This document shows positions 1 through 64,000 of a stretch of DNA of 64,000 nt, piece after piece; positions within the stretch are counted from its first letter, which is position 1; the number at the start of each line of letters is the position of its first letter. Source of the DNA: Alkalidesulfovibrio alkalitolerans DSM 16529 (lineage in GTDB: Bacteria > Desulfobacterota > Desulfovibrionia > Desulfovibrionales > Desulfovibrionaceae); contig NZ_ATHI01000005.1 in assembly GCF_000422245.1 (NCBI RefSeq), positions 124,001-188,000 of the forward strand. The letters are read 5' to 3'. A program made the translations under genes and the position numbers. Under the pieces are notes generated by a model. That model was not told the DNA's origin. It was given only the letters and a program-made list of their open reading frames with translations, and searched no databases.

Positions 1-900
1 CGCGAACGGCGCGGGCTGACTGACCTGGGCCGTCTCGGCGATGACTATCTGCAGGTTGCCATGGGCCACGGCCACCTGCCCCAGGCGCACGTTCTGCCCC
101 AGAACCACGGTGCCGGTCTTTTCGTCCACCACCACGCGGGCGCGGCTGTCGGGTCTGATCTCGATATTCTCGATGCTGGCCATGAGCGGCACCAAGTTGC
201 CCTGGAAGCGGGGCGGGATATCCACCTCGATGGTCGCGATGTCGCGCGCCGTGGCAAACTGGCCGCCCAACGAGCGGTTGATGGCCTCCACCGTCTGCAT
301 GGTGGTGGAGAAGTCCTGGATGGACATGTTCAGTGTGATACTTTCCATCTCATTGAAATTGAAAGGAATACCCCGTTCGACTGTGGCCCCGCCGGGGATG
401 ATGCCCACGGTGGTGACGTTCTTCTGCGCCTGGGCGGCCGCGCCTTCGGCCAGAAAACCGCCGATGGTCAGCGGCCCCTGGGCCACGGCGTAGATGTTGC
501 CGTCAAGCCCGCGCAGCGGCGTGACCAGCAAGAGGCCGCCGAAAAGGCTTTTGGAGTCGCCGATGCTCGACACGGTGACGTCCATGCGCGAGCCCGGCGC
601 GGAGGACACGGGCATGTTCGCCGTGACCATGACCGCGGCCACGTTCTTGGGGCGAAGCTGGGCCTGGTCCACGCGTACGCCCATCTTGTCGAGCATGTTG
701 ACCATGGACTGGATGGTGAAGTCGCTGCCCCGCTGGTCGCCGGTGCCGTTCAAGCCCACGACGAGGCCGTAGCCCACGAGCTGGTTGGAACGCACTCCCT
801 TGAACGTGGCCACGTCCTTGATGCGCGCGGCAGAAACCTCGTGCGCGAGGCCCGCAAGGAGCACAAAGATCGTGCAGGCGGCGATGAGCACCCGTTTCAT
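1..900 (-). CDS. flgI: Flagellar P-ring protein FlgI (partial, C-terminus beyond the window edge)
   Basis: FlgI forms the periplasmic P ring around the flagellar rod. The start ATG (898-900) follows a GGAAGGG ribosome site and opens a Sec signal peptide (MKRVLIAACTIFVLLAGL). The family block GYGLVVGLNGTGD follows at residues 43-55, then NVAAVMVTANMP and a typical FlgI body reading without a stop to base 1, so roughly 300 residues are visible. It is the last visible gene of the minus-strand flgF-G-A-H-I operon, 73 bp after the flgH stop. Identity is secure; only the end is missing. Confidence 0.95.
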   Translation of the reverse strand, partial: MKRVLIAACTIFVLLAGLAHEVSAARIKDVATFKGVRSNQLVGYGLVVGLNGTGDQRGSDFTIQSMVNMLDKMGVRVDQAQLRPKNVAAVMVTANMPVSSAPGSRMDVTVSSIGDSKSLFGGLLLVTPLRGLDGNIYAVAQGPLTIGGFLAEGAAAQAQKNVTTVGIIPGGATVERGIPFNFNEMESITLNMSIQDFSTTMQTVEAINRSLGGQFATARDIATIEVDIPPRFQGNLVPLMASIENIEIRPDSRARVVVDEKTGTVVLGQNVRLGQVAVAHGNLQIVIAETAQVSQPAPFA

Positions 901-973
901 GATTTTTTCCCTTCCCCATAGACGGAGGATACGACGAGGCATGGTTCCCTTCTTCCCCGGTCTCCGGGCGCGT

Positions 974-1699
974 CTAGAACGGCCAGATATTGTCCAAAAT
1001 TCTGGCCATCCAGCCGGGCCGCTGCTTGTCGGCCAGAACGCCTTGACCGTAAAATTCGATGGTCGCGTCGGCCAGCTTGTCCGTGGTCACGGAATTGTCC
1101 ACGTCGATGTCTTGCGGCCTGACGAGCCCGCGCACCACCAGGATCTGGGTCTCTTCGTTGATGCGCATCTCGCGCGCTCCCTCGACCTGCATCAGGCCGT
1201 TGGGCAGGATCTGCACCACACGCGCGCCCACGGAAGCCGAAAGATCGGATTCGCGCTTGGTCTCGCCCTTGCCGGTGAGGTCGTTGGTGCTTCCGGCCCT
1301 GACGATGGGTTCGTTGCCCACGGCTCCGCTCATGCCAAAGGATGGCACGAACAAGGGAGTGGCGCGGACGTTGTTCTTGCCGAAGAAGCTGCTTACGCCG
1401 ATGTTGACGTCGGACTCGCGCTGGGCCGTTGTATCGGCTTTGTGCTTGCCCTTGGAGACGTCGTTGACGCGCACCGTGACCACGTCGCCGACGCGGCGGG
1501 CGCGGCTGTCCGCGAAAAGGTTGTCGGCCTGTCCTTGGGCGAAGAGCGAGCCGGGATTCTCCCGGGCCGGAGCCGGGGCGGCGGGCGGCGGCGTCATGAC
1601 AGTGACTTCGCGCGGCGTCTTCTGCTGCGTGGCGCAGCCCGAAGAAAGCACGACCACCAGCAGGGCCGCGAGGGCCAGACGTGAATTGGGGATGTTCAT
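974..1699 (-). CDS. flgH: Flagellar L-ring lipoprotein FlgH
   Basis: FlgH is the outer-membrane L-ring lipoprotein of the flagellar basal body. The protein is 241 aa, normal for the family. It starts MNIPNSRLALAALLVVV with a lipoprotein signal ending SSGC, then shows the FlgH pattern of a linker, SLFAQGQADNLFADSRARRVGD, and a C-terminus ending in a Trp-Pro-Phe triplet. The ATG at 1697-1699 was chosen because GGAGGACAA lies just upstream and the signal peptide begins there; the frame is open further upstream but runs antisense to flgA. It lies 11 bp after flgA. Confidence 0.94.
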   Translation of the reverse strand: MNIPNSRLALAALLVVVLSSGCATQQKTPREVTVMTPPPAAPAPARENPGSLFAQGQADNLFADSRARRVGDVVTVRVNDVSKGKHKADTTAQRESDVNIGVSSFFGKNNVRATPLFVPSFGMSGAVGNEPIVRAGSTNDLTGKGETKRESDLSASVGARVVQILPNGLMQVEGAREMRINEETQILVVRGLVRPQDIDVDNSVTTDKLADATIEFYGQGVLADKQRPGWMARILDNIWPF

Positions 1700-1710
1700 A
1701 TTGTCCTCCG

Positions 1711-2730
1711 TTATCTGACGGCAACCGTGGAGCGCCCCACGACGCGCGCCCGGATTTCCATGCCTGATTGCACGTTGCGTACCGGAATCGTTTCTCCGAA
1801 GCGGCCGTCGGCCAGCGCCTCGGCTTCGGCCGTGAGGCGCACCGCGCGCCCCTCGTAGACGAGCTGGACGATGTCTCCGCGCGCCACGTCCGGTGTTTCC
1901 TCCACGTCCTCGGCATAGACCGGCAATCCCCGGCCGATGGTTCTTTTGGCGCGCAATCCCGGCCGCATTTCCACGGGCGCGCCCTTGAGAAAGGCCACGT
2001 TTTTGCGCTCGTGGGAGATCATGTCCGGCGTCAGCACGTCTCCGGTGTTGATGGGCCGCGCCGCGCAGGGCACGGCCAGCCACTGATCGACGAAGGCCGT
2101 CACGGGAACAGTGCGCAGCACCCGACCGTCGGCGGTCAGGGCGCGCAGGCGAAGCGCGGTCCTGCCGGGCGAAAGCTCGGCTTGGCTTTCCACATCCATG
2201 CGGCTGAAATCCTCGGGCAGGAACACGGCCTCTGGCACGCTCACGTCGCGCACCGAGACCTCGCCCGCGAGCCGCGCCGCGCGATCGGCGACATAGGCCG
2301 AGATCAAGCGCCGCATGTCCTCGCCCAAGACCACGAAGCCGCCGCGCTGAACAGTCAGACTGCCGCGGATGGAGACGGCGCGTGCGGCGTCGTCGCCCAG
2401 GGCGCGAGCGAAAAGCTGACGTAGCACGTCGGGATTGATCACCACCTGTCGGCCGTTTTCCGGAGAACGGAAGAGCGGCACCTTGGCCAAGCGTTCCCAA
2501 GTCTCCCTGGGCATCTCGCCGAAGGGTTCGGCCACCTCGCCGACGAGCGTCTCGCTGCCGCGCGCCACGGCCGCCTGCCTGGTGACGATGGCGAAGGCGC
2601 GACCCTGCTGCTCGGCCGAAAGCCTGTGCTCCGTCCCGGTCGAGGCCCAGACGCCCCCGGACGCCGAGGCGAGGATCGCCACGGCCACGCACGCGAGCGC
2701 GATAAGGATGCGGAAACGCCGGAGGAGCAC
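1711..2730 (-). CDS. flgA: Flagellar P-ring assembly chaperone FlgA
   Basis: FlgA is the periplasmic chaperone needed for FlgI polymerisation. The 339-aa protein has an N-terminal hydrophobic signal (about residues 8-28), a middle region, and a C-terminal SAF-type domain (about 205-339) with the blocks RPINTGDVLTPDMI, AKRTIGRGLPV and VRNVQSGMEIRARVV. It is somewhat longer than the enterobacterial protein (about 220 aa) because of the N-terminal extension domain seen in many delta- and epsilonproteobacterial FlgA proteins. It lies 2 bp after flgG and 11 bp before flgH, in one operon. Confidence 0.9.
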   Translation of the reverse strand: MLLRRFRILIALACVAVAILASASGGVWASTGTEHRLSAEQQGRAFAIVTRQAAVARGSETLVGEVAEPFGEMPRETWERLAKVPLFRSPENGRQVVINPDVLRQLFARALGDDAARAVSIRGSLTVQRGGFVVLGEDMRRLISAYVADRAARLAGEVSVRDVSVPEAVFLPEDFSRMDVESQAELSPGRTALRLRALTADGRVLRTVPVTAFVDQWLAVPCAARPINTGDVLTPDMISHERKNVAFLKGAPVEMRPGLRAKRTIGRGLPVYAEDVEETPDVARGDIVQLVYEGRAVRLTAEAEALADGRFGETIPVRNVQSGMEIRARVVGRSTVAVR

Positions 2731-2732
2731 GG

Positions 2733-3515
2733 CTACCTCTTCACCTGGATGGCCGTCTGGAGCATGGCGTCGGCCGTGGTGATAGCCTTGGAGTTGATTT
2801 CGAAGGCGCGCTGGCCCACGATCAAGCCGACCATCTCGTCCACGAGTTCCACGTTGGAGCCTTCCACGAAGCCCTGGGCCAGGGTCCCGAAGTTGTCCTC
2901 GCCCGGGGTTCCGGCCGTGGCCGCGCCGCTGGCCTGCGTCTCGAAGTAGAGGTTGCGGCCCACGGCGTTTAGCCCCGCAGGGTTGATGAAGGTGTATATC
3001 TGCAGGTCCGCCCCGGCCAGCTCGTTGCCCTGTTTGTCCAGGGCGCTGATGCGGCCGGTGGGGGTGACCACCAGGTTCACCGTGTCGGCGGGCACGGTGA
3101 ACGCCGGTTGCAGGGCGTGGCCGTTGGCCGTGACGATGGTGCCGTCATTGTCCAGCTTGAACGTGCCCGCGCGGGTATAGGCGTCCTCGCCGTTGTAATC
3201 GACCAGAAAGAAACCGTCGCCCTCGATGGCGATGTCCAGGGGATTTCCGGAGTTCTGGAAGTCGCCCTGGCTGAAGTACTTGTGCACCGTCACCGGCCTC
3301 ACGCCCATGCCGACCTGCATGCCCGTGGGGATGCGGCCGCCGCCCTCGTTGAGCGTGCCTGCGATCTGTAAGGTCTGGTACATGAGGTCCTCGAACTCCG
3401 CGCGGCTCTTCTTGAAGCCCGCGGTGTTCACGTTGGCCAGGTTGTTCGACAGGGTGTCGATATGGGTCTGCATGGCCACCATGCCGGTGGCGGCTGTCCA
3501 CAGGGAACGCATCAT
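2733..3515 (-). CDS. flgG: Flagellar distal rod protein FlgG
   Basis: FlgG is the distal rod subunit. The 260-aa protein starts MMRSLWTAATGM, carries the rod N-terminal signature TLSNNLANVNTAGFK, the internal domain ENAYTRAG-like block (EDAYTRAGTFKLD), and the C-terminal rod motif EGSNVELVDEMVGLIVGQRAFEINSK. A start 12 codons upstream (3551) is possible, but AAGGAGGAAT (3522-3531) points to the ATG at 3513-3515. FlgG and FlgF are paralogous neighbours, the usual arrangement. Confidence 0.95.
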   Translation of the reverse strand: MMRSLWTAATGMVAMQTHIDTLSNNLANVNTAGFKKSRAEFEDLMYQTLQIAGTLNEGGGRIPTGMQVGMGVRPVTVHKYFSQGDFQNSGNPLDIAIEGDGFFLVDYNGEDAYTRAGTFKLDNDGTIVTANGHALQPAFTVPADTVNLVVTPTGRISALDKQGNELAGADLQIYTFINPAGLNAVGRNLYFETQASGAATAGTPGEDNFGTLAQGFVEGSNVELVDEMVGLIVGQRAFEINSKAITTADAMLQTAIQVKR

Positions 3516-3602
3516 GGCGCGATTCCTCCTTGCAAGGCTTTTGAAAAACACCGTGTCGCAAAATGTTCCAAAAGCGCCGGATAGTGCTTTCTCAACATTG
3601 CG

Positions 3603-4418
3603 CTATGCCTTCGAGGCCACGGCGATGACGCGTTTGTCGATCGTATCCGTGCCCTGCATGATCTTGCTGTAGGCCTCGAACGAACGGTTGGCCGCGATCA
3701 TGCGCACCATTTCCGTGACCACCTCCACATTGGAGGCTTCGAGATATCCCTGGTTGACCGTGGCCCTGACGATCATCTGTTCGGCCTCCTCGGCGGCCAC
3801 TGCGAGCCCGGCCTCGATCTCCTCCTCCCCCTCGGGAGCGCGGAAGAGGTTGTTGCCGATCTTTTCCAGCCGAGCCGGGTCGGGCACCGTGACCACGTCG
3901 ATCTGGCCGAGCTCCTGCTCGCCCGCGCGCACGTTGCCAGCGTGATCGATGAGCACCGTGGCGGAAAGCGGAACGGTGACGGGACCGCCGCCCGCCATGA
4001 GCAGGTTGCCGTTGCCGTCAACGATCTGACCGTCCGCGTCGAGACCGAAGTTGCCGTTGCGGGTCAGAAACATCTCCCCGGTCTGCGGGTTCTGCACCCG
4101 GAAGAAACCGTCCCCTTGCAGCGCCAAATCCAGCGGGTTTCCCGTCACGCGTAGCGATCCCTGGGTGTGGTCCGTGTATTGGTCGGCGAGGCGGGGCTTG
4201 GCCATCACCGAAGGCTCGGGCCACAGGGGATCGGCCCGCAAAAACGGCTTGGAATCGAGAATGTAGTCGTGGGCGAAGCGCAGGAAGGTGTCCGCGAAGG
4301 TCACTTGATCCTGCTTGTAGCCCGTGGTGTTCACATTCGCCAAGTTATTGGCGATGACGTTCAAACGGTGTTCGTTGGACAAAGCCCCGAACAAGGCGCT
4401 GTACATGCTGTCTTGCAT
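3603..4418 (-). CDS. flgF: Flagellar proximal rod protein FlgF
   Basis: FlgF is a proximal rod subunit secreted through the flagellar export gate. The 271-aa protein begins MQDSMYSALFGALSNEHR and contains VIANNLANVNTTGYK, LTRNGNFGLDADGQIV and the C-terminal EASNVEVVTEMVRMIAANRSFEAYSK motif. The start at 4416-4418 has CCGAGGAGGA just upstream; an ATG 15 codons earlier lacks a site and would fall upstream of the predicted sigma-54 start point. It is the first gene of the operon that runs through flgI. Confidence 0.93.
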   Translation of the reverse strand: MQDSMYSALFGALSNEHRLNVIANNLANVNTTGYKQDQVTFADTFLRFAHDYILDSKPFLRADPLWPEPSVMAKPRLADQYTDHTQGSLRVTGNPLDLALQGDGFFRVQNPQTGEMFLTRNGNFGLDADGQIVDGNGNLLMAGGGPVTVPLSATVLIDHAGNVRAGEQELGQIDVVTVPDPARLEKIGNNLFRAPEGEEEIEAGLAVAAEEAEQMIVRATVNQGYLEASNVEVVTEMVRMIAANRSFEAYSKIMQGTDTIDKRVIAVASKA

Positions 4419-4447
4419 GGGTGCGGTCCTCCTCGGCATGCCGACAT

Positions 4448-4462
4448 GCAATCCCTGGGCCA
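4448..4462 (-). promoter_or_regulatory. Sigma-54-type -24/-12 promoter for the flgF-flgI operon
   Basis: On the minus strand the sequence reads TGGCCC-AGGGA-TTGC, close to the sigma-54 consensus TGGCAC-N5-TTGC with GG and GC at the required spacing. Transcription would begin near 4437, about 19 nt before the flgF ATG and just ahead of its ribosome site. Sigma-54 control of rod/ring genes is common in polar-flagellated bacteria. This is a motif match only. Confidence 0.55.
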
Positions 4463-4501
4463 CTCAACCCTGCCGGACGGGGTTCTTTTTTTTGCGACCG
4501 C

Positions 4502-4529
4502 TTGACATCGCCATGAGATATGGTATGAA
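4502..4529 (+). promoter_or_regulatory. Sigma-70 promoter for the tRNA-Gly gene
   Basis: TTGACA (4502-4507) and TATGAA (4524-4529) are separated by 16 bp and end 18 bp before the tRNA. The strong -35 and the position make this the obvious tRNA promoter. Confidence 0.65.
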
Positions 4530-4547
4530 CTCTCGCTCTTGATGTGA

Positions 4548-4623
4548 GCGGGTGTAGCTCAGCTGGTAGAGTACAAGCTTCCCAAGCTTGGTGTCGCGGG
4601 TTCGATCCCCGTCGCCCGCTCCA
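4548..4623 (+). tRNA. tRNA-Gly (anticodon CCC)
   Basis: The 76-nt cloverleaf folds completely by eye. The acceptor stem GCGGGTG pairs with CGCCCGC, and the D arm starts GCTC. The anticodon stem CAAGC/GCTTG encloses the loop TTCCCAA, giving anticodon CCC, which reads GGG. The T arm is GCGGG-TTCGATC-CCCGT, and the CCA end is encoded. It is a single tRNA with its own promoter upstream and a terminator hairpin 50 bp downstream, so it is a separate unit from rimP. Confidence 0.95.
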
Positions 4624-4673
4624 AAATCTCCGTTCCGCCTTCTGGGAACGGGCCTTCTTCGGCATGTTGTGGG

Positions 4674-4695
4674 AGGTGGCTTTCGCCACCTTTTT
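4674..4695 (+). terminator. Rho-independent terminator after tRNA-Gly
   Basis: AGGTGGC-TTTC-GCCACCT forms a perfect stem with a tetraloop, directly followed by a T run. It closes the tRNA unit before rimP. Confidence 0.8.
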
Positions 4696-4753
4696 ATTTG
4701 GCGCCGAGAGGGCGGGGCGCGGCGGCGCCGCGCAAGGACCGGACTGACGTTTT

Positions 4754-5254
4754 ATGGATACCACGAATCTCGCTGACACTCTCGAAAGGCTCATCGCCCC
4801 CGTGGTCGCGGGCCTGGGCCTTGAACTCTACGGCCTGGAACTCGTCGGCGGCGAGGGCCAGTTGATCGTGCGCGTCTACATCGAGCGCGAGGGTGGCGTG
4901 ACAATCGACGACTGCGCCACGGTCAGCAGACACATCGGCCTCCTGCTCGACGTCGAGGACCCCATCCCGGGGCGCTACGCGCTGGAAGTGTCCTCGCCGG
5001 GCCTGGAGAGACCCCTGTTCACTCCGGCCCAGGCCGCGTCCCACGTGGGCGCCACGGTCGAGGTGCGGCTGCACGCGCCCCTTCCCGACGTGCCGGGCCG
5101 CCGCAATTTCAAAGGAGAACTGACCGGGGTGAACGGCGACACGATGCATGTCGCGGTGGACGGCGTGAGCTACGCCCTGCCCTTTTCCCACGTGGCCAAA
5201 TGCCGCCTGCGCATCACCGACTGGGACGCGGTCAAGAAAGGCGCGCATTCCTGA
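4754..5254 (+). CDS. rimP: Ribosome maturation factor RimP
   Basis: RimP assists maturation of the 30S subunit. The 166-aa protein has the family features LIAPVVAGLGLELYGLEL, VDDCATVSRHI-like text (IDDCATVSRHIGLLLDVED) and YALEVSSPGLERPL near residue 80, with a C-terminal SH3-like domain. It leads the classic rimP-nusA-ylxR-infB order and lies 49 bp before nusA. No strong ribosome site is visible before the ATG at 4754, but no better start exists. Confidence 0.94.
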   Translation: MDTTNLADTLERLIAPVVAGLGLELYGLELVGGEGQLIVRVYIEREGGVTIDDCATVSRHIGLLLDVEDPIPGRYALEVSSPGLERPLFTPAQAASHVGATVEVRLHAPLPDVPGRRNFKGELTGVNGDTMHVAVDGVSYALPFSHVAKCRLRITDWDAVKKGAHS

Positions 5255-5303
5255 AATATATCACTGATACTCTTTTGCGACGCACGATTTCCCCGGAGGG
5301 GTC

Positions 5304-6654
<1,351 letters not shown>

Positions 6655-6665
<11 letters not shown>

Positions 6666-6885
6666 AAAGCACACGCCCCTGCGCACCTGCATGGTCTGCC
6701 GGGGGCGTTTTGAAAAATGGAGTCTTATGCGCTACGTCTGCCCGGACACGCCTGACGGCCAACTGCGATTCGATCCGCGGCAACGGCTTGCGGGAAGAGG
6801 CTTTTACTGTTGCGGGCGTCGGGAGTGCCAGGCGCGGCTGCCTGCCCTGAAGGGCTGGCGGAAGAAATGCAAGGGGGTTTTTTGA
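6655..6885 (+). CDS. ylxR: YlxR family RNA-binding protein (DUF448)
   Basis: This 76-aa basic protein carries the YlxR signature [10 protein letters not shown] near the N-terminus and [15 protein letters not shown] in the second half. The family binds RNA and sits between nusA and infB in many bacteria; its role is not settled. The ATG at 6655 lies inside the end of nusA, and its TGA overlaps the infB ATG (TGATG), so the three are translationally coupled. Confidence 0.9.
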
Positions 6886-9776
6886 TGGGAAGCATCAAGG
6901 TGCGGGATCTCGCCGCCGATCTCGGCGTCAGCTACAAGGAGATCCTTCAGGTGCTCCGCGACCTGGATATCCAGGTCAAGAGCCAGGTCAGCACCCTTGA
7001 GGACGATGAGGCGAAGCTCGTTCGCCAGCGGCTCGCGCAGGGCGTGACCGTGACCGAAGTCATCAAGGAAGTGCAGCCCGGCGTGGTGCGCCGCCGCCGC
7101 AAGAAGGTCCTGCCCTCCGGAACCGAGGAGGCCGGCGAAGCTGCCGAGACGCCCATCGAGGAGACCCCGCTCGAAGTCGAGGTCGCGCCTCCCGTCGAGG
7201 AGCCCGTCGCCCCCGAGACCGCCGAGAGCGACATCTCGGCCGAAGGCGACGAGGACCGTGAGTTGCGCGAGGCCGCTGCACGCGACGCTGAGTTTCCCGA
7301 ATTCGCCGAGCCCGAGCCGGAAAAAACCCCGGCCAAGATCAAGGAGCGCTTCGCGCGCGTCATCGCTCCGGTGAAAGCGCCCGAAGCCGAAGCTCCCGCC
7401 GTCCAGGCGGCCGAAAGCGACGTCTCCGCGTCCGAGGCCGCGAGCGACGCAGCCGGACAGACGGCCCCTGAAGCGAGCGAGGAAAAGCCCGTGCTTGAGG
7501 CCGAAGAGACCGGGGAGCGCGAAACTGCCGAAGAGACGCCTGCCGAAGCCGAGGCAAAAGTCGAGGCCGAAACTCCGGCCGAAACCGAGGTTCCTTCCGA
7601 GGAGCGTGCCGACGCCGATGCACGGGGCCGCAAGAAAGACAAGGACAAGAAAAAGGAAAAATTCTCCGGGCCGCAGGTGCGCATCATCTCCAGGCCCGAC
7701 CCGGCGGCGGCCAAACCCGCTCCCAAGCCCGCTCCCAGACCCGCCGCGCCCGGTACGCCCGGTGCGCCCGCGGGCGACGACGCGCGGGCCCCGCGCCGCG
7801 ACCGCCGCGTGGTCGAGTTCCGCAACACGCCCGCGCCCGAGGCGCCGCGCCCGGCCGCCCCGGCCCGTCCCACCGACGGCAAGGGCAAGAAAGGTAAGAA
7901 GGGCAAGCGCGAGCATCCGGGAGCTTCTCGCCGCGAGGACATGGCGCCCAAGCATCTGATGCAGCCGCGCCGCGGCCAGCAGCCCGTGGCGCAGCCGCAG
8001 ACCACGCAGCCCATGAAGGCCGCCAAGCGCAAGCTCAGGATCGAGGACGCCATCCGCGTGGGCGACATGGCCCATCAGATGGGCGTCAAGGCCCCGGAGA
8101 TCATCCGCGTGCTCATGGGCCTGGGCGTGCTCGCGACCATCAACCAGTCGCTCGATATCGAGACCGCCGGAGTAGTGGCCACCGAGTTCGGCTACGAGGT
8201 CGAGAAGGTCGGCTTCTCCGAGGAGACCTTCCTGATCCCCTCCGAGACGGACAAGCCCGAGGACATGAAGCCCAGGCCGCCGGTCGTGACCATCATGGGC
8301 CACGTGGACCACGGCAAGACCTCGCTGCTCGACGCCATCCGCAGCTCCGACGTGACCGCCGGCGAAGCGGGCGGCATCACGCAGCACATCGGCGCCTACC
8401 ACGTCCAGACTGCGCGCGGCGAAGTCGTCTTCCTCGACACCCCGGGCCACGAGGCCTTCACCGCCATGCGCGCCCGAGGCGCCAAGGTCACGGACATCGT
8501 GGTCCTGGTCGTGGCGGCCGACGACGGCGTCATGGAGCAGACCCGCGAGGCCATCAACCACTCCAAGGCCGCGGGCGTTCCGCTCGTCGTGGCTGTGAAC
8601 AAGATGGACAAGGAAGGGGCCAACCCCGACCGTGTCAAGCGCGAACTCTCCGAACTGGGAATGATGCCCGAGGAGTGGGGCGGCGAGACGATCTATGCCT
8701 ACGTTTCGGCCAAACAACGCCAGGGGCTCGACGAGCTTCTGGAGATGATCCTCCTGCAGGCCGAGGTCCTGGAACTCAAGGCCAACCCCGACAAGCCCGC
8801 GCGCGGTCACATCGTCGAGGCCAAACTCGATAAGGGACGCGGCTCGCTGGGCACGCTGCTCATCTCGGAAGGCACCCTGCGCCAGGGCGACGCCTTCGTT
8901 TGCGGCCTGCAATGGGGCAAGGTCCGCGCCATGTTCAACGACCAGGGCAAAAAGATCAAGAAGGCCGGCCCGGCCATGCCGGTCGAGGTGCAGGGCTTCG
9001 ACGGCCTGCCCGAGGCAGGCGACGAGTTCGTCTGCGTGGCCGACGAAAAGGTCGCCCGCCGCATCGCCGACGAACGGCAGATGAAGCAGCGCGAGCGCGA
9101 ACTGGCCAAGGAGTCCAAGGTTACCCTGGAATCCTTCCTCAAGTCCAAACCCGACCAGGACGTCAAGACCCTAAACCTCGTGGTCAAAACCGACGTGCAG
9201 GGCTCGCTCGAAGCCATCGCCGACGCCCTGGCCAAGGCCAGCACCGAGAAGGTCAAGATCAACATCATCCACTCGGGCGCCGGCGCCATCACCGAATCCG
9301 ATATCCTGCTCGCCTCGGCCTCCGAGGCCATCATCATCGGCTTCAACGTGCGGCCGAACGCCAAGGTCAAGGACGTGGCCGACCAGCAGCACGTGGAAAT
9401 CCGCTTCTACGACATCATCTACAAGCTGGTGGGCGAAATCAGGGACGCCATGGCGGGCATGCTCGCCCCGGTCATCTCCGAGAACTACCTGGGCCAGGCC
9501 GAGGTGCGCGAACTCTACCACATTTCGCGCATCGGCACGATCGCGGGTTGTGGCGTCATCGACGGCAAGATCCGGCGCGACGCCAAAATCCGCCTTATCC
9601 GCGACGGCGTGGTCGTGCACACGGGCGAGATGAGCTCGCTCAAGCGCTTCAAGGACGACGTCAAGGAAGTCTCCAAGGGCTACGAGTGCGGCATCACCAT
9701 CAACAACTACAACGACATCAAGACGGGCGACATCATCGAGGCCTTCGAATTCGTCGAATCCGCGGCCACCTTGTAG
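6885..9776 (+). CDS. infB: Translation initiation factor IF-2
   Basis: IF-2 is the GTPase that brings initiator tRNA to the 30S subunit. The start was placed at 6885 because [19 protein letters not shown] is the standard IF2_N domain and the ATG overlaps the ylxR stop. The 963-aa protein has a long Glu/Ala/Pro-rich low-complexity linker (about 60-370) and a second IF2_N domain (about 385-435). The GTPase follows, with GHVDHGKT (G1), DTPGHEAF (G3) and NKMDKEGA (G4), then domains II-IV. The long linker makes it larger than the E. coli protein. Confidence 0.97.
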
Positions 9777-9782
9777 CGCTTC

Positions 9783-9820
9783 CCTGCCCTGGGCGGTCTG
9801 TGCGGGCCGCCCAGGGCAGG
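9783..9820 (+). terminator. Strong GC hairpin after infB
   Basis: A perfect 14-bp stem (CCTGCCCTGGGCGG with CCGCCCAGGGCAGG) encloses a 10-nt loop. No T run follows, so it may be an attenuator or an mRNA-stabilising hairpin rather than a true intrinsic terminator. Confidence 0.5.
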
Positions 9821-9907
9821 AGCGCGGGCGCCTCCCGCGTGAGCGCGCCCGGCGGCCCGAAGCCGGAACCGGCCGCCGCAACGCCCCTCGACCGGACCTG
9901 ATTAAGC

Positions 9908-10204
9908 ATGTATATTGGCATATTGCGCATGGAGTTTCGGCTGCACGGCAACGACAGCCTCAAGGGAAAACGCCGCGTGGCGCAAAGCCTGAAGATGAAA
10001 CTGCGCTCCAAGTTCAACGTGGCCGTTTCCGAGGTCGGCGCCCAGGACGAGCACGGCAGGCTTCTGCTCGCCGCCGTGACCTGCGGCCCTGACTACAAGA
10101 CCATCGAGGGGCGACTGCAGAAGGCCCTGAACATGGTCGAGGCAGCCAGCGACGAAGACCTGGCTGACGTGGAAATCGAGATTTTCGACGACGAGGCACG
10201 ATGA
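9908..10204 (+). CDS. ylxP: YlxP-like protein (DUF503)
   Basis: This 98-aa protein starts MYIGILRMEFRLHGNDSLKGKRR, and the SLKGKR block is diagnostic of DUF503/YlxP. Members lie next to rbfA in many genomes; the molecular role is unknown. Its TGA overlaps the rbfA ATG (ATGA at 10201-10204), so the two are coupled. Confidence 0.88.
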   Translation: MYIGILRMEFRLHGNDSLKGKRRVAQSLKMKLRSKFNVAVSEVGAQDEHGRLLLAAVTCGPDYKTIEGRLQKALNMVEAASDEDLADVEIEIFDDEAR

Positions 10205-10533
10205 AACACGCAACCTCCCGCCGCGCCGACCGCGCGGGCGACCTGATCATGCGCGAGATCGCGCGCCTTCTGGCCGAGGAAGTGGCCGACCCGCGCCTCG
10301 AACTGGTCACGGTCAGCGGCGTGCGCCTGAACGCGGATTTTTCCGTGGCTTTGGTGCTGCTCACCTATTCTGGAGGGCCTGAGCGCCACAAGCAGGTCCA
10401 CGAGGCCCTTGACCGGGCCAGGGGTTTTCTGCGCTCGCGCCTGGGCAAGGCTCTGAAGATGAAGAAAATTCCCGAACTGCGCTTCCAGGACGACGAGTTC
10501 CTTGAGGAAATGGTCTATGAGCGCCGTCCGTGA
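10201..10533 (+). CDS. rbfA: 30S ribosome-binding factor RbfA
   Basis: RbfA binds the pre-30S particle during 16S rRNA processing and cold adaptation. The 110-aa protein has the small KH-type fold pattern: RADRAGDLIMREIARLLAEE, VADPRLELVTVSGV and a C-terminal IPELRFQDDEFLEE. Length is normal. It is overlapped by ylxP upstream and by the DHH-family gene downstream (17 bp). Confidence 0.93.
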   Translation: MKHATSRRADRAGDLIMREIARLLAEEVADPRLELVTVSGVRLNADFSVALVLLTYSGGPERHKQVHEALDRARGFLRSRLGKALKMKKIPELRFQDDEFLEEMVYERRP

Positions 10534-11500
10534 CGAAATCGTCCGCATCCTGCGCGAGGAGGACGGATTTCTCATCGCCTCGCACACCAACCCCGACGGC
10601 GACGCCATAGGTTCCATGGCCGCCATGGGCTGGCTGCTCGCCTCGCTGGGCAAGCGGTTCGCGCTCTACAACCGCTCCGGCCTGCCCGCGTCCTTCGACT
10701 GGCTGGAGCTGCCCGCGCCGATCCACACCGACCTGCCCGCCGGGGACTACCCCTGGATCATCTCGCTCGACTGCGGCGACCTCTCGCGCGTGGGTCCGGA
10801 CATGGCCGCCGTGTGGCCGCTGCGCAGCAGCATCAACATCGACCACCACCTTGGCAATCCCGAGTTCGCCACCGTGAACTGGGTGCGCAAGAGCTATTCG
10901 AGCACGGGCGAGATGGTGGCGAAGCTCGCCCGCGACTTGGACGTTCCCCTGAGCGGAGCGCTCGGCGAGGCGGTCTACCTCTCCATCGTCACGGACACCG
11001 GCTGGTTCAGCTACGACAGCACCACCACGCACACCCTTGCCCTGGCCTCGCGGATCATGGAGCTCGGCCTGCGCCCCGGCCCGATCAACGCCAAGATCCA
11101 GAACCAGTGGACGCCCGCCCGCATCTGCCTGATGCGAGACGTATTGGGCAAGGCCGTGCTCCTGAACAAGGGACGCATCGGCCTCATCAATATCACCAAA
11201 GAAGTGATGCAGGCCTGCGAGGCCGACATCGCCGACACGGACGGACTGATCAACATGCTGCGCCGAGTGCGCGGCGTGCTCATCGCCATCGCCCTGCGCG
11301 AGGAGCCCGACGGATCCATCAAATTCTCGCTGCGCAGCCACGGCGAGGTCAACGTGCAACAAGTGGCCGCCCGCTTCGGCGGCGGCGGCCACAAGAACGC
11401 CAGCGGCGGCTCCGTCGCCCTGCCCATCGAGGAGGCCGCCGCGAACATCGTGGCCGCCTGCGCGGCCATCCTGCCCGACGGCGGGGAGACTTCCGGGTGA
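10517..11500 (+). CDS. DHH-family phosphoesterase, NrnA-like (oligoribonuclease/pAp phosphatase)
   Basis: This 327-aa protein belongs to the DHH/DHHA1 family. It carries SHTNPDGDAIGS (motif I), SLDCGD (motif II), the DHH triad in NIDHHLGN, and a C-terminal DHHA1 domain with FGGGGHKNASGG. NrnA proteins degrade nanoRNA and dephosphorylate pAp, and they often lie between rbfA and truB as here. The ATG at 10517 was chosen over 10502 because MSAVRDEIVRIL is the normal N-terminus. The exact substrate is inferred from family and context. Confidence 0.88.
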   Translation: MSAVRDEIVRILREEDGFLIASHTNPDGDAIGSMAAMGWLLASLGKRFALYNRSGLPASFDWLELPAPIHTDLPAGDYPWIISLDCGDLSRVGPDMAAVWPLRSSINIDHHLGNPEFATVNWVRKSYSSTGEMVAKLARDLDVPLSGALGEAVYLSIVTDTGWFSYDSTTTHTLALASRIMELGLRPGPINAKIQNQWTPARICLMRDVLGKAVLLNKGRIGLINITKEVMQACEADIADTDGLINMLRRVRGVLIAIALREEPDGSIKFSLRSHGEVNVQQVAARFGGGGHKNASGGSVALPIEEAAANIVAACAAILPDGGETSG

Positions 11501-12420
11501 GCGTCCCGCGCGGCCTCCGCGAGCCGTATCCGCTGCCGCAGCTCGACGGCGTGCTCGTGCTCGACAAGCCCGTGGGGCCGACCTCCACGCATTGCCTGAA
11601 CGCCATCAAGCGGCTGGGGCAGAAAAAGATCGGTCACGCCGGGACGCTCGATCCCCTGGCCTCGGGCGTGCTCGTGGTGCTGCTCGGTCAGGCCACCAAG
11701 ATCGCCACATTCCTCTCCGGCGCGGTCAAGACCTATCGCGGAGCCCTCAGGTTCGGACTGACCACCGACACCTACGACAACACCGGGCAGGTACTGACCG
11801 AGGCGGACTGGCGCGGGCTCGACCCCGAGGCCGTGCGCAAGGCCGTGCTTGACTGGACGGCCGAGACAGTGCAGGAAGTCCCTGCGTACTCCGCCGCCAA
11901 ACATCAGGGAAAGCCGCTCTACGCCCTGGCCCGGGCAGGGCAGGAAGTTCCCGTCAAAACCAAGGAAATAACGGTTTTCGGGGCCGAGGCACTTGACATT
12001 GCCTTGCCGGAGACCGAATTTCGTGTGACCTGCTCCGCAGGCACCTATGTCCGCTCCCTGGTCCACAGCCTGGGGAAGCGGTTTGGCTGCGGCGCCGTCA
12101 TGACCGCGCTCAGGCGCGAGGAAAGCCGCCCGTTCACCCTGGAACAGGCCGTGACGCTTCAGGAGGTGCTCGACGAACCGGGAATCGTTTCCGGACGGCT
12201 CGTGAGCATCCCCGACGCGTTACCCGACTGGCCCAAGGCGCCGCTCACGGCGCACGAGGTCGCCCAGGTCAAAAACGGGGTCAGGCTCTCCGCGCGAGGA
12301 CAGGCCGGCGAGGGAGCGCGCGCGTTGTTTTGCGATGAAAACGGCGCGCCCGTGGCCCTTGCCGAAACCGTGTCCGAGGCCCGCGATATTCGCTGGGCCA
12401 TCCTGCGCGGCCTGTGGTAG
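11497..12420 (+). CDS. truB: tRNA pseudouridine(55) synthase TruB
   Basis: TruB makes pseudouridine 55 in the T loop of tRNAs. The 307-aa protein begins at a GTG overlapping the upstream stop (GTGA) and reads [15 protein letters not shown], then [16 protein letters not shown] with the catalytic Asp, and later [17 protein letters not shown]-terminal TruB/PUA-like extension completes it. No ATG is available in a sensible place, so the GTG start is firm. Confidence 0.94.
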
Positions 12421-12472
12421 CCGCCTGACCCTCAAAACCTCAACAAAACATCATCGAGAAAGGAGAACCGCT

Positions 12473-12742
12473 GTGGTCATGACGCCCGACCAGAAGGAAC
12501 AGGTCATCAAGGATTACGCCAAACACGAAGGCGACACCGGCTCGCCCGAGGTGCAGGTGGCCCTTTTGACCAACCGCATCACCTACCTGACCGAACACTT
12601 CAAGGTCCATTCCAAGGACTTCCACTCCCGCACGGGTCTGTTGAAGCTCGTCGGCCAGCGCCGCAAGCTGCTCAACTACCTGAAGAACAAGGACGTCGCG
12701 CGTTACCGCGAGCTGATCACCCGGCTCGGGCTGCGCAAGTAG
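12473..12742 (+). CDS. rpsO: 30S ribosomal protein S15
   Basis: S15 binds the central domain of 16S rRNA. The 89-aa product has the family core [31 protein letters not shown] and [10 protein letters not shown]. Two in-frame starts exist, GTG at 12473 and ATG at 12479. The GTG is preferred because AAAGGAG lies 7 nt upstream and gives the standard 89-residue length. It is followed by hairpins and then pnp, the conserved rpsO-pnp order. Confidence 0.95.
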
Positions 12743-12749
12743 CTTCCCC

Positions 12750-12781
12750 CGCCCGGCCCCTCCCGTGAGAGGGGCCGGGCG
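12750..12781 (+). terminator. GC-rich hairpin after rpsO
   Basis: CGCCCGGCCCC and GGGGCCGGGCG form an 11-bp stem starting 8 bp after the rpsO stop. There is no T run, so partial termination or 3'-end protection of rpsO mRNA is likely. Confidence 0.55.
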
Positions 12782-12795
12782 ACACGCGATCCCTC

Positions 12796-12865
12796 GGAGC
12801 GGGGTTAGTTGGCTGTGGCGGGCGCTTTTCGCGCAGAGCCCTCTCCACAGCCCAGCTAACGCTCC
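12796..12865 (+). promoter_or_regulatory. Long stem-loop in the pnp leader (possible RNase III site)
   Basis: GGAGC, GTTAG and GGCTGTGG on the left arm pair with CCACAGCC, CTAAC and GCTCC on the right, leaving small bulges and a loop that can itself fold (GCGCTTTTCGCGC). It ends 33 nt before the pnp ATG. In E. coli a comparable pnp leader hairpin is cut by RNase III for PNPase autocontrol. The role here is inferred. Confidence 0.5.
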
Positions 12866-12898
12866 AGGGACGAGAACACCCAACCCAAGGAGCATTCA

Positions 12899-15139
12899 AT
12901 GCCCGTACCTTTCGAGAAGACCAGTCTGACGGCCACCATCGGCGGCATCGACATCACCATGGAGACCGGCCGCATGGCCAACCAGGCCGACGGTGCAGTC
13001 TGGATCCAGTCCGGCGGGACCGTGGTCCTGGTGACCGCCTGCAGCCAGACCCTGGACATCGACCGTGGCTTCTTTCCGCTGACCTGCAACTACCAGGAGA
13101 TGTTCTACGCGGCCGGCCGCATCCCCGGCTCCTACTTCCGCCGCGAAGTGGGCCGCCCGTCCGAGCGCGAGACCCTGATCTCGCGCCTCATCGACCGCCC
13201 GCTGCGTCCGCTCTTCCCCAAGGGCTTCAAGGACGAGACTCAGATCATCGCCACCGTGCTCTCGGCCGACCGCCACACCAGCCCCGACGTGCTGGCCCTG
13301 ACCGGCGCCTCGGCCGCCCTGCACATCTCCTCCATTCCCTGGGGCGGGCCCATTGCCTGCGCGCGCGTCGGCTACGTGGACGGCTCCTTCGTCCTCTTCC
13401 CGACTTACAAGGGCATGGCCGACAACACCGACCTCAACCTGGTCCTGGCGGCCACGCGCGATGCCGTGGTCATGGTCGAAGGTGCGGCCAAGTTCCTGCC
13501 CGAAGACCTCATCGCCGAGGCCATCGAGTGGGGCCACAAGCAGATCCTGCCGCTCATCGACATGCAGGAGGAACTGCGCGCCAAGGTGGGCAAGCCCAAG
13601 CGCCTGTTCACCCCGCCCCTTGAAAACAAGGAGCTGGTCGAGGCGGTCTTCGAATTCGCCCGCGCCGACATGGCCGAGGCCCTGGCCGTAACCGAAAAGA
13701 TGCCGCGCCGCGCCGCCATGCAGGCCGTGCGCACGAAAGCCCGCGAGGCGCTGGCCGAGCGCTTCGTGGACGATCTCGCCTTTGACAAGCACCTCTCCGA
13801 GGCCCTGGACGCCCTGGAGAAGCAGATCGTGCGCGAGAAGATCCGCACCACGGGGCGGCGCATCGACGGCCGCGACCTGACCACGGTGCGGCCCCTGTCC
13901 ATCGAGGTCGGCCTGCTGCCCCAGGCGCACGGCTCCTCGCTCTTCAGGCGCGGCGAGACGAGTGCGCTGTGCGTGACCACGCTCGGTTCCTCCCGCGACG
14001 AACAGCGCATCGAGACGCTGACCGGCGAGACGACCAAGAACTTCATGCTGCACTACAACTTCCCGCCCTACTGCGTGGGCGAGGCGCGCATGCTGCGCGC
14101 TCCCTCGCGCCGCGAGGTGGGCCACGGCAACCTGGCCGAGCGCGCCCTGCTCGCGGTCATGCCCGAGAACGGCGAGTTCCCCTTCACCGTGCGCGTGGTC
14201 TCCGAGGTCATGGAGTCCAACGGCTCCTCGTCCATGGCCTCGGTCTGCGGCGGCTGCCTGGCGCTGATGGACGCGGGCGTGCCCATCAAGGCCCCGGTGG
14301 CGGGCATCGCCATGGGCCTTTGCAAGGTCGGCGACGAGTTCTTCGTGCTCACCGACATCCTCGGCGACGAGGACGCCCTGGGCGACATGGACTTCAAGCT
14401 CGCGGGCACTGCCGAGGGCATCACCGCCGTGCAGATGGACATCAAGATCTCGGGCATTCCCAAGGAGGTGCTGCGCCGCGCCCTGCTGCAAAGCCGCGAC
14501 GCGCGCCTGCACATCCTCTCCGAGATGTCCACGGTGCTCGAAACTCCGCGCGAGAACCTTTCCGATCTCGCGCCGCAGTACAAGACCGTGGTCATCAACC
14601 CCGAGAAGATCCGCGAGGTCATCGGTTCCGGGGGCAAGAACATCAAGGCCATCACCGCCGCCACCGAGGCCGACATCGACATCGAGGACACCGGCCACAT
14701 CAAGATATTCGCGCCGACCCTCGAATCCCTGAAGAAGGCCGAGGAGATGATCCTCTACTACGACCAGACCGCCGAGGTCGGGGCCAACTACGCGGGCAAG
14801 GTCATCAAGATCATCGACTGCGGCGCGATCGTGGAAATCCTGCCCGGCCTCGAAGGGCTCCTGCACGTCTCCCAACTTGACGTGGAGCGCGTGGAGAACG
14901 TCTCCGACCTGCTGGCCGTGGGCCAGGAGGTCATGGTCAAGGTCGTGGAGGTCCAGCCCGGCGGCCGCGTTCGCCTCTCCCGCAAGGCTTGGCTCATGGA
15001 GCAGGCCGGACAGGAAGTGGATCTGTCCAGCTTCAGCGCCCCCAGGGGCGGCGGAGGCCGCGGAGGTGACCGCTGCGATCGCGGCGGACGCGGTGGAGAT
15101 CGCGGCGGACGCGGCGGAGACCGGGGCGGCCGCAGGTAG
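12899..15139 (+). CDS. pnp: Polyribonucleotide nucleotidyltransferase (PNPase)
   Basis: PNPase is the phosphorolytic 3'-5' exoribonuclease of the degradosome. The 746-aa protein has two RNase PH domains (GRPSERETLISRLIDRPLRPLF in the first; FPFTVRVVSEVMESNGSSSMAS in the second). A KH domain (IREVIGSGGKNIKAI, about 575-590) and an S1 domain (about 620-690) follow. It ends in a Gly-Arg-Asp repeat tail (GGRGGDRGG units, about 715-746), which is longer than in E. coli and likely binds RNA. The AAGGAG site lies just before the ATG. Confidence 0.97.
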   Translation: MPVPFEKTSLTATIGGIDITMETGRMANQADGAVWIQSGGTVVLVTACSQTLDIDRGFFPLTCNYQEMFYAAGRIPGSYFRREVGRPSERETLISRLIDRPLRPLFPKGFKDETQIIATVLSADRHTSPDVLALTGASAALHISSIPWGGPIACARVGYVDGSFVLFPTYKGMADNTDLNLVLAATRDAVVMVEGAAKFLPEDLIAEAIEWGHKQILPLIDMQEELRAKVGKPKRLFTPPLENKELVEAVFEFARADMAEALAVTEKMPRRAAMQAVRTKAREALAERFVDDLAFDKHLSEALDALEKQIVREKIRTTGRRIDGRDLTTVRPLSIEVGLLPQAHGSSLFRRGETSALCVTTLGSSRDEQRIETLTGETTKNFMLHYNFPPYCVGEARMLRAPSRREVGHGNLAERALLAVMPENGEFPFTVRVVSEVMESNGSSSMASVCGGCLALMDAGVPIKAPVAGIAMGLCKVGDEFFVLTDILGDEDALGDMDFKLAGTAEGITAVQMDIKISGIPKEVLRRALLQSRDARLHILSEMSTVLETPRENLSDLAPQYKTVVINPEKIREVIGSGGKNIKAITAATEADIDIEDTGHIKIFAPTLESLKKAEEMILYYDQTAEVGANYAGKVIKIIDCGAIVEILPGLEGLLHVSQLDVERVENVSDLLAVGQEVMVKVVEVQPGGRVRLSRKAWLMEQAGQEVDLSSFSAPRGGGGRGGDRCDRGGRGGDRGGRGGDRGGRR

Positions 15140-15225
15140 CATCCCCAAGGGGCCCGCGCGCGGGAGAGGCTTCGCGGACCTTCCCGCCTAGCCGCTCCCC
15201 ATCCCTTCCCATATGAAACGCCGAC

Positions 15226-15257
15226 GGGCGGCCCCGCGAGGGGCCGCCCTCGTTTTT
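15226..15257 (+). terminator. Intrinsic terminator after pnp
   Basis: GGGCGGCCCC-GCGA-GGGGCCGCCC forms a perfect 10-bp stem with a tetraloop, followed by TCGTTTTT. It ends the rimP-to-pnp block. Confidence 0.85.
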
Positions 15258-15263
15258 CTCGAC

Positions 15264-15404
15264 GTGAACGGAGTACGGGAACTCCCCGACCCGGTCGAAA
15301 TGGAGCGCATCACCCAGGGAGTTGTTGCAGGCCGGATCGGGAAGGAAGAACTCAGCACATGGTTCACGGCCGTCTGCATGGGTGACGGCGATCCAAAACG
15401 ATAG
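15264..15404 (+). CDS. Possible small hypothetical protein (46 aa)
   Basis: A short frame with GTG start just after the pnp terminator encodes an acidic, hydrophilic peptide (it contains ELPDPVEMERITQGVV and EELSTWFTAVCMG). No ribosome site is visible and the family is not recognised. It could be chance coding in GC-rich DNA. It ends 5 bp before the stop of the convergent gene. Confidence 0.2.
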   Translation: MNGVRELPDPVEMERITQGVVAGRIGKEELSTWFTAVCMGDGDPKR

Positions 15405-15409
15405 CCTGC

Positions 15410-16150
15410 CTACCCTTCCCCGGCCTTTTGCACCGCGAAGTGGCTGGTCAGCCGCATGGCGTGAAGCAGAGCGTGAATTCTCGGGGCCACGTTGATGAGC
15501 GAGAGCCCGCCACCGCGCGCCCGCAGTGTGTTGTGCACGGCCACGAAAAGCCCCATGCCCAGGGAATCCACCATGCCCACGCCGTCCAGATCCATGGTCA
15601 GCCGCGGCTCGCTCTCCGCGAGCAGCCCGGCGATCTCGACCCGCACCCCCTCCACCGTAGAGGCCACCAAGTCGCGGCCAGGCCGGAAAGTGATGCCATC
15701 CGCCGTAGCCGAGACCGAGGATTGCGGTCGGCCCGCGCAGTCATAACGTTTGCTGAACGTCAATTCGTTGCCCGCCTCGTTGAAGTTCACCGTGTCGGCG
15801 TGAGCGCGGATGAGGTGGAATCCCCTTCCGTGTTCGTCGTCCGGCTCAGGCTCGCGTCTTGGAAGTGCGCGCCAATCGAATCCCGGCCCCGGGTCGCGCA
15901 CGAGCACGGTCAGCACGTCGTCCGTCAGGGTCAGTTCGCAGAAGACCTTGGCGCCCTGCCGTCCGGCACAGCCATGCAGCATGGCGTTGGACAACGCCTC
16001 GCGCAGGGCGAGGCTCAGGTCGAAGGTGTCCACCTCCCCGCATTCCTGTCTGAGAAAGCGCTCCGATATGGCGCAGATGTGGTCGATGTTCTCGACGTCG
16101 GCCGTGGCCTGAAAAACCACCATGCCCAAGCGGCGAAGCGTTACGAGCAT
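15410..16150 (-). CDS. Anti-sigma-type serine kinase domain fused to a STAS anti-antagonist domain (RsbW-RsbV-like)
   Basis: The 246-aa protein has an N-terminal GHKL ATPase domain of the SpoIIAB/RsbW type (about 1-130). Its N box is LREALSNAMLHGC and its G1 box is VRDPGPGFDW. A C-terminal STAS domain (about 150-246) follows, with MDLDGVGMVDSLGMGLFVAVHN, where the Ser is the usual phosphorylation site. Kinase and antagonist are normally separate proteins; here they are fused. The start at 16148-16150 has TGGAGG upstream. It directly follows the phosphatase gene (2 bp). Confidence 0.85.
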   Translation of the reverse strand: MLVTLRRLGMVVFQATADVENIDHICAISERFLRQECGEVDTFDLSLALREALSNAMLHGCAGRQGAKVFCELTLTDDVLTVLVRDPGPGFDWRALPRREPEPDDEHGRGFHLIRAHADTVNFNEAGNELTFSKRYDCAGRPQSSVSATADGITFRPGRDLVASTVEGVRVEIAGLLAESEPRLTMDLDGVGMVDSLGMGLFVAVHNTLRARGGGLSLINVAPRIHALLHAMRLTSHFAVQKAGEG

Positions 16151-16152
16151 CT

Positions 16153-17355
16153 TCAAGCCTCCACTGCGAGCAGGACGGCATCGTCGCACATGGCGCGCCC
16201 GTCACACACGACTTGCCGGACGTGCTCCACGGCCTGCGGAAGCGGCAACCCCCGCGCCTGCCCGCAGGCGGTCCCGAGTCGCTCCATGCCTTCGAACAGC
16301 CCGCCCCGAGCCGGGTCCTCGACCAATCCATCGGTATACAGATACACGCGGTCTCCCGGCTCCACGGCCATGGAAAGCGGCAGCAGGGTCACGCTCTCGA
16401 ATACCCCGAGGATGTCGCCCGGGGTTTCGAGCAGCCTGGGCTCCCCTCCCGAGGCGGGAACCAGGACGCCCGGTGGGTGGCCGCAGGAAAAGTACGTGAT
16501 GCGGTTGCGCCGGGCGTTGAGCGTCAGGTAGCAGGCGGTCAGAAAAACCCCGGAGGGTAACACGTGCCCGAGCACGCGGTTGATCGCGACCAGCGTTTCC
16601 GCGGGCGTGTACAGCGGGCCCGAGTTCTGGCGCACCAGCGCTTTCAGTCCGGCAGTGGCGAAAGAAGCCTTGAGATCGTGCCCGCTGATGTCGGCCACGA
16701 AATAGCCGTGCCCGTCACCGGCGGGAATCACATCGTAGAAGTCGCCCCCCGCTTCGAGCACCGGCTGATAGGACACCGCGAAGCCCGCCTGGGGCATGTC
16801 TTCGGGGCGAATCAGGATGGCCTGCTGCGCGTCGCGCACCTGGTTCAGGCGTTCGGCCTGGGCCGCGATGACAGTCTCGTAGGCCGCCACGAGCTTCAGC
16901 GAGTTGCGGATGCGCGCCAGCACCTCGCGGAATTCGAAGGGTTTGGTCACATAATCCACGGCCCCGAGGTCGAGGCCACGCACCTTGGTTTCCACGTCGG
17001 TCAGGGCCGAAAGCAGGATGACGGGCGTGGAGGCCGTTTGGTGATCCGCCTTGAGCTTGGTCAACGTCTCAAGGCCCGATTCGCCGGGCATCATGATGTC
17101 CAGAAGGATCAGATCGGGCCGGTGCCGCTGGGCGAGCGCGCGCCCCTCGGGGCCGTTCGCGGCCAAAAGAACTCCGAACCCCTCCCCCGTGAGCATTTTT
17201 TCGAGGGTGTAGCGGTTCAGGTGCTCGTCGTCCACGACGAGCACACATGGAAATGCGGCGGCGTTTCGACCGTCCGCGCTGCAAGCCCCTCTGTTCTCCA
17301 GATACTCTTCCCTCCCCCGTGCGTCGCAGGCGCACACGGCACCCGTTGCGCTCAT
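16153..17355 (-). CDS. Response regulator with SpoIIE/RsbU-type PP2C phosphatase output
   Basis: The 400-aa protein has a receiver domain (about 37-155) with acidic pocket VVDDE, phosphoacceptor Asp in LILLDIMMPG, and Lys in VTKPFEF. A coiled linker follows, then a PP2C SpoIIE domain (about 200-398) with GGDFYDV, VADISGHDLKA and LYTDGLVEDPA metal-binding motifs. Such proteins dephosphorylate STAS antagonists, and the next gene encodes exactly that domain. The start overlaps the lipoprotein stop (ATGA). The sensing partner is not in view. Confidence 0.88.
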   Translation of the reverse strand: MSATGAVCACDARGREEYLENRGACSADGRNAAAFPCVLVVDDEHLNRYTLEKMLTGEGFGVLLAANGPEGRALAQRHRPDLILLDIMMPGESGLETLTKLKADHQTASTPVILLSALTDVETKVRGLDLGAVDYVTKPFEFREVLARIRNSLKLVAAYETVIAAQAERLNQVRDAQQAILIRPEDMPQAGFAVSYQPVLEAGGDFYDVIPAGDGHGYFVADISGHDLKASFATAGLKALVRQNSGPLYTPAETLVAINRVLGHVLPSGVFLTACYLTLNARRNRITYFSCGHPPGVLVPASGGEPRLLETPGDILGVFESVTLLPLSMAVEPGDRVYLYTDGLVEDPARGGLFEGMERLGTACGQARGLPLPQAVEHVRQVVCDGRAMCDDAVLLAVEA

Positions 17356-18095
17356 CTGGCTTCGGCCTTTTCGTCGAAGACGTGCGCCACCGGAAGCGTG
17401 TAAGGAGTCACGACTCCCTCGTGAGCCACGAGCAGGGTTACACGCTCAATGCCCACGCCACCCGGGAAATAGACGTAGCCCACCTTGGTGTAACTCGGCG
17501 GCACCGGCTCCGACGTCCAGGCATAGCTCGAAAGCTCCCTGAGCACGGTGCGCCTGGTTTCGCTCTCCGACCCCCAGCCTCCGGCCACTGCGCCGCCCAT
17601 GGCGCCGGCTGCACCACCAATGACAGCGCCCTTCCAGATATTGTCGCCGCCGCCGATGGTGCCGAGCAAGGCGCCGATTCCCGCGCCCAGCACCGCGCCA
17701 AGCGCGCCAGTGCGCGCGGCGTCGCCCGCCGTGACCGAGAACGCCTCGGAACGGGTCACGAGTTCCGTGGCCTCGTCGATACTGTAGGGCAGAAACTCGC
17801 CCTGCGGGCCGATACCGCGCAGTTGGGAGTATTCCACCACGTAGGACTTGTCCGAGGAATTCTTGAAGACAAGAAAGACCGGTTCGAGCCCGGCCTTGCG
17901 GTAGTCCATGCCCTCACCGAAATAGGCGTAACCCACGGCCGCGATGCCGTAATCTGCGGTCTTGACCGAGCCCGGCACGGTATCGGGATCGGCCACCTTG
18001 CGCGGTTGCGGCAGCGGCTGGCGGCTGGCGCAGGCGGATATCATGATCGCGCACAGCACAAGGGCCAGGACGCGAAAACGCGGTGCATGACGCAT
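17352..18095 (-). CDS. Glycine-zipper lipoprotein of unknown function
   Basis: The 247-aa protein has a lipoprotein signal ending MISAC and a central glycine-zipper stretch (about 130-175, with GAVLGAGIGALLGTIGGG and GAVIGGAAGAMGGAV) that may insert in a membrane. The flanking regions resemble no family I recognise. Its stop overlaps the start of the phosphatase gene, so it belongs to the partner-switch operon and could be its envelope-side component. That link is inferred from context only. Confidence 0.75.
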   Translation of the reverse strand: MRHAPRFRVLALVLCAIMISACASRQPLPQPRKVADPDTVPGSVKTADYGIAAVGYAYFGEGMDYRKAGLEPVFLVFKNSSDKSYVVEYSQLRGIGPQGEFLPYSIDEATELVTRSEAFSVTAGDAARTGALGAVLGAGIGALLGTIGGGDNIWKGAVIGGAAGAMGGAVAGGWGSESETRRTVLRELSSYAWTSEPVPPSYTKVGYVYFPGGVGIERVTLLVAHEGVVTPYTLPVAHVFDEKAEAR

Positions 18096-18107
18096 GAGGA
18101 TTTCCTC

Positions 18108-18917
18108 CTAGGTGATGATGACGCCCGCATAGCCGACCACGCTCGTGTGGTCGCCCGTGGCGTCGCCCGACGTGGCGTAGGCCGCGATCCTAGCCGACGT
18201 GGCCCCGAGTTCCTCGACCGCGGCGAGTCCGAGCGTCATGGGCAACACGCCACACATGCTTATCCCGTGCCCGATCACGGTGTCGTAAAGGCCGACCGGG
18301 TCGATAGCCAGGACGTTCTCCAGGGCCAGGGCGTCGCGCTCCTTGGCCTTGTCCTCGGGCAGGTAGTGGCTCATGTCGGAGCTGACGACGATGGCCGCGC
18401 GTTCCGGCCAGGCGGCAAGCGTCTTGGCAAGCCCTTTTCCGGCCTGGATCAGGGCGTCCTTGTCACGCGCGGCAACGGCCACGGGCACGATGCGAGTGGC
18501 GTTGTTGAAGTGACGAAGAAAAGGCAGCACCACCTCCAGGGAATGTTCCCCTAGGTGCGCAGCCGTGTCGGCCGAGAATCCCGGCACCATCTGCGCCAGA
18601 TGCGCCGCCAGCGGCGTGTCCACAGGCAAGCCGCCGCCGGGCAGTTCCCACACGCCGTCGGGCCACACCGCGAGCGGAGCGCCCCGGCCCGTGTGGCTCG
18701 GCCCGAGCAGCACGAGCAGATCGGGCAGGTTGGCCTGGGCCAGGGTGCGGCCGCAGACCTGCCCGGAATAGACGTATCCGGCGTGGGGCACCATGGTCAA
18801 AAGCGCCGGGGCCATGTCGGCCTCTCCCGCGCCGGTGGCGCAGGCCACGATCATCCTTTCCAGGTCGTTGCTTTGGCCGGGATAGAACTGTCCGGCGACG
18901 ATGGGGGTCCGGTCCAT
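18108..18917 (-). CDS. Memo family protein (AmmeMemoRadiSam system protein B)
   Basis: This 269-aa protein shows the Memo fold motifs TMVPHAGYVYSGQV, LLGPSHTGRG, GEHSLEVVLPFL and VVSSDMSHYLP, with the conserved His and Cys residues of the family. Memo-like proteins are related to extradiol dioxygenases and are often found with AMMECR1 and a radical SAM protein, which are not visible here. The start at 18915-18917 follows GGAGGAC. The reaction is unknown. It lies 12 bp upstream of the lipoprotein gene, so it probably heads the operon. Confidence 0.85.
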   Translation of the reverse strand: MDRTPIVAGQFYPGQSNDLERMIVACATGAGEADMAPALLTMVPHAGYVYSGQVCGRTLAQANLPDLLVLLGPSHTGRGAPLAVWPDGVWELPGGGLPVDTPLAAHLAQMVPGFSADTAAHLGEHSLEVVLPFLRHFNNATRIVPVAVAARDKDALIQAGKGLAKTLAAWPERAAIVVSSDMSHYLPEDKAKERDALALENVLAIDPVGLYDTVIGHGISMCGVLPMTLGLAAVEELGATSARIAAYATSGDATGDHTSVVGYAGVIIT

Positions 18918-19016
18918 GTCGTCCTCCTTGGGCCGCGAGGCGAAATGCTCCACGGGCAGGATTTTCCTCATAGCACAATTCAGCGCCCATGCAAACGCGC
19001 CAAAGGCATGCGCCGC

Positions 19017-19044
19017 TTGCTTTTCAGCCCCAAGCATCTACAAT
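19017..19044 (+). promoter_or_regulatory. Sigma-70 promoter for the arginase gene
   Basis: TTGCTT (19017-19022) and TACAAT (19039-19044) are 16 bp apart and end 46 bp before the arginase ATG, in the gap shared with the divergent Memo gene. Confidence 0.5.
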
Positions 19045-19090
19045 CGCCACGTGCAACCCGAAGACACTCAGCCGCAAAGGAGCCGGGCGC

Positions 19091-20056
19091 ATGATCGCCA
19101 AGGGCAGCACCGTGAACGTGGTCGGCGTGCCACTCGACCTTGGAGTCTCAAAGCTGGGCGTGGACATGGGGCCCACGGCGCTTCGCTACGCGGGCATCTT
19201 CGAGGCCCTGGAGCACGCCGGATTCCCATATCTTGACGAAGGCGACCTGGACGTGGCCAACAACTTCGCCCTGGACCGCCTGCCTCCCGAGCGCAGGGGC
19301 ACGGCCAAGCGGGCCGAAATCGCGCGCGTGGCCGAAAACCTCGGCCGCCACGTGCACGAGGCCGCCATGCGCGGGGAGACGCCGCTCGTGCTCGGCGGCG
19401 ACCACTCCACGGCCATCGGGGCCATCGCCGGGCTCGCCAAGGCGCGCGGCAGACTCGGCGTCATCTGGATCGACGCCCATGCCGACGCCAACACGCCTCA
19501 GACGAGCCCCTCGGGCAACATCCACGGCATGCCTCTGGCCATCTCGCTCGGTCACGGATACCCGGATCTGGTCAACTGCCTGGGTTTCGCGCCCAAGGTG
19601 CGGCCCGAGGACGTGGTCATCATCGGCGCAAAAGACGTGGACCCGGACGAAATGGCCTTCGTGCGCGAGCAGGGTGTGGCCCTGTACTCGACCTTCGATC
19701 TGGAGCACCTGGGGCTGTCGCGAGTCATGGACGAGGCCATCGCCCGCGTGGCCCAGGGAACGGACGCGGTCTACGTGAGCTTCGACGCCGACGTGATGGA
19801 CATGCACCTCGCGCCCGGCACGGGCATCATGACGCGCGGGGGTCTCACCTACCGCGAGATCACCTACGTCTGCCGAACCATCGGCGAACGCCTGCCCCTG
19901 GCGGGCCTGGACATCATCGAGGTCAACCCGCTCATGGACAAGCGCAACAGCACGGCGGAGCTGTGCGTGGAACTGGCCATGGCGCTTTTGGGCGTGAAGT
20001 GGACGGACTACGAGCGCAACTACCTGACGGCCAACCTGCCCTGCACGCCGACGTGA
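19091..20056 (+). CDS. rocF: Arginase (ureohydrolase family)
   Basis: Arginase hydrolyses arginine to ornithine and urea using two Mn ions. The 321-aa protein has the metal-binding motifs GGDHS (102-106), WIDAHADAN (128-132 region) and SFDADVMD (about 230), plus the substrate loop TSPSGNIHGMPLA and the late EVNP motif. The overall text (GVPLDLGVSKLGVDMGP near the N-terminus) fits arginase better than agmatinase, but agmatinase-like specificity cannot be excluded. The start follows AAAGGAG. It stands alone, with a convergent neighbour downstream. Confidence 0.87.
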   Translation: MIAKGSTVNVVGVPLDLGVSKLGVDMGPTALRYAGIFEALEHAGFPYLDEGDLDVANNFALDRLPPERRGTAKRAEIARVAENLGRHVHEAAMRGETPLVLGGDHSTAIGAIAGLAKARGRLGVIWIDAHADANTPQTSPSGNIHGMPLAISLGHGYPDLVNCLGFAPKVRPEDVVIIGAKDVDPDEMAFVREQGVALYSTFDLEHLGLSRVMDEAIARVAQGTDAVYVSFDADVMDMHLAPGTGIMTRGGLTYREITYVCRTIGERLPLAGLDIIEVNPLMDKRNSTAELCVELAMALLGVKWTDYERNYLTANLPCTPT

Positions 20057-20114
20057 CGGGCCGAAGCCTTCTCGACCGACAAGGCCGGGTGAGCACGCTC
20101 CTGACGCTTCGCAG

Positions 20115-23100
20115 CTAAAGAATCGGAGCGGAGAACTCGCCCGCCTGGCGGCGCAGGTCGTCGGCCTGAAGCGCCGAGCGGGCGCTACGCGCGGCCATGG
20201 TGCCTGGTTTTCGGGCTACGATGTCCTCCATGATCCTGCGCCAGGTCGCCATGTCGCCGATGTCGCGGTACACGTCCGCAAGCCGGATGCGGAACGCGCC
20301 CCATTCCGGCTCGTCCGGGGTGACGAGCTTGTCGTACTCAAGCCCCCAGCGCAGCGCGTCCTCAAGGCGTCCCGCGCGCTGCGTAACGTCCATGAGCAGA
20401 AACATCAGATCCTTGACCCGCTCCTTGTGCGCGCCCGCGAGCACAAGCTCGGACAGCGACTCCTGGGCATAAAGGAAGGATTTTTCGAGCTGGTTCGCAG
20501 CTTGGGCGAAACGGGCCAGGTGAAACAGCGCAAGCCCTCGCTGGTCCGCACTCAGGCTTCGATCCGTGGCCAGCTTGCTCCATAACGGCTCGCTCTCCTC
20601 GGGACGGCCAAGGCTCGTCAGAGCCAGGGCCGAGGCGAAATCGAGCTGCCGCCTCAGCATATCGGGCATCTGCCAAGCGCGCACGGTTTCGTAGAGATCG
20701 GCGAGATCGGCCCAGGCGCTTTGCCCCACATAGACGTCCAGGGCGATGTTCAGGGCCATTTCGGAAACCACCCCCTGCTTCTGCCTGGTCAGGAACGGCT
20801 TCGCCATCTCCAGGGCCTGATCCGGACGGTTCTGCCGCCAATAGGCCAGACCGACGGCGATGCGCGTGTCAGGCGTCATGCGTTCGACGAGCCGGGCAAG
20901 GAAGGGGAAGCGCTCCCACATGCCCGCGATGCGCGGCCAGTTCTCCTGCTCCACCGCGTCCTTGGCCGCGCGCTCGAAAACGCCCACGCCGACCTCCTCG
21001 ACCCGCTCCGCCAGAGGGTTCAGCGGATAACGCGCGAAGAATCCCTCCACGGCGTCCAGCGCCTCGTCGGGGCGATTGTTGAAATAGTACCACATGGCCA
21101 GCTTGGTCTGGGCCAGCGGCGCTATGGCGCTGCGCGGATACTTTTCCACGATGCGGGTGTATATCTCGGACGGCCTGAGAGTGAACCGCCGGTCGAAGAC
21201 CGAGAACATCTGCATCATGGAGGGATCGTCGTAGATGCCCTCCTCGGCCAGACGCATCTGGGCCACCAGCCCGCCCTGCTCATCGGGATAGTTCTCGGCG
21301 ACGTGGGTGTAGACGTCGCGCGCGGCCTCGTTCTTGCCCTCGCGCAGATAGATGTCGCCGATGCGCGCCAGGACCACGTCGATCTCCGGCGCGGTAGGGT
21401 CGAGATTGTAGAAAGCCCAGTAATCGCTGCGAGCCCGCTCGAAGCGTTCGAGGTTGTTGGCGATATTTCCGGAAAGACGCAGGAACTCTGGGGATTCAAC
21501 GTAGTAGCGTGGAAAGCGCTTATCCACGAAGTCGATGACCTGAAAGGCCTGGTCGTAATACCCAAGACGAGACAGGGAATCGGCCAGTCCGACAGCCGCC
21601 TCGCGGATCACCGGGCTGTCCGGATGGTTCTGGACCAGATTCTGGAAATGGTCGGCGGCCCGCTGGTAATCCTCGCGGTCGAAATGGAAGCGCCCCCAGT
21701 AGTAGTCGGTGAGGGGCACGTTCTCGTCGTCGGGATAGCGCTGCCGGAGCAGATTGAAGTAGGCCGTGGCCTCGGGCACGTTGCCCACGCGCAGGTTGAC
21801 CAGCCCCAGGTTCATGAGGATGGACGGCACCTTGGGCCCGTCCGGGCGAAAGTTCATGGCCCGCTCGAAAGCCCCAACCACGACCGGGAAGTTCGCGGCA
21901 AGATCGTTCGCGTGCTGGGCGAAAAGCCCCTGCGCGCGGGCGTAAAGCGCCTCCTCCTTGATGTCGTTCGGCACAGCCGGATCGTCGATCAGGGTCTGGA
22001 AGATGGCTGCGGCGTCCAAGCCTCGGCCAGCCTCGACGGCGGCGAAGCCTTCCTGTAGCCTGTCGTCGAACTGCATCCGCAGTTCGTCGATGCTTACCCC
22101 CTTCTCCGTCGCCTCGGCGCGCGCGGCTTCGGCCTGGGTCTGCTCGGCGGGCACGGGGTCGCGCACCTCGGCGACGGTTCCGGGCAGGGCCGGAACCCCT
22201 TCGAGGCGGGCCATTCCCTTGTCGATCTCCTGGGCCAGCGGCGCATCGCGGTACAGATGCTCGGCCTCGCGCTCGATGGCCTCGACCACGCGGCCCTCGA
22301 CGTCCTTGGCCTCGGCCAGAATCTCGGCCAACGTTTTTCTGACGGCGGGCATGCGCACCTCGCCGGGGGCGGCGAAAGGCGCGGAAGCGTCCTCGGGTGT
22401 CTCGGCCGAGCCCCGGATTTCCGGCTGCGCGAGCGCCTCGGCCAGGGAGGTGCCGTAGACGGGCGCGGTCTCTGGCCCGGCCGCACTCACCGGAGCGCGC
22501 AAGGCCCCGGGCGCGACGACCGTGGCCTGGCCGACAGGCGGCTGTGAAGCCGGTTGCCCGGACTGAGGACGTGCGACTTCGGCGGGTGTGCCTGGAAGCA
22601 CCTGGGACGACGCCTGGGAAGGTTGCGCAGGGGCCGAGGCGGCCGGAGCGGCCGGAGCCTGGGCGGGCGTTTGCGGCGCGGCAGGCGTCCGGGGCCTGGC
22701 AGGGGCGCGCGGCGCGGCCTGGGCTGCCGGAGCGGGACGCGACGCTTCGGGCGGCCGCCAGCGCGCGCCGATGGGATCACGGAAAAACTGGATCACGACC
22801 TCGTTGCCGCGCGCGGGCAGACGGATGAACCCGAACTCGCTCGTCTTCAGACGCACGGTGAAGCCGCCCGAAAGCGGCGTGACACCCGCCACGAGGTTGC
22901 CCTCGAAAACCTGTTCGGCCATGTTCGCGCCGGAAACCATGACCGCGACGCGGTCCGCGCCGACGCGCTGCGCCTGAACCTCCGGGGCCGGGCCGTCGAA
23001 CGTGAGGACGAGGGTTTCCGTGCTCTGCGACACGGCGTGGGAAAGCGTGAGCGCGCACGCGAGCGCGGGCGCGAGCAGATGCGCGAAAAGCAGCGCGACG

Positions 23101-23138
23101 AGAAGCCGGAGCCATCCGGCACGGCCGACGTGTTTCAC
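20115..23138 (-). CDS. Large periplasmic tetratricopeptide-repeat protein
   Basis: This protein of about 1007 aa has an N-terminal hydrophobic signal (LLVALLFAHLLAPALACAL) and a beta-rich AMIN-like domain (about 30-125). A Pro/Ala-rich linker (about 130-270) and a charged region precede a long TPR/alpha-solenoid array (about 370-990, with DEALDAVEGFFARYPLNPLAE and similar units). A GTG at 23136-23138 was taken as start because AGGAGG lies just upstream, although the spacing is short. An ATG further upstream at 23256-23258 would put the signal too deep. It follows the sigma-54 activator on the same strand, separated by a palindromic repeat. Function unknown, probably envelope assembly. Confidence 0.8.
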   Translation of the reverse strand: MKHVGRAGWLRLLVALLFAHLLAPALACALTLSHAVSQSTETLVLTFDGPAPEVQAQRVGADRVAVMVSGANMAEQVFEGNLVAGVTPLSGGFTVRLKTSEFGFIRLPARGNEVVIQFFRDPIGARWRPPEASRPAPAAQAAPRAPARPRTPAAPQTPAQAPAAPAASAPAQPSQASSQVLPGTPAEVARPQSGQPASQPPVGQATVVAPGALRAPVSAAGPETAPVYGTSLAEALAQPEIRGSAETPEDASAPFAAPGEVRMPAVRKTLAEILAEAKDVEGRVVEAIEREAEHLYRDAPLAQEIDKGMARLEGVPALPGTVAEVRDPVPAEQTQAEAARAEATEKGVSIDELRMQFDDRLQEGFAAVEAGRGLDAAAIFQTLIDDPAVPNDIKEEALYARAQGLFAQHANDLAANFPVVVGAFERAMNFRPDGPKVPSILMNLGLVNLRVGNVPEATAYFNLLRQRYPDDENVPLTDYYWGRFHFDREDYQRAADHFQNLVQNHPDSPVIREAAVGLADSLSRLGYYDQAFQVIDFVDKRFPRYYVESPEFLRLSGNIANNLERFERARSDYWAFYNLDPTAPEIDVVLARIGDIYLREGKNEAARDVYTHVAENYPDEQGGLVAQMRLAEEGIYDDPSMMQMFSVFDRRFTLRPSEIYTRIVEKYPRSAIAPLAQTKLAMWYYFNNRPDEALDAVEGFFARYPLNPLAERVEEVGVGVFERAAKDAVEQENWPRIAGMWERFPFLARLVERMTPDTRIAVGLAYWRQNRPDQALEMAKPFLTRQKQGVVSEMALNIALDVYVGQSAWADLADLYETVRAWQMPDMLRRQLDFASALALTSLGRPEESEPLWSKLATDRSLSADQRGLALFHLARFAQAANQLEKSFLYAQESLSELVLAGAHKERVKDLMFLLMDVTQRAGRLEDALRWGLEYDKLVTPDEPEWGAFRIRLADVYRDIGDMATWRRIMEDIVARKPGTMAARSARSALQADDLRRQAGEFSAPIL

Positions 23139-23263
23139 CAGCCTCCTGCCAAGCAAAAAACGTGCGCGCGGGGAACACCTGTGCCTGCCGGGCCCGCTGC
23201 GCGACCTTCCCGGGCCGCAAAAGAGAAAGCCCAGGCCGAGCGTGTTGCCCAACTCCATCTCCC

Positions 23264-23386
23264 AGGCTGCTCAAAAAGCTTCAGATGCAAGGCGCAAGAG
23301 AAGTTCAAAGCCGACGCGTATTGCGCATAAGCAAGGGTTTGAACTTTTCGTGGCAACGCAGCAGATGGGGTTTTTTCAGCAGCCTG
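23264..23386 (-). repeat. Dispersed palindromic repeat, type A (copy 1)
   Basis: The 123-bp imperfect palindrome has ends CAGGCTGCTCAAAAAG and (reverse complement of the right end) CAGGCTGCTGAAAAAA. Inside are the shared blocks CAGATGCAAGGCGCAAG and GCCGACGCGTATTGCG. It lies just downstream of the sigma-54 activator and upstream of the TPR gene. The same arms recur at 33908, 44271, 50345 and 58108. Confidence 0.85.
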
Positions 23387-23408
23387 ACCCTGGCCCATGA
23401 TTTCCTGC

Positions 23409-24425
23409 TCAATTGTTGTCCAGCTTGCGTTTCTTCAGCTTCTCGATGAGCGTGGTACGCTTGATGCCCAAAAGCTCGGCAGCCTGGTTCTTGACCCCGC
23501 CCGATTCGTTCAGCGCTTCGAGCAGCAGCCGCTCCTCCACCGTGTCCAGGAATTCCTTGAGCCCTAGCCCCTTGTCGCGCAGATCCTGGAGAACAGGCCA
23601 GACGAACCCTTGCGGCGTGGCAGGAGCAGGCGGCGGCGGCGGACGCTCGCGGCCAGCATCGCGCCATATCTTCTCAGGCAGATCCTCCGGGGTGATGCTC
23701 TCCCCTTCGCAAAGGATGGCCATGCGCTCCATGAAATTCTCGAGTTCGCGCACGTTTCCCGGCCACTGGTAGGTCCGCAGCATCTCCCGCGCCTCGGGCG
23801 AGAGGCCCAGGCAGGAACGCCCCTTGCCGCCGCAAAAACGCCTCAGAAAAAATTCCGCAAGCAGGAGCACGTCCTCGCCCCGTTCGCGCAGGGGCGGCAG
23901 GTGCAGGGGAATGACGTTCAGGCGGTAGAAGAGGTCTTCGCGGAAGCGGCCCTCGGCCACCTCGCGCTCAAGGTCGCGGTTGGTGGCCGCCACAACCCGC
24001 ACGTCGGCCTTCTGCGTCTTGGTGCCGCCGACCTTCTCGAACTCCTTTTCCTGGAGCACACGCAGGATCTTCACTTGCAGCGAGAGGTCCATCTCGCCGA
24101 TCTCGTCGAGAAAGACCGTTCCTCCCTGGGCCAGTTCGAAACGGCCCGGCCGGGTGCGCACGGCGTGGGTGAAGGCTCCCTTCTCGTGGCCGAAGAGCTC
24201 GGATTCCAGAAGCTCGCGGGGAATGGCCCCGCAGTTGATGGGCACGAAAGGCTGATCGCGGCGCTGGCTGGAGCGGTGCAGGGCGCGCACGAGCAGTTCC
24301 TTGCCCGTGCCCGACTCGCCTGTGACCAGGACCGTGGAATCGGTGGGCGCGACCTTGGCCAGAATCCGGAAGACTTCCTTCAAGACCGGGCTCGTGCCGA
24401 TGATGCCCTCGACATTCAGTTCCAT
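23409..24425 (-). CDS. Sigma-54-dependent transcriptional activator without a receiver domain
   Basis: This 338-aa enhancer-binding protein begins directly with the AAA+ domain (Walker A GESGTGKE, 36-43; Walker B GGTVFLDEIGEM, about 101-112; FREDLFYRLNVIPL; WPGNVRELENF). It ends with a Fis-type helix-turn-helix (about 295-335, NQAAELLGIKRTTLIEKLKKR). There is no N-terminal sensory domain, as in PspF-like or truncated FlrA/FleQ-like regulators. The loop that contacts sigma-54 reads GAFTHA (83-88) instead of GAFTGA. Flagellar control is plausible given sigma-54 sites in this window, but the target is unknown. Confidence 0.9.
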   Translation of the reverse strand: MELNVEGIIGTSPVLKEVFRILAKVAPTDSTVLVTGESGTGKELLVRALHRSSQRRDQPFVPINCGAIPRELLESELFGHEKGAFTHAVRTRPGRFELAQGGTVFLDEIGEMDLSLQVKILRVLQEKEFEKVGGTKTQKADVRVVAATNRDLEREVAEGRFREDLFYRLNVIPLHLPPLRERGEDVLLLAEFFLRRFCGGKGRSCLGLSPEAREMLRTYQWPGNVRELENFMERMAILCEGESITPEDLPEKIWRDAGRERPPPPPAPATPQGFVWPVLQDLRDKGLGLKEFLDTVEERLLLEALNESGGVKNQAAELLGIKRTTLIEKLKKRKLDNN

Positions 24426-24466
24426 GCGGGCCGCCTCCCAAAAAAGAAAAATGCCGCGCTCGCGCG

Positions 24467-24495
24467 ACTATGCGTATTCCAGGACCCGGTGTCAA
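24467..24495 (-). promoter_or_regulatory. Sigma-70 promoter for the sigma-54 activator gene
   Basis: On the minus strand a perfect TTGACA (24490-24495) and CATAGT (24467-24472) are 17 bp apart, placed about 40 bp before the activator ATG. Confidence 0.6.
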
Positions 24496-24545
24496 TTCAA
24501 TGACGCAAAATTGAGCGCAAAGACGCGGAAAACCGCTTCCCGCGC

Positions 24546-24574
24546 TTGACTTGGCTGCGCATTTCCCTTTTAAG
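24546..24574 (+). promoter_or_regulatory. Sigma-70 promoter for the VWA-OmpA gene
   Basis: TTGACT (24546-24551) and TTTAAG (24569-24574) are separated by 17 bp and end 63 bp before the ATG at 24638. Confidence 0.45.
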
Positions 24575-24637
24575 GTGAAACTATCCGTCCGGCTTTCGTG
24601 GCGGTTTTGGATCGCAGACCGCAAAAAGGAGTATCGC

Positions 24638-25699
24638 ATGCGCACCATCCGACTCACCCCGCTCCACGCCCTGCTGGCGGCGATTGCCCTCATGATCGCT
24701 GCGTTGCCGGGCGCGGCCCAGGCCTCGGCCATGAGCAGATACGTGCAGACGGCCGACAACTTTGTCATTCTCTTCGACAGCTCGGGCTCCATGGCCGCCC
24801 CCTACGCCCCATCCGGAACGGATAGGCTCAACGCGGCCATCGACCTGCTCAAGGCCGTGAACCGCGACATCCCCGAGTTCGACTACACCGCCGCCCTGTA
24901 CACCTTCACGCCTTGGAAGGAATATTACGGTCCCAGGCCTTACGACAAGGCGGCCTTCGACAGGGCCATCGACGCACTGCCCAGGGAAGTGGCTGGCGGC
25001 CGCGCCTTCGGCCCGCCCACGCCGATCGGCGAGGCCATGTGGAAGCTCTCCGACCTGATCAAGGACTTCAAGGGCCGCACCGTGGTCATCCTCTTCTCCG
25101 ACGGCATCAACACCGATAGCCACGATCCCATCCGCTACGCGCGTTCCATCGCCTCGCGTCACGACGTCTGCTTCATGGTCGTGAGTCTGGCGACCACGCC
25201 TCCCGGCCGCGAGCTTCTGAACGGCATCGCCACGGCCAGCCCCTGCTCCATCAACGTGGATTTCGACTACGCCGTGCGCAACCCCGAAGTCTGCACCGGC
25301 CAGCTCTGCTCGCTGGTGCCGCTGACCGAGGTCGTGGTCGTCGAGGAAGAGCGGTTCATTCCCGTGACCTCCATCTGGTTCGATTTCGACAAGTCCGACA
25401 TCAAGCCGTGGGCCGCCACCATGCTCGACGCCGCGGCCGCCGAACTGAAGAAGGACAGCCGCTCGACCATCTATCTGGCCGGATTCACCGACACCACCGG
25501 CCCTGAGAAGTACAACCAGGGCCTTTCCATGCGCCGCGCCCTGGCCGCCAAGGAATACCTCGTGAGCAAGCACGGCATCGGGACCGAACGCATCGTGGCC
25601 CGCTGGTACGGCGAGGACGGCCCTGCCGCGACCAACGAGACGGCTGCCGGACGCCGCCTCAACCGCCGCGTGGAATTCGTGATCGTACCGGGCAAGTAG
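24638..25699 (+). CDS. VWA-domain and OmpA-like peptidoglycan-binding protein
   Basis: The 353-aa protein has a signal peptide (MRTIRLTPLHALL... to AAQASA). A von Willebrand A domain (about 40-215) follows with an intact MIDAS start DSSGSM and later FSDGIN. The C-terminal OmpA domain (about 245-353) carries WFDFDKSDIKP, LAGFTDTTGPEKYN and RRLNRRVEFVIV, which binds peptidoglycan. The ATG at 24638 follows AAAAAGGAG. It is a single-gene unit closed by a shared terminator. A role in envelope adhesion or tethering is likely but not shown. Confidence 0.85.
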   Translation: MRTIRLTPLHALLAAIALMIAALPGAAQASAMSRYVQTADNFVILFDSSGSMAAPYAPSGTDRLNAAIDLLKAVNRDIPEFDYTAALYTFTPWKEYYGPRPYDKAAFDRAIDALPREVAGGRAFGPPTPIGEAMWKLSDLIKDFKGRTVVILFSDGINTDSHDPIRYARSIASRHDVCFMVVSLATTPPGRELLNGIATASPCSINVDFDYAVRNPEVCTGQLCSLVPLTEVVVVEEERFIPVTSIWFDFDKSDIKPWAATMLDAAAAELKKDSRSTIYLAGFTDTTGPEKYNQGLSMRRALAAKEYLVSKHGIGTERIVARWYGEDGPAATNETAAGRRLNRRVEFVIVPGK

Positions 25700-25785
25700 G
25701 GCTTTTGGTATTGAACGGGAAATGGGGACATTCCATCGGGGATGGCCCCATTTTCAACGGAAAAGCCTCGCAAGACAAGAAAAAA

Positions 25786-25819
25786 GCCCGGGCGCATTCA
25801 CCATGCGCCCGGGCCTTTT
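25786..25819. terminator. Bidirectional terminator between the VWA-OmpA gene and bacterioferritin
   Basis: GCCCGGGCGCAT-TCACC-ATGCGCCCGGGC forms a 12-bp perfect stem with T-rich DNA on one side and A-rich DNA on the other, so it can serve both convergent genes. A weaker hairpin (AAATGGGG with CCCCATTT, about 25719-25755) precedes it. Confidence 0.85.
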
Positions 25820-25850
25820 ATCGATCAGATGGATGCCTTTGAATCGCCCG

Positions 25851-26402
25851 CTAGGCGCCGCCGGGCTTGATGGCGAAGCCCTTGGTGGTACCGCCCGTGG
25901 AGGCCGAGGTGCCCGCAATGCGCGAGAGATAGGCGTCTCCCAGGGTGTCGATGTGGCCGCCCACGTTGTCGAAGTAGCTGAAATGGGTCTGCTCCTCGTC
26001 GATGATCTGCTCGAAGAGCTTGACGCTGATGCTGTCGCCGTTCTCACGACAGGTCAGCAGGAACTGGTTGTAAACGTCGATGGTGTTGTCTTCGAGGTTG
26101 GCGTCGAAGGGGAAGACCTCCCTGACGTCTTGTCCCTTGACGGTCTTGCCGCCCGGATCGCTCGTGGGCTCGCCGCCGAGTTCCTTGATGCGCTCGGCGA
26201 ACATCTCGGCGTGGCGCATCTCGTCGATGGCGATGAGCTTCATGTTGGCGGCGAGCTCGCCGTAGTCCTTGTCGTCGAGGTTGTAGTGCTGGTTCATGTA
26301 CTGGCTGATGGCGTGCAGTTCCATGGCCCTGGCCTTGTTCAGAACCTCGATGACCTTGGCCTTGCGCGCGTCCTTGTCGGACTTTCCGGCTGCCTTCTTC
26401 AT
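25851..26402 (-). CDS. bfr: Bacterioferritin
   Basis: Bacterioferritin stores iron in a haem-containing 24-mer. The 183-aa protein has the four-helix ferritin ligands: Glu in RAMELHAISQYMNQHY, the ExxH pair in IAIDEMRHAEMFAERI, and the late EEQTH motif (IIDEEQTHFSYFD). Sequence style (KGQDVREVFPFDANLEDNTID) matches Desulfovibrio-type Bfr, known for an iron-coproporphyrin haem; that cofactor is not visible in sequence. A clear AAGGAG precedes the ATG. Confidence 0.92.
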   Translation of the reverse strand: MKKAAGKSDKDARKAKVIEVLNKARAMELHAISQYMNQHYNLDDKDYGELAANMKLIAIDEMRHAEMFAERIKELGGEPTSDPGGKTVKGQDVREVFPFDANLEDNTIDVYNQFLLTCRENGDSISVKLFEQIIDEEQTHFSYFDNVGGHIDTLGDAYLSRIAGTSASTGGTTKGFAIKPGGA

Positions 26403-26585
26403 GGGAATGGTCTCCTTGATGAATGTGTGTCGCGTTGCTTGGCCCGTCGCCGGGCGGATAAACCACGTTCATCCCATACCCGTTACAGGCCTCGGACTCA
26501 AGACGAAACGCGAAAAAACGGGCCTTTGCGGCCCGGAAGAACTCATGCGGAAAGAGGAGGATCGCGATGGGAAAGGCGGCCCGGC

Positions 26586-26963
26586 TCAGGCCATTATGTC
26601 CAGCACGGTGCCGGTCATCTGGTCGTAGCTGGCGATGCTGACGAGGTTGGCCTCGTAGGCGCGCTGGGCGGTCATGAGATCGACCATCTCGCCCGCGAGG
26701 TTCACGTTGGAGCCCTCGGCGTAGCTGTTGTCGTAGGTGGACATGTCCAGGGCATCCGGGGACGGATAGCCGGGCACCGGGGGGCCGGGCGTCTCGTCGG
26801 GCACGATGGCGGCCACGCGCACACCCCGATCCTCGGGGCCGGATTCGAGCACGGTCTGCGAGGCCTGGAAGCCAGGCGTTTCGACATTGGCCACATTGTT
26901 GGCCGTGACCGCCTGGGCCAGGGAGAAGGCATGCAACGCTTGGAGGCTGACGTCGATACTCAT
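26586..26963 (-). CDS. Flagellar basal-body rod protein, FlgC-like (orphan)
   Basis: The 125-aa protein has the rod N-terminal signature (VTANNVANVETPGFQASQ) and the C-terminal rod motif EGSNVNLAGEMVDLMTAQRAYEANL, the hallmarks of FlgC. It has no flgB or fliE next to it and lies between bacterioferritin and a repeat-rich gap, so it may be a second or displaced rod component. TCGGAGGACGCC precedes the ATG. Confidence 0.8.
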   Translation of the reverse strand: MSIDVSLQALHAFSLAQAVTANNVANVETPGFQASQTVLESGPEDRGVRVAAIVPDETPGPPVPGYPSPDALDMSTYDNSYAEGSNVNLAGEMVDLMTAQRAYEANLVSIASYDQMTGTVLDIMA

Positions 26964-27027
26964 GGCGTCCTCCGACCTTTGACCATGCTTGATTCATACC
27001 CCCCAACCAAGCCAAGGTCAAATGTCC

Positions 27028-27050
27028 GCCATCGCGGATTTTTCACGAGG
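27028..27050 (+). repeat. Fragment of the type B palindromic repeat
   Basis: GCCATCGCGGATTTTTCACG is identical to the right end of the full type B copy at 50555-50675. The left part is missing. It lies in the 257-bp gap between the FlgC-like gene and folE2, which otherwise shows only the repeated phrase GGCACGAGGCAGGC (27071-27084 and 27154-27167). Confidence 0.6.
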
Positions 27051-27162
27051 TCCGACGGAATTATCGTCGGGGCACGAGGCAGGCTACCCGCTTTGACCCC
27101 TCGCAGCCGCCCAATGCCCAACCGACGTTCTTCTCCCAGAAAATCACCGTCCGGGCACGAGG

Positions 27163-27231
27163 CAGGCCCGTCAAAAACCGCGAGGGCAAGGCGCGAGGAA
27201 AAGCCGCCAGCGCGGATTTTTCACGGGCCTG
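27163..27231 (+). repeat. Short type B palindromic repeat overlapping the folE2 end
   Basis: The ends are CAGGCCCGTCAAAAACC and, in reverse complement, CAGGCCCGTGAAAAATCC. Inside are GCGAGGGCAAGGCG and CAGCGCGGA. At 69 bp it looks internally deleted compared with the 121-bp copy at 50555. It contains the folE2 stop codon (27221-27223). Confidence 0.7.
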
Positions 27232-28003
27232 CCGGGCCAGGGAGTTGGATGGAGGCGTACGCTGCGTGATTGTGGATGGATTCCTGGCTCTCGCACTCCA
27301 CCCGGAACCAGGTGAAGCGGCCGTCCTCGGCCAGCCGCTTGGCGGCCGCGCGGACCACGTCCTCCACGAAACAGGGGTTGGCGAACGAGGCCTCGGTGAC
27401 GAACTTCTCGTCCTCGCGCTTGAGCAGGCTGTAGACGCGCGACGATCCGGCCGCCTCGGCGATCTCGACCAGTTCCTCGATCCAGAAGAAGCTCTTGGAG
27501 CGGCAGGCGATGCGCACGAGCGCCCGCTGGCTGTGCGCGCCCTCCAGGCTGATGGCCTTGGAGCAGGGGCAGACAGTCATGACCGGCACCTCCACGCGCA
27601 GGGTGAAGACCAGCTTGTCGCCGCTCAGCTCGCCGTCGAGCAGGCAATCGAAGTGCATGGGGCCGACGCTGCCGGAGACGGGCGCGGCGCGCGTGACGAA
27701 ATAGGGGAAGGCGAAGCGGGCGTGGGCCGAGGAGGCCTGCAGTCGTTCGCGCAGGTCGGCCAGAAGGCGCTTGCAGGAGGCGAAGTCCAGGCCGCCGCTC
27801 CACTGGCCCAGGGCCTCCACGAAACGGCTCATGTGCGTGCCCTTGAACTCGGCGGGCAGGTCCACGGCCAGATCGACGGAGGCCACGGTGTGCTGTTCGC
27901 CGCGCGCGCGGTCGCGCACGGTGAGCGGGGCCTTCAGCCCCTTGACGCCCACCCGGTCGATGGCCAGGGCCACGTCCGAGGGGCCGCTTTGGATGTCTTG
28001 CAT
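27221..28003 (-). CDS. folE2: GTP cyclohydrolase I, type IB (FolE2)
   Basis: FolE2 converts GTP to dihydroneopterin triphosphate, the first step of folate and queuosine precursor synthesis, and works without zinc. The 260-aa protein has the family blocks GTHMSRFVE, the key Cys in [18 protein letters not shown], and ESFHNHD-like text [15 protein letters not shown] near the end. The last residues (PGPAGP) and the stop lie within a palindromic repeat, so the C-terminal tail is partly repeat-derived. It lies 39 bp downstream of nikR on the same strand. Confidence 0.93.
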
Positions 28004-28042
28004 GTCGCGTGTCGTTCCCGCGCCGCGCGAAAAGGGGCGGCG

Positions 28043-28462
28043 CTATTTCAGGTCGTGGCCCGTGGTGGTCAGGCCGAGCTTGCCGTGCTTCACGCCCTTG
28101 GTGGAGATGAGGCGCTGCGCCAGATCGCGGATGCGCTTGCCGTTGCCGCGCAGGACCAGCACTTCGAGACAGTTGTGGTGGTCGAGGTGCACGTGCATGG
28201 AGCATTGGATGAGGTCGTGGGCGTCGTGCTGGATCTCGGTCAGCTTCTGGGCCAGGTCGGACTGGTGGTGGTCGTAGACCAGGGAAAGGGTTCCGGCCAG
28301 TTCGCCGTCTGCGTCCTCCCACTCGCGCTGCACGAGCATGTTGCGGATCAGGTCGCGGATGGCCTCGCTGCGCGTCTGGTAGCTTTTCTCCTCGCAGACC
28401 TTGTCGAATTTTTCGAGCAGGTCGGAATCGAGCGAAACGCCGAAACGGATGGTCTGTCCCAT
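28043..28462 (-). CDS. nikR: Nickel-responsive regulator NikR
   Basis: NikR is a ribbon-helix-helix repressor controlled by nickel. The 139-aa protein begins [20 protein letters not shown] with the RHH domain (about 1-50). It has the ACT-like metal domain with HHQ and the nickel ligands in [17 protein letters not shown]. Length and ligands are complete. It starts 4 bp after the methyltransferase gene, with AGGAG upstream, and is followed by folE2. No nickel transport genes are in view. Confidence 0.94.
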
Positions 28463-28466
28463 ACGG

Positions 28467-29165
28467 TCACTCCTGGTCGGGCAACGTCAGTTCCCAGAGG
28501 TTCACGGTCATGGCCGAGGTGGCCGAGGCGCGCTTGGTGGTGCCCAGGTGGGCGACGTTCCAGCCGCACTCGCGGAAGCGGTCCGGAAAGGGCTTGGACA
28601 CGTCGCGCCGGGCCTCGCCGAGCCAGACCCTGCCGCCTTTGGCCAGGGCATGGCGGAAAAGCTTTTCCAGCGGCTCGAAGAAGCGGCGCTCGTAGATCAC
28701 GTCGCCGCCCCAGATGAAGGGGAACGCGCCCGCGCGCACGGCCGGAAAGCGCCAGTCCATGCGCAGCCACAACGGCTGCGGCGCATTGTTGAGGGCAGCG
28801 CTGTCGCGGGCGAAGGCCAAGGGCTCGTGCATGATGTCGAAGGCCGTGACCCGGGCGCCCGCATGGGCCCCGACGATGGCCGAGACGCCCAGGCCGCAGC
28901 CCACGTCCAGGCAGTCCCGGCCCGCGATCTCCTCCCTTCGGGCAATGAGGTGCTCGGCTAGGACCACGCCCGCGGGCCACATCTCGACCCAGTAGGGGAT
29001 CATGTCCTCGGCGTCGGGCCTGTCCTCGGAAAGCTCGTTCCACAAGGTCTCCAGGTCGCCCTCGCGCAGAAAGGTCCACGCGCGGCCCGCAATCTCGACG
29101 GTCAGGGCTTCGCGTCCGGACAGGGACGGGCGGTCGGGCTTGGAAACAGCGGCGGCATGCGGCAT
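28467..29165 (-). CDS. Class I SAM-dependent methyltransferase (methyltransferase-16/ETFB-like)
   Basis: The 232-aa protein shows a SAM-binding motif I ([19 protein letters not shown]), motif II acid (VTAFDI) and a motif III region [15 protein letters not shown] resembling the protein-lysine methyltransferase group. Substrate unknown. It is first of a three-gene set with nikR and folE2. The start used is the ATG at 29163-29165; an internal start cannot be excluded. Confidence 0.75.
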
Positions 29166-29240
29166 TAGCTGCCTATAGCCCCATGAACCGGCTTTTTCAA
29201 GGGCCGCGCGGCCTTTGCCGGTCCCGGCCGGGAAAAGCGC

Positions 29241-29270
29241 TTGCGAAAGGTCCTTTAGGCGCTTTACATA
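29241..29270 (+). promoter_or_regulatory. Possible promoter for the gcv operon
   Basis: TTGCGA (29241-29246) and TTACAT/TACATA (29264-29270) have 17-18 bp spacing, about 75 bp before gcvH. The match is weak. No glycine riboswitch pattern is visible between it and gcvH. Confidence 0.3.
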
Positions 29271-29342
29271 GGATGGCGTTTGGGGCTACCCCTGCCAGCG
29301 CGGGGGATACATCAAGGCCCCCGTCATCCCGCAGGAGGACGC

Positions 29343-29723
29343 ATGATTCCCGACGATCTTCTTTATGCCCGGACGCACGAATGGGCCCGCATCGAGGACG
29401 GCGAGGCCGTGCTCGGCATCACCCACTTCGCCCAGGAACAACTCGGCGACCTTACCTATGTGGAACTCCCCGAGGTCGGCCAGGCCCTGACTCAGGGCGA
29501 GGAGATGGGCAGCGTGGAGTCCGTGAAGGCCGCGAGCGAGCTTTACGCCCCGGTCACGGGTGAGGTCATCGCCGTGAACGAGGAATTGGCCGACAACCCC
29601 GGCCTGGTCAACGAGGATCCCTACGGCGAGGGCTGGATGCTGCGCGTGCGGCTTTCCGCCGACCCCGAGGATCTTCTGGAGGCGGCGGACTACGAACGCC
29701 TGATCGAGGACGAGGCCCACTAA
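29343..29723 (+). CDS. gcvH: Glycine cleavage system H protein
   Basis: GcvH carries the lipoyl arm that shuttles the aminomethyl group. The 126-aa protein has the family start ([18 protein letters not shown]), the lipoylated Lys in [17 protein letters not shown] and [15 protein letters not shown]. The ATG at 29343 follows AGGAGGAC. It leads gcvH-gcvPA-gcvPB-lpdA; gcvT is not in the window. Confidence 0.95.
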
Positions 29724-29766
29724 CGTTTGTTACGCCGCCGCGCCGCGCGGCGGTCCGGAGGCGCGA

Positions 29767-31101
29767 ATGCCCTTCATCCCGCATACGGACGACGACGTCC
29801 GCACAATGCTTGCAACCATCGGCGCGGGCTCCGTGGAGGAACTCTTCGCCGAGATAGGACCAGACCTTCGGCCGCGCTCGTTCGACCTGCCCAAGGGCAT
29901 GAGCGAGATGGCCGTAATGGCGCGCCTTGAGGCCCTGGCAGCGAAAAACGCCTCGGGCCTCAAATCTTTTCTGGGCGCGGGCTTCTACGACCACCACATC
30001 CCGGCGACCGTGGACGCCCTGACCTCGCGCGGCGAGTTCTACACGGCCTACACGCCGTACCAGCCCGAGGCCTCGCAGGGCACGCTGCAGGCCATCTACG
30101 AGTTCCAAAGCGCCATGTGCCGCCTGATGGACATGCACGGCGCCAACGCCTCGGTCTACGACGGCGGCTCGGCCATCTTCGAGGCCATGATGATGGCCGC
30201 GCGCAAGACCCGCCGCCGCCGCTTCGTGATCTCCGAGGCCGTGAGCCCGATCTACCGGATCATGCTCACGTCCTACACGATCAACCTCAATTTCGAGCTG
30301 GTCACCGTGCCGCACGTGAACGGCATGACGGACCTCGCGGGCCTGACCAAGGCCATCGACGCCGAAACCGCGGCCGTGCTCGTGCAGTCGCCCAACTTCT
30401 TCGGCTGCATAACGGACTTCAGCGATCTGTTCGCGGCCGCGCGCGCGGCCGGAGCCGTCTCCGTGGTCTGCGCCAACCCGGTGCTGCAAAGCGTCCTCAA
30501 GACTCCCGGCGCCATGGGCGCGGACGTGGCCGTGGCCGAAGGCCAGGGCCTGGGCCTGCCGCTGTCCTTCGGCGGGCCGTATCTGGGCGTGATGACCTGT
30601 GCCAAGGACATGATCCGTCAGATGCCCGGTCGCATCGTGGGCAAGACCGTGGACGCCGAAGGCAAGCCCGGCTACGTGCTCACCCTGCAGGCGCGCGAGC
30701 AGCACATTCGCCGCGCCAAGGCCACCTCCAACATCTGCTCCAACCAGGCCCTGTGCGCCCTGCGCGCGCTGGTCCACCTTTGCTCGCTTGGCGAGGAGGG
30801 GCTTAAGCGCACCGCCGGGCTTTGCATCGAGCGGGCGCACTACGCGGCCAAACGGCTGTGCGACCTGCCGGGCGTATCCATGATGAACGACGCGCCCTTT
30901 GGCAACGAGTTCGCCGTGCGCCTGCCCGTGAACGCTTACGAGGCCATCGACAAGCTCACGGCCAAGGGCGTGGTGCCGGGCTTTCCGCTCGGCCGCTACT
31001 ATCCGGGCCTGGAGAACTGCCTGCTCGTGGCCTGCACCGAGAAGACGAGCCGCGAGGACATCGGCATCATGGCCGAGATGCTGGGAGGACTTTTGGCATG
31101 A
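29767..31101 (+). CDS. gcvPA: Glycine dehydrogenase (decarboxylating) subunit 1
   Basis: This is the N-terminal half of P protein in the two-subunit form. The 444-aa protein contains FLGAGFYDHHIPATVD, YTPYQPEASQGTLQAIYEFQ and GEGQ-like text (VAEGQGLGLPLSFGGPYLG), and ends with ARE-type text EQHIRRAKATSNICSNQAL. It lacks the PLP lysine, which is in subunit 2. Its stop overlaps the gcvPB start (ATGA), so the two are made in step. Confidence 0.95.
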   Translation: MPFIPHTDDDVRTMLATIGAGSVEELFAEIGPDLRPRSFDLPKGMSEMAVMARLEALAAKNASGLKSFLGAGFYDHHIPATVDALTSRGEFYTAYTPYQPEASQGTLQAIYEFQSAMCRLMDMHGANASVYDGGSAIFEAMMMAARKTRRRRFVISEAVSPIYRIMLTSYTINLNFELVTVPHVNGMTDLAGLTKAIDAETAAVLVQSPNFFGCITDFSDLFAAARAAGAVSVVCANPVLQSVLKTPGAMGADVAVAEGQGLGLPLSFGGPYLGVMTCAKDMIRQMPGRIVGKTVDAEGKPGYVLTLQAREQHIRRAKATSNICSNQALCALRALVHLCSLGEEGLKRTAGLCIERAHYAAKRLCDLPGVSMMNDAPFGNEFAVRLPVNAYEAIDKLTAKGVVPGFPLGRYYPGLENCLLVACTEKTSREDIGIMAEMLGGLLA

Positions 31102-32540
31102 AGACCGTGTTCGAGAAATCCCGTCCCGGCCGCGAGGGCGTGTGGCCCGATGCGCCGCAGAACGGCCCCGAGGCCTACATCCCGGCCGCGCTTCTGCGCT
31201 CTTCCCCGGCGCGGCTGCCCGAACTCTCCGAACTCGACGTGGTGCGCCACTTCTCCGAGTTGTCGCGCAAGAACTTCGGCGTGGACTCCAATTTCTATCC
31301 GCTCGGCTCGTGCACCATGAAGTACAACCCCAAGTTCACCGAAAAGGCCGCCGCCCTGCCGGGCTTCGCGGGCCTGCATCCGGTGCTGCCGCAGCTTCAG
31401 GGCGCGGGCAGGCTCTGCCAGGGCGCGCTCGAGGTCATGCACGACCTCGAACGCTTGCTGTGCGAGATCACGGGCATGGCGGGCTTCACCCTACATCCCA
31501 TGGCCGGGGCGCACGGCGAGCTTGCGGGCTGCATGCTCATCGCCGCCTACCACCACGCCAAGGGCAACGTGAAGAAGAAGGTCATCTGCCCCGACTCGGC
31601 CCACGGCACCAACCCGGCCTCGGCCGCGCTGGCGGGCTACGAGGTGGTGAACATCGAGTCCGTGGACGGCATCGTGGACCCGGCCAAGCTGGCCGAGGTG
31701 CTGGATGACGAGACCGCGGCCCTGATGATGACCTGCCCGAACACGCTTGGCCTCTTCGAGCGCCACCTGCCCGAGATCGTGGCCATGCTGCGCGAGAAGG
31801 ACGCCCTGCTCTACTACGACGGCGCGAACCTGAACGCCATCCTGGGCAAGATGCGCGTGGGCGACGCGGGCTTCGACGTGGTTCACCTGAACCTGCACAA
31901 GACCTTCGGCACCCCGCACGGCGGCGGCGGCCCCGGCTCCGGCCCGGTTGGCGTCTCCGAGCGACTGGTCGAATTCCTGCCCGTCTCGCGCGTGAAAAAG
32001 CTCGAGGACGGCCTGTTCGTGCTCGACTACAACCACCCGAAATCCATCGGCTACGTGGCCCCGTTCTACGGCAACTTCGCGGTCTACCTGAAGGCCTACG
32101 CCTACATCCTGCGCCTGGGCCGCGAAGGGCTCGTTCGCGTCTCGGAGAACGCGGTGCTGGCGGCCAACTACATGCGCAAGCGGCTGGAGCAGCACTTCCA
32201 GATCCCCTACAACCGCACCTGCATGCACGAGTTCGTGGCCTCGGCCGTGGAGCAGGCCAAGAGCGGCGTGCGCGCCCTGGACATCGCCAAGGCGCTGCTC
32301 GACAAGGGGCATCACGCGCCCACGGTCTACTTCCCGCTCATCGTCAAGGAATGCATCATGGTCGAGCCTACGGAGACCGAGTCGCTGGAGACCCTGGACC
32401 GCTTCGTGGACGACCTGATCGAAATCGCCGGGCGCGCCGCGAGCGACCCGGCCTCGGTGCAGGCGGCGCCCGTGACGCTGCCCGTGCGCCGCCTGGACGA
32501 GACGCGCGCCGCGCGCGACATGGACATCGCATCGCTGTGA
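31098..32540 (+). CDS. gcvPB: Glycine dehydrogenase (decarboxylating) subunit 2
   Basis: The 480-aa PLP-binding subunit contains FYPLGSCTMKYNPK, GAHGELAGCMLIAAYH, DSAHGTNPASA and the Schiff-base Lys in NLHKTFGTPHGGGGPGSG. Together with GcvPA it decarboxylates glycine and passes the aminomethyl group to GcvH. The ATG at 31098 overlaps the upstream stop. Length is typical. Confidence 0.96.
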   Translation: MKTVFEKSRPGREGVWPDAPQNGPEAYIPAALLRSSPARLPELSELDVVRHFSELSRKNFGVDSNFYPLGSCTMKYNPKFTEKAAALPGFAGLHPVLPQLQGAGRLCQGALEVMHDLERLLCEITGMAGFTLHPMAGAHGELAGCMLIAAYHHAKGNVKKKVICPDSAHGTNPASAALAGYEVVNIESVDGIVDPAKLAEVLDDETAALMMTCPNTLGLFERHLPEIVAMLREKDALLYYDGANLNAILGKMRVGDAGFDVVHLNLHKTFGTPHGGGGPGSGPVGVSERLVEFLPVSRVKKLEDGLFVLDYNHPKSIGYVAPFYGNFAVYLKAYAYILRLGREGLVRVSENAVLAANYMRKRLEQHFQIPYNRTCMHEFVASAVEQAKSGVRALDIAKALLDKGHHAPTVYFPLIVKECIMVEPTETESLETLDRFVDDLIEIAGRAASDPASVQAAPVTLPVRRLDETRAARDMDIASL

Positions 32541-32554
32541 GCCGGGAGACGGAC

Positions 32555-33907
32555 GTGGACTTCGAGATCGCAGTCATTGGCGGCGGCCCGGCAGGCGTCG
32601 CCGCCGCCAAACGGGCCGTGGCGGCCGGGAAATCCGTCTGCCTCGTGGAGAAGGCGGATCTGGGCGGCACCTGCCTGAACTGGGGCTGCATCCCCACCAA
32701 GTTCCTGCTCGGCGGCACCGCGCCTGTGGAGGAGTTCGAGGCCCAGGCGCGCATGAAGGCAGTGCACGGCGAGGTGCGCGCCGACCTCGCCGCCCTGCAA
32801 GCCCGGAAAGACCGGCTCGTGACGGCCACGCGCAAGGCCGTGGCCAAGGAGCTGGAAAAGCTCGGGGTGACGCTCCTTTACGGCGCGGCCCGCTTCAGCG
32901 GCCCGCAAACGTTCGAAATCGAGGGCCCGGACGGTGGGCGCTCCGTGAGCTTCGGCCGCTGCATCCTGGCCACGGGCTCCGTGACCACGGTTGTGCCGAG
33001 CATGCGGCCCGACGGCGAGTGCGTGCTCGACTCCGACCTGCTCCTCGGCCTGACCGAGGTTCCCGAATCGCTCATCATCGTGGGCGGCGGGGTCATCGGC
33101 CTGGAGATGGGCCAGATATTCGAACGCCTGGGGACGAAGATCACCGTGGTCGAGGCCCTGGACCGCCTGATCCCCTGGGAGGACCCGGAAGTCTCCGAGG
33201 AGATGGCGCGCATCTGCAAGCGCCGCAAATGGACGCTCAAGCTCGAGGCGCGGGTGAAGAGCCTGCGCACGAGCGAGAACCGGGCCGAACTCGTCCTCGA
33301 ATCGGGCGAGACCCTGTACGCGGCCAAGGCGCTGGTCTGCATCGGCCGGCGGCCCGCGACGGACGGACTTTGCGCCGAGAAGGCCGGGATCGTCCTGAAC
33401 CCGCGCGGCTTTACGCAGGTGGACGAATCCCTGCGCGCCTCCCCGGCCGTCTACGCCGTGGGCGACGTGAACGGCCGGGCCATGCTGGCCCACGCGGCCG
33501 AACACCAGGCGCTTTTCGCCGTGGACCACGCCCTGGGCAAGATCACGGCTCCCTATGCCGACGAGGCGCTGCCCTCGTGCATCTACGGCTCGCCCGAGAC
33601 GCTTCGCGTGGGGCGCATGGCGCACGAACTCGAGGCGGCGGGCCTGCCCGCGCGCGTCTCGCGCTTCGCGCTCGCGGCCAACCCCATCGCCCAGGCGCAC
33701 GCCAGCACGCAGGGTTTCGTGAAGGTGGTCTGGTCGGACGGCCGCATCGCGGGCGTCACGGCCATCGGGCACCACGTGGCCAGCCTGGCCACGGCCGCCG
33801 TCCTGCTCGTGCGCCACGCCTACACCCGCGAGGACGTGGAAGGAATCATCTTTCCCCACCCCTCGCTCGACGAGGCGCTCAAGGAAGCCTGCCTCGCGGA
33901 CCGCTAG
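32555..33907 (+). CDS. lpdA: Dihydrolipoamide dehydrogenase (L protein)
   Basis: The FAD-dependent disulfide oxidoreductase reoxidises the lipoyl arm of GcvH. It shows the FAD motif AVIGGGPAGVAAAKRA, the redox disulfide in GGTCLNWGCIPTK, the NAD motif IIVGGGVIGLEMG and the second FAD block YAVGDVNGRAMLAHAA. The C-terminal His-Glu pair is placed as HPSLDE. Two GTG starts exist; 32555 was chosen because CGGGAGA lies 6 nt upstream and the FAD fold starts at once. GTG 32537, overlapping the gcvPB stop, is the alternative. About 450 aa. Confidence 0.92.
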   Translation: MDFEIAVIGGGPAGVAAAKRAVAAGKSVCLVEKADLGGTCLNWGCIPTKFLLGGTAPVEEFEAQARMKAVHGEVRADLAALQARKDRLVTATRKAVAKELEKLGVTLLYGAARFSGPQTFEIEGPDGGRSVSFGRCILATGSVTTVVPSMRPDGECVLDSDLLLGLTEVPESLIIVGGGVIGLEMGQIFERLGTKITVVEALDRLIPWEDPEVSEEMARICKRRKWTLKLEARVKSLRTSENRAELVLESGETLYAAKALVCIGRRPATDGLCAEKAGIVLNPRGFTQVDESLRASPAVYAVGDVNGRAMLAHAAEHQALFAVDHALGKITAPYADEALPSCIYGSPETLRVGRMAHELEAAGLPARVSRFALAANPIAQAHASTQGFVKVVWSDGRIAGVTAIGHHVASLATAAVLLVRHAYTREDVEGIIFPHPSLDEALKEACLADR

Positions 33908-34030
33908 CAGACTGTCCCCAAAGCACCCTCTGCGGCGCTGCCGCGAAAATTCAAGCCCTCGCGCAAACGAACCGCGCGTCGGGCTTGAATTTTTTGTGCG
34001 CCTTGCATCTGGCGCTTTTTGGTCAACCTG
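33908..34030 (+). repeat. Dispersed palindromic repeat, type A (copy 2)
   Basis: The 123-bp palindrome begins at the base after the lpdA stop. Ends are CAGACTGTCCCCAAAGC and, reversed, CAGGTTGACCAAAAAG. Arms CTCTGCGGCGCTGCCGCG and TGCGCCTTGCATCTGGCG flank two matching AT-rich blocks (AAAATTCAAGCCC and GGGCTTGAATTTTT). It separates the convergent lpdA and fliD. Confidence 0.88.
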
Positions 34031-34092
34031 CGGATCGCAGGTTTGTCAGCCCGACGAAACGTCTGGGTAGAGCGTCGGCGAACCGTCCGGGA

Positions 34093-35775
34093 TCAGCTCG
34101 TGGTGAGCTGGGCCAGTTGGCTCTCGAGCTGCGCCTGCAACGAGTTGTAGTGGGAGAGGGTGGTCTCCAGGCGCGCGTACTGGTCTCTCAGCGTGCGCTC
34201 CTTGCGTTCCAGGCGCGCCTCCTCCCAGGCGATCTTGGTCTCCAGGCCGGAGATGATGTCCTTGTAGTTGTTTTCGATGACCTTCAGCGTGCCGGTCTCG
34301 CTGTTGGTTATGTCGGCAAGCGCCTCGGCGAGCTGCAATATCTTGCCCTGCTTCACGGTGACCACGGCCGAGTGCGTGCCGTCCGTGCGCTGCTCGGCCA
34401 GAACGGCCATGCCCGAGGCCGTGGTGCCGTACTTGCCGGTGATTTCCCAGCCGCTGATCGACGCCTCCTGACCGTTGATGAAGGCCGAAACGATCTCTCC
34501 GCCCTGCACGGTGTAGGTGATCTCGTGACGGCCCGCCTTGGTCATGCCGTCCACCAGCGACAGGAAGCTGACCTCGGGCGACTCGGACTCGCCGATGAAA
34601 TCGGCCGCGAAGAACTGCGCCACGGCCATGGGATCCTTGGCGAGCGCCTCGGCGAATATCTCCTCGTCGAGGAGCAGCAGGCCGTGTGTGCTGGAGTGGT
34701 CGTTGGCGTCTGTCAGGATGCCCAGGTGCGAAAGGCTGGAGAATGGGTCGCCCTGCCTGGTCTTCTCGTCGTAATAGACGAACCCGAGCCCCTGGCCGCT
34801 GGTGATGTCGGTCATCCGCCTGCCGACCATCTGCACGCCGTAGTTGCCGGTCATCACCGAGCCTTCGCCGGTGCTGGAGTCGATCTTGGTCATCTCCTGG
34901 ATCGTCGTGCGCACCTCGTTGATCTTGGCCACGAAATCCCGGACGTTTTGCATCACGCTCTCGGTGTCCGTGGCGATGCCGATCCTGACGCCGCCCGGAC
35001 CGGTCACGTCCTTCAGGGTCAGGCTCACGCCCTCGATGACCCCGTCGGCCACGTTGGAGTCGAGTTCGATCCACTTGTCCGCGGCCAGGGGAAAGCCGTC
35101 CACCTTCAGGCGCGCGTTCTGGGCCGCCTGGGTGCACTCGAAATCGTCCGGTCCGAACCCGGACACGGTCGAGGCCGTGACCCGCACGGTGTTGTCCGCG
35201 CCCAGGTCCATGCCGCGCAGTTGCAGGTAGTGCGCCTCGCCGTCGAAGATCAGCTTGGCGCGCACGTCGCCCCCGAGCGAGGGGTTGGAGTTGATCAGGT
35301 GCATCAGCCCCTGGGCCGTGGTTCCGGCCGGGACGCTGATGGCGTGCTCCTTGCCCGCATAGGCGATGGTGATGCTCGCGTCCGTGTCCGCGACCACCGC
35401 GTTCAGGTCGGTGATGGGGCTGGCCGTGTTCACCCAGATGTCGTTTTGCGCCAACTGGTCCACGACTACGACGTGCGTGCCCTCCTCGGCCGCCGCGTCG
35501 GCCGTGGCGGTGATCGCGTCCGCGTTGGTGCTCGAAGCCGTCTTGACCAGGAAGGCCGAGGGCGACTTGAAGTCCACAAGCCAGTCGCGCAGGTCGCGCA
35601 TGGCCTGATTCAGATCCTGCAAGGCCTCGACCTTGGCTTCCCAGTCGGCCTTCCAGTTCTCCATCTGCCGCTTGCGGTGACCCTCCAGGGCGATGGTGGA
35701 CTCGATGATGGCCCCGAAGTCCGTGCCGCTGCCAAGACCCGAGAAGTTTATCTGGCCAGACCAGTAGTCGCTCAT
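34093..35775 (-). CDS. fliD: Flagellar filament capping protein FliD
   Basis: FliD (HAP2) caps the growing filament. The 560-aa protein has the FliD N-terminal motif (GQINFSGLGSGTDFGAIIES). Middle FliD domains follow, with repeated TVRVTASTVSGFGPDDF and QNARLKVDGFPLAADKWIELDS text. It ends with a coiled-coil terminus (LERKERTLRDQYARLETTLSHYNSLQAQLESQL). It lies 15 bp after flgL, last in the hook operon. Identity is clear from both terminal regions. Confidence 0.92.
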   Translation of the reverse strand: MSDYWSGQINFSGLGSGTDFGAIIESTIALEGHRKRQMENWKADWEAKVEALQDLNQAMRDLRDWLVDFKSPSAFLVKTASSTNADAITATADAAAEEGTHVVVVDQLAQNDIWVNTASPITDLNAVVADTDASITIAYAGKEHAISVPAGTTAQGLMHLINSNPSLGGDVRAKLIFDGEAHYLQLRGMDLGADNTVRVTASTVSGFGPDDFECTQAAQNARLKVDGFPLAADKWIELDSNVADGVIEGVSLTLKDVTGPGGVRIGIATDTESVMQNVRDFVAKINEVRTTIQEMTKIDSSTGEGSVMTGNYGVQMVGRRMTDITSGQGLGFVYYDEKTRQGDPFSSLSHLGILTDANDHSSTHGLLLLDEEIFAEALAKDPMAVAQFFAADFIGESESPEVSFLSLVDGMTKAGRHEITYTVQGGEIVSAFINGQEASISGWEITGKYGTTASGMAVLAEQRTDGTHSAVVTVKQGKILQLAEALADITNSETGTLKVIENNYKDIISGLETKIAWEEARLERKERTLRDQYARLETTLSHYNSLQAQLESQLAQLTTS

Positions 35776-35790
35776 GGCGTCTTCCCCGTG

Positions 35791-37278
35791 CTAGAGATAA
35801 TTCAGAAGCGACATGCCCATGACCCGCGACTGGGTGGCGAGCACCGCCTCGTAGATGTACTGGGCGCGCGCCAGGGCGATGGTCAGCCCGGCCGCGTCCG
35901 CGTCTTCCACGCGCGAGAGGTGCGCCTCGGTCGAGGCGCGCACGGCTGTCAGGGACGCCTCCTGGGCGTCCAGGCGGTTCAGGCGCGCGCCCACGACCCC
36001 GGCCTTGGAGAGCAGGTGGTCGTGCGCCTCGCGGATGGCGTCCAGGCAGCGTCCCACGCCGTCCTGGTCGCCCGTCTCCAGATAGCCGATCAGTTCGCCC
36101 ACGGCCTCGAAGAGATTGCCCTGGGAAAGGGCCTGGCTATCCAGGCCGGTCACCGGGTCGCGGATCAGGCCGCCGAATATCTCGCAGCCCACGTTGTTCA
36201 CGGCGATGTCCTGGTCCTTGCCGATGGTCACCCGTATCTCGGCCGAGGCGGGCCGAAGCGTGAAGGAGTCACCCGCCGCAAGGACGTTCGAGCCGTTGGA
36301 GGCCAGGGCCAGCGTCCCGCCGGGCAGGTCGAGCAGGCCGTCCTCGGCCGATCCGCCCGCAACCCAGGTGCGCCCGCCGTCCAGGGAGTAGGAATATTCG
36401 ATGGGACCGACCAGGGTGGGGTCGTTGTCGATGCGCACCTGCACACCGTCCGCGAAGCTGCCCGAGGCGGCGGTGGCGATGCCGGGAGCGCCGTAGCTCG
36501 TGATCTCCACGCTGCGTTCGTCATCGCCCAGATAGCGGGCCTGGGGCCTGACGATCAGGCGCGAGCCCGAAGCCTCGCCATCGGGCCCCGAAACCGTGGT
36601 CCCGGCCGCAAGGGTCAGCCGCGCGCCTGAAAGGTCAAGCGTGGTCTCGCCCGCGCCGAGCACGGCCTCGGTCCAGGTCGCGCCGCCGTCTCGGCTGTAG
36701 CGGTAGGCGATGTCCTCGCCGCCGCCGACCTCGCCGTCCTGGCGGAACTCGACGAGAATCGAGGCGGACGCGGAACCTTCCACGGCCACGATGGAGGAGG
36801 CGTCGATCGCGCCGTCGGGCGAGGTCGCCCACAGGCACTCCTCGTAAGCGTTGCCGCGCGTCTTGTGACCCGCGAAGATGCTCTGGCCCGCGTATTCGGA
36901 GTTGGAAATGGAGACGAGCTGGGCGAAGAGTTCGCGCACCTCCTTGCCGATGGTCGCGCGCTGGTCGGCCGTGATGGTGCCCGTGGCGGCCTGCTCGGCC
37001 TTCTCCAGGATGGAGGTGATGGTCGTGGAGGCCCGGGTGAGCATGGAATCGGCCAGGCCGAGCCAGCCCTGCGCCGCGTCGATGTTCTGCTCGTAGCGCT
37101 CGATCCCGGAAAGCGATGAGCGAAGGCCGAGCACCGTGGCCATGCCCGCCGGATCGTCCGAGGGCGCGTTGATGCGTTTTTGCGTCGCGCTCATCATGTT
37201 CAGCCGCGTGAGGTCGGTCAGCGACGTGTTCATGTGGCGGATGGCATGGCCGTAGATCATGTTCTGACTGACGCGCAT
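35791..37278 (-). CDS. flgL: Flagellar hook-associated protein 3 (FlgL) with inserted Asp-box modules
   Basis: FlgL joins hook to filament. The N-terminus (MRVSQNMIYGHAIRHM, then RINAPSDDPAGMATVLGLRS) and the C-terminus (LNRLDAQEASLTAVRASTEAHLSRVEDADAAGLTIALARAQ) are flagellin-like. At 495 aa it is longer than most FlgL (about 300-400). The extra centre (about 160-340) has two repeated units, each with an Asp-box-like SRDGGATW or SLDGGRTW (near residues 192 and 296) followed by a beta segment ending IVRP or TLRP. The start at 37276-37278 has GAGGAGGG upstream; an ATG five codons earlier is inside that site. Confidence 0.92.
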   Translation of the reverse strand: MRVSQNMIYGHAIRHMNTSLTDLTRLNMMSATQKRINAPSDDPAGMATVLGLRSSLSGIERYEQNIDAAQGWLGLADSMLTRASTTITSILEKAEQAATGTITADQRATIGKEVRELFAQLVSISNSEYAGQSIFAGHKTRGNAYEECLWATSPDGAIDASSIVAVEGSASASILVEFRQDGEVGGGEDIAYRYSRDGGATWTEAVLGAGETTLDLSGARLTLAAGTTVSGPDGEASGSRLIVRPQARYLGDDERSVEITSYGAPGIATAASGSFADGVQVRIDNDPTLVGPIEYSYSLDGGRTWVAGGSAEDGLLDLPGGTLALASNGSNVLAAGDSFTLRPASAEIRVTIGKDQDIAVNNVGCEIFGGLIRDPVTGLDSQALSQGNLFEAVGELIGYLETGDQDGVGRCLDAIREAHDHLLSKAGVVGARLNRLDAQEASLTAVRASTEAHLSRVEDADAAGLTIALARAQYIYEAVLATQSRVMGMSLLNYL

Positions 37279-37289
37279 CGTCGCCCTCC

Positions 37290-39362
37290 TCACTTCAGCC
37301 CGAGAATGGTGTCCATCATCTCCAGGGAGACCTGGATGAGCCTGCTGGCCGCCTGGTAGTTCTGCTGCTGGCGCGAGAGCAGGGCCAGTTCCTCGTCGAG
37401 GTTCACGCCGCCCACGGACTCCTGCTGGTCGTCGAGGCTCGCGGCCAAGGCCTCGGCGAAGCTCCAGGCCGATTTTGCCGCCGCCTTGTCGCCGCCCACG
37501 GCGGCCACCAGGGAGGCGAAATACTCGCCCAGCGAGGTTGTGACAGCGCCCCCCGTCGTGCGGAAGGATATCTGCGCGTTCGCGAGCGCCTCCATGGCCC
37601 TGGCCGTGGTGTTGTCGCCGGCATTGGATTCGCCCTGGCCGTTGACGTGACCCGCGCAGATGCGGTCGGGATTCGCGGCCAGGGCCGGATTGGCCGCGAT
37701 GTCGCGCGCGCCGGTTCCGCTCAGAAAGCAGTTGTGGCCCGTGGCCGCGAAGATCCCGGCCGTGTCGTCCGCGTATTCGAAGCGCACGCCCTCCTCGGCC
37801 GCGATCTCCAGGCGGCCGTTTCGCACCGTTGCCGTGAGCTGGCCCGGGAAGGAGGCGGTGATGGCCGCAGCCACATCCTCCAGCGAATGGACCTCGGGGT
37901 CGAAGTTCGCCACTCCCGGCGGCAGGGAGGAGAAATCCACGGCCGTAACGCCCAGCGGCTTGCCCGTGGTTTCGTCGAACAGGGCCAGGGAGAACGAACC
38001 CGCCGCCACGCGGTCGGCGAAGGCCAGCCCGCTCGCGGCCAGGGGAACGTCCGAATACTCTGCGGCGTAGATGCCCGTGGCCGAGGCCAGGGGCGAGAGC
38101 CCCGCGCCCTGCGAATGGACGCGGTTGACCTCCCAGATGAGAGAGGCGGCGAAGGCGTCGAGCTGCTCGCGGTATCCGCCCAGGTGCGCGTCGCGCGCCT
38201 CGAAGAGTCCGGCCAGAGACCCGCCGCTGAGCCGCCCGGCCTTGGTGTTGCCGTCAAGCGGCGTGACGTTGACCTGCCCTCCGGCCGTGGAGTTCCAGAC
38301 CAGCGTGGTCTTTGGCATCACCGTGAAGCGATCACCGCTTGAAAGCGCCGAGCCCTCGGGCAGGTCGCCGTTTGAAAGGCTCCCGAACCAGATGGACACG
38401 CCGCCGATGTCCACGGCCTCGTCCTTGGGGCCCGCGACGAAGAGCTTCGTCGCGCCGTTGTCGTCCGTGAGCCAGGTCTTGCCGCCATCGAGCGAGACGC
38501 GAAACGTGGCCCCGCCCCCGGAGGCGGCGCCGCCGTCCACGACCTCGATGGTGTATTCGTGCGACGATGCTCCCTCGAAGTAGATCTGGCCCGCGAAGCC
38601 TGACGAGGGCATCAGGGAGGCCACGGCTCGGGGCGGCAAGAGTTCGAAATCGTAGGCCGTCCCACCGTCGACCAGGGTCTGGCCCTGGCGCGTGGCCACC
38701 ACGACCTGGCCGTCGTCACGGTATTTGACCTCGATGTCGACCTTGTCCGAAAGCGAGCGAAGCAGCATGTCGCGCTGGTCCAAGAGCTCAGCACTCGCGG
38801 GCGAGGCCGTGATCCTGCCGTTGAGCGCCGCCAGTTCCCCCAGCAGGGAGTTGGTTGCGGCCACTTCGCTGGCGATGCTCCGTTCGAGCAGCCGCTGCTG
38901 CTCCAGCAGATCGGCCGCCAGATCGTTCAGCCGCGCGGTCAGGCTGTCCGTGGAGGACAAGAGCGTGGAGCGGGCGGCGCTTTGGTCGGGGCTGTCCATC
39001 AGAGTGCCCCAGGCGGACCAGAAGTTGTTCAGAAGCGCCGCCGTGCCGTATTTCTCGTCCTCCACGAAGCGGGTCTCGATCTGGGAAAGGACGTTGAAAA
39101 GCGTCTGCTTGCTCGCGGCGTCGCTGTTCTGCTTCAGGTACTGGGCCTCCAGATAGGAGTTGAAGTGCCGCAACAGCCCCTGCACCGAGGCGCCCGTGCC
39201 CACCTGTCCCTGGGCTGTGTTCAGGGAGATGTTCTCGGACATGGCCACGGTGCGGCGGCGGTAGCCCGTCACTTCCTGGTTGGCGACGTTGTTGCCGTGC
39301 ACCGTGATGGCGTACTGGCTGTTCAGCAGGGCGCTTTGCCCGATGTACATCAGGTTGTTCAT
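37290..39362 (-). CDS. flgK: Flagellar hook-associated protein 1 (FlgK)
   Basis: FlgK is the first hook-filament junction protein. The 690-aa protein has the rod/hook N-terminal signature (VHGNNVANQEVTGYRRR), the FlgK helical domain (QSAARSTLLSSTDSLTARLNDL) and the C-terminal FlgK motif (GVNLDEELALLSRQQQNYQAASRLIQ). Near residues 285-296 it has an Asp-box-like unit (VSLDGGKTW) and a following beta segment ending FTVMP that resembles those in FlgL. It lies between flgE (45 bp) and flgL (11 bp). Confidence 0.94.
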   Translation of the reverse strand: MNNLMYIGQSALLNSQYAITVHGNNVANQEVTGYRRRTVAMSENISLNTAQGQVGTGASVQGLLRHFNSYLEAQYLKQNSDAASKQTLFNVLSQIETRFVEDEKYGTAALLNNFWSAWGTLMDSPDQSAARSTLLSSTDSLTARLNDLAADLLEQQRLLERSIASEVAATNSLLGELAALNGRITASPASAELLDQRDMLLRSLSDKVDIEVKYRDDGQVVVATRQGQTLVDGGTAYDFELLPPRAVASLMPSSGFAGQIYFEGASSHEYTIEVVDGGAASGGGATFRVSLDGGKTWLTDDNGATKLFVAGPKDEAVDIGGVSIWFGSLSNGDLPEGSALSSGDRFTVMPKTTLVWNSTAGGQVNVTPLDGNTKAGRLSGGSLAGLFEARDAHLGGYREQLDAFAASLIWEVNRVHSQGAGLSPLASATGIYAAEYSDVPLAASGLAFADRVAAGSFSLALFDETTGKPLGVTAVDFSSLPPGVANFDPEVHSLEDVAAAITASFPGQLTATVRNGRLEIAAEEGVRFEYADDTAGIFAATGHNCFLSGTGARDIAANPALAANPDRICAGHVNGQGESNAGDNTTARAMEALANAQISFRTTGGAVTTSLGEYFASLVAAVGGDKAAAKSAWSFAEALAASLDDQQESVGGVNLDEELALLSRQQQNYQAASRLIQVSLEMMDTILGLK

Positions 39363-39407
39363 GACGTGCCTTCCCCGGTTTCTCGGTTGACGGGCTCCGT
39401 TCCCGCG

Positions 39408-40994
39408 CTAGCGCTTGAGCTGGATGAGCTCGGAGAGCATGGTGTCCGCCGTGGTGATGACCTTGGAGTTGGCCTGGAATCCCCGCTGGGTGGTGATCAG
39501 GTTGACCATCTCCGTGGCCGTGTCCACGTTCGACTGCTCCAGGGTGTTCGAGGAGATGGTGCCCAGGTTTGCCGTGTTGGCCAGCCCGGTGATCGGAACG
39601 CCCGACTGGCGCGTCTCGGAGAAGAGGTTGTTGCCCTCTCGCCGCAGGCCGTACGGGTTGTTGAAGTCGGCCAGGGTCAGGGCGTAGAGGTCCAGGATCT
39701 GGCCGTTGGAGTATTGCCCCGTGACCACGCCGTCGCGGTTGACCGAGATGCCCTGCAGAAAGCCCGCGCCGTAGCCGTTTTGCGAATGGCTGATGGTGGT
39801 GGAGCCGGAGTCGTAGCTGGTGGTGGAGAGCGCGGCGATCTTCGGCGAGGTGAAGTTGGCCAGGTTGGCCACGGAATTGCCCACCAGGGAGGCGTTGGAG
39901 GCCGCGCCCTGCCAGGCCGCGCCCGCGGCGTTGTTGCTCAGGCCGAAGTTCATGGCCACCGTCGAGGCGCCATCCTGGTCCGTGGCCGAGGCGTTGTTCT
40001 CGCGCGAGAAGTTGGCCGTGAAGGTGGGCAGCCCGGCGTCGTTGACGTCCGCGAGCGTCCAGTTCTCCAGGTCCTTCAGGTCGCCCGAGGCCGTGGATTT
40101 GAGCGTGTAGGCGGACATGCCCGTAATCTGTCCGGCGGCGTTGAAGATCAGTGTTCCCGTCATGAGCAGCCCCGCGGCCGAGGTCGAGCCGACGCTCTGG
40201 CCGCCGATGGTCCGGCCGTCCACCGACGGATTGCAGCAGACGATGAACTCCCAGACCTGGTTGCCGCCCGCGCTCGAGGCCACGGCCGGGTCCTTCACGG
40301 GATCGAAGTACACGGTCACGTTGTGCGCGGTGCCGTTCTCGTCGTAGACCCTGATGGTGTTCTGGTAGGCGTAGCGCGTGTCGGAGAGCGGCTCGTCGGC
40401 CGTGCCGTTCCAGAAGCCGAGCATGGAGAAGAAGGGGTTGGCCGGATCGTTGGCCTCGTCGTCGGAGCCGGAGTCGAGGTTCAGGATCATGGAGACGCTC
40501 GACGTGGCCTGCGGCGGAGACTGGAAGTTCTCGATGCGGATGTCGCCCGAGACGCCCATGGTGCGCACGCCGCCCGAGGACGAGCCCTGCTGCACCTGCC
40601 AGCCCTGCACGCGGTAGCCGTTGGGGTCCACGAGAAAGCCGTTGGAGTCGAAGCGGAAGTTACCCGCGCGCGTGTAATAGACTTCCTGGCTGTCGGAATT
40701 GCGCACGATGAAGAAGCCGGTGCCGCCGATGGCGATGTCCGTCGCCTCGGACGAGCTTTCATAGGGCCCCTGGGCGAAGTTGGAATAGATGGACGAGATG
40801 CCCACGCCCACGCCCACCTGTCCGATGCCAGCGCCAGTATTCTTGGACTGGTAGAACAGGTCCTGAAACTGCATGGTCGAGGATTTAAAGCCGATGGTGC
40901 TCGTGTTGGCGAGGTTGTTGCCGATCACGGACATCTTCGAGCTGTGGGCCTGCAGGCCGGAAATGCCGCTGTACAGGGAACCGGTCAGACTCAT
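39408..40994 (-). CDS. flgE: Flagellar hook protein FlgE
   Basis: FlgE forms the flexible hook. The 528-aa protein begins MSLTGSLYSGISGLQAHS with GNNLANTSTIGFKSS, has YYTRAGNFRFDSNGFLVDP, and ends with the hook/rod motif EQSNVDTATEMVNLITTQRGFQANSKVITTAD, split here by its ordinary family spacing. It is longer than enterobacterial FlgE (about 400 aa), with the extra length in the exposed central domains. AAAGGAG precedes the ATG. Confidence 0.94.
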   Translation of the reverse strand: MSLTGSLYSGISGLQAHSSKMSVIGNNLANTSTIGFKSSTMQFQDLFYQSKNTGAGIGQVGVGVGISSIYSNFAQGPYESSSEATDIAIGGTGFFIVRNSDSQEVYYTRAGNFRFDSNGFLVDPNGYRVQGWQVQQGSSSGGVRTMGVSGDIRIENFQSPPQATSSVSMILNLDSGSDDEANDPANPFFSMLGFWNGTADEPLSDTRYAYQNTIRVYDENGTAHNVTVYFDPVKDPAVASSAGGNQVWEFIVCCNPSVDGRTIGGQSVGSTSAAGLLMTGTLIFNAAGQITGMSAYTLKSTASGDLKDLENWTLADVNDAGLPTFTANFSRENNASATDQDGASTVAMNFGLSNNAAGAAWQGAASNASLVGNSVANLANFTSPKIAALSTTSYDSGSTTISHSQNGYGAGFLQGISVNRDGVVTGQYSNGQILDLYALTLADFNNPYGLRREGNNLFSETRQSGVPITGLANTANLGTISSNTLEQSNVDTATEMVNLITTQRGFQANSKVITTADTMLSELIQLKR

Positions 40995-41056
40995 GTGGGT
41001 GCTCCTTTGCCGAACGCGTCGGGTGTGAATCAGGTCTGGTGAACGCGGGGAGGCGC

Positions 41057-41821
41057 TTACGCGGCCTCGCCGAGATCGTCCTCGTCGCCGGAGGAATCCT
41101 TCGAATCGTCGCTGGCGTCGTCCTCGTTCGCGGCGGTTTCCTTCTCCTTTGCCGTGCGGACCTCATGGACATCGTAGAGCGCCACGGAGCGGCCATCGGA
41201 GAGGTTGAGCATGACCGCGCCGCTCTCCATGAACACGCCGGTCACGCGCCCCTCCACCAGGGTGGAGACGTAGAGCCATTCGCCGTTGGCGTCCTCGGCG
41301 GTGAAGGCAACGTCGTAAGCGCCGTCCTCGCACGGGCTGTTGTCGCTGTCCTTGCCGTCCCAGGAAAAGGCGTATTCCCCGGACGAAAGCCCGCCCATAT
41401 CGACGGAGCGCACGATGTTGCCGTTCTTGTCGTAGATGTGGGCAGTGACGTTGGTCGCGTCCTCGGGCACCACGAACCGCACTTCCGTGCTCTTGCCCTC
41501 GGCGAGGTGGATCCCGGACCCGGCGGCCAGCACGTCCATGCCGATGTAGGACGTGGCGCTCAGTTGCTGCATTTTGGCGAGCATGGCGGCCACGCCCTCC
41601 ATGCCGCTCGAAATGTTCGTGAGCTGCTCCAGGGAGGAGAACTGCGCGAGCTGGCTCACGTACTCCTTGTCGTCCATGGGATTGAGGGGATCCTGATTCT
41701 TGAGCTGCGCCACAAACAGGGTCAGGAAGGCGTCCTTGCCCAGTTCGGTGCTCGACGACTCTCGCGCCGAGGACGAATACATGGAGTTCAGATAGCTGGT
41801 CGTGTCTACGTATGCGGCCAT
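41057..41821 (-). CDS. flgD: Flagellar hook scaffolding protein FlgD
   Basis: FlgD is the cap on which the hook is built. The 254-aa protein has the FlgD N-terminal core (KDAFLTLFVAQLKNQDPLNPMDD, EYVSQLAQFSSLEQL), then the FLIP/Ig-like domain (SGEYAFSWDGKDSDN). It ends in an acidic, Asp/Ser/Glu-rich tail (about 230-254) not usual in the family. AGGAGGCG precedes the ATG. It is 22 bp after the zinc-finger gene and 62 bp before flgE. Confidence 0.93.
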   Translation of the reverse strand: MAAYVDTTSYLNSMYSSSARESSSTELGKDAFLTLFVAQLKNQDPLNPMDDKEYVSQLAQFSSLEQLTNISSGMEGVAAMLAKMQQLSATSYIGMDVLAAGSGIHLAEGKSTEVRFVVPEDATNVTAHIYDKNGNIVRSVDMGGLSSGEYAFSWDGKDSDNSPCEDGAYDVAFTAEDANGEWLYVSTLVEGRVTGVFMESGAVMLNLSDGRSVALYDVHEVRTAKEKETAANEDDASDDSKDSSGDEDDLGEAA

Positions 41822-41843
41822 TGCGCGCCTCCTTGGGCAGTTC

Positions 41844-42140
41844 TCACGCTGTGTGGGAAAAGGGTTCGGTTTGCCGCGCGACGGCGGCGACGGCGAGGCG
41901 GGCGGCGCAAGTCAGGGCGATGTCGCGCAGCCATGCGTCGGATATGGCCCTTTCGGGCACGCCCGGCGCTCCGAGCATGCGGCGCAGGTCGATCACCGCC
42001 CTGCGGCAGTCGCCGCACACGGCCAAGTGCGATTCGATCCGGTCCCTACGGCTGCCACGCGCGCGGCCGTCCAGGTAGGAAGCCAGGTCGATCGCCTCGG
42101 GGCACGGCGAGTCCGGGGGTGTGCTTCTCAAACGCTGCAT
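41844..42140 (-). CDS. Zinc-finger (zf-HC2) anti-sigma-like protein
   Basis: This 98-aa soluble protein has the anti-sigma zinc-finger pattern: a helix start CPEAIDLASYLDGRA, then ESHLAVCGDCRRAV (H-x3-C-x2-C). It lacks a membrane segment. Such domains bind ECF sigma factors, but no sigma gene is adjacent; the nearest is at 45458. It sits at the head of the flgD-flgE-flgK-flgL-fliD genes and may be cotranscribed with them. The start at 42138-42140 follows GAGGAGGACGC. The 276 bp before it (42141-42416) show no gene. Confidence 0.65.
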   Translation of the reverse strand: MQRLRSTPPDSPCPEAIDLASYLDGRARGSRRDRIESHLAVCGDCRRAVIDLRRMLGAPGVPERAISDAWLRDIALTCAARLAVAAVARQTEPFSHTA

Positions 42141-42416
42141 GCGTCCTCCTCGTCGCGGCCAGCTGTTCGCGGCTCGCAACCCAGATACGGAGGACGGGGG
42201 GGCATTCATCCAGGCGCGAGGAAAAAAATCGGCGGCTCCGCGCGAAGGCGCGGACCAAGGCCACGCCTGGTCCAGCCAGCATGGGGGAGAGAGGATTAAA
42301 GGCGGCTGCGTAAAGAAATGGAAAGGAGGGCGATGGAAAGGATAGCGACGATCAGGAAGGCAAAATCACGGCCTGACAGGGCGGCAAGAGGGGGAGGAGA
42401 AAGGGAACGCCCGGCG

Positions 42417-44504
42417 TCAGGCTGAAGCGGCGGGCCTCTTCGGAGACAATGGCAAGGCGAAACGGACCTCAAAGCCCTCGCCAGGCAGGTTGCGAGCCGA
42501 GACGTCGCCGCCGTGGGCCTCGACGATCCTACGCACGATGGAAAGCCCAAGCCCGCTGCCCGAAGGCGCGCCGTCGAGCGCGGCGCGCTCGAAGGGAGCG
42601 AAAATCGTCTCGATCCGTTCTTCGGGAACCCCTGCCCCCTCGTCGCGCACCATGACCACTGCCTGGTCGGACTCAATGAGAATGCGGACCAGGACCGGCG
42701 GCCGACCGTGGGCAAGAGCGTTGCGCACGAGATTGTCCAGGGCCCTCTCCACGAGCCGCACGTCGCCTCGGACGAACGGCCGGGCCAGGGGTTCCAGGGC
42801 CACGGCCCCGCTTCCGGCCAGGAACGCCGCCCGCGAAACCGCGGCTGCAGCGGCCTGGGCGAGATCGAAGGGGGCTTCCTGGGGAGCGGCCGCGGCCAGC
42901 CTGGAAAGATCGATCATCTGCCCGCGCAGGGCGGCCAGGGCCGCGTGGTCGGCCCGCATGCGCTCCATGGTCGCGGCGTCGGCCTGCCCGGCCGCGCAGA
43001 CGTCCAAGGCCACGCCGAGCCGGGCCAGGGGACCAGCCAGTTCGTGCGATATCTCGCTGAAGAGCCGGTGCTCGGCTGCCACTACCTGCCGTTGCGCCTC
43101 GCGGCGCTCCATAAGCCGAATGTTGTCGGCCTGCACGGCCCGGACCTTGTCCATGAGCGAAGCGGTGAAGACCACGGCCTGCGCCAGGACCGCGAGCGCC
43201 AGCCAGGCGCTCACGTCGCGGGTCTGGATGGCGGGAAACAGGACCATCAGGGGCGGCAGCGCGGGCACGGCCAGGGCCAGGGTCCAGGCCAGCAAAAAAA
43301 GCCGCGCGGGCGCGAAACCCCGGCGCAAGGCAACGTATCCGACGGCCAGGGCGAGGAGCGGCGTGCCCAACAGCGCCGTCAGGAAGATCGGCCGAAGCGT
43401 GGGCGAGGGCCCCACGGCCAGCAACGGCAAAAATGCGGCCAGCGCGACCATGTAGATGCGCAGCGCCCTGTCGAGCCTTGGCATGCGGATCGTGGTGTGC
43501 AGAAACGAGCGAGTCAGGCCGATGCCGCAGATGAGCCACGCGCCAAGCAAAATGGGGATCATGGCCCTGAAATTCTGCCCCAGGGGAACGATCGGCCCGG
43601 CCACGTCGTCGAAACCGAACAGGAACGCGCCAGCCAAAAAGGCCAGCGATCCCGCATACCAGGCATGACCCGGCTCGCGCAGCAGGAGCCCGAAGAAGAC
43701 GTTGACGATCCCGATGACCGCCAAGCCGCCGTAGAACGCCCCCAGGGCCAGCCCGCGAAGCGCGCTTCTGCCCGCGTGATCCTCGGCCGGGACGAGGCGC
43801 GGCGCGAACTTGAAGGGCCTTCCGCCTTCCGCGCGGATGTAGAACTCGCGCGGCGTGTTCTCGGGCAGGCGGAAATGGAGGAAGCGGCCGTGGCTGGACA
43901 CGACGCGCGGCGCTCCCCCGGCAGGCGGAACCACGACGAGTTCGTAGCGCTGGGGCATGGAATTGGCGATCTCCACGACCAGCCCTCCGGACGGAGGGGG
44001 CCTGAGAAGGCGTACCCTGAACCACAACGCGGCGAACTCCTGCGCCTGGGACAGGAAGGGGGACGGCAAGGGACGGAAGGCATGCCCCAAACGCGCGATT
44101 TCCGAGGAAGCTATGTTTCCCTCGGGATCCGCAAGCCAGGCCACCTCAAACCAGATGGAGCCGTCCACGTCTCCTGCCTGCGCGCCTGTCACGAAGGCCG
44201 ATATCTCGTGCGCCGAGGCTGGGCGGACGGCCGTGACGGACACAAGCGCGATCAGACACAAAAACGCGGTCAGGCCGCCCCAAAAGCTCCATCTGCGGCG
44301 TTGCTGCGAAAAATTCAAAGCCTCGCGTATCGGTAATACGCGTCGGCCTTGAATTTTTCTTGCGCCTTGCATCTGAAACTTTTTGAACGGCCTGAAATAA
44401 GAATTTGTCATCAAACTCGCTACGAGAGGCGCGATTCCGTCGGCGGTCAGGCCGCCCCAAAAGCTGCAAGAAGAGCCGTCACGGCTTGCGGCCTCAGGCA
44501 TCAT
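42417..44504 (-). CDS. 7TM-DISM sensor histidine kinase, 5' end carrying a palindromic repeat
   Basis: The protein has an N-terminal hydrophobic signal (TAFLCLIALVSVTA), a periplasmic 7TMR-DISMED2-like domain, and about seven membrane helices (GAFYGGLAVIGIVNVFFGLL and following). A HisKA H box (FSEISHELAGPLARL) and an ATPase domain with N box LDNLVRNALAHG, RDEGAGVP and GSGLGLSIVRR follow. The true start is uncertain. ATG 44502-44504 overlaps the regulator stop, but from there the frame runs through about 59 codons of repeat DNA. ATGs at 44411 and 44372 lie just after and inside the repeat. No start has a good ribosome site. It pairs with the upstream response regulator. Confidence 0.8.
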   Translation of the reverse strand: MMPEAASRDGSSCSFWGGLTADGIAPLVASLMTNSYFRPFKKFQMQGARKIQGRRVLPIREALNFSQQRRRWSFWGGLTAFLCLIALVSVTAVRPASAHEISAFVTGAQAGDVDGSIWFEVAWLADPEGNIASSEIARLGHAFRPLPSPFLSQAQEFAALWFRVRLLRPPPSGGLVVEIANSMPQRYELVVVPPAGGAPRVVSSHGRFLHFRLPENTPREFYIRAEGGRPFKFAPRLVPAEDHAGRSALRGLALGAFYGGLAVIGIVNVFFGLLLREPGHAWYAGSLAFLAGAFLFGFDDVAGPIVPLGQNFRAMIPILLGAWLICGIGLTRSFLHTTIRMPRLDRALRIYMVALAAFLPLLAVGPSPTLRPIFLTALLGTPLLALAVGYVALRRGFAPARLFLLAWTLALAVPALPPLMVLFPAIQTRDVSAWLALAVLAQAVVFTASLMDKVRAVQADNIRLMERREAQRQVVAAEHRLFSEISHELAGPLARLGVALDVCAAGQADAATMERMRADHAALAALRGQMIDLSRLAAAAPQEAPFDLAQAAAAAVSRAAFLAGSGAVALEPLARPFVRGDVRLVERALDNLVRNALAHGRPPVLVRILIESDQAVVMVRDEGAGVPEERIETIFAPFERAALDGAPSGSGLGLSIVRRIVEAHGGDVSARNLPGEGFEVRFALPLSPKRPAASA
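44271..44394 (-). repeat. Dispersed palindromic repeat, type A (copy 3), inside the kinase 5' region
   Basis: Ends are CAGGCCGCCCCAAAAGC and, reversed, CAGGCCGTTCAAAAAG. Arms CATCTGCGGCGTTGC and GCGCCTTGCATCTG flank AAAAATTCAAAGCC and GGCCTTGAATTTTT. The kinase frame is open across it. A second, truncated left end follows at 44443. Confidence 0.88.
44443..44465 (-). repeat. Direct 23-bp copy of the repeat's left end
   Basis: The 23 bp at 44443-44465 are identical to 44266-44288 (both begin GCGGTCAGGCCGCCCC). The offset is 177 bp, a multiple of three, so the peptide SFWGGLTA appears twice in the kinase frame. Confidence 0.8.
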
Positions 44505-45189
44505 GGGGTGATCGACGGCAAAAGACGTAGCCGGTCCCGCGAACCGTTTTGATGTATTCGTCTCCGTCGGGATGGCGCCCAAGCTTTTGGCGCAGATTGC
44601 ACACGTGCATGTCCACGCTGCGATCGAGCGGGATGAACGTTTTGCCGAGCACGTGCCGGGCTATCTCCTCGCGGCCGACCGCCTCGGGCGAGCGACGCAC
44701 GAGCAATTCCAGCAGGCTGAACTCGGCCGAGGTCACGTCGATGGCCTCGCCGTCACGGCGCACGAGCATGCGCCCGGGATCGACGAACACCCCCGAAACC
44801 TCCACCGGCCCGCGCCTCGCCGGACGCGGCGAGGCGCGCCTGAGCACCGCCCTGATGCGGGCCGCGAGTTCGCGGGTGCTGAAGGGCTTGGTCAGGTAGT
44901 CGTCCGCGCCCATCTCAAGCCCCAGAACCTTGTCCAACTCCCCGTCGCGGCCGGTAAGCATGACCACGGGCGGGCCGCCCCTGCGCCGGAGTTCCCGAAG
45001 CACCTCAAAGCCGGTCAGGCCCGGAAGATTGATGTCCAAGAGCACGATGTCGTGCTCTCCCTTGAGCGCCACATCGAGCCCCATGGAACCCTCGTTCACG
45101 GCCTCCAGGGCCATCGACTCGTTCCCCAGGCTCTTTTCAAGAAGCCCGCACAAGTCCCTGTCGTCGTCGATCATCAGTACGGGTATCAT
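44494..45189 (-). CDS. OmpR/PhoB-family response regulator
   Basis: The 231-aa protein has a receiver domain (about 1-118: MIDDDRD, phospho-Asp in VLLDINLPGLTG, Lys in LTKPFSTREL). A winged-helix DNA-binding domain follows (about 130-228: VTSAEFSLLELLVRR, then HVCNLRQKLG and IKTVRGTGYVF). The ATG at 45187-45189 is preferred because GGAAGGA lies 6 nt upstream; the earlier ATG touches that site. The downstream kinase is its likely partner. The 268 bp upstream (45190-45457) hold a TTGTT/AACAA inverted repeat near 45263 and no gene. Confidence 0.92.
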   Translation of the reverse strand: MIPVLMIDDDRDLCGLLEKSLGNESMALEAVNEGSMGLDVALKGEHDIVLLDINLPGLTGFEVLRELRRRGGPPVVMLTGRDGELDKVLGLEMGADDYLTKPFSTRELAARIRAVLRRASPRPARRGPVEVSGVFVDPGRMLVRRDGEAIDVTSAEFSLLELLVRRSPEAVGREEIARHVLGKTFIPLDRSVDMHVCNLRQKLGRHPDGDEYIKTVRGTGYVFCRRSPHDA

Positions 45190-45457
45190 GGGCATTCCTT
45201 CCGTGAGCTTACGACTCTCTCCAGCACAGCAAATACGACGCCATGCCGACGCCCCCGGACGTTGTTTATTGTCAACAAATGTAAGTGAACATCATGCCCC
45301 AAACACTTCGATACAAAAATACGACTCTTCATTGCATAATCCTGACATAACCAAGACCAACACATGCACTGCCAGCCTCGACGACTAAAAACACCTGCCA
45401 TACCAGCTTCATGGCGACATGAGATAAAGCAGGAATGGTATCGGAGGCAAGGACAAC

Positions 45458-46009
45458 ATGGCTGGCAACGACATCACGATCACGCATCGCATGGCGAATG
45501 GTGATTCATCATCCTGGATCGAGTTCATGAAGGATAACGGATCATTCATGCAGACCGTGATCCAGCGCACCATCGCCCAATACGATGGATCGCGCTGCGA
45601 CACGGATGTGGAAGACGCGCTTCAGGACGTCATGGTGCGACTGGTCGCCAACCAGGGACGACTCTTGCGCAGCTATGATCCCGAACGCGCCTCGTTGCGC
45701 ACCTGGCTGGCCGTGATCGCCCGCTCGGCGGCCCTGGACGCGCTGCGCAAACGCCCGCGCGGCATGGTCGCGATGGACGATTCGATCATCGAGCAGATCG
45801 CCGACAAACCCCAGGAGACGGGCTCTGAGCGGCTTTTCCCCCATCCCGCCCTGAGTGGCCGCCAAAACGCCGTCATGGAACTGCTTTTCGACCACGACCT
45901 CGACGTGAAGGAGATCGCCAGGCTGCTCGACATCGGTTGCCAGACCGTGCGAAGCCTCAAGCACCAAGCCATAACCAAGCTGCGCGGGCTTGCCACGGCC
46001 ACCGCCTGA
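45458..46009 (+). CDS. ECF-type RNA polymerase sigma factor
   Basis: The 183-aa protein has a sigma region 2 (DVEDALQDVMVRLVANQGRL, then ASLRTWLAVIARSAALDALRKR). Region 4 follows (LSGRQNAVMELLFDHDLDVKEIARLLDI, with TVRSLKHQAITKLRG as recognition helix). There is no region 1 or 3, as in ECF factors. No anti-sigma gene follows. The nearest candidate is the zinc-finger gene at 41844. It is transcribed away from the two-component pair. Confidence 0.85.
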   Translation: MAGNDITITHRMANGDSSSWIEFMKDNGSFMQTVIQRTIAQYDGSRCDTDVEDALQDVMVRLVANQGRLLRSYDPERASLRTWLAVIARSAALDALRKRPRGMVAMDDSIIEQIADKPQETGSERLFPHPALSGRQNAVMELLFDHDLDVKEIARLLDIGCQTVRSLKHQAITKLRGLATATA

Positions 46010-46174
46010 CCTCGCCCTGACCCGGCAGCAATTGCCGCCCGCCTGCCGCACGGGGAAATTTCTGCCGCTCTCCCCGATTCTGCCGCCAATGGCCGCGCAA
46101 ACGTGCGGCGCCACGGCCCCGCCCGCGCAGAACCGCGCTGAAAGAACGGTGTTCATTTTTCCTACCTCCTCCCC

Positions 46175-46202
46175 TTGACCTTTTCCCAGGTTTGCTTATT
46201 TT
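46175..46202 (+). promoter_or_regulatory. Promoter of the DUF134 gene
   Basis: TTGACC (46175-46180) and TATTTT (46197-46202) have 16-bp spacing, 28 bp before the ATG. The -10 end overlaps the inverted repeat at 46200. Confidence 0.5.
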
Positions 46203-46217
46203 GAAATCAGTTTCAAA
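46200..46217 (+). promoter_or_regulatory. Inverted repeat, likely operator of the DUF134 gene
   Basis: TTTGAAA-TCAG-TTTCAAA is a perfect 7-bp inverted repeat at the expected transcription start, directly before the AAAAAAGGAG ribosome site. Since DUF134 proteins have a helix-turn-helix, self-control is plausible. Confidence 0.5.
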
Positions 46218-46229
46218 AAAGGAGCAGCC

Positions 46230-46739
46230 ATGGGACGCCACAGAAAATGCCGCCGCATCGAGGGCCGCTACGACGTGAGCTTCTTCAAGCCCAGGGGAAT
46301 CCCCATGAGCGAGTTGACCGGCGTCTCGGTGCCCGTGGACGGCATCGAAGCCATGCGCCTCGTGGACGCCGAGGGCCTGAGCCAGGAGGAGGCCGCAGGC
46401 CGCATGGGCGTGTCCGCGCCCACGCTGTGCCGCATCCTGGCGGCGGCCCGCTCGACCGTGGCCAGGGCGCTTGCGGGCGGCATGGCTATCCGCATCGACG
46501 ACCCGCGCAAGGAGACCGGCTCCGAGGACGCTGGCCCATGCCAAACCGCCATGGCGGCGTTCGCGGGTGACATCCCCAACGGCCCCGGCGGAACATCCGT
46601 GGACGGCGAGACCCCCGCGAGCGAGAGTTCCGAAGCGGCTCGCCCGAATCCGGGCGGCTCAGGCCGGGGCTGCCGGGGAGCGGGAGGAGGCAGGGGCAAA
46701 CGCGGTTGCGGCAAAGGCTTTGGACACGGCCGGAAGTGA
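46230..46739 (+). CDS. DUF134 helix-turn-helix protein
   Basis: The 169-aa protein starts MGRHRKCRRIEGRYDVSFF, the DUF134 signature. A sigma-4-like helix-turn-helix follows (GLSQEEAAGRMGVSAPTLCRILAAARSTVARAL, about 48-80). The C-terminal third is Gly/Arg-rich and disordered (GRGCRGAGGGRGKRGCGKG). DUF134 genes accompany NifX-like and MinD-like genes in anaerobes and may regulate them. It heads the orp-like cluster. Confidence 0.85.
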   Translation: MGRHRKCRRIEGRYDVSFFKPRGIPMSELTGVSVPVDGIEAMRLVDAEGLSQEEAAGRMGVSAPTLCRILAAARSTVARALAGGMAIRIDDPRKETGSEDAGPCQTAMAAFAGDIPNGPGGTSVDGETPASESSEAARPNPGGSGRGCRGAGGGRGKRGCGKGFGHGRK

Positions 46740-46810
46740 TTTCAACATAACCCTGCAACGCCGCTGCGAGGCGGCCCACGGAGCGGACACGGTCCGCAAG
46801 GAGCAATGTC

Positions 46811-47200
46811 ATGAGACAAGGAAACATGGGACAAGGATTCGGACGCGGTGGCAAGAGACGCGGCAACATGGCCGGACAATGCCGGTTCGGCTCTCCCGTC
46901 TTCGGCGGCGCACAGGACGGCCGCCAGGACCAGGAGCAAGGCTTCGAGCGCGGACAAGGCCAGGGCTTCAAGCGGCGCGGCGTGTTTTCCGTGACGCCCG
47001 CCGCTTCCGACGGCCAGACGGACGCGGCTGGGCAGCCCGAGGTACCCGAATCCGTGAGCGCCACGCCACGGCAGACCGACCTACAAGGCGACCGTGACCC
47101 GACCAGCGAGGACCAGCCCGCTCCCGGCGCCTTCGGCCAAGGCGGGCGCTGCCGCATGCTGAGACGGCGCGACGGCTCCTGCCGGGGGCTTGGCCGCTGA
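46811..47200 (+). CDS. Small Gly/Arg/Gln-rich protein of unknown function
   Basis: The 129-aa frame begins MRQGNMGQGFGRGGKRRGN and ends GGRCRMLRRRDGSCRGLGR. It is low in complexity, with few hydrophobic residues and three Cys. AAGGAGC precedes the ATG, and the gene lies 71 bp after DUF134. Short Gly-rich proteins of this kind (DUF5320-like) are common beside NifX/MinD clusters, but I cannot assign a family firmly. Confidence 0.55.
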   Translation: MRQGNMGQGFGRGGKRRGNMAGQCRFGSPVFGGAQDGRQDQEQGFERGQGQGFKRRGVFSVTPAASDGQTDAAGQPEVPESVSATPRQTDLQGDRDPTSEDQPAPGAFGQGGRCRMLRRRDGSCRGLGR

Positions 47201-47233
47201 TCCCGCCACCGTCCCGCCGCCTTCGACAGACAC

Positions 47234-47259
47234 GGCCCCGGCCTCCAAAGACCGGGGCC
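47234..47259 (+). terminator. Hairpin after the Gly-rich gene
   Basis: GGCCCCGG and CCGGGGCC form an 8-bp stem with a 10-nt loop, followed after 5 bp by TTT. It may end the first part of the cluster. The rest of the 238-bp gap holds the next promoter. Confidence 0.4.
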
Positions 47260-47378
47260 ACGGCGTTTCCGATTCACCCCGCAACTTCCCCCACGAGGCT
47301 CCACGCACACGCACCGCCGTCGCTTTCCGCCCCGCCATGCGTCTCTAACTTTCTCCCGCATCATTTTCGCTCGGAAGG

Positions 47379-47407
47379 TTGACGCGCCCCGGCCCAGGCA
47401 TTATGCT
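47379..47407 (+). promoter_or_regulatory. Promoter of the DUF134-NifX operon
   Basis: TTGACG (47379-47384) and TATGCT (47402-47407) have the ideal 17-bp spacing, about 32 bp before the GTG start. Confidence 0.55.
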
Positions 47408-47417
47408 CATATGAGCA
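47404..47417 (+). promoter_or_regulatory. Perfect 14-bp palindrome overlapping the -10 box, likely operator
   Basis: TGCTCATATGAGCA is fully self-complementary and overlaps the -10 box and start region of the promoter. The sequence differs from the inverted repeat before the first DUF134 gene. Confidence 0.5.
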
Positions 47418-47438
47418 AAAAGGAGAAAGGGGGTCTTT

Positions 47439-48128
47439 GTGCCGCGCCCACCCATCTGCCGCCGTATCGCCATCAGCCCCAGGGCCACCTATTTCAAGCC
47501 CAGGGGCGTGCCCTTGCGGGAGTTGAGCGAAAGCTATCTGCCCGTGGAAGGCCTCGAAGCGCTCCGGCTCGCGGACCTGGAAAACCTGACCATGGAGCAG
47601 GCCGCCGCGCGCATGAACGTCTCGCGCCACACATTTGGCCGCATCCTGGCCAAGGCCAGACGCGCCGTGGCCGACGCCTTGGTCAATGCCCGGGCGCTGT
47701 ACATCGAGGGCGGCAAGTACACGGTCAGGCCCAACGACCGTGTGGCAGACGAACCACCAACAAAGGAGTCAGTCATGACCACAATCGCCGTCAGCGCCGA
47801 GGAACCCGGACTCGACGGCCCGGTCGATCCCCGTTTCGGCCGCGCCGCAGGCTTTGTGATCGTGGACATCGAAGCCGGAAGCGCGAGCTACGTGGACAAC
47901 GGCGCATCCCAGACCATGGCTCATGGCGCGGGCATCCAGGCTGCCGAAATCCTGGCCCGAAGCGGCGCGGGAGTCCTGCTCACTGGCGTTGTCGGCCCCA
48001 AGGCCTTCGATGCGCTCACGGCTGCGGGAATCAAGATCGGCCAAGACATGGGCGGCATGACCGTGGGCCAGGCCGTGCAGCGCTATCAGGCCGGGCAGGT
48101 CGTTTTTTCCGACCGGCCGGGCAAGTAG
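47439..48128 (+). CDS. DUF134 helix-turn-helix fused to a NifX/NifB-like domain
   Basis: The 229-aa protein joins a DUF134 domain (about 1-95: ATYFKPRGVPLRELSE and LTMEQAAARMNVSRHTFGRILAKARRAV) to a dinitrogenase-cofactor (NifX/NifB C-terminal) domain. The latter (about 115-225) shows DPRFGRAAGFVIVDIE and GAGVLLTGVVGPKAFDALTAAGIKI. The start is GTG at 47439 with AAAAGGAG upstream. The fusion suggests a regulator that reads the metal cofactor carried by its NifX-like domain; this is inference. It starts the operon with the two ATPases and NifX. Confidence 0.85.
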   Translation: MPRPPICRRIAISPRATYFKPRGVPLRELSESYLPVEGLEALRLADLENLTMEQAAARMNVSRHTFGRILAKARRAVADALVNARALYIEGGKYTVRPNDRVADEPPTKESVMTTIAVSAEEPGLDGPVDPRFGRAAGFVIVDIEAGSASYVDNGASQTMAHGAGIQAAEILARSGAGVLLTGVVGPKAFDALTAAGIKIGQDMGGMTVGQAVQRYQAGQVVFSDRPGK

Positions 48129-48132
48129 CGCC

Positions 48133-48999
48133 ATGATCGTCGCCATCGCCAGCGGCAAGGGGGGCACGGGCAAGACCACTGTCGCGGCCTCGCTCGCGGC
48201 CGTGTGGCCCCGGCCCGTGGTTGCCGTCGATCTCGACGTGGAGGAGCCCAACCTGGACCTCTTCCTTGCTCCCCGCATCGAAAGCATCGAGCACGCCTGG
48301 CTCGAAATTCCCGTGCCCGATCCGGTGCGCTGCACGCTCTACGGGGCCTGCACAGAGCTTTGCCAGTTCAAGGCCCTGGGCATCCTCGGCGGCAGGCTGG
48401 TCGTCTTTCCCGAGATGTGCCACGGCTGCGGCGGATGCCTGGGCATTTGCGAACATCAGGCCCTCTCGTCCGGCAAGCGCGAACTGGGCAGCGTGGAATC
48501 CGGCATGGCGGGCGATGCGCATTTCCTCATGGGCCGTTTGCGCGTGGGCGAGGCCATGAGTCCGCCCCTAATGCGCGAAGTACTGCGCCGTCTCTTTGCC
48601 CTGCTGGGCAAGGGGCCGTGCGACGCGATCATCGATGCGCCTCCGGGCGTGAGTTGCCCGGCCATGACCGCGGTGGCGGAAAGCGACTGCATCGTCCTCG
48701 TGGCCGAACCCACGCCTTTCGGATTTCACGACTTTGCCCTGGCCGTGGAGGCCTTCACGCCGCTTTGCAAGCCCATGGCCGTGGTCGTCAACCGCGCGGG
48801 GCTCGGCGACGACTCGGTGGAAAAACTCTGCCGCGACAAAGGGCTGCCCGTGCTGGCCCACATCCCCTTCGAGCGGGACATAGCGCAACGCTACTCCAGG
48901 GGAGAAGTCATCGCCCATGCCAGCGAGCGGCTCGGCGAAATCTTCGTCTCGCTGGCGGCGTCCATTCCGGCGCTCGCCGAGGAGCAATCCCATGCATGA
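48133..48999 (+). CDS. MinD-like P-loop ATPase with inserted ferredoxin domain (first copy)
   Basis: The 288-aa protein has the deviant Walker A of the MinD/Mrp family (IASGKGGTGKTTVAASLA) and DLDVEEPNLDLF. An inserted two-cluster ferredoxin region (about 62-110) follows, then IIDAPPG. The second cluster is complete (CHGCGGCLGIC). The first reads CTLYGACTELC, where Tyr stands at the second ligand position. Its partner overlaps it by 8 bp. Paired ATPases like these are part of the Desulfovibrio orange-protein complex, which is the best analogy. Confidence 0.88.
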   Translation: MIVAIASGKGGTGKTTVAASLAAVWPRPVVAVDLDVEEPNLDLFLAPRIESIEHAWLEIPVPDPVRCTLYGACTELCQFKALGILGGRLVVFPEMCHGCGGCLGICEHQALSSGKRELGSVESGMAGDAHFLMGRLRVGEAMSPPLMREVLRRLFALLGKGPCDAIIDAPPGVSCPAMTAVAESDCIVLVAEPTPFGFHDFALAVEAFTPLCKPMAVVVNRAGLGDDSVEKLCRDKGLPVLAHIPFERDIAQRYSRGEVIAHASERLGEIFVSLAASIPALAEEQSHA

Positions 49000-49909
49000 A
49001 ATCGTCGTGGTCAGCGGCAAGGGCGGCACCGGCAAGACGTCCATCCTCGCGGCCTTCGCCCACCTGGCCCCGAACAAGGTCGTTTGCGACCTGGATGTGG
49101 ACGCGCCGGACCTGCACATCCTCCTGGATCCCCAAATCAATCGGCGCGAAGATTTCATCTCCGGCAACGAAGCGCGCATCGACCCGGCCGCCTGCGAAAG
49201 CTGTGGCATCTGCGCCTCGGTCTGCCGTTTCAATGCCATCTCGCCCAAGGACGGCAAGTTCGTCATCGATCCCGTGCGCTGCGAGGGCTGCAAGGTCTGC
49301 GTGGTCTGGTGCCCCGAAGGGGCGGTGGAGTTTCCCGAGCGGCGTTGCGGCGAGTGGTATCGAAGCGAGACGCGCTTCGGTCCGATGATCCATGCCCGGC
49401 TCTTCCCCGGTTCGGAGAATTCCGGCCGCCTGGTCACGCTTTTGCGTCGCGAGGCTCGCGCCCTGGCCGAACAGCACGGCCTCGAACTCATCCTGTCCGA
49501 CGGCTCGCCGGGCATCGGGTGCCCGGTCATCAGTTCGCTTGGCGGCGCGAGCCTTGCCGTGGCCGTGACCGAGCCCACGCCCTCGGGAATCCACGACCTT
49601 GCGCGCGTGGCCGAACTCTGCGGCCACTTCCGGGTGCCCGTGGCCGTGATTGTCAACAAGCACGACCTCAATCCCGAACGTACCGCCGCCATCGAAAGTC
49701 TGTGCCGCGACAAGGGTTACATCCTGGCTGGAAAACTCCCCTTCGATCCGGCCATGACGAAGGCCATGCTCGAGCGCAAGGCCATAACCGAAATCCACGC
49801 TTCGCCCCTGGCCGGGACGCTGCGCGAGATATGGAACGCCATTGAGCGGGCCGCGCCGGGCGCGGATCGCGCGGGCGTTCACGAAACCACCAAAGGAGAA
49901 CTGGTGTGA
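48992..49909 (+). CDS. MinD-like P-loop ATPase with inserted ferredoxin domain (second copy)
   Basis: The 305-aa protein starts MHEIVVVSGKGGTGKTSILAA, has DLDVDAPDLHILL and two complete 4Fe-4S motifs (CESCGICASVC and CEGCKVCVVWC, about 65-110). LSDGSPGIGCPV takes the place of Walker B. It overlaps the first ATPase and the following NifX gene, so all are translationally linked. It probably forms a heterodimer with the first copy. A link to metal-cluster handling is inferred from context. Confidence 0.9.
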   Translation: MHEIVVVSGKGGTGKTSILAAFAHLAPNKVVCDLDVDAPDLHILLDPQINRREDFISGNEARIDPAACESCGICASVCRFNAISPKDGKFVIDPVRCEGCKVCVVWCPEGAVEFPERRCGEWYRSETRFGPMIHARLFPGSENSGRLVTLLRREARALAEQHGLELILSDGSPGIGCPVISSLGGASLAVAVTEPTPSGIHDLARVAELCGHFRVPVAVIVNKHDLNPERTAAIESLCRDKGYILAGKLPFDPAMTKAMLERKAITEIHASPLAGTLREIWNAIERAAPGADRAGVHETTKGELV

Positions 49910-50292
49910 GCACAACCCTGATCGCAATTCCATCGGAACAGCCCGGAGGGCTCCTCGCCCCCGTCGGGCAGCACTTCGGCCATTGCGAACTCTTCACCCT
50001 GGTCGAAGTAAAGAACGGCGAAGTGTCCGGCGTCACCACGCTGCCGAACATGCCGCACGAGCACGGCGGCTGCATGGCCCCGGTCAACTACCTGGCCCAG
50101 AACGGCGTGAACGCGCTCATCGCGGGCGGCATGGGCATGCGGCCGCTCATGGGCTTCTCGCAGGTCGGCATCGACGTCTTCCTGGGGGAAGTCGGACAGC
50201 CCGTCTCGCGGGCCGTGGAGGCGTTCCTCTCCGGTGGCCTGCGCCGCTTCTCGCCCGAGTTCACCTGCGGCGGCCAGGACTGCGGTTCCTGA
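49906..50292 (+). CDS. NifX/ORP-like cofactor-binding protein
   Basis: The 128-aa protein belongs to the NifX/NifB/NifY fold: VGQHFGHCELFTLVEVKNGE, then GVNALIAGGMGMRPLMGFSQVGIDVFLGE. It ends in a Cys-containing tail (FTCGGQDCG). An extra HEHGGCMAPVNYL stretch could bind metal. Small single-domain members include the Desulfovibrio orange protein, which carries a Mo-Cu cluster. The GTG start overlaps the ATPase stop. It is last in the operon, followed by two palindromic repeats. Confidence 0.85.
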   Translation: MSTTLIAIPSEQPGGLLAPVGQHFGHCELFTLVEVKNGEVSGVTTLPNMPHEHGGCMAPVNYLAQNGVNALIAGGMGMRPLMGFSQVGIDVFLGEVGQPVSRAVEAFLSGGLRRFSPEFTCGGQDCGS

Positions 50293-50344
50293 CGAAACTT
50301 CAGGAGGAGGCTCCGGCCTCCTCCTGACCTCCTCCGCCAGGGGG

Positions 50345-50468
50345 CAGGCCGTCCCAAAAGCACCGTCTGCTGCGTTGCCGCGAAAGCGCCGACCCCTCGC
50401 GTATGTCATATACGCGTCGGGCCCGGCGCTTTCTTGCGCCTTGCATCCGGCGCCTTTGGAACGACCTG
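50345..50468 (+). repeat. Dispersed palindromic repeat, type A (copy 4)
   Basis: Ends are CAGGCCGTCCCAAAAGC and, reversed, CAGGTCGTTCCAAAGG. Arms CGTCTGCTGCGTTGCCGCG and GCGCCTTGCATCCGG flank AAAGCGCCGACCC and GGGCCCGGCGCTTT. It lies 53 bp after the NifX stop in the 400-bp gap (50293-50692) before the convergent stress-protein gene. That gap holds only this and the next repeat. Confidence 0.88.
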
Positions 50469-50554
50469 CGAAACATCGGGATCCGGGGAAATCATCTCCC
50501 CGGGGGTGAGCCTCCGGCGGGATGCGGGGCAAAGCCCCGATTCGACAGTCCAGG

Positions 50555-50675
50555 CGAGGCGTCAAAAACCGCGAGGGCAAGGCGAGAGAGGCGGGCAAGG
50601 CCGACGCGTATTACAAATACGCGAGGATTTGCCCGGCTCGAAACAACGCAGCCATCGCGGATTTTTCACGCCTCG
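50555..50675 (+). repeat. Dispersed palindromic repeat, type B (full copy)
   Basis: Ends are CGAGGCGTCAAAAACCGCG and, reversed, CGAGGCGTGAAAAATCCGCG. Inside are GGCCGACGCGTATTAC and a near-complementary AAATACGCGAGG, the same centre as type A, but the arms differ. It is 86 bp from the type A copy. Confidence 0.85.
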
Positions 50676-50692
50676 GCGCAGGTGGTGCGTTT

Positions 50693-51556
50693 TCAGCGGC
50701 CCCCGGCAGAGCGGTTGAGGCTCAGGGTAGGACAGGCCGCGTTCTGCGAGACATAGGCCAGCACGGAATCTGCCTCAGGTTCGAAGACGCTGTTTTCGGC
50801 GCGGCGATGGGCCATGACGATCAGGTCCGCCTCCGTATCGAGGGCGTGCTCGACAATGGTTTGGCGGGGCTCCCCGGACGAGACGTCGAAGGCCTCGAAG
50901 GGGCGCCCGGCCACGTCTTTGGCGTAATGCGCGGCCAGGGTGCGCCGGATGTCGCCGACGGCCTCATCGGTCAGCGGCCGAGGCGACTCGACCACATGCA
51001 GGATGCGCAGCTTGGCCTCCAGCCCCTCGGCGAGCTCGGCCGCGTAACGCACTGCGTGATCCGATTCGCGCGAGAAGTCCGTGGCCGCGAGGATGCGAGA
51101 AAATCGAAGCGGCATACGGCCAAACGGCTTCGATACGACGAGCACCGGGCAACGCGCGCCCAGACAGAGACGGTTCAGCGTGTGCAGATGTCTGGCCCGG
51201 TCCTGAGAGAATGGCTTGCCCTCCTCCATATCCCAGCCCGCCACGATGAGGTCCGCGCCCATACGCCAGGCGAAGCGCTGCGCCTCCACTTCCGTGAAGC
51301 CGCAGGTCGTCTCCACGGCGCATCCGGTCCCGCCGCCCAGGCGCTCGCGGAAATACGCCTCCAGCACGGCCTTGCGCTCTTCCGCCTCCTCTGGCGGCGG
51401 CGTCCCGAAAAGCGTATCCCAGCAATGCCCGGCCTCGTGCAGCACACACAAGACGTACAACCTGGCCCGGCAGTGCGAGGCCAGGGCCACGGCCGCTTCG
51501 GACGCGTCCGCGCACATTCCCGACGGCGTGATCAAAAGCACTATACGCTGAAACAT
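50693..51556 (-). CDS. Tandem-domain universal stress protein
   Basis: The 287-aa protein has two Usp domains (about 1-145 and 150-285). The second is better conserved: FSRILAATDFSRESDHAVRYAAELAE, and near its end LIVMAHRRAENSVFEPEADSVLAYVSQNA followed by CPTLSL. The ATP-type G-x2-G-x9-G motif is not obvious in either half. It is the last of a three-gene minus-strand set with pocR- and nifX-like genes, 31 bp after the PocR gene. GGGAGGTGG precedes the ATG. Confidence 0.87.
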   Translation of the reverse strand: MFQRIVLLITPSGMCADASEAAVALASHCRARLYVLCVLHEAGHCWDTLFGTPPPEEAEERKAVLEAYFRERLGGGTGCAVETTCGFTEVEAQRFAWRMGADLIVAGWDMEEGKPFSQDRARHLHTLNRLCLGARCPVLVVSKPFGRMPLRFSRILAATDFSRESDHAVRYAAELAEGLEAKLRILHVVESPRPLTDEAVGDIRRTLAAHYAKDVAGRPFEAFDVSSGEPRQTIVEHALDTEADLIVMAHRRAENSVFEPEADSVLAYVSQNAACPTLSLNRSAGGR

Positions 51557-51587
51557 GCTCCACCTCCCTCGCCTTGCGAGGCGCTCT

Positions 51588-52091
51588 TCAGGCAGCTCCG
51601 CTGGTCATCCGAGACACTTGGTCCCGCGCCAAGGCGACCGCCTCGGCCAATTCATCGTCTGTGATGGGACGGCAATCCTGAGCCAGGATCCCGATCTTTT
51701 CGCCGGAAAGGCCGTTCGCCGACGCAATGCACAGCGTGTCCACCTCTCCCGAGGCGGGCAGTCGGCCACATCCTCCCACGACACCCAGAAAATCCCCATT
51801 CACCTTCACAGGCACGCAGAATTTGCAAAGCCCCGCGTCGCACTCGCCCGAAACGGGCAAGCCCGTTTCCCTGGCCTGGCGCATGAAATGACCGTTGGCC
51901 ACGGCGCAAATAGCACTGGCCGAGGCGGGGTTGTCCTTGATGACAGGACACAAGGAATTGCCCCAATTGACAAAGGTCGTCACCCTTGCTCCATTCGCGT
52001 CGAAGGCTGCGGCGTTCATGCCGTAGCGCTCATGAAGCAGCTTTTCCAGCCGCAGCAGGTCGGCCCCGAAGCGTTCGCGCAGCATATCCAT
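51588..52091 (-). CDS. PocR-type sensory domain protein
   Basis: The 167-aa protein is a free-standing PocR domain. It has LRLEKLLHERYGMNAAAFDANGAR, then NSLCPVIKDNP and the conserved Cys cluster with ECDAGLCKFCVPVKVNGDFLG and VVGGCGRLP. PocR domains bind small ligands and usually sit on regulators or kinases; alone it may act as an adaptor. The ATG at 52089-52091 follows GGAGGG; an ATG four codons earlier overlaps that site. Confidence 0.8.
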   Translation of the reverse strand: MDMLRERFGADLLRLEKLLHERYGMNAAAFDANGARVTTFVNWGNSLCPVIKDNPASASAICAVANGHFMRQARETGLPVSGECDAGLCKFCVPVKVNGDFLGVVGGCGRLPASGEVDTLCIASANGLSGEKIGILAQDCRPITDDELAEAVALARDQVSRMTSGAA

Positions 52092-52144
52092 GAAACCCTC
52101 CATGTTCCGTTGCAGCGTTCAATATGAAAAGAGATACCGAGGCG

Positions 52145-52606
52145 TCAGGCGCAGGCTCTCGGAGCTTGGCCGGGCGGAGCGATGCTCCTTTGCATGGCCG
52201 CGCGGCGCGGCGGCGACGCGGTGAAACCTTTTAAGATCGACGGAGGTTCGTAAGCGCAGCCGGGCAGGACCAGTCGCGAGAGATCGCCCATCGAAAGCGC
52301 GCAGAGCACGTCCATGACCTGCCCGCCGACCCAGGGCATGACCGCCACCCCGGCCCCGGAAAGAAGCCGCGCAAGACTCGGGCACAAGCCTCCGCAAACC
52401 AAGAGGTCCGTCCGGGCCGCGCACAGGATGCGCACTACCTCCTCGGCCGCGTCGCCGTCCTGCACGTCCATGTCGCTCGCCTCGGGCCGAGGCGCGAACC
52501 CCCGCGCCTCGAAGACGCCCCTGACGGCCTCGAAAAACCTGAATTCGGCGGCATTCTCGAGCAGCACGGCGATCCGGTCCCGATATGTGGCCAGGCACAC
52601 GCGCAT
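52145..52606 (-). CDS. NifX-like dinitrogenase-cofactor domain protein
   Basis: The 153-aa protein starts MRVCLATYRDRIAVLLENAAEF and contains TDLLVCGGLCPSLARLLSGAGVAV and PWVGGQVMDVL, the NifX/NifB C-terminal domain pattern with Cys in the ligand loop. The tail is basic and unstructured. It is the third NifX-type domain in a 5-kb stretch. It is first of the minus-strand nifX-pocR-usp set and has a sigma-54-like site about 100 bp upstream. Confidence 0.75.
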   Translation of the reverse strand: MRVCLATYRDRIAVLLENAAEFRFFEAVRGVFEARGFAPRPEASDMDVQDGDAAEEVVRILCAARTDLLVCGGLCPSLARLLSGAGVAVMPWVGGQVMDVLCALSMGDLSRLVLPGCAYEPPSILKGFTASPPRRAAMQRSIAPPGQAPRACA

Positions 52607-52705
52607 CGGCCATTCTCCCGCGCGTTCGGGCCAAAACCACCGCCCTTGAACGCCTCCGCGCAGGTCATTCAGGGCCGTGGCTACCCTCCGCGACGTCGAT
52701 GCTTG

Positions 52706-52725
52706 AGCATGGCTCGTGCCATGCT
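52706..52725. promoter_or_regulatory. Inverted repeat with sigma-54-like -24/-12 pattern on both strands
   Basis: AGCATGGC-TCGT-GCCATGCT is a perfect 8-bp inverted repeat. Read on the minus strand it contains TGGCAC-GAGCC-ATGC (52707-52721), near consensus for sigma-54, pointing to the NifX-like gene. On the plus strand TGGCTC-GTGCC-ATGC points to hypF. It may instead be a plain operator. The rest of the 311-bp divergent gap (52607-52917) shows nothing else. Confidence 0.4.
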
Positions 52726-52917
52726 GGAATCGTATTCAATACCGATTGGTTATGGGTGTTGGCGAGCGTCGCGCCACAGGCCGCGGGCGGTGGAAAACGC
52801 GCTGCCCCCATACCGCGGCGGGCGCGTTTCTCGCCCGCAAGCCGCCCCGGACGCGGTCGCATGGTGAACATTGACGCAGGGACGCTCTTGGGGCCAAAAG
52901 AATCTCTGGAACCACAC

Positions 52918-55278
52918 ATGGAAAAAAGCAGAACGGCTCGTCAACGGCTCGTCGTCACCGGCCAGGTGCAGGGCGTCGGATTTCGTCCTTTCGTCTATCG
53001 CCTGGCCATGGAAGGCGGGCTCAGCGGAGAGGTGCGAAACGCCCCGGAGGGCGTGGTCATCGAAATCCAGGGCGACGAGCCCATGGTCGCGGCCTTTGCC
53101 GGACGGCTGCAAGCCGAACTGCCGCCGCTCGCGCGCATCGTCACCTTGTCCGTACAGGATGTTTCGCCCCGTGAGGACGAATCGACCTTCGTCATCGCCA
53201 AAAGCCATGCGGGCGAGGGGCACAGCGTGCTCATCTCGCCCGACACCGCGACCTGCGAAGACTGTCTGGCCGAGTTCAACGACCCCGCCGACCGCCGCCA
53301 CCTCTACCCGTTCATCAACTGCACCAACTGCGGCCCACGCTACACCATCACCCGCTCCATCCCCTACGACCGCCCCGTGACCTCCATGGCCTGCTTCCCG
53401 CTCTGCGAGGCTTGTCGCGCGGAATACGAAAATCCGCTCGACCGCCGCTTCCACGCTCAGCCCAACGCCTGCCCCGAGTGCGGGCCGCGCGTGTGGCTCA
53501 CGGACGCGGCAGGCCAGGGGTTGGCCGAGGGCCGCGAGGCCGTGGCGGCCTGCGCGAGAACCCTGGCCGAGGGCGGCATCGCGGCGATGAAGGGGCTTGG
53601 CGGCTTTCATCTGGTCGTGGACGCGCGAAACGAGCGCGCAGTGGAGGAATTGCGGACCCGCAAGCACCGCAAGGACAAGCCCCTGGCGATCATGGTTCCC
53701 GATCTGGCCCAGGCGCGAGCCGTGGCCGAGATCGGCCCGGAAGAGGCCCGGCTCCTCACCTCGGCCGAGCGCCCCATCGTGCTCTGCGCAAAACGCCCGG
53801 ACGCGTCGCTCGCTCACGGTATCGCCCCGGACACGGACTTCGTGGGACTCATGCTGCCCTACGCGCCGCTACAGCATGCGCTGCTGCACGAGTATGCGGC
53901 GCTGTACAGCCCCCCCCTGGCCCTGGTCATGACATCGGGCAACGTCTCGGGCGATCCTATCGCGCTTGGCAACCGCGAAGCCTTGGCGCGACTCTCGGCC
54001 ATCGCAGACGTCTTCTTGCTGCATGATCGCGACATCCTCATCCGGGCCGACGACAGCGTGGTGCGCGTGGACGCGCAACGCCACGCGCCCGTGTTCCTGC
54101 GCCGCGCGCGCGGCTACACCCCGCGTCCGGTGTTCCTCTCGCGCCACGGCCCCTGCGTGCTCGGCACGGGACCGGAGCTCAAGAACACCCTGTGCCTGAC
54201 CAAGGGCGACCAGGCCTTCGTGAGCCAGCACATCGGCGACATGGAGAACTTGCAGACCTTCGCCTTCTGGCAGGAGATCGCGGCCCACCTCGCGGACATC
54301 CTGCGCGTGCAGCCCGAGTTCATGGTCCACGACCTGCACCCGGACTACCTGACCACGCGCCATGCCCTGGAACAGGCCGGATATCCCGGAGGGTTGCCCG
54401 TGGCCCCGCTGCAACACCACTATGCCCACGCCCACGCCGTGCTGGCTGAGAACCGCTTCGAGGGCCGGGCCGTGGTTCTGGCCCTGGACGGCACCGGCTA
54501 CGGCGAGGACGGCACGCTGTGGGGCGGCGAATGCCTGCTCGTGGACACCGAATCGCTCGACCACGCCCGGCTCGGTTGCCTGACCACGCTTCGCCTGCCT
54601 GGCGGCGAGGCGGCCATCCGCGAACCCTGGCGCGTGGCCCAGGCCGCGCTCCTCGAGCTGGGCGAGCGCGCGCCGGGCGCGCGACCCTGGCCCTGGCTGC
54701 AAAGCTTTGCGGCCGCCTCGAACGTGGTCGGCCAGATGCTCGACAAGGGATTGAACAGTCCCGCGACCACGAGTTGTGGTCGGCTCTTCGACGCCGCGGC
54801 CGGACTGCTTGGCCTCTCCATGACCATCGGCTACGAGGCGCAGGCGGCCATCGTCCTCGAACAGATCCAGGACCCGCTCGAAGGAAGCGCCTACCCCTGC
54901 CCGCTCATGGAAGAGAACGACCGCCTCGTGCTCGATGCCAGGGCTCTTCTGGCCGCCCTTTGGGCCGACCGCGCGGCCACACCCGCGCAGGCCGCGCGTC
55001 GCTTCCACCTGGGACTGGCCGCCGGGCTGACCGAGATGGCCGCGCGCGCGGCCGAGATCGCCGCCGTGGACACGGTGGGACTTTCCGGGGGGTGCCTTTT
55101 GAACATGACCCTGGCCCAAAAACTGGTCCGCTCCCTTTCCGGGCGCGGCCTGCGCGTGCTGTGTCACACCGAGCTTCCGCCCGGAGACGCCTGCGTTTCG
55201 CTCGGTCAGGCCGTGTGGGGGCGGCGGCGGCTCGAAATCAACTCTTGCGCGAACCGGTCGTCCCAGGCCGGGGCATAG
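52918..55278 (+). CDS. hypF: Carbamoyltransferase HypF (NiFe hydrogenase maturation)
   Basis: HypF makes the thiocarbamoyl group used for the CN ligands of NiFe hydrogenase. The 786-aa protein has an acylphosphatase domain (about 9-95, GQVQGVGFRPFVYRLA) and zinc-finger pairs (CEDCLAEF, CTNCGPRYT, CEAC, CPECGPR). A YrdC-like domain (KGLGGFHLVVDA, about 215) and a Kae1-like domain with QHHYAHAHAVLAEN and LALDGTGYGEDG follow. The ATG at 52918 fits the normal N-terminus, though its ribosome site is weak. Its last 41 bp overlap the convergent BON gene. Confidence 0.95.
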   Translation: MEKSRTARQRLVVTGQVQGVGFRPFVYRLAMEGGLSGEVRNAPEGVVIEIQGDEPMVAAFAGRLQAELPPLARIVTLSVQDVSPREDESTFVIAKSHAGEGHSVLISPDTATCEDCLAEFNDPADRRHLYPFINCTNCGPRYTITRSIPYDRPVTSMACFPLCEACRAEYENPLDRRFHAQPNACPECGPRVWLTDAAGQGLAEGREAVAACARTLAEGGIAAMKGLGGFHLVVDARNERAVEELRTRKHRKDKPLAIMVPDLAQARAVAEIGPEEARLLTSAERPIVLCAKRPDASLAHGIAPDTDFVGLMLPYAPLQHALLHEYAALYSPPLALVMTSGNVSGDPIALGNREALARLSAIADVFLLHDRDILIRADDSVVRVDAQRHAPVFLRRARGYTPRPVFLSRHGPCVLGTGPELKNTLCLTKGDQAFVSQHIGDMENLQTFAFWQEIAAHLADILRVQPEFMVHDLHPDYLTTRHALEQAGYPGGLPVAPLQHHYAHAHAVLAENRFEGRAVVLALDGTGYGEDGTLWGGECLLVDTESLDHARLGCLTTLRLPGGEAAIREPWRVAQAALLELGERAPGARPWPWLQSFAAASNVVGQMLDKGLNSPATTSCGRLFDAAAGLLGLSMTIGYEAQAAIVLEQIQDPLEGSAYPCPLMEENDRLVLDARALLAALWADRAATPAQAARRFHLGLAAGLTEMAARAAEIAAVDTVGLSGGCLLNMTLAQKLVRSLSGRGLRVLCHTELPPGDACVSLGQAVWGRRRLEINSCANRSSQAGA

Positions 55279-55825
55279 TCCGCAGGAACGACTTCACGTT
55301 CTTGACGCCTTCGATGGCCTTGACGATGGAGATGGCCTTGTCTATCTCGGCCTGGCTGCCCACTATACCCACCAGCACCACGTCACACTGCACGATGGAC
55401 AACTCGATGTTCGTGGCCGAGACGCCCGAAGTCCCGTACAGTTCGTAGTTCAGCTCGGCCCGCATCTGTTGGCGGTCCATGAAACCGCACTCCGAGTCCT
55501 GCTTGGGCAGCAGATAATGGTGGACCCGGTAGACTCCCTCGGTGGTCCGCGCGATCTGCAGCGCCTTGTCGCGCTCCATCTCACTCGAATACTCGCCCAC
55601 GATATATGCCTCGTTCAGGAACGCATAGGGCGTGATGCCGAAGTAGCTGACTTCGCTGTCCGAGGCGTAGGCCGCCTCTATCCTGGTTTTGATCTGCCTG
55701 TCCTGGGCGATCTGGGCGGTGCTGCGCTCATCCACGACCGTGCCGTACACGGCACCCCAGGGTGTGGCGCTGCCGCATCCCGCCAAAAAGGCCGCGAAAA
55801 CCATGATCCAAAACAGTCTGAACAT
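55238..55825 (-). CDS. BON-domain lipoprotein
   Basis: The 195-aa protein has a lipoprotein signal ending FLAGCGS and two BON-like units: RQIKTRIEAAYASDSEVSYFGI with EAYIVGEYSSEMERDKALQIARTTEGV, and IELSIVQCDVVLVGIVGSQAEIDKAISIVKAIEGVKNV. BON proteins (OsmY, DolP types) act at the outer membrane or periplasm. TCCTCCT in reverse gives AGGAGGA before the ATG. It ends within hypF. Confidence 0.85.
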   Translation of the reverse strand: MFRLFWIMVFAAFLAGCGSATPWGAVYGTVVDERSTAQIAQDRQIKTRIEAAYASDSEVSYFGITPYAFLNEAYIVGEYSSEMERDKALQIARTTEGVYRVHHYLLPKQDSECGFMDRQQMRAELNYELYGTSGVSATNIELSIVQCDVVLVGIVGSQAEIDKAISIVKAIEGVKNVKSFLRTMPRPGTTGSRKS

Positions 55826-55879
55826 GATCTCCTCCTGGCCTGGCTTGCCGCTTTATGGCAAATGGCCAACAATTTCAAT

Positions 55880-55908
55880 TTATTATCAGAATACCTGCAA
55901 GTCGGCAA
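55880..55908 (-). promoter_or_regulatory. Promoter of the BON lipoprotein gene
   Basis: On the minus strand TTGCCG (55903-55908) and TAATAA (55880-55885) have 17-bp spacing, about 55 bp before the ATG. Confidence 0.5.
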
Positions 55909-55911
55909 CGC

Positions 55912-55941
55912 TTGACAATCTCGCGTCGGACTACCTATAGC
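55912..55941 (+). promoter_or_regulatory. Promoter of the EF-G-like gene
   Basis: A perfect TTGACA (55912-55917) and TATAGC (55936-55941) are 18 bp apart, leaving a leader of about 90 nt before the ATG at 56037. It is back to back with the BON promoter. Confidence 0.55.
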
Positions 55942-56036
55942 TTGAAGCCTTGGAAACTCACGGAGTTCATACTCCAAAGCGGGAGACGATGGCAAAGGGT
56001 TCTGACGGACGTTCCAACTGACATCAGGAGTGCTGC

Positions 56037-58103
56037 ATGCTGGACCTGCTTGCATCCCAGCGCACATACGCGCTGGTCGGACATGGCGGCTCGGGAAAGA
56101 CCTCGGTGGCGGAGATGCTTCTCTTCACTGCCGGTTCCCTGGACAGGCTCGGTAAAATCGAGGAAGGGACCACCTGCCTCGACCATGAACCCGAGGAAGT
56201 CAAACGGCGCGGCAGCATCCAGCCCGGCTTCGCACGCCTGCTCTGGAAAAAGAACCCCCACTATCTCATCGACTCTCCCGGCGACAACAACTTCATCGGC
56301 GACGCCGCCTTTCTCCTGACCGCCGCCGACGGCGTGGTGCTGGTCATCGATGCCGTGGACGGAGTCAAGCCCCTGACCCGCAAGATATGGTCGCAGGTCA
56401 AGCAGGCCGGACTTCCCGGCCTGATCTTCATCAACAAGATGGACCGCGACCGGGCCGATTTCGACATGGCCCTTGCGAGCATCTCGGAGCAGCTCGGCGT
56501 AAAGCCCGTGCTCCTGCACATGCCCATTGGCCAACGCGAGAGCTTCAGCGGCGTGGTAGACGTGCTCGCGGGCAAGGCCTACTCCTTCGACGGCAAGGGA
56601 GGGCTCACGCCCACGGATGTCCCCGCCGACATGGTCGACGACCTCTCCTTGATGCGTGAAACCATGATCGAGAACATCGCCGAGTCCGACGAAGCGCTGA
56701 TGGAGGCCTACCTCGAAGAGGGCCAGCTCACTCCCGAACAGATAGAGAAGGGCCTTTCGCTCGGTGTGGCTTCGGGCGCGCTCGTGCCCGTGGCCGTGGG
56801 CTCCGCCCTGGAGAACAAGGGCGGCGGACTGCTTCTGGACGCCATCCAGGGGCTTTTGCCCTCGCCGCTTGGCCATGCTCCCTTCACGGGCGACGACGGC
56901 TCACAGCGAATTTCCTCGCCGGACGAGCCCGTGGCCGCCTTCGTTTGCAAGACCATCGCCGACCCCTACGCCGGACACCTCTCGGTGCTGCGCGTGCTTT
57001 CGGGCCAGCTTTCGGGCGATATGACCCTGGCCAACCCCGATCGCGACGGCAAGGAGCGCATCGGCCAGCTTCTCTTTCTCAAGGGCAAGGAGACCACGCC
57101 CTGCAAGGAAGTCCTCGGTCCTGGGGCCATCGTGGCCGTGGCCAAGCTCAAGAACACCCACACCGGCGACACGCTGTGCGACGAAAAGAGTCGTTTCGTG
57201 CTCGAGCGCCCGGTCCTGCCGCCGCAGCTCATCACCTACGCCCTGGCCGCCGCCGAGAAAGGCGAGGAAGACAAGGTCTTCCAGGCCATCCACAAGCTCC
57301 TGGAGGAGGACATCACCCTGCGCCTCTTCCGCGACGAGGAGACGGGCGACATCCTGCTCTCGGGCATGGGCCAGCTGCACATCGAGACCGCCGTGGAGAA
57401 GGCCCGCCGCCGTTTCAAGGTGGACGTGCTGCTGAAGACCCCCAAAGTCCCCTACCGCGAGACCTTCAAAGGCAAGGCCGACGTGCAGGGACGCCACAAG
57501 AAGCAGACCGGCGGACGCGGCCAGTTCGGCGACTGCTTCGTGCGCATCGAGCCGCAACCTTTGGGCGCGGGCTACGCCTTCGAGGACGCCATCGTGGGCG
57601 GCTCCATTCCCCGCCAGTACATCCCGGCCGTGGACAAGGGCATCCAGGAGTCGGCCGCGCGCGGCTACCTCTCGGGCAACCCTGTGGTCGACTTCAAGGC
57701 AGTGCTCTACGACGGCTCATACCACAACGTGGACTCCTCGGAGATGGCCTTCAAGATCGCGGGCTCCCTGGCCTTCAAGAAGGCCTGCGAAACCGCCGGG
57801 ATGCGCCTGCTCGAACCCTACATGCTGGTCACGGTCTCTGTGCCCGACCAATACATGGGCGACATCATCGGCGACCTCTCGTCGCGGCGCGGCAAAGTGC
57901 TGGGCTCCGACTCCACGGGAGGAGTTACGGACGTCAAGGCGCACGTGCCCATGAACGAGATTCTGCGCTACGCGCCCGACCTTCGCTCCATGACCGGCGG
58001 TCAGGGCGTGTTCACCATGGAATTCTCGCACTACGAGGAAGCGCCGCCGCCCGTCACCGAGCGCGTGATCGCCGAATACAAGAAGTCGCGCGGCGAGGAA
58101 TAA
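56037..58103 (+). CDS. Elongation factor G-like GTPase (EF-G2 type)
   Basis: The 688-aa protein has all five EF-G domains but an atypical G1 loop (GHGGSGKTS, 15-23, instead of AHxDxGKT). G3 is DSPGDNNFIGD and G4 is INKMDRDRAD. Domain IV keeps TGGRGQFGDCFVRIEP and domain V ends with RGKVLGSDSTGG. These mark the EF-G2 group, a paralogue whose translocation role is doubtful. No ribosomal-protein genes flank it. It is a single-gene unit followed by a palindromic repeat. Confidence 0.88.
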   Translation: MLDLLASQRTYALVGHGGSGKTSVAEMLLFTAGSLDRLGKIEEGTTCLDHEPEEVKRRGSIQPGFARLLWKKNPHYLIDSPGDNNFIGDAAFLLTAADGVVLVIDAVDGVKPLTRKIWSQVKQAGLPGLIFINKMDRDRADFDMALASISEQLGVKPVLLHMPIGQRESFSGVVDVLAGKAYSFDGKGGLTPTDVPADMVDDLSLMRETMIENIAESDEALMEAYLEEGQLTPEQIEKGLSLGVASGALVPVAVGSALENKGGGLLLDAIQGLLPSPLGHAPFTGDDGSQRISSPDEPVAAFVCKTIADPYAGHLSVLRVLSGQLSGDMTLANPDRDGKERIGQLLFLKGKETTPCKEVLGPGAIVAVAKLKNTHTGDTLCDEKSRFVLERPVLPPQLITYALAAAEKGEEDKVFQAIHKLLEEDITLRLFRDEETGDILLSGMGQLHIETAVEKARRRFKVDVLLKTPKVPYRETFKGKADVQGRHKKQTGGRGQFGDCFVRIEPQPLGAGYAFEDAIVGGSIPRQYIPAVDKGIQESAARGYLSGNPVVDFKAVLYDGSYHNVDSSEMAFKIAGSLAFKKACETAGMRLLEPYMLVTVSVPDQYMGDIIGDLSSRRGKVLGSDSTGGVTDVKAHVPMNEILRYAPDLRSMTGGQGVFTMEFSHYEEAPPPVTERVIAEYKKSRGEE

Positions 58104-58107
58104 TCCG

Positions 58108-58222
58108 CAGCCGCCCCAAAAATCCCGTCTGCGGCGTTGCAACAAAAGCGCCGGACCCTCGTGTATGCGAAATGCACGTCGGCTCCGGCGCTTTCTCGCA
58201 TCTGACGCTTTTCGACGGCCTG
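58108..58222 (+). repeat. Dispersed palindromic repeat, type A (copy 5)
   Basis: It begins 5 bp after the EF-G-like stop. Ends are CAGCCGCCCCAAAAATC and, reversed, CAGGCCGTCGAAAAG. Arms GTCTGCGGCGTTGC and CTCGCATCTGACGC flank AAAGCGCCGGACC and GGCTCCGGCGCTTT. The right arm lacks the GCGCCTTG block found in other copies, so this copy is 115 bp. Confidence 0.85.
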
Positions 58223-58301
58223 CGAAACTGGGTTCGGACGCGCGGCTTTACCTGCGCGGGGCGCGGTCCGGATCGAGTATGCGTCCGGCTGGCGGGGACG
58301 A

Positions 58302-58922
58302 TCAGGCGTGGAGCAGCGCCGCGAGGCTCCCGGCGGGACGGCACAGGCCGAGGTTCAGGGCCCGTACGAGGTCCGCGGGGCCGCGCACGGGCGCGAAGAA
58401 ACGGGTCGGGGCACGGCCCATCTCCTCCATGGAGTGGGCGTCGCTGCCGCCGGTCAGGGTCGGGCAGTAGTGCCGGGCCAGGGCTCGGGCGCGAAGGTCG
58501 TGCTCGGGCAGGTTGCGGCCGTTGGCGATCTCCATGACTTGGCACAGGCCGTCGCGGAACACCGACTCGTCCGTCTCCCGGCCCGGCCGGAAGGGATGCG
58601 CGGCCACGGCCACGCCCCCGGCCCGTCGCACGCGCGGCAACAGCTCGGCGGCCGCAAGACCGGGCGCGAGGCCGGGAATGCCCCCGCCCGTGGGAGAAAA
58701 AAGCAGGAAATCGCCCTGCGGCGTCGCATATTCCATGCCTACCACCACGCACAGCCCGTCCTCGCGCAGCCCCTGCGCCAGCACCGAGGCGGCGCCGTCG
58801 GTCTCGTGATCCGTGATGCACAGACCGGCAAGCCCCAGGGCGCGGGCCGCCTCGACCGCCTCTTGGGGCGTCATGCGGCTGCACGGAGAAAAGGTGGTGT
58901 GGACGTGCAGATCGAAGAGCAT
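58302..58922 (-). CDS. PHP-domain phosphoesterase
   Basis: The 206-aa protein begins MLFDLHVHTTFSPCS, the PHP metal motif HxH. It continues with LAGLCITDHET, a middle VAVAAHPFRPGR and a C-terminal LTGGSDAHSMEEMG, completing the PHP metal ligands. Such small PHP proteins hydrolyse phosphoesters, for example histidinol-phosphate-like or nucleoside substrates; the substrate here is unknown. A start further upstream is open but the protein fold begins here. It is divergent from the mutase gene. Confidence 0.82.
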   Translation of the reverse strand: MLFDLHVHTTFSPCSRMTPQEAVEAARALGLAGLCITDHETDGAASVLAQGLREDGLCVVVGMEYATPQGDFLLFSPTGGGIPGLAPGLAAAELLPRVRRAGGVAVAAHPFRPGRETDESVFRDGLCQVMEIANGRNLPEHDLRARALARHYCPTLTGGSDAHSMEEMGRAPTRFFAPVRGPADLVRALNLGLCRPAGSLAALLHA

Positions 58923-59055
58923 GCCCCTGCATGCCACGTCGCGCGATTGCGCGCAAATGCGATTCCCCGATGCCTTTTTCCGCTCCCATCGGATTTCGGG
59001 ATGCATCGGCTCCACGGTTGCAGCCGGACGACCAAGGCCGTACACATGAGGCGTC

Positions 59056-60378
59056 ATGCCCACGAAATGCCTCTGCATACTCCTCGACGGCCTGGGCGAC
59101 AGGACGCACGCCGCGCTCGACGGCCTCACGCCGCTTCAGGTCGCGGCCACCCCCTGCCTGGATTCCCTGGCCGCTGCCGGGGCCAACGGGCTCTACCATG
59201 CGGGCAGGCTGGGCCAGGCCCTGCCGAGCGAACTGGCCCACTTCGCCATGTTCGGCTACGAGCACGCGGAATTCCCCGGGCGCGGCCCCATCGAGGCCCT
59301 GGGCGCGGGGATCACGCCCGCGCCGGACGAGGTGGCCGTGCTGGCCCATTTCTGCTCTCTCACGGTACGCAACGACGGCCTGCATGTGCGCGCCGACAGG
59401 CCGCCCGGCGTGGACGACGATTTGCGCCGCAAGATATTTACGGAGGCGGCCTCGTTCGAGGACGAAGGGCTCATTGTCCGCCTCGTCCCGACCAAGGGGC
59501 TCTTCGGCGTGCTGCTCGTCTCGGGCGGGGCCGATCCGCGCTTCACCGACACCAACCCCATGACGGACGGCTGGCCGGTTCACCCCCTCGAACCGCTGGC
59601 CGAGGCGCACGGCGACGAAAGCGCGCGCCGCACGGCCCGCGTCCTTGGCCGCTATCTGCGCCGCGTCTTCCGCCTCCTCTCCGCCCTGCCCGAGAACCAA
59701 GAGCGCGAGGCGCGGGGCCTGCCGCCGGTCAACGGCCTGGTCACGCAGCGCCCCGGCCGCCTGGGCGCGATCGAGCCGTTTCGCGAGCGCACCGGCCTCT
59801 CGGGCTGCATCGTGGCCTCCGGCCCCCTGTACCTGGGGCTTGGCCGCTGCCTGGGCATGGAGACCATCGCGGACGACGACGGCGAGGACCCGGGCGAGGA
59901 CCTTGCCCGGCGCATCGGGCTCGCGCGCGCGGCCCTTTCGCGGCACGATTTCGTTCATGTCCACTCCAAGGCACCGGACGAGGCCGCCCACGCCAAGAGT
60001 CCGTCGCGCAAGGTCGCGGCCATCGAGTCGCTGGACCGGGGGCTGGCCACGACGATCGGCCCCCTGCTCGACGACAAGGACCTCTTGCTGGCCGTGACCT
60101 CGGACCACTCCACGCCCTCGTCCGGCCCGCTCATCCATTCCGGGGAGCCCGTGCCGCTGTGCATGGTCGGCGCGGGGCTCAGACGCGACCAGGTGCGGAC
60201 CTTCGATGAGGCAGCGGCTGCGCGCGGCAGCCTCGGCCCGGTGCGCGGCACGGAATTCATGCTCCTGGTGCTGAACGCCCTGGACCGGGCGCGGCTCTTG
60301 GGCATCCGCGACACGCCGCACGAGCGCCTCTACTGGCCCGCGGGGAGCGCGGCCTTCCGCCTCGAGGAGGACGAATGA
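59056..60378 (+). CDS. Archaeal-type cofactor-independent phosphoglycerate mutase (ApgM family)
   Basis: The 440-aa protein starts MPTKCLCILLDGLGDRTHAALDG, the alkaline-phosphatase-superfamily metal motif of ApgM. It has the nucleophile region SELAHFAMFGYE (Ser near residue 60) and late SDHSTPSSGPLIHSGEPVP. The known members interconvert 2- and 3-phosphoglycerate, though some related proteins act on other phosphosugars. Its stop overlaps the next gene (ATGA), so the two form an operon. Confidence 0.85.
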   Translation: MPTKCLCILLDGLGDRTHAALDGLTPLQVAATPCLDSLAAAGANGLYHAGRLGQALPSELAHFAMFGYEHAEFPGRGPIEALGAGITPAPDEVAVLAHFCSLTVRNDGLHVRADRPPGVDDDLRRKIFTEAASFEDEGLIVRLVPTKGLFGVLLVSGGADPRFTDTNPMTDGWPVHPLEPLAEAHGDESARRTARVLGRYLRRVFRLLSALPENQEREARGLPPVNGLVTQRPGRLGAIEPFRERTGLSGCIVASGPLYLGLGRCLGMETIADDDGEDPGEDLARRIGLARAALSRHDFVHVHSKAPDEAAHAKSPSRKVAAIESLDRGLATTIGPLLDDKDLLLAVTSDHSTPSSGPLIHSGEPVPLCMVGAGLRRDQVRTFDEAAAARGSLGPVRGTEFMLLVLNALDRARLLGIRDTPHERLYWPAGSAAFRLEEDE

Positions 60379-60950
60379 GCCCGGCGGCTCCCCCGGCCGG
60401 GACGGGCGTGATCCACGGCCGCTTCCAGGTGCCGCACAACGACCACCTGCGCTATCTCCTGGCGGGCAAGGCGCTGTGCCGTTTCCTCTACGTGGGCGTG
60501 ACCAACCCCGATCCCCTGCTGACCCGCGAGGACGCGGCCGACGCGCGGCGTTCCCTGGCCGAGGCCAACCCTCTGACCTTCTGGGAGCGCATGCTCATGT
60601 GCCGCGACATGCTTCTCGAAGCGGGCGTGCCGCGAGACGAGTTCGAGGTCGTGCCCTTTCCCGTCAACCTGCCCGAGCTTTGGGCGCACTACGTGCCGCT
60701 GGACAGCCTCTTCTTCGTCTCCATCTACGACGCCTGGGGCAGGGCCAAGGAGCGGCGCTTCCGGGAGCGGGACCTGCGGGTCCACGTGCTGTGGGAGGTG
60801 CGGCCCGAGGACAAGGGCATCAGCGGCAGCGACGTGCGCTCGCGCATGGCCGAGGGGCGGCCCTGGCGCGATCTGGTGCCGCCCGCCGTGGCCCGGCTGG
60901 CCGAGGCCTGGGATCTGCCGGGACGGCTCGGCGCGGCGCGCGCGCCGTAG
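60375..60950 (+). CDS. Nicotinamide-nucleotide adenylyltransferase-like protein (NadM type)
   Basis: The 191-aa protein has the nucleotidyltransferase motif GVIHGRFQVPHNDHLRYLLAG (split here by a degenerate HxGH: HNDH) and the second motif KGISGSDVRSRM, typical of NadM-like enzymes that join ATP to NMN. The middle contains FFVSIYDAWGRAKE. Substrate is inferred from motifs. It overlaps apgM. The 280 bp after it (60951-61230) show no gene and no clear terminator. Confidence 0.78.
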   Translation: MSPAAPPAGTGVIHGRFQVPHNDHLRYLLAGKALCRFLYVGVTNPDPLLTREDAADARRSLAEANPLTFWERMLMCRDMLLEAGVPRDEFEVVPFPVNLPELWAHYVPLDSLFFVSIYDAWGRAKERRFRERDLRVHVLWEVRPEDKGISGSDVRSRMAEGRPWRDLVPPAVARLAEAWDLPGRLGAARAP

Positions 60951-61230
60951 CAGCCCGCCCGAGGCGTCATCGCCGCGATCCGGCCCGCTCTCGCGCGCGG
61001 CCGTCTGGTCAAACGAGATGCCCACGGCCTGCGCCCGCCGCGCTACCGGGCATCCGGCCCACGCGAGGCCGGAGTGCCGCCCCTGAAAGGCAAACCTCTC
61101 CTTCCCTTTTCCGCTCCACGCCTGCGCGCGATCCCGGACATCCGGAAGTTCGATCCGGCGTTGCCAGGGCGGCTCTTTTGTGGAATAGGCTGGCGGTAAT
61201 TGCCGTAATCCGCGAATGAAGGAGTACGCC

Positions 61231-61752
61231 ATGTACGATCCCAAAGCGTTGATCATCACCGCAGACGGCTTCGAGGACTCGGAGCTGCTCGTGCCCATGT
61301 ACCGCCTGCAGGAGGCGGGGTTCTCGGTGGACGTCGCGGCCCCGGCCAAGGGAACGGTCACGGGCAAGCAGGGCTACGAGGTCGAGGCCAATCTGGCCCT
61401 GGACAAGATCGAATCGGCCGAGGGCTGCGGCTACAAGATCCTCGTCATCCCCGGCGGCAAGGCTCCGGCCAAGCTGCGCGAGATTCCCAAGGCCCTGGAC
61501 ATCGCCCGCGACTTCGCGGCTGCGGGCCTGCCCATCGCGGCCATCTGCCACGGACCGCAGGTGCTCATCTCGGCCGGGCTTCTACGCGGCCGCAAGGCCA
61601 CCTGCTACAAGACGGTGCGCGAGGAGATGGTGGCCGCGGGCGTGGACTACCAGGACGCGGAGGTCGTGGTGGACGGTCAGTTCGTCACCTCGCGCCAGCC
61701 CTCGGACCTGCCCGCCTTCAACCACGAGATCATGAGGTTGCTCGGCGTCTGA
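61231..61752 (+). CDS. DJ-1/PfpI family protein
   Basis: The 173-aa protein has the DJ-1/PfpI fold: ALIITADGFEDSELLVPMYRLQEAGF, then LVIPGGKAPAKLRE and the nucleophile elbow AAICHGPQVLISAG with reactive Cys. Family members act as deglycases, proteases or chaperones. The ATG at 61231 was chosen because AAGGAGTACGCC lies directly before it; an earlier ATG at 61216 includes that site. A single-gene unit. Confidence 0.88.
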   Translation: MYDPKALIITADGFEDSELLVPMYRLQEAGFSVDVAAPAKGTVTGKQGYEVEANLALDKIESAEGCGYKILVIPGGKAPAKLREIPKALDIARDFAAAGLPIAAICHGPQVLISAGLLRGRKATCYKTVREEMVAAGVDYQDAEVVVDGQFVTSRQPSDLPAFNHEIMRLLGV

Positions 61753-61832
61753 TTCCCGGCGCGGTTGACCGGCTCCGGCTCCTGGGCTAGGCATCCCCTG
61801 GCCGCGCATCCGCACGGCCAGGGGGAGTTCAT

Positions 61833-62438
61833 ATGCACGCCATCTACCGCGCCACCATGGATATCGTTCTGGCCTCGGCCTCGCCCAGGCGTCTCGAACT
61901 GCTGCAAGGCCTCGGGATCAGCTTTCGCGTCGTGCCCAGCACCTGCCCCGAGCCGCCGCCGGAGGGTCATGAAAAGCCCGAGGCGTATGCAATGCGCATG
62001 GCCCTGCAAAAGGCCCTGGAGGTCGCGGCGCTCCACCCCGGAAGCCTGGTCATCGGCGCGGACACCGTGGTCGCCGTGGGCGGCCAGATGCTGGGAAAGC
62101 CCGTGGACGAGGCCGACGCGCGGCGCATGCTGGGTCTGCTCGCGGGCCGCGAGCACCTGGTGGCCACGGGCTGCGCGCTTGTGCCGCCGGATGGCCCGGC
62201 GCGCACCTTCGCGGTCGGCACCCGCGTGACCATGATCGATCCGGGGCCTGCGGCCCTGGCTGCCTACGCGGCCACGGGCGAGCCCCTGGACAAGGCCGGA
62301 GCCTATGCCATCCAGGGCCAGGGCGCGTTCCTGGTGCGCAGCGTGGAAGGGTCCTACACCAACGTCGTGGGCCTGCCCCTGGCCGAGGTGCTTGAGACAG
62401 CAGTGTCTTTGGGGAGCGTGAGACCAGTGAAAGATTGA
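61833..62438 (+). CDS. maf: Maf family nucleotide pyrophosphatase with a replaced C-terminus
   Basis: Maf proteins hydrolyse non-canonical nucleoside triphosphates. The 201-aa protein has the family signature LASASPRRLELLQGLG, EKPEAYAMRMALQKA, GADTVVAVGGQMLGKP and GSYTNVVGLPLAEV. After that block the tail ETAVSLGSVRPVKD is not Maf-like; the expected tail reappears 1.1 kb downstream at 63514-63561. An alternative start at 61857 (MDIVLASASP) is the usual family start. The catalytic core is intact, so the enzyme is probably active. Confidence 0.9.
   Translation: MHAIYRATMDIVLASASPRRLELLQGLGISFRVVPSTCPEPPPEGHEKPEAYAMRMALQKALEVAALHPGSLVIGADTVVAVGGQMLGKPVDEADARRMLGLLAGREHLVATGCALVPPDGPARTFAVGTRVTMIDPGPAALAAYAATGEPLDKAGAYAIQGQGAFLVRSVEGSYTNVVGLPLAEVLETAVSLGSVRPVKD
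62367..62390 (+). repeat. Left direct repeat of the maf insert (24 bp)
   Basis: The 24 bp beginning GTGGGCCTGCCCCTGG are identical to 63490-63513. Allowing two mismatches the match extends to 34 bp (62363-62396 and 63486-63519). It lies in the codons for VGLPLAEV of maf and looks like an attachment-site copy. Confidence 0.85.
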
Positions 62439-62449
62439 CCCAAGCTGAC

Positions 62450-62469
62450 ATATTTTATATATAAAATAT
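62450..62469 (+). repeat. Perfect 20-bp AT palindrome at the left edge of the insert
   Basis: ATATTTTATATATAAAATAT is fully self-complementary, starts 11 bp after the present maf stop and lies about 75 bp before the Abi gene. It could be a promoter element, an operator or part of a recombination site. Confidence 0.6.
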
Positions 62470-62543
62470 AAATTTGCTTTTTGTTTCCAAGCTATCCAGC
62501 CATATTTGATCCCTACCATCACCCAATTACGAGGTAGTGATTA

Positions 62544-63416
62544 ATGACCAAAATCAATCCCAATGTAATCAGATTGTTAGCAAAGACAATTACTGGGGAC
62601 AATCAAAAAGCACCCTACCTGAAGGGGCCTGATCTTGTAGACTTTTTTAACCAATTTGGGTTTGATGATCAATATAGCTGGAATGGAGGATTTCCAACAC
62701 GCTGGGTATATGCAGAAGAAAAGATCAAAAGCTTGATTGAAATTGGAAAATTTCGCGATTTTCTAATTGAATTAGTCAATCCAGCTAGATTCATAGAGAG
62801 CGAAATCGACTTCACATCAACAATCGAATATATAAACCATCTACTATCTCACAATGATATCAAATTATCATATACCGGAAGAAAAGTGATTATTGATGGC
62901 TTGAAATCACATAGTATAGACTTCAAAAAGAAAATGAATGCATCTGACAAAGATTTTGATTCATTCATTGATGACCAAATAGTAAAATGCGATCGAAAAA
63001 TTGAAAATGGCGACTATGATGGAGCAATTACAAACGCACGGACATTACTTGAAAGTGTACTCCATGAACTTGAAAGTAATTTATCCGCTGGCAACAACAA
63101 AAAAGATGGCGATCTGATCAAAATGTTCAAAAGAGTTAAAACTCTGATGAACATGAATGAAAAAGAATATCCTGGAAACAATGCCGTTCTCCAACTTATA
63201 AGTGGGATAACCTCCATTGTTAATGGGATTGCTACACTAAGTAACGAGATGGGTGATCGGCATGCCAGAGGGAAAAAACCACTAAAACATCATGCGATGC
63301 TGTGCGTAAACTCATCAAAAACAATTTGTGAGTTTATGACATCAAGCTTCATGCACCAAGCAAAGAACGGAAATATTATTTGCCATACTAAACAAGGAGG
63401 AAGCGAACGAGAATAA
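62544..63416 (+). CDS. Abortive-infection family protein (Abi C-terminal domain)
   Basis: The 290-aa protein is coded in AT-rich DNA quite unlike its neighbours. The C-terminal half (about 150-275) matches the Abi_C pattern: NGDYDGAITNARTLLESVL, a middle DLIKMFKRVKTLMNM, then SGITSIVNGIATLSNEMGDRH and ARGKKPLKHHAMLCVN. The N-terminal half is a helical region I do not recognise. No nuclease motif is obvious. GAGGTAG precedes the ATG. Such proteins are linked to phage defence, usually by host shutdown; that role is inferred from the family. Confidence 0.8.
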   Translation: MTKINPNVIRLLAKTITGDNQKAPYLKGPDLVDFFNQFGFDDQYSWNGGFPTRWVYAEEKIKSLIEIGKFRDFLIELVNPARFIESEIDFTSTIEYINHLLSHNDIKLSYTGRKVIIDGLKSHSIDFKKKMNASDKDFDSFIDDQIVKCDRKIENGDYDGAITNARTLLESVLHELESNLSAGNNKKDGDLIKMFKRVKTLMNMNEKEYPGNNAVLQLISGITSIVNGIATLSNEMGDRHARGKKPLKHHAMLCVNSSKTICEFMTSSFMHQAKNGNIICHTKQGGSERE

Positions 63417-63486
63417 CTCCTCATCTGTTTTGCAGAAAGAAGAATAAGCCAGGACACATAGAAAGCATGCACGTATTTCCTCAAGC

Positions 63487-63561
63487 GTGGTGGGCCTGCC
63501 CCTGGCCGAGGTGATTGAGGCGCTTTTGGGTTCCGGCGCGCTTGAATCTGCTCGGGGTTGA
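63487..63561 (+). pseudogene. Stranded original 3' end of maf
   Basis: From the right repeat the maf frame reads VVGLPLAEVIEALLGSGALE and ends SARG with a TGA at 63559. This is a normal Maf C-terminus, without its upstream part. It shows where the ancestral gene ended before the insertion. Confidence 0.75.
63490..63513 (+). repeat. Right direct repeat of the maf insert (24 bp)
   Basis: Identical to 62367-62390. The AT-rich tract ends just before it and GC-rich DNA resumes at once. Confidence 0.85.
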
Positions 63562-63749
63562 GGAACGCCTCGTGGCAGGCGGTGTTTCCCGAGGGGATCG
63601 CGTCCCCGAAGGGCAGCCCGAGGACGTGCCGCGAGGGCGCGCCTGACCAGCCAAGCCCCTCGCGGGCGCTGAATCCGAACCGCCCGAACTACCCCAGATC
63701 GCCAACTAGGACGACCCCGGGAGGCCCCTCCCCGCTTCCCCGCCAGCCC

Positions 63750-63818
63750 GCCGGATCGCGTGCCAGCCGCCTTCCCGGCCCCCTGCCGGATCGCCTGCCA
63801 GCCGCCTCCCGGCTCCCT
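63750..63818 (+). repeat. Tandem duplication of a 34-35 bp unit
   Basis: Two adjacent units begin GCCGGATCGC and continue TGCCAGCCGCCT, CCCGG and CCCT, differing at a few positions. Confidence 0.7.
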
Positions 63819-63828
63819 GCCATACCGC

Positions 63829-63867
63829 CTGCCGAACGTCTGCCGAACGTCTGCCGAACGTCTGCCG
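63829..63867 (+). repeat. Three perfect tandem copies of an 11-bp unit
   Basis: CTGCCGAACGT occurs three times in a row (63829-63861), followed by a partial CTGCCG. The period of 11 bp is not a multiple of three, arguing against coding. Confidence 0.85.
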
Positions 63868-63972
63868 CCCCCTTCCCGGCCCCCTGCCGCACGCCCGCCG
63901 AGTTGGACGGGAGAACACGCCGCGGCTTCGGAAAACATCCCCCTGGCCCCCGAGTCAGCGGCGGGCCCCCTT

Positions 63973-63992
63973 GTGATCGATCGAACGATCAC
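63973..63992 (+). promoter_or_regulatory. Inverted repeat at the right window edge
   Basis: GTGATCG-ATCGAA-CGATCAC is a perfect 7-bp inverted repeat. It may be an operator for a gene beyond the window. Confidence 0.35.
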
Positions 63993-64000
63993 CCCTGAAT

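Follow-up and report, generated by a model that had tools for sequence, protein, structure and literature searches.

The window analysed here is a stretch of 64,000 nucleotides from Alkalidesulfovibrio alkalitolerans DSM 16529 (NZ_ATHI01000005.1, positions 124,001-188,000 of the forward strand; coordinates are counted within the window), and contains a maf gene followed by an inserted segment between two direct repeats (Table 1). The Maf protein matches the Pfam family (6.9e-56) and scores above the cut-off of TIGR00172. The direct repeat is 34 nt long with 2 mismatches (94% identity, spacing 1123) and encloses 1.1 kb, in which the GC content is only 0.31-0.42 (200-nt windows), as against about 0.7 in maf. 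The initial annotation had described an exact repeat of 24 bp at 62367-62390 and 63490-63513, which is indeed present, albeit only as the exact part of the longer, imperfect repeat. This exact part is found at just two places in the genome when up to 3 mismatches are allowed, and a reversed-pattern control gave 0 matches, which rules out a chance repeat. An assembly artefact is unlikely because arrays of such inserts occur also in genomes assembled into 1-3 contigs (G152, G163, G250). The maf gene remains open through the left repeat into a new tail, while the displaced tail at the right repeat reads from the core in the maf codon register, so that the previously proposed exchange of tails holds. 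Short GC-rich direct repeats, including 11-nt tandem units, are located downstream of the displaced tail (63732-63902).

Table 1. Features of the maf locus in the window.
Feature	Position	Strand	Basis
maf (Maf family nucleotide pyrophosphatase) with replacement tail	61833..62438	+	Pfam, TIGR00172
Left direct-repeat copy, attL-like; shared core CGTSGTSGG within the NVVG codons	62363..62396	+	Repeat search, junction alignment
Inserted segment (inferred)	62364..63485	+	Repeat and GC content; exact ends uncertain inside the repeat
Replacement Maf tail LETAVSLGSVRPVKD and stop	62391..62438	+	Translation; start inferred
AbiJ/Abi_C-type gene, 290 aa; sole cargo gene recognised	62544..63416	+	Pfam, PADLOC
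Displaced former maf 3' end SVVGLPLAEVIEALLGSGALESARG-stop	63484..63561	+	Translation
Right direct-repeat copy, attR-like	63486..63519	+	Repeat search

The AT-rich interior had been described as encoding a single Abi_C protein, and this was borne out by matches of its product to Abi_C in Pfam (6.2e-15) and to AbiJ in PADLOC (3.6e-29, profile positions 14-275 of 281). Judged by these profiles, the gene is near full length, with the C-terminal Abi_C part that is characteristic of AbiJ proteins. We take the C-terminal part of AbiJ to be a HEPN domain. The window protein differs in that LSNEMGDRH stands in the place of the Rx4-6H motif, with S instead of R, and a homologue in G026 that is 54% identical also has S at this position. 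The motif is given here as in the HEPN source (PMC3710099). The cargo of the window insert probably acts as an abortive-infection effector.

Second maf tails were also found in relatives. A maf search in 59 genomes gave second, partial matches in G037 and G029 (a double match in G021 represents two parts of one gene rather than a second copy), and a neighbourhood scan revealed a second maf tail 0.96 kb further on in G001, which belongs to the same genus as the window genome. A maf-tail profile was then applied to 247 genomes from the family of the window genome, and 60 genomes with at least two of the matches listed were searched again; this set was deliberately enriched and hand-selected, with the window genome included and some eligible genomes left out. 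Within this set, 15 of the 60 genomes, counting that of the window, have a further maf tail at most 12 kb downstream on the same contig and strand (E<=0.1), mostly within 2.5 kb of maf, so that inserts at the same maf position, which the initial annotation had suggested searching for, do occur elsewhere and with varied cargo. Several genomes contain further tails in tandem by the same profile (four in G163, three each in G152 and G250, two each in G221 and G209). A DNA junction model, trained on 17 junctions that it also reports, including that of the window, and in part applied with per-locus thresholds, added a second further tail in G144 as well as weaker single-tail cases. The junctions in G002, G023, G140, G238 and G240 and the later ones in G163 are weak or decayed, and 12 of 76 loci were dropped from one step since a strict regular expression found no tail in them. 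Among 19 hand-picked control loci with a single maf tail (including two short ones of 4.3 and 5.5 kb), matches resembling a right end were obtained in G114 (8e-5) and G018 (0.54). The second-tail pattern is real yet not universal, and by its target, junction position and layout the window insert would be one case of a recurrent pattern at the maf 3' end.

The insertion process was followed by comparisons with empty sites, which covered 15 non-self locus pairs and one self-pair. Two genomes of one genus, the occupied G030 and the empty G085, are 97.3% identical upstream up to core+10, and downstream they are 91.4% identical across 1.5 kb from core+3. These limits place the insertion within the NVVG codons, at CGTSGTSGG, and we regard this pair as decisive for precise insertion. 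As further support, the match between G116 and G009 begins at core+2 and is followed by collinear DNA downstream. The matches of G145 to G191 (69 nt) and to G031 (27 nt) also begin at core+2 and cover the tail only, while that between G238 and G201 spans 30 nt from core+8. For G004/G070 and G179/G162 the downstream alignment stops short of the core, and no downstream match was found in the remaining eight locus pairs. An empty maf allele with the window's own tail (EALLGSGALESARG), as had been envisaged for close relatives, was not found in the two genomes of the same genus that were seen, both of which carry inserts (G001 and, weakly, G002, in which the second tail has an E-value of 0.19 with the maf-tail profile and 0.004 with the DNA profile). 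The empty-site allele in another genus and the same layout in relatives nevertheless support the earlier proposal of an integration at a gene end that supplies a replacement terminus, and of a very small cassette or a remnant.

We also considered the possibility that homologous or homology-facilitated recombination imported a foreign maf 3' end along with the neighbouring Abi gene, with no site-specific recombinase involved. Long duplicated stretches of maf that lack the usual right end, as in G037, G029 and at the third tail of G209, are compatible with such a process, and so are two traits of the window insert itself, where the repeat extends about 25 nt beyond the core and the outer ends are missed by the end models described below. 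However, the displaced tail of the window starts at core+2 when the right repeat is aligned to the left copy, matching the start at core+2 or +3 in G030, G116 and G145, and the core is common to the junctions of many genomes while the flanks differ. On balance, we find this explanation rather improbable for the window insert.

Insertion with long target duplication is a known type of insertion, and the events in G037 and G029 resemble it, whereas the window and most other junctions have a short fixed core instead. In G037 (L034:1857-14344), about 12 kb lie between two near-identical maf ends of about 315 bp, which represents a different kind of maf insertion; by eye, this segment contains restriction-modification-like, SNF2-like and Fic-like genes. 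In G029 (L035), maf is followed by a gene that by eye is deaminase-like, then by a degenerate maf tail and further on by AT-rich genes.

The ends of the inserts share some features across genomes. At the left ends, the substitute Maf tail is often followed by similar non-coding DNA with CCCCAC-type repeats, and at many right ends GTTAC is located 23 bp before the core. A 60-bp model of the right end (26 junctions), from whose training the window junction was withheld, missed the right end of the window insert. When the 26 junctions were themselves held out, this model gave the true site the top rank in 12 cases, 7 of them at E<0.05, and placed it just behind a sister junction in 3; in the other 11 the site ranked lower or was absent. 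The held-out model of the left end (34 ends) recovered the left end of the window insert (4.2e-11) with the conserved core and maf codons included, but did not find it when begun at core+27. The assignment of the window insert thus rests on target, junction position and layout rather than on end sequence, and the insert would presumably be of the same lineage as those in the relatives. A left-end-like match at 55925-55982 in the window (E 0.037), which by eye adjoins an elongation-factor-like gene, was judged to be due to chance. We also dropped a unit of 182 bp, which has no ORF of 55 aa and is 78% identical between G250 and G004, as a candidate for a minimal cassette that had moved. It consists of a left end plus a right end and says little about movement, because its ends (for instance, 84-89% identical to the left end of G030 and 67-75% to the right end of the maf insert in G004) are equally like those of other inserts.

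The cargo of the inserts is diverse. They contain 50 ORFs of at least 90 aa, 31 of which are oriented in the same way as maf; 23 were run against Pfam and 11 against PADLOC. Besides AbiJ, the products include GFA, acetyltransferase, SnoaL-like, ParDE, DUF2867, solute-binding, GGDEF and DUF3800 proteins, a hexapeptide transferase and a MarR protein with a flavodoxin-like one, in addition to proteins with no assigned family. An AMP-binding enzyme and a dihaem cytochrome were both found in weak junctions. The comparison of 10 further proteins with PADLOC yielded one strong match, that of a RelA/SpoT-like protein to PDC-S33 (1.9e-52), and one protein with weak matches, a MarR-type regulator. Most of the cargo that could be named in other inserts is not defensive, and the original emphasis on defence was thus too narrow. 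Stretches of 425-794 bp can be aligned between inserts of different genera, and three cross-genus pairs of cargo proteins are 78.7, 70.9 and 87.4% identical at the amino acid level, as compared to 61.4, 46.5 and 49.2% for the Maf proteins of their hosts, a difference that slower evolution of the cargo could also explain.

As the initial annotation had stated, the window insert contains no tyrosine recombinase detectable by a Phage_integrase search. The window genome has 7 matches to this family, none of them near maf, and the nearest on the maf contig is about 42 kb away; in the 16 genomes searched, the 40 kb to either side of maf on the same contig gave no such match. In one metagenome-assembled genome, G025 (CAILNX010000062.1), a 352-aa integrase (Phage_integrase, 3.9e-19) ends at the junction, with a stop codon that starts 45 bp before the right core and last codons that are themselves CCCAC-type repeats. 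The maf gene of G025 sits on another contig, which ends soon after maf, and the two contigs are presumed to join; if so, the element would be at least 12 kb. Its visible part encodes mostly proteins with no assigned family, besides a PLD-like one and another, small recombinase.

Relics of this integrase were clear at 4 of the 27 junctions other than that of G025 (G001, G004, G033 and G250), and none was seen in the window. The copy in G033 is a broken C-terminal part with stops just before the core and is 57% identical to the integrase of G025, while in G001, G004, G250 and, less clearly, G221 no more than the final codons remain (PTQ.PT..), and their stop lies 44-46 bp ahead of the core. A test of stop-codon positions gave a modest signal, with 6 of 28 at -46 as compared to a mean of 1.35 elsewhere. 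In the G004 array, a separate integrase fragment (60% identical) lies 100 bp past the first core. On the minus strand of contig 31 (L140), G004 has an array with maf-tail-like cores away from maf that includes an integrase fragment and is flanked, by eye, by prophage tail-like and Dnd-like genes. Homologues of the G025 integrase are present at 1e-40 in 67 of the 247 genomes, though not in that of the window. Among the best six of the matches in 348 genomes of the class, for which the junctions were examined, only that of G025 lies at a maf-type core, and it is the one intact integrase seen at such a core. The integrase of G034 (L161) is 49% identical to that of G025 and is followed by no maf-type core within 400 nt, and this integrase group may therefore use other targets. 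Searches with the G025 integrase gave two relatives in viral contigs (25 and 28% identity), and a further two in genome_contigs (24 and 28%) besides the record of G025 itself.

How do these inserts compare with known systems? Among CIMEs (cis-mobilizable elements), one example is that at fda in Streptococcus thermophilus. Like CIMEs, the maf units appear to have retained att sites and lost integration genes, and they occur in tandem accretions at the end of one target gene. They differ in being mostly 0.2-2.5 kb in size, often with one gene or none, in having maf as the target, and in that the integrase of a few of them is cut down to its last codons. For the window insert, core and target are as at the G025 integrase junction while the outer ends are not recognised by the held-out models, genes for integration and transfer are lacking and the only recognised gene is of the AbiJ type; the integrase relics that point to an origin by deletion are in the four relatives. 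Both the definition of CIMEs and the model of tandem accretion used here follow PMC5704250. Genomic islands and prophages at the 3' ends of protein genes are described in another source as having a tyrosine integrase, a short core and a reconstituted target gene (PMC12884075), from which the window insert differs in having a single gene and no integrase. Our literature search found no report of maf as an integration target. We presume that the target gene known as 'Maff2-related' is a gene other than maf. That name occurs in the CIME source (PMC5704250).

The interpretation we favor, and consider likely, is that the window insert is an integrase-less, att-flanked, CIME-like mini-element at maf that entered by site-specific recombination and arose as a deletion derivative. 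An element of 1.1 kb carrying the AbiJ gene would have entered maf at the core within the NVVG codons, with a crossover chemistry that we infer to be of the tyrosine-integrase type. The left end of the element would supply a substitute maf 3' end, because of which maf stays open, and the old 3' end of the host would have been shifted to the far side of the insert, on its right. Most likely, the element derives by deletion from an integrative element that targets maf, like the one in G025, and it would now be stranded unless an integrase supplied in trans can move it.

As a special case of this interpretation, the element could have arrived with its own integrase, lost it and been immobile since. 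The lack of an integrase in the insert, of Phage_integrase matches near maf and of a G025-type homologue in the window genome fits with such a stranded remnant, as does the decay in place that is seen in G033. However, related cargo in different genera suggests repeated arrivals, so that integrase loss would have to be repeated as well. We hold this version to be a serious but tentative possibility.

Integrons offer another comparison. Their cassette arrays are rows of small units with a common recombination site and varied cargo, and the maf inserts are similar in all of these respects. A cassette moved by IntI through a folded attC would account for the small tandem units, often with a single gene, for the general nature of the cargo and for the 31 of 50 ORFs in the maf direction. 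Yet the nine junction strands analysed showed no unusual, attC-like folding (z -1.84 to 1.42), the first site lies inside a housekeeping gene, the gene at the G025 junction encodes an integrase of the phage type (by its Phage_integrase match rather than an IntI-specific model), and no Phage_integrase match lies close to maf in the 16 genomes searched. Membership in the integrons is not supported, and we consider it highly improbable. An unrelated system that merely resembles integrons has more to recommend it, although we still think it unlikely: the maf 3' end would then be the entry port of a gene-capture system of this family, in which rare helpers of the G025 type move mini-cassettes in trans that have no integrase of their own and bear att ends of the phage type, building tandem arrays in which each arrival re-seals maf.

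Under the favored interpretation of a CIME-like deletion derivative, movement in trans is possible, and the inserts may retain some mobility today. Our findings point to the maf 3' end as an integration hotspot in a protein gene, where small inserts, often with a single gene and in one case with a defence-like gene, have built up in rows with hardly any recombinase to be seen. If the inserts move in trans, they would represent a minimal way of shuffling single genes without integrons. If they do not, they would record, like fossils, successive stages in the loss of an integrase: an intact gene, a broken copy and finally the last codons. In either case, these ideas can be tested, as core, ends and a candidate enzyme are sufficiently well defined.
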